From Sporisorium sorghi (taxonomy: Eukaryota; Basidiomycota; Ustilaginomycetes; Ustilaginales; Ustilaginaceae), in assembly GCA_023212695.1 (NCBI GenBank), contig JALCCG010000467.1:1-10469 (forward strand): a stretch of DNA of 10,469 nt, read 5' to 3'. Below are positions 1-10,469 of the stretch, piece by piece. The notes beneath the pieces were generated by a model. The model was not told the origin of the DNA. It made no database searches and was given only the letters and a program-made list of their open reading frames with translations. Both the position numbers and the translations under genes were made by a program. Numbering within the stretch: position 1 is the first letter of the stretch; each line of letters opens with the position of its first letter.

Positions 1-2
1 AC

Positions 3-596
3 AAAGTATGGGGCGCCAACCTCGACCCACCCGAGTCCGCCAAGAATGTCATCAAGCCCTGGCACGAGCGTCTATCCGCTGATCCTTCTACACAGTCCAA
101 CGTCGACGATCAGCTCGCCATCACCGTCCCCTTTACATGCCCCGTACGCTTGAAATCCATCCTCATCAACACGGGCACAGGCGACTTTGCTCCAACACGC
201 TGCCGTGCCTTTGTCAACCGTCCTGATGGCATTGATTTTGACGAGGTTGAAGTGGCCGCATCCGACGGTCACCCTGCCGACCTCTCCCCCCTCGCCAGTG
301 CTGCCACGCTCGGCAGTGTAGGCAGCGGCAAGGCACAGGCCGATTTTGCTTTGTTGCGAGGACAGCAAGGCGTCGTCGAGTATCCCGTCAGTGTCGCTCG
401 CTTCTCCCACACCAACAGCATCACCATCGTCCTCTCCCATTCCAACGCCACCACTCTCTCGCGCTTCTTCTACCTCGGCTTCCGAGGCACTGCCCTCGTT
501 CTCAAGAGCGAGCCTGGCGAGAGGCTCAACATTGGTGCTGCCAACTCTGCCGACCGCCCTGTCGACGGTCTGCGTGAAAAGCGCGGTGCTAGCCAG
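3..596 (+). other. PITH domain, C-terminal portion
   Basis: The translated start contains NVIKPWHERL, then DDQLAITVPF and VRLKSILI, then RAFVNRPDGIDFDEVE, then VEYPVSVARFSHTNSITIVL, and finally FFYLGFRGTA. This is the order and spacing of conserved blocks in PITH (DUF1000) domains such as the C-terminal half of human TXNL1 and stand-alone fungal PITH proteins. In TXNL1 the domain binds the 26S proteasome. The first strands lie left of the window. PITH proteins normally end shortly after the segment seen here at ANSADRPVDGLREKRGASQ (to 596), so a stop would be expected near 600; none is present in frame. No thioredoxin domain is visible, but one could lie upstream. Confidence 0.85.
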
Positions 597-3209
597 GGTC
601 TGGCAGGAGGCAGCAACTCGAGATGTCGAACTTCTTCTCCGCAATACATCGTTGGCGACCCAGCAGCTGCACGACGCATAGCTCGGATCGCAGAGCAAGC
701 CAACACCACACCCAGAAGATCGCCGAGGCACAATCGCACCTATGTGCCCGCTACTTCGACCACCACCGATGCAACCGAGTCTCCAACAGCTACACCGACG
801 CGCAAACACAAAGCAAGGCCGTCTCAGCCTGGTGATGCTGGTCAGGACGACACCGAGACTACGCCGCGTGCCAGTCGCAGTCCTGCAAAGACGCGTCGTA
901 CTCCGCACACGGCTCCTCCTGCTCGCGATCGTCCTTCTGTCGCCGGCACTTCAGCTTCAGCAGGCGCCCAGCCGTCCCGCCGAGGATCGCAGACAGAAGC
1001 TCGCGCTGCAGCTTCAAGCTCGAGTGATCCAAATCGACGCCGATCCCTCTCGCAGCCTCCTCCCAACGATGTCTTGCTGCGTCAATTGCACTCTAGCTCC
1101 TTGACGCCTTCCGCCAAGTATGCAGCCGTGCAGCGTCAGGCGCGGACACCCTCGCAAACAGCGGCTCTCGCCACCACGCCAGGAAGGCGCATTCTCGGCA
1201 CACCGCATCGCACCGTTCCCGGCTCGGCCTCGGCTTCGTCCAATCCGTTCGCTGGATCTTCATCATCCCAACCGGCACAGCAGCAAGGCATGCAGACGCC
1301 CGCCACGGACAAACGACGCAAACGCAACGATGCACTCCTCGCCAGTGCACAGCGCACACGAGAGAGGAGGTCCGCCTCTCGCAAAAGCCTGCTCTGGGGC
1401 GGCGTCGGCGGATGGGCAGGTGGACGAGAAGAGTCGCCCATGGACCTTCTGCGTCGCCTCGCGCGTGCCCCTGGCTTTGTGGCCCCGCCTACGCCCTCTC
1501 AAGACTCGATCGCCATGCCACCGCCTGCTGCATCTCGTCTGGGCCGATCCAGCACCGCAAGCTCCACCGCCGCCGCCGACGCCTCCAACTCGCGTGCACG
1601 AGCCAGAGACAGCGCCGCCAGCACCTCGGCACGCTCTTCGCTCAGTCGCGCCACCATGCTCGTCCCCGGCGAATCCGTACCTGGCGACTTGACACGCGAC
1701 AGCAATGTCAGCGACTCGCTCGATGTCGACGAATCTCTCGTCTCTACCTCCGGTACGCCAGATGGCCGCTCTCGATCGCGTCTCTCGGATATGGGCATCC
1801 CGCGTAGGGCGTCCGGTGTGGGTCTCGTTCGAGGCGGCATCTTTGCTGCCATGGCCGATCGACCAAAGACGTCGCGCGTCTCGACAGGGTCGCGCGTCTC
1901 GTTTGCTGCAGACCAGCCCTCGCCTGCTTCGATGCGCTTCGACGACATGTCCGGCCGAAGGGAGGACGAGCTGGAACGCAGTCTCCAGCAGTACGGTGGG
2001 GCCGAGAGCTTCGTCTCTGCTTCAGGCATTGGTCTAGCCACGGCCAAAGCGATCCGTAGGCTCGACGATTTGACGCGACAGAGCTTTTTCAGTGAAGACG
2101 GCGAATTGCAGTACGACGGCGACGAGGAAGAGGAGGAGCAAGCGGACGAGTCGGCGCTCGAAGCAAGGAGGAGCAAGAGTTTCGGTCGATCTCAGTCAGA
2201 ACCGCTCGAAGGTGAAGCCGACGGTTCTGTGCTGTTCCTTGGCCAAGACGACGACGATGTGCCGCAAATGGAGAGTGAGGAGGAAGAGCAAGTGTCGGAC
2301 AGCCTTGCCGTCGATGCACCGGACGACGACTCGGACGGTCTAGCACGACGACTTGCCGCCGACGACTCGGCTTCGCGCGACTTGCTCGATGCATCTCGTG
2401 GCTCCATCACAGCTGGCGACGGTGACGGCGCCGCCGATGACAGCCGAGCCTCGAGGGTGTCGTTTGCAGAGCAGGACAAAGTGTCGTTCCAAGTCGACGA
2501 TGCCTTGTCCTCGGACGACGGCGGTGTCGAATATGGCCTTTCGGTGCGCGAGGAGGACGAGGCCGATGACGACTCGGACGCAGATCAGCGCGATGCCTCC
2601 GCACGGCGCCTCGACCTGCTTGACCCGAAAGACCTCAACGCGCTGCTCAAACGGCGCATCGTCAAGAAGCGCAAGGCGCGCATCTCGCCACACACGGGCG
2701 AGCCCGTGCCGCCGCTGCCCTCTTCCGTCATGCGCGACATCTTCTCCTCCTTTCTCACCCCCTCCTCTGGCGGCTCGTCCACCTCGCTCCTCTCGTCATC
2801 ATCGACCGGCTCCGCGTCCAAAAGAGCCAAGCTCGACAGCACCGTGCTCGACGAACTCGATGCAGCGTGCCATGACTTTTTCGCCGACTTTGCATCCAAC
2901 CTGCTCTCTCAGGCCAAGACACGCACCTCGCGCCGCGCCGCCGAGGCGGGGATCACCATCACCGAGGCCGACGCGGTGGCCGTGCTCAAGCGCCAGGGCA
3001 GGGTCACGCAGCGCCACGACGCCAGCAGCCTCGCGCACAAGCTGCTGCCCAGGGAACTGACGGACCAGATGGAGCTCAGTCGGTGGGCTAAAATGGGGAC
3101 GGTGCAGACGACGCTGAGTGGCATGTTGATGGGTGGAGGGAAGAGGGCGGCTGAGGCTAATGCTACGGCGGGGAGTAGTTTGGATGACGACGAGGAGTCG
3201 GTCGAGTGA
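3..3209 (+). CDS. PITH domain joined in frame to a CENP-T-like kinetochore protein (5' partial)
   Basis: The frame is open from the window edge to a TGA at 3207-3209 (1068 residues visible). Its first ~195 residues are a PITH domain and its last ~125 a CENP-T-type histone fold. CENP-T binds centromeric DNA with CENP-W and recruits Ndc80 and Mis12 to the outer kinetochore. Between them lies a disordered region. The first part (about 680-1500) is basic and rich in S/T-P sites, several matching the CDK consensus [ST]-P-x-[KR] (TPTR, SPAK, TPGR). Next comes WGGVGGWAGG and a possible Ndc80-binding helix, MDLLRRLARAPGFV (1440-1481). The later part (2100-2600) is acidic and holds RVSF twice and KVSF once. 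The frame has no ATG before 1290, so the true start lies left of the window if this is one gene. If it is two genes, the CENP-T start is unresolved: I found no convincing intron between 540 and 840, and GC3 in this frame dips near 610-830. Domain calls are firm; the gene model is not. Confidence 0.75.
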   Translation, partial: KVWGANLDPPESAKNVIKPWHERLSADPSTQSNVDDQLAITVPFTCPVRLKSILINTGTGDFAPTRCRAFVNRPDGIDFDEVEVAASDGHPADLSPLASAATLGSVGSGKAQADFALLRGQQGVVEYPVSVARFSHTNSITIVLSHSNATTLSRFFYLGFRGTALVLKSEPGERLNIGAANSADRPVDGLREKRGASQGLAGGSNSRCRTSSPQYIVGDPAAARRIARIAEQANTTPRRSPRHNRTYVPATSTTTDATESPTATPTRKHKARPSQPGDAGQDDTETTPRASRSPAKTRRTPHTAPPARDRPSVAGTSASAGAQPSRRGSQTEARAAASSSSDPNRRRSLSQPPPNDVLLRQLHSSSLTPSAKYAAVQRQARTPSQTAALATTPGRRILGTPHRTVPGSASASSNPFAGSSSSQPAQQQGMQTPATDKRRKRNDALLASAQRTRERRSASRKSLLWGGVGGWAGGREESPMDLLRRLARAPGFVAPPTPSQDSIAMPPPAASRLGRSSTASSTAAADASNSRARARDSAASTSARSSLSRATMLVPGESVPGDLTRDSNVSDSLDVDESLVSTSGTPDGRSRSRLSDMGIPRRASGVGLVRGGIFAAMADRPKTSRVSTGSRVSFAADQPSPASMRFDDMSGRREDELERSLQQYGGAESFVSASGIGLATAKAIRRLDDLTRQSFFSEDGELQYDGDEEEEEQADESALEARRSKSFGRSQSEPLEGEADGSVLFLGQDDDDVPQMESEEEEQVSDSLAVDAPDDDSDGLARRLAADDSASRDLLDASRGSITAGDGDGAADDSRASRVSFAEQDKVSFQVDDALSSDDGGVEYGLSVREEDEADDDSDADQRDASARRLDLLDPKDLNALLKRRIVKKRKARISPHTGEPVPPLPSSVMRDIFSSFLTPSSGGSSTSLLSSSSTGSASKRAKLDSTVLDELDAACHDFFADFASNLLSQAKTRTSRRAAEAGITITEADAVAVLKRQGRVTQRHDASSLAHKLLPRELTDQMELSRWAKMGTVQTTLSGMLMGGGKRAAEANATAGSSLDDDEESVE
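2715..3090 (+). other. CENP-T-type histone fold with Ser-rich loop insertion
   Basis: The first helix is LPSSVMRDIFSSFL. After an insertion, the second helix is LDELDAACHDFFADFASNLL, followed by the short ITITEADAVAVLKRQGRVT and the closing LAHKLLPREL. The pattern of a Cys/Tyr-Phe long helix, then D-x-x-x-(L/V)-(L/M)-(K/R)-R-Q-G-x-V-T, then LP-x-E, is the hallmark of the CENP-T C-terminus, which pairs with CENP-W. The loop between the first two helices is short in vertebrate CENP-T. Here it holds about 28 mostly Ser/Gly/Thr residues ending in the basic KRAK (2757-2840). The protein stops about 40 residues after the fold. Confidence 0.78.
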
Positions 3210-4129
3210 GACGGCACAATGTACGTGTGGGGACGCTGGAACAATGCAGAGCTTTTGATACCCTGGTCTACGTTATCGATTGTCCGGTTGATTTGAGGCT
3301 GATGGTGTGTGAAACGCGTGGAGTGACAACGTCGACACTCGTCGTTTTTTCGAAGCTGTGCTCATGCTCGGTGGCGCTGCTTGAAGCGCGTGCTCAGCCT
3401 CTTGACAAAGCAACGCCCTGAGTGTGTTCAAGTCTCACGCCACCCTAGGCACCGCAAGTTGTGGCGCAAAGTATACGAGATGTCGGTCGGATCGCGCGAG
3501 TCGCGGTCTGATTTGGGTTCACACGACCCCACCCGCCACAGCGTGTACCCACCAAAGCCCTCACTTCATCTATTGTCCCTCCTCGGCGTTCAAAGCTTGT
3601 CTGTGTGTGCTCGCAGATGCTTTCACGCAACTGTTCCTTGTGTCGTCCCCACATCGCGCTGCCCACTTGCTGCGCTTTTACCAAGCTCACTTTGTGCAAA
3701 TGCTGTATGACCTCCTCTTCTTTCTGCTTCGCTGCGCTCGATTGGGCTCCCTTCCGGCGGCGAGTCCGGAAGCACTCGAAAGTGAAGAAACATGCTCTCT
3801 TTCCGCAATCTATACTTCTGCCCTCTATCAACATCGCTACCGTTCGTGCTCAGGCTTAAGAAAGAGATTCATCAACAATGAGACCCGAGGTGGGAGGCTC
3901 TCGAAAGGCGCGTGGGGCTTGTCGGGATCGTGGGGGGGGAAAAGGTGTTGTTTCGCGGCACGAGCTGACCGGGCCTCATACGCTTAACAACCTCACGACG
4001 TTGTGTGTCAACCTCTGAAGATAAAGCCGGGTCCCCACCAGCAGCCAAAAGCTGTGCTGTCGACCCACCCACTCTCTGTACGTTCCTCTTCATCCCTCTG
4101 CGTACCTGGGCGCAGCGGTGGAACACGCA
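3210..4129. other. Intergenic region between the CENP-T-like gene and the secreted precursor
   Basis: About 920 bases without a supportable gene. Open frames here (for example 3424-3987) have no recognisable protein sequence and no codon bias. No tRNA is present: the only T-arm-like stretch, near 3515, lacks the conserved A of the T-loop and a matching cloverleaf. The region should hold the 3' end of the upstream transcript and the upstream regulatory DNA of the precursor gene. A single MluI-box hexamer (ACGCGT, 3314-3319) is present but isolated. Confidence 0.6.
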
Positions 4130-4135
4130 TATATA
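4130..4135 (+). promoter_or_regulatory. TATA box of the secreted precursor gene
   Basis: TATATA lies in GCATATATACC, 124 bases upstream of the ATG at 4259. It is followed at about 30 bases by a CT-rich stretch (about 4155-4180) that would suit transcription starts, giving a leader of roughly 90-100 bases. A clean TATA box is typical of strongly regulated rather than housekeeping fungal genes; that reading is inference. Confidence 0.5.
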
Positions 4136-4258
4136 CCGCCCCTCCCTCGCTTCACCCCGCATTCCTTTCCTCACCTTTGTAAGAAAGCATCTTCTCCACC
4201 TAGGCTTTGTGCGCGATACACCGGTTGTGTCGTCGCAAGCTGCTGCTCTCTTGCAAGG

Positions 4259-4324
4259 ATGATTTTTCGCAAGTCGATGCTGCTGGTGTCCGTCAGCGTG
4301 CCCCTCCTGCTCTGCGTTAGTGCT
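4259..4324 (+). other. Signal peptide of the precursor
   Basis: The first 22 residues have a basic N-region (MIFRK), a hydrophobic core (MLLVSVSVPLLLCV) and a small-residue cleavage site, VSA before SPIARD. The first Kex2 site, VDKR at residues 36-39, follows soon after and would remove a short pro-segment. The layout fits ER entry and Golgi processing. Confidence 0.85.
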
Positions 4325-7300
4325 AGCCCTATCGCTCGCGATGGAGCCGCTGTCGAGTATCCCGTGGACAAGCGCGGCTTCGTCGATCCGCCCTCGCCAC
4401 ACTATCCCAGGGCCAAACAGCACCATCCTGGCCTGACCAAGCGCGATGCAGTCGTCATCGATCCTGACGGAGGCCTGGTCAAGCCTGGTTTCTCCGGCAA
4501 CGATGCGCCTCACGCCAACTTCCCCAAGCTCAAGCCGCACCATCCTCCCAGCCCGGTCAAGCGCGAACTCGTCATTTACACCGGACCTGACGGATCTCGT
4601 CGGGTCATAGGGCACGTCAAAGGCCCCAATGAACCCGGATTCACGACGCCGCGCCACCCCCCGAGCGGCGACGACGGTGGCTTCAGCGACGAGCATTCTC
4701 TCGAGCGTCGTCGCGCTAACGGACCGCATGGCAAGCTGGAGCGCCGCGACGGCGGCAGCTTCGACGAGCATGCTCTCTCTGCTGCTGCTTACACGAAAGA
4801 GGTGAGCAAGCAGGATCGCTTCCCGCTCAATCACCACTTCCACGGCGACAACAACTGCGACCATCCCGCGCCCGGCGCTCCGCCTTGTGGCGACTACGGC
4901 GACTCCAGGATCGAGAAGCGCGAGCTGCAGGTGGTGGAGGGCGAGGAGCCTGCCGCCCGTCCGCAGATCGAACGGCGCGAAGTGATGGACGACGAGCACT
5001 CTGGTCACGCTCTTTGGATCGAAGAGCGTTCAGTCAATGCCGAGCCCGAGGGCGCTCGGTCTATTCACGACCACGCTTGGCTGCACCGCGCTGCTGAGAA
5101 GCGCACTTGGCCGCAGCAGCCCGTCGACGACTACGATGGCATCCACGGCGACGATGACAGCGGTCTGCAGAAGCGAGACAGCGACGCCAGGTCCGATCTC
5201 TTGCCTGACGGCGGTCCGCCCTCCGGGAGCTCCGACGACGGTGGTGGAAGCAACCCCCGCTCCTGCAGCGACGCTGGCTGCCAACCTCACAGTCGGGGCG
5301 CCAAAGTCATCGGTCGCGTTGCTGAGAGCAAGGTCGAACGCCGTGATGTCGCTGGCGACGATCACGCTAGCGACCTGGTCAAGCGCTCGCCCGACAAGTA
5401 CGACGGCAACCGTGGGGGGCCCGGCTTTTACTGCGATCATTCTCGTCATCCGTCAGGCATCTGCGCCCCTGGTGGTGGTCATGGCGGCGGAGCTGATAGT
5501 GGCGTTTCTGAAAGCAAGATCGAACGTCGCGACGCTGGCCACTACCCGTTCGTCAACGACGATGAGCTCGCCGACAGTCTTCCCAGCCTTTCCAAGCGCT
5601 CGTTGGATCACGAAGAGCACGTCGAGCGTCGCGAGCGCATCATCGACATCGACAGCTTTGACGACGACTTTGGCGGCCGTGGTCCTGCAAAGCGCGCTCT
5701 TGAACGTCGCGCTGACGACTCGAGTGTCGTCATGGGCACCGACGGCAACAACGGCGACGATGGTGGTCAACAGGGTGCAGCAGGAAGTCGGGTCGCACGA
5801 GATGCGAACACTCAGTACGTCAAGAGGTCCATCGGATCCGAGCCTGGAGCTCGTCAAGGTTTCGTCGGTGCCAAGCGTGACATCGAGCGTCGCGCTGGTG
5901 GTAAGCCTAAGCCTTGGGCACGAAACCCAGATGATCCTTATGATGGTTCGCCCGGCAACGATGTCGATCCTGATCCGCCTCACCACGGACTCGAACGTCG
6001 TGACCTTGGCCATATCCCCAGCGTCAACGATGAAAAGTTCGCCGACTTGCGTTCGATCGCTGCCAAGCGCTCTCTTGGTCAAGACCAGCATGTCGAACGT
6101 CGCGACGGTCCCTACCTTGAGGATGTCGAGAAGCGTCAGGTCAAGCGTGACTTACTCAGTGCCAGCGAAGCTAACAACTACGACGGCGCTTTCGGCAACA
6201 AAGATCATCAAGACGGCCGCGAAAGGGGTCATGGTGCTCTCGAACGTCGCACTGATGCTTCTGGACCCAAGCTCTCCAAGCGAGATTCATTTTCATCTCC
6301 TCCCGGCCCGCCTATACACCATGCCAGCGACTTTCCAGGCATTGGCGACGAGCAGGTGGCTAAGCGTGACGTGCGCGAGTACCCTGGCCATGTCAACAGC
6401 GACAACGTTCACGTCGTCGGTGTCAAGCGCCATGTCAAGGCTGACGAAGGCGGCGACGCTGTCGAAGCTCACGATCGCCCAGGGGTATTCGTCAAGCGAT
6501 CTCGGTCTCCTGCCTCTGATATCATGGCTGAAAAGTGGGAGAGCGTTGGAGGGCCGCTGAAAAAACGCTCTCCTCGGGAAGAGTACCACCACGACTACTT
6601 TGATCCTCTTCCCGACGATCCCAGGCCGCCCGGCTATCCGGTGACGTTCGAAAAGCGCTCCTTTGCGGATCTAGACCGTCGTGATACCGAGCGCCGGTGG
6701 CCTTATGATACCGATCCGGAACTCCCTAGCCACACCTGGCCGGACGATGCCACGCACCCAGGCCACGTCAACAAGTACGGCGTTCGCTTCACTGGCGCCA
6801 AGCGTTCTCTACCTCTCGGATCCGTTCACGCCGTCGCTCCGATCGAGCGCGATCTTGCGTCTGTCCAGAAGCGCTCGTCTCCGGATGAGGAAGTTCCTGG
6901 TGATCCTCATCCTCCCGCATCTGCTGCCGTCGCTGCGCAGCAGGAGCATCCGGCGAGACTCGAGAAACGTACCGACGACACGGGTGACGGGACCATGACT
7001 CAAAGGCGAATTTATCCCATGTACATCGAGTCCTCTCTGAACATTCAACCCAAGGGAGGTGTGAATGGTTCTGGCCGCTACGGACACTGTCTTTGCCATA
7101 AAGGCGACGGCGATGATAACTGGAACAACGGTAAACCCTCGAACCCAGTGACATGCCTGGCCAAGTTCGTCGCCTCGGTTGGAAACGACGGCACGTGTAA
7201 GCGCACCAAAGATGACACCGTGTCATGCGTCGAGAAGAAGGGAGGCAAGCCCGTTCTGACGGATGGTGAAAGCACGTGGTGGCAGGAGCGGCTCTGCACG

Positions 7301-8392
7301 AGATGCCATAATGCTGGCGGTCTTTCAATGTACGGCTTCGCTTGCCCCGCGGCGTTCCAGCCCCACATCAAGGGCGCTCCACCTTCCGGTCATCAAAGGC
7401 GATCTCTGCCCCCAAGCAGTCCTTCCTCGTCCTCCGAGGAGCGTGGTGGCCGATCGAACCACGTTCACTTTAAGCGGGGCGTCTCCGGTCCTGCGCTGCG
7501 TCTCGAGGAGCTGGTCGAAGAGCCTCCGAGCTACGTTCCACGCCACAAGCAGGCTTTGCACCGGGTCGAGGCCAAGCCGGCAGCACTCGAGAAGCGTACT
7601 TTCGAAGACTTATACCCCACCACCATCCAGGTACATTCTTCTCTGAAGGTTCAGCCCAAGGGTGTCAACGGTGCGGGCTTGTACGGAATCTGTAAATGCG
7701 CGGCGCAGGACGAAGATTATGATTGGAAGGATAGGGAGCACGGCGGCGGTCCTCAAAACCCAAACACGTGCCTGGGCAAGTTTTACCGCCAAGCCAGCCA
7801 GCACGCCGATTGTGTCCAAGAAAGCGTTGGCCTCATGTCCTGTGTCGAACGCAATCTTCAAGCGCCGCTGACGGACGGTCAAGAGGATTGGTGGCAGCTT
7901 GCTTTCTGCCGCAGATGCCTCGATGCTGGCGGCAAGAGCGAGCAGGGCTTGAGCTGTCCTGCTGGGTACAAGACCAAGTCGGGCCTTGGCGAGCCAGTCG
8001 ACAAGCGACCTTCCAAGCGTTCGACGCTCGAGAAGCGTCTTCACATCCAGGAGGACCACAAGAACAAGCGAGGGTCTACCATCGACATCATTACCACTCT
8101 GAGCGGACAGCCTAGCGGAGCTCCCAATGGAGGTCCGCGCCGGTTTGGACATTGCACCTGCCTGAGCGGTCCAAGGGACTTCGATTGGAATGGTGGTAAG
8201 CCGACGGACGCAAACTCGTGCGTAGGCAAGTTTGTCACCGAAGCCCAAAAATACGGCAAGTGCTCGATCAACGGTGAGGAGATTGACTGCGTCGAAAACG
8301 GAGGCTCGTCTCAGATGTCGGACGGTGACAACAGGTGGTGGGAGCAGCATCTCTCCAAGAAGTGCACTGATGCCGGTGGATCCTCTGCTTAG
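4259..8392 (+). CDS. Secreted Kex2-processed multi-peptide precursor with three C-terminal cysteine-rich modules
   Basis: I do not recognise a named family. The 1377-residue product starts at the ATG with A at -3, just before a classical signal peptide. The frame is also open further upstream, but that would place translation above the TATA box. About 45 dibasic sites (roughly 29 KR, 16 RR) punctuate the chain, often as (L/I/V)-E-(K/R)-R followed by D, E or S. Kexin in the late Golgi would cut after them. Residues ~40-917 form ~38 short, acidic, His/Pro/Gly-rich peptides derived from diverged repeats. The only cysteines there are three pairs, at residues 200/210, 336/341 and 392/402. Residues 918-1377 hold three ~110-125 residue cysteine-rich modules separated by Kex2 linkers. 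The design recalls fungal Kex2-processed precursors such as smut repellent Rep1 and dikaritin RiPP precursors. However, the peptides are not hydrophobic like Rep1, the repeats are too diverged for a typical RiPP, and no UstYa or tyrosinase gene is nearby. A cell-wall, signalling or effector role is possible but unproven. Confidence 0.88.
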   Translation: MIFRKSMLLVSVSVPLLLCVSASPIARDGAAVEYPVDKRGFVDPPSPHYPRAKQHHPGLTKRDAVVIDPDGGLVKPGFSGNDAPHANFPKLKPHHPPSPVKRELVIYTGPDGSRRVIGHVKGPNEPGFTTPRHPPSGDDGGFSDEHSLERRRANGPHGKLERRDGGSFDEHALSAAAYTKEVSKQDRFPLNHHFHGDNNCDHPAPGAPPCGDYGDSRIEKRELQVVEGEEPAARPQIERREVMDDEHSGHALWIEERSVNAEPEGARSIHDHAWLHRAAEKRTWPQQPVDDYDGIHGDDDSGLQKRDSDARSDLLPDGGPPSGSSDDGGGSNPRSCSDAGCQPHSRGAKVIGRVAESKVERRDVAGDDHASDLVKRSPDKYDGNRGGPGFYCDHSRHPSGICAPGGGHGGGADSGVSESKIERRDAGHYPFVNDDELADSLPSLSKRSLDHEEHVERRERIIDIDSFDDDFGGRGPAKRALERRADDSSVVMGTDGNNGDDGGQQGAAGSRVARDANTQYVKRSIGSEPGARQGFVGAKRDIERRAGGKPKPWARNPDDPYDGSPGNDVDPDPPHHGLERRDLGHIPSVNDEKFADLRSIAAKRSLGQDQHVERRDGPYLEDVEKRQVKRDLLSASEANNYDGAFGNKDHQDGRERGHGALERRTDASGPKLSKRDSFSSPPGPPIHHASDFPGIGDEQVAKRDVREYPGHVNSDNVHVVGVKRHVKADEGGDAVEAHDRPGVFVKRSRSPASDIMAEKWESVGGPLKKRSPREEYHHDYFDPLPDDPRPPGYPVTFEKRSFADLDRRDTERRWPYDTDPELPSHTWPDDATHPGHVNKYGVRFTGAKRSLPLGSVHAVAPIERDLASVQKRSSPDEEVPGDPHPPASAAVAAQQEHPARLEKRTDDTGDGTMTQRRIYPMYIESSLNIQPKGGVNGSGRYGHCLCHKGDGDDNWNNGKPSNPVTCLAKFVASVGNDGTCKRTKDDTVSCVEKKGGKPVLTDGESTWWQERLCTRCHNAGGLSMYGFACPAAFQPHIKGAPPSGHQRRSLPPSSPSSSSEERGGRSNHVHFKRGVSGPALRLEELVEEPPSYVPRHKQALHRVEAKPAALEKRTFEDLYPTTIQVHSSLKVQPKGVNGAGLYGICKCAAQDEDYDWKDREHGGGPQNPNTCLGKFYRQASQHADCVQESVGLMSCVERNLQAPLTDGQEDWWQLAFCRRCLDAGGKSEQGLSCPAGYKTKSGLGEPVDKRPSKRSTLEKRLHIQEDHKNKRGSTIDIITTLSGQPSGAPNGGPRRFGHCTCLSGPRDFDWNGGKPTDANSCVGKFVTEAQKYGKCSINGEEIDCVENGGSSQMSDGDNRWWEQHLSKKCTDAGGSSA
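5522..5632 (+). repeat. 37-residue coding repeat, copy 1
   Basis: Residues 422-458 of the precursor run from ERRDAGHYPFVND through KRSLDHEEHVERR. They align without gaps with residues 579-615, with 21 of 37 residues identical by eye. Each copy starts, is split and ends at a Kex2 site, so the repeat encodes two peptides of about 20 and 9 residues. Divergence is mainly in the hydrophobic positions, with the dibasic sites conserved. Confidence 0.8.
5993..6103 (+). repeat. 37-residue coding repeat, copy 2
   Basis: This copy runs from ERRDLGHIPSVND through KRSLGQDQHVERR, 471 bases (157 codons) after copy 1. Both copies are preceded by a YDGxxG motif and followed at some distance by an ALERR(A/T)D segment. 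This suggests that a longer block was duplicated and then eroded. Confidence 0.8.
6383..6430 (+). repeat. PGHVN...G-x-KR coding repeat, copy 1
   Basis: PGHVNSDNVHVVGVKR at residues 709-724 matches PGHVNKYGVRFTGAKR at 834-849 in the pattern PGHVN-x3-V-x3-G-x-KR. The motif ends exactly on a Kex2 site, so it forms the C-terminal part of a released peptide. Confidence 0.7.
6758..6805 (+). repeat. PGHVN...G-x-KR coding repeat, copy 2
   Basis: Second copy of the 16-residue motif, PGHVNKYGVRFTGAKR, 375 bases after the first and again ending on a Kex2 site. A weaker relative, GARQGFVGAKR, occurs near residue 540. Confidence 0.7.
7010..7372 (+). repeat. C-terminal cysteine-rich module 1 (8 Cys)
   Basis: Residues 918-1038 follow the Kex2-type site TQRR. 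Cysteine spacing is C-1-C-19-C-13-C-9-C-22-C-2-C-12-C. Shared features of the three modules are G-x-C-x-C, an acidic stretch ending in a Trp, C-(L/V)-(A/G)-K-F, C-V-E, (T/S)-D-G, a Trp-Trp pair, C-x2-C in modules 1 and 2, and (D/N)-A-G-G. Eight paired cysteines in a secreted module of this size suggest four disulfides. I cannot assign it to a named domain family. Confidence 0.8.
7598..7978 (+). repeat. C-terminal cysteine-rich module 2 (8 Cys)
   Basis: Residues 1114-1240 begin directly after the Kex2 site LEKR. Spacing is C-1-C-23-C-13-C-9-C-21-C-2-C-12-C, nearly identical to module 1, with a four-residue insertion around the GGG segment. The linker from module 1 (about 75 residues) holds QRR, FKR and LEKR sites, so the modules should separate on processing. 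Confidence 0.8.
8072..8389 (+). repeat. C-terminal cysteine-rich module 3 (6 Cys, truncated)
   Basis: Residues 1272-1377 follow NKRG after a run of four KR sites (DKR, SKR, EKR, NKR). Spacing is C-1-C-19-C-13-C-8-C-24-C. The sixth cysteine of the other modules is Ser here (LSKKC against LCTRC and FCRRC). The eighth lies beyond the TAG stop that ends the protein after AGGSSA. Both missing cysteines would be partners if they form one disulfide, so the module may still fold with three bonds. Confidence 0.78.
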
Positions 8393-8930
8393 GGGTACGG
8401 TGATCCTATGTAGGACGCCCACGGTCAAGGTGACCTGATCCCCGATGGTGGCAACCGAGTCCCTGATCTGAAGGGATGATTCGACGCAGCACCGGTCATC
8501 TTCTGCTCCGCAGTGTAGGCCAAGAGTGACGGAGCGGTCTCGTCTCATGACCTCGCCGTTCGTTCGTGGCTGCAAAGTGTTTCCTTTCCCCCCTTTTCTC
8601 GTTTGTGTCGTGTTCACGTCGTTCCATCATGTTCCGCACTCCTTCTCTTCCTCCCTCTACGTTTCCCATCGTGACTCCCGCTCTTCCTGTTCTTCTTTCT
8701 CTTCATCTTTTCTTTCAATCCAATCTCCTCTCCTTTTCCGTGGTCTGTGAAGAGTGCTGAGCGCAATGACAGCGACGAGAGAGCAGTGAGTGCTCGTCTG
8801 TCGACACGCATCATCGCAGATCGTTCCGAACGCCACTCGAGACTGACATTGTGCTTTCTCCCTCTGTTTTCTCGTTGGTTGAGTTGCCTTGGATCCGATA
8901 CGTGCATTGTGATTGTGAGCGCCGAAGCAC

Positions 8931-8976
8931 ACAAAGGGGGACGATGAGCGGGACAAAGGTGTACGGGGCCCTTTGT
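8931..8976. promoter_or_regulatory. Cluster of three ACAAAGG HMG-box-type motifs
   Basis: ACAAAGGGG (8931-8939, +), ACAAAGGTG (8953-8961, +) and ACAAAGGGC (8976-8968, -) fall within 46 bases. The smut pheromone response element bound by the HMG-box regulator Prf1 is ACAAAGGGA, so two sites match 8 of 9 bases. The cluster lies about 290-330 bases before the Mam33 start. Binding is not shown; related HMG proteins would recognise the same core. Confidence 0.35.
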
Positions 8977-9085
8977 TCTTCAACTTGAGCGGTGGGAAAG
9001 AAACGTGCTCCTTTCGCAGCTGAAGCGAGCCTAAAATTCCCGAATTTCTTCTGGCTTCCACTGCTGAGAAGCGGAACAATGGGTC

Positions 9086-9132
9086 TTTTTTTTTTTTTTT
9101 TTTTTTTTTTTTTCTCTCTCTCTTTTTTTTTT
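9086..9132 (+). repeat. Poly(T) tracts with CT microsatellite
   Basis: A run of 28 T (9086-9113), a short CTCTCTCTC stretch, then 10 T (9123-9132). Poly(dA:dT) tracts exclude nucleosomes and are common in fungal promoters; this one ends about 130 bases before the Mam33 ATG. Exact lengths of such runs are error-prone in assemblies. Confidence 0.9.
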
Positions 9133-9263
9133 CGGCGCGCCAGCTGGGCACTGATCTCCTTTTCTTCGCTTTTCGCTGTTTTTTTCCCTCCACCTGTCCT
9201 CAACCTCATCACTACCATCATCATCATCCAACTCGATCGCATTTGTCAACTGCCGACGACAAG

Positions 9264-10070
9264 ATGATCGCACGCAATCTCTCAAGGACACTCCTCCGGG
9301 CAGCACCTCGCGCCACCAACCCGGTAGTAGCTGCTGTGGCACGTGCCTCGGTTCGACCTGCCGCAGTGCCCGCTTTCCGGTGCTTCTCCGCCACACCGCT
9401 TGCGCGCGGACAGGGCGAGTACGACGCCGAGCTGAGCGCGCGTCTGGCGCAGGAGCTCTCGTACGAGCAGGAGAACTCGAACCTCTTCATCGGTGATTCG
9501 CCGACCAACGAGCCCGGCTTTGTCACCGAGTTCAAACAAATGGGCGTATGGAAGCTGCTCGACACGCCTGGCCAGGACGAGGTGTCGCTCGAACGCCAAT
9601 TCGGCAATGAGCACATCAAAGTGCTCTTCTCCGTCGGCGACATCGACACGAGCGGCACCCTTCCCGAAGACGGCGAGGACGGATCGCCCCAGGGCCCGCC
9701 GGAACAGCCCGAGAACCCGCCCTTCCCCGTGCGCATCTCGGCGACCGTCACCAAACCCTCCGGCGGCGCCATCATGATGGACGCCTTCGTTCAAGATGGC
9801 GAGTTCAATATCGATAACATTGCGTACTACAAGGAGGCGGAGATGGCGACGAGGATGGACGCTGACGCCGACTTCAAGCGCCGCGGCTTTTATCTGGGCC
9901 CGCAGTTCGATACGCTCGATGAGACGGTGCAGACCCAGTGGCACCAGTTCTGGGTCGAGCGCGGCGTCGATGCTAACATGGCGCTGTTCATTCCCAACTA
10001 TGCAGAGTACAAGGAGCAGCGAGAGTATTGCAGCTGGCTCGCCAACATGCGCGATTTTATCGATGCTTGA
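9264..10070 (+). CDS. MAM33: Mitochondrial acidic matrix protein Mam33 (p32/gC1qR family)
   Basis: The 268-residue protein starts at the ATG with A at -3; a TTG seven codons earlier is not needed. Residues 1-41 are a mitochondrial presequence: Arg-rich, without acids, ending in RCF before SATPLARG. This fits an R-3 type site for the matrix processing peptidase followed by Icp55. The mature part shows the family's layout: an acidic N-terminal helix, LxxEFKQMGVWKL-like and FSVGDID strands, an acidic Pro/Gly/Glu loop (about residues 130-155), and central strands PFPVRISATVTK and MMDAFVQDGEF. The conserved C-terminal helices are YLGPQFDTLDETVQTQWHQF, ERGVDANMALFIPNYAEYKE and YCSWLANMRDFI. p32 proteins form doughnut-shaped, highly acidic trimers in the mitochondrial matrix and support mitochondrial translation and respiration. 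The length is normal and no intron is visible. The gene stands alone, with no functional link to its neighbours here. Confidence 0.95.
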   Translation: MIARNLSRTLLRAAPRATNPVVAAVARASVRPAAVPAFRCFSATPLARGQGEYDAELSARLAQELSYEQENSNLFIGDSPTNEPGFVTEFKQMGVWKLLDTPGQDEVSLERQFGNEHIKVLFSVGDIDTSGTLPEDGEDGSPQGPPEQPENPPFPVRISATVTKPSGGAIMMDAFVQDGEFNIDNIAYYKEAEMATRMDADADFKRRGFYLGPQFDTLDETVQTQWHQFWVERGVDANMALFIPNYAEYKEQREYCSWLANMRDFIDA

Positions 10071-10229
10071 ATTGAAGGGGGCTCAGAGCATGTTTCTGCT
10101 TCCTTTGCATGTAATCTCAATCACTATTCTTCGTTCTTTTCCTAGCAGCGCGCTGAGTGTGATCGGTGCTGCTGCGTGATGGAGTGTGTGAGAGAGAGAT
10201 CAGACAAGGCTCGATGAGAGGACGAAGAG

Positions 10230-10299
10230 GTGAGTGGGAGAAGCGTTTTTGCGCTATTTGTGAGTTTTCCTCTGCTAACATTTTTGTCGAAAATGGCAG
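10230..10299 (+). other. Candidate spliceosomal intron (70 nt)
   Basis: It has a consensus donor GTGAGT (10230-10235), a perfect branch site TGCTAAC (10273-10279) and an acceptor GGCAG ending at 10299, 20 bases after the branch A region. Size and signals are typical of basidiomycete introns. It is not in a recognisable coding frame. A second donor, GTGAGT at 10260-10265, and a second acceptor at 10440 would allow alternative splicing across the poly(A) tract. Confidence 0.4.
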
Positions 10300-10346
10300 A
10301 AGCCCGACTCCCGAACCCTTCTTTTCTCTGGGAAAATTTCGGCAAG

Positions 10347-10354
10347 AAAAAAAG

Positions 10355-10405
<51 letters not shown>
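10347..10405 (+). repeat. Poly(A) homopolymer tract
   Basis: Seven A, one G, then 51 uninterrupted A (10355-10405). There are no target-site duplications or retroelement sequence next to it in the window, so a retrotransposon tail is not supported. The true length may differ from the assembly. Confidence 0.9.
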
Positions 10406-10408
<3 letters not shown>

Positions 10409-10469
10409 AAGTTTAAGGGTTTCTAACTTTCTTTTTCCAGCCAGAAAGGAAGAGGGGCGGGTGGGGAAA

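Follow-up and report, generated by a model that had tools for sequence, protein, structure and literature searches.

The window, by which we mean the whole stretch of DNA analysed here, is an entire 10,469-base contig of the Sporisorium sorghi assembly (23.17 Mb in 469 contigs). It carries one long gene, referred to below as the precursor gene, and two neighbours:

3-3209, + strand: open reading frame with a PITH and a CENP-T domain, neighbour of the precursor gene
4129..4135, + strand: TATA-like ATATATA, 124-130 bases 5' of the ATG, a possible core promoter as judged by eye
4259..8392, + strand: open reading frame of the precursor gene, 1377 aa, apparently intronless
9264-10067: MAM33 gene, neighbour of the precursor gene

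The precursor frame opens with an ATG at 4259 and reaches its stop codon (8390-8392) with no internal stops, exactly the single gene that an earlier note on this DNA had placed at 4259..8392. Its GC content is uneven by codon position (0.67/0.49/0.65). The upstream neighbour is also stop-free, with a PITH domain at its start (8.5e-30) and a CENP-T histone-fold domain at its end (2.1e-8), and could be either a fusion gene or two genes joined through a missed intron. The MAM33 gene is flanked on both sides by long T and A runs (9086-9132 and 10347-10405).

The predicted protein consists of a putative signal peptide, a long acidic region and three cysteine-rich modules:

4259..4324, + strand: putative signal peptide, residues 1-22, likely cut between VSA and SP
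4325..7009, + strand: acidic pro-region, residues 23-917, rich in Asp, His, Pro and Gly and bearing Kex2-type sites
4748..4915, + strand: predicted product with a cysteine pair, residues 164-219
5177..5338, + strand: predicted product with a cysteine pair, residues 307-360
5387..5524, + strand: predicted product with a cysteine pair, residues 377-422
7010..7369, + strand: cysteine module 1, residues 918-1037, eight cysteines
7616..7966, + strand: cysteine module 2, residues 1120-1236, eight cysteines
8072..8389, + strand: cysteine module 3, residues 1272-1377, six cysteines (Ser in place of C6; the protein ends before C8)

The signal peptide was judged by eye from a basic start, a hydrophobic core and the VSA at the probable cut after residue 22; the product counts given below assume a cut after residue 24. 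A total of 49 overlapping KR/RR doublets (30 KR, 19 RR) are present in the protein, while 2000 shuffles of the same composition gave a mean of 15.6 +/- 3.6 and a maximum of 28. All except three (at residues 981, 1218 and 1294) lie outside the modules. Full cutting at these 46 sites would give 46 products, three containing the modules and 43 without them, of which 35 are acidic, seven neutral and one basic. The non-module peptides have a median length of 21 aa and 36 of them are at least 8 aa long, some of the rest having merely 2-4 residues. The earlier note had proposed a signal peptide, some 45 dibasic sites, about 38 acidic peptides and some 40 products, and these estimates are close to our counts. 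The (L/I/V)E(K/R)R pattern that it had picked out is also real and occurs 16 times.

The residues that precede the doublets are far from random. Position P4 is Leu, Ile or Val at 27 of the 46 sites outside the modules against a background of 13.0% (p 4e-13), and Glu occupies P3 at 19 of them against 6.8% (p 5e-11), p-values that are too small since they treat the sites as independent and internal duplication breaks this independence. Kexin is described as preferring Leu or other aliphatic residues at P4, and the part of that paper drawn on here calls Asp at P3 unfavourable and gives no rationale for Glu at this position (PMC8528282). Asp is found at P3 in three of the 46 sites, a point against cutting there. 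The genome contains a kexin P domain at one place (C145), in a kexin-like frame in which a catalytic domain of the subtilisin type, a membrane segment and an acidic tail could also be recognised by eye. Because of the frequent preferred P4 residue and the presence of this gene, we infer that kexin cuts the protein, and both features together make it a probable Kex2 multi-product precursor in the broad sense. In addition, S10 peptidases gave seven matches in the genome, two of which belong to the same gene.

Alternatively, the protein might stay mostly uncut and serve in one piece, as a large acidic protein of the surface or matrix whose C-terminus bears three binding modules. A parallel exists in the effector Rsp3 of Ustilago maydis, which decorates the hyphae, combines repeats with a cysteine-rich region and is described as predicted to be unprocessed (PMC5923269). 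We consider this improbable in view of the KR/RR excess with its P4 preference, and of the site positions partly retained in the homologue described below. Nor was a GPI-anchor signal or a membrane segment noticed by eye at the C-terminus.

The three cysteine-rich modules announced by the earlier note are real and, furthermore, homologous copies of each other: module 1 shares 44% identity with module 2 and 38% with module 3, and 30 columns are invariant across the three. Each is preceded by one copy of a short LEKR-bearing unit, the three forming one family of direct repeats (D6):

6945..6970, + strand: LEKR-bearing 26-base unit before module 1
7572-7597, + strand: LEKR-bearing 26-base unit before module 2
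8013-8038, + strand: LEKR-bearing 26-base unit before module 3

The family was likewise called unrecognised in that note, and this stands, since the precursor has no Pfam match above the cut-off, neither it nor its modules have a relative in PDB by sequence, and a single hypothetical protein was found as its homologue within the length limits searched. Further copies of the module were searched for elsewhere in the genome and none was found. The CC doublets typical of hydrophobins are absent from all modules, and none of the six copies known from the two species matches the hydrophobin family PF01185, which finds two places elsewhere in the same genome. The modules thus appear to represent a new, previously undescribed kind of cysteine module, so far with six copies in two species.

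The order of secondary structures in the modules is compatible with a small toxin fold of the KP6 or KP4 type. Since the KP6 subunits are Kex2-processed, one may think of the modules as antagonistic, i.e. small disulfide-bonded alpha/beta domains released from a Kex2 precursor and acting like killer toxins or effectors. Against this, KP6, KP4, ginkbilobin-2 and effector structures are all absent among the structural matches listed, matches of such strength are common, and the lack of sequence matches in Pfam and PDB gives such a role no relative to lean on. We consider an antagonistic role quite unlikely.

The module half of the precursor was used as query in the search for homologues, and among 6309 length-limited candidates only one was found, the hypothetical protein EX895_003664 of Sporisorium graminicola (847 aa, E 4.8e-73). 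It has the same parts in the same order, a signal peptide similar in style, a cut-up acidic region and then three modules, all with eight cysteines in contrast to the six of module 3 in the window. The six module copies are 34-51% identical, with conserved cysteines and 21 invariant columns. C6 and C8 are absent together, and only from module 3, whose end comes before that of the last S. graminicola module; this joint absence fits a C6-C8 pairing, and the loss of both partners could preserve a folded domain. The two missing cysteines, the shorter end and the lack of further module copies in the genome could also be read as signs of a gene in decay, or even of a fortuitous reading frame. We find this extremely improbable for a frame of 1377 open codons with uneven codon-position GC, whose homologue keeps the layout and whose modules keep their cysteines across six copies at the identities given above.

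The S. graminicola protein has far fewer sites, 16 KR/RR of which 15 lie outside the modules (46 in the precursor), with L/I/V at P4 in 6 of the 15 and Glu at P3 in 5. The remaining one lies within a module (residue 831). As in the window, kexin would have to spare such intramodular sites, a point against the full release of single modules. Unlike in the precursor, no site separates its first two modules, which would stay in one predicted product (448-715), so the release of modules one by one is not conserved.

In S. graminicola the peptide region has about half the length that it has in the window, and much of it is unalignable between the species. In an alignment made with the sites masked, 5 of the 13 sites in the S. 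graminicola peptide region still coincided with window sites (mean 0.59 and maximum 5 in 5000 random draws), with some residual attraction of the masked letters possible; unmasked, 9 of the 13 coincide. The composition of the pro-region is also similar (window versus S. graminicola: Asp 11.2 and 10.0%, His 5.6 and 4.8%, Cys 0.7 and 0.5%). Six of the window peptides with 9 or more residues match the S. graminicola region with 0 or 1 of 200 shuffles as good. Two of them, with counterparts in EX895_003664, were the strongest:

4445..4558, + strand: conserved peptide A, residues 63-100, core KPGF.GN.AP...FPK.K.HHPP (score 97, 0 of 200 shuffles as good)
6698..6799, + strand: conserved peptide B, residues 814-847, ending in PGHVNKYGVRFTGA just before KR (score 88, 0 of 200 shuffles as good)

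What seems to be kept between the species is therefore the sites, the composition and a few peptides, not the whole peptide set. These statements on conservation rest on two sequences, and the apparently higher conservation of the modules was gauged on another footing than that of the peptides.

The same data bear on the possibility that the precursor mainly serves to produce its short peptides, a prohormone-like cocktail of about forty secreted peptides serving as signals or directed at host or microbes, with the modules as accessories. The 43 predicted non-module products, the three with a cysteine pair, the conserved site positions and the six matching peptides, A and B above all, speak for such a cocktail. 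Still, much of the region is unalignable with its counterpart in the related species, which has about half the length, and several products have a length of just 2-4 residues. We take this to be unlikely. The earlier note had suggested a multi-component secreted system that might act at the cell wall or the host surface; its multi-product layout is well borne out, whereas a set of forty components is not, given the short, unalignable S. graminicola region with its 15 sites.

We have also compared the predicted peptides with each other. In pairwise comparisons of 33 peptides from the window, 8 aa or longer and obtained by a cut slightly different from that used above (2000 shuffles; our own test, not the published pipelines), 2 of 528 pairs were alike at p<=0.001, with 0.5 expected, and the largest family had two members. 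In S. graminicola the figure was 0 of 55. The positive control, taken from the same genome, was a Hum3-like precursor (C337:10626-10853) with a hydrophobin domain after nine similar Kex2-bounded peptides. The 5' end of this gene is missing from the locus, and in the part covered 34 of 55 pairs were alike (1000 shuffles), with a family of nine among 11 peptides. The direct repeats of the precursor gene fall into eight families, mostly pairs or short site-bearing units, among which are units in three copies. One of them is a duplication that covers two predicted peptides plus their sites:

5520..5634, + strand: copy 1 of a 115-base duplication (GH.P.VND...KRSL...HVERR), 72% identical to copy 2
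5991..6105, + strand: copy 2 of the same duplication

This duplication hints at the way in which the array grew.

These results set the precursor apart from the usual Kex2-processed repeat proteins (KEPs). With KEPs, including the alpha-factor and ustiloxin-type precursors, it shares the signal peptide (judged by eye) and many KR/RR-bounded fragments, 46 predicted products where at least four are asked for. Both published KEP definitions also require at least three similar repeats between sites (PMC6339444, PMC7329392), with a repeat size of 8-100 aa in Umemura's, and our pairwise test found no such group among the short peptides; the contrast with the Hum3-like control speaks against a KEP of the usual repeat type. 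The pipeline of Le Marquer, which cuts at every KR/RR, is described as accepting three similar fragments of any size that cover 15% of the protein (PMC6339444), so the three repeating modules might count there. Ustiloxin-type (dikaritin) RiPP precursors have highly repeated cores (PMC7329392), which are absent among the window peptides, as the earlier note had anticipated in denying them near-identical cores. UstYa (DUF3328) had no match in the genome, a search in which the control genomes gave none either and the contig offers just 10.5 kb.

The repellent precursor Rep1 of U. maydis also comes from a smut fungus and is secreted, as we predict for ours; Kex2 is described as releasing from it ten small peptides and a piece of 228 residues (PMC4617103). 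Its peptides are amphipathic repeats which assemble into fibrils on the surface, whereas the short products here are mostly acidic and similar repeats of 34-55 aa were not found among them, as judged on similarity. Ece1 of Candida albicans is also a Kex2 precursor that yields several peptides, described with seven KR sites and one peptide known to be active (PMC5784256); it has 271 residues and a cytolytic peptide, against 1377 residues, peptides that are mostly acidic and three cysteine modules in the precursor. The closest layout is that of Hum3 of U. maydis, a secreted protein described as having 17 imperfect amphipathic repeats at putative Kex2 sites followed by a hydrophobin, with its function given as unknown (PMC4617103). 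Hydrophobins have eight conserved cysteines (PMC2253510). Both proteins are secreted or predicted to be so, with Kex2-separated peptides and a cysteine-rich C-terminal part, and they differ in that mostly acidic non-repeats and three non-hydrophobin modules take the place of the repeats and the hydrophobin. The earlier note was right about the differences from Rep1, alpha-factor and dikaritin precursors and had left out Hum3. Its choice of the Ustilaginomycotina agrees with the S. graminicola homologue and with the Hum3-like gene. It had also placed the precursor at the large end for its kind: in a survey of 250 fungi that reports 3 to 129 repeats per precursor and 38 in the second largest (PMC6339444), its 46 or so predicted products would stand near the top, a loose comparison as they are not repeats.

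The explanation that we favour, with moderate confidence, is that the precursor has a Hum3-like layout, in which a Kex2-cut acidic pro-region is followed by three cysteine modules of a new kind, the modules and a few conserved peptides being the likely active parts. The KR/RR excess, the P4/P3 bias, the kexin gene, the LEKR units, the order kept in the homologue, the coincidence of masked sites and the Hum3-like gene of the same genome all point in this direction. The signal peptide would bring the precursor into the secretory pathway, where kexin would cut behind the KR/RR doublets outside the modules, at as many as 46 places, and carboxypeptidases of the Kex1 kind, for which the S10 peptidases are candidates, may trim the basic ends. 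Cutting would also release the three modules, each 106-135 residues long and folded into a compact alpha/beta protein with four disulfides (module 3 would have three), and this folding would shield the few dibasic sites inside them. Most of the acidic pro-region may be spacer that evolves fast and in which charge and cut sites are retained, but not the sequence. The modules are the likely main products, and among the short peptides A and B are the ones most likely to be active. As a guess prompted by Rep1 and Rsp3, the products would act in the medium or on the surface of the hyphae.

It is also conceivable, and we offer it tentatively as a doubtful extension, that we are dealing with a fungal counterpart of the animal multi-hormone precursors, large, largely non-repetitive and releasing dozens of different peptides plus three copies of a new disulfide-rich domain. 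Such a class would tend to escape repeat-based surveys. The two published genome surveys of Kex2 precursors considered here select for repeats and could thus overlook one whose dozens of peptides are unlike each other. If the protein is cut as predicted, smut fungi would secrete a broader set of peptides than repeat-based counts suggest. Peptides A and B and the modules are concrete molecules to make and test. In Coprinopsis the deletion of six such precursor genes is described as giving no visible phenotype (PMC9769878), so a clear phenotype should not be assumed for the precursor gene.

Peptide A also resembles a stretch near the N-terminus of the actin family (VVID..GG..K.GF.G.DAP...FP). 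Its best match among the actin-family genes of the genome, which we take to be ARP1-like, scored 82 against a maximum of 39 in 300 shuffles, and three others scored 57, 50 and 56 (shuffle maxima 40, 50 and 46), with a genome-wide E of 0.0143 for the likeness. The S. graminicola counterpart scored 39, 39, 29 and 42 against the four genes (shuffle maxima 46, 37, 43 and 43), and the Pfam actin model is not listed for the precursor protein. The likeness is likely due to chance, with mimicry as a conceivable, less probable origin.
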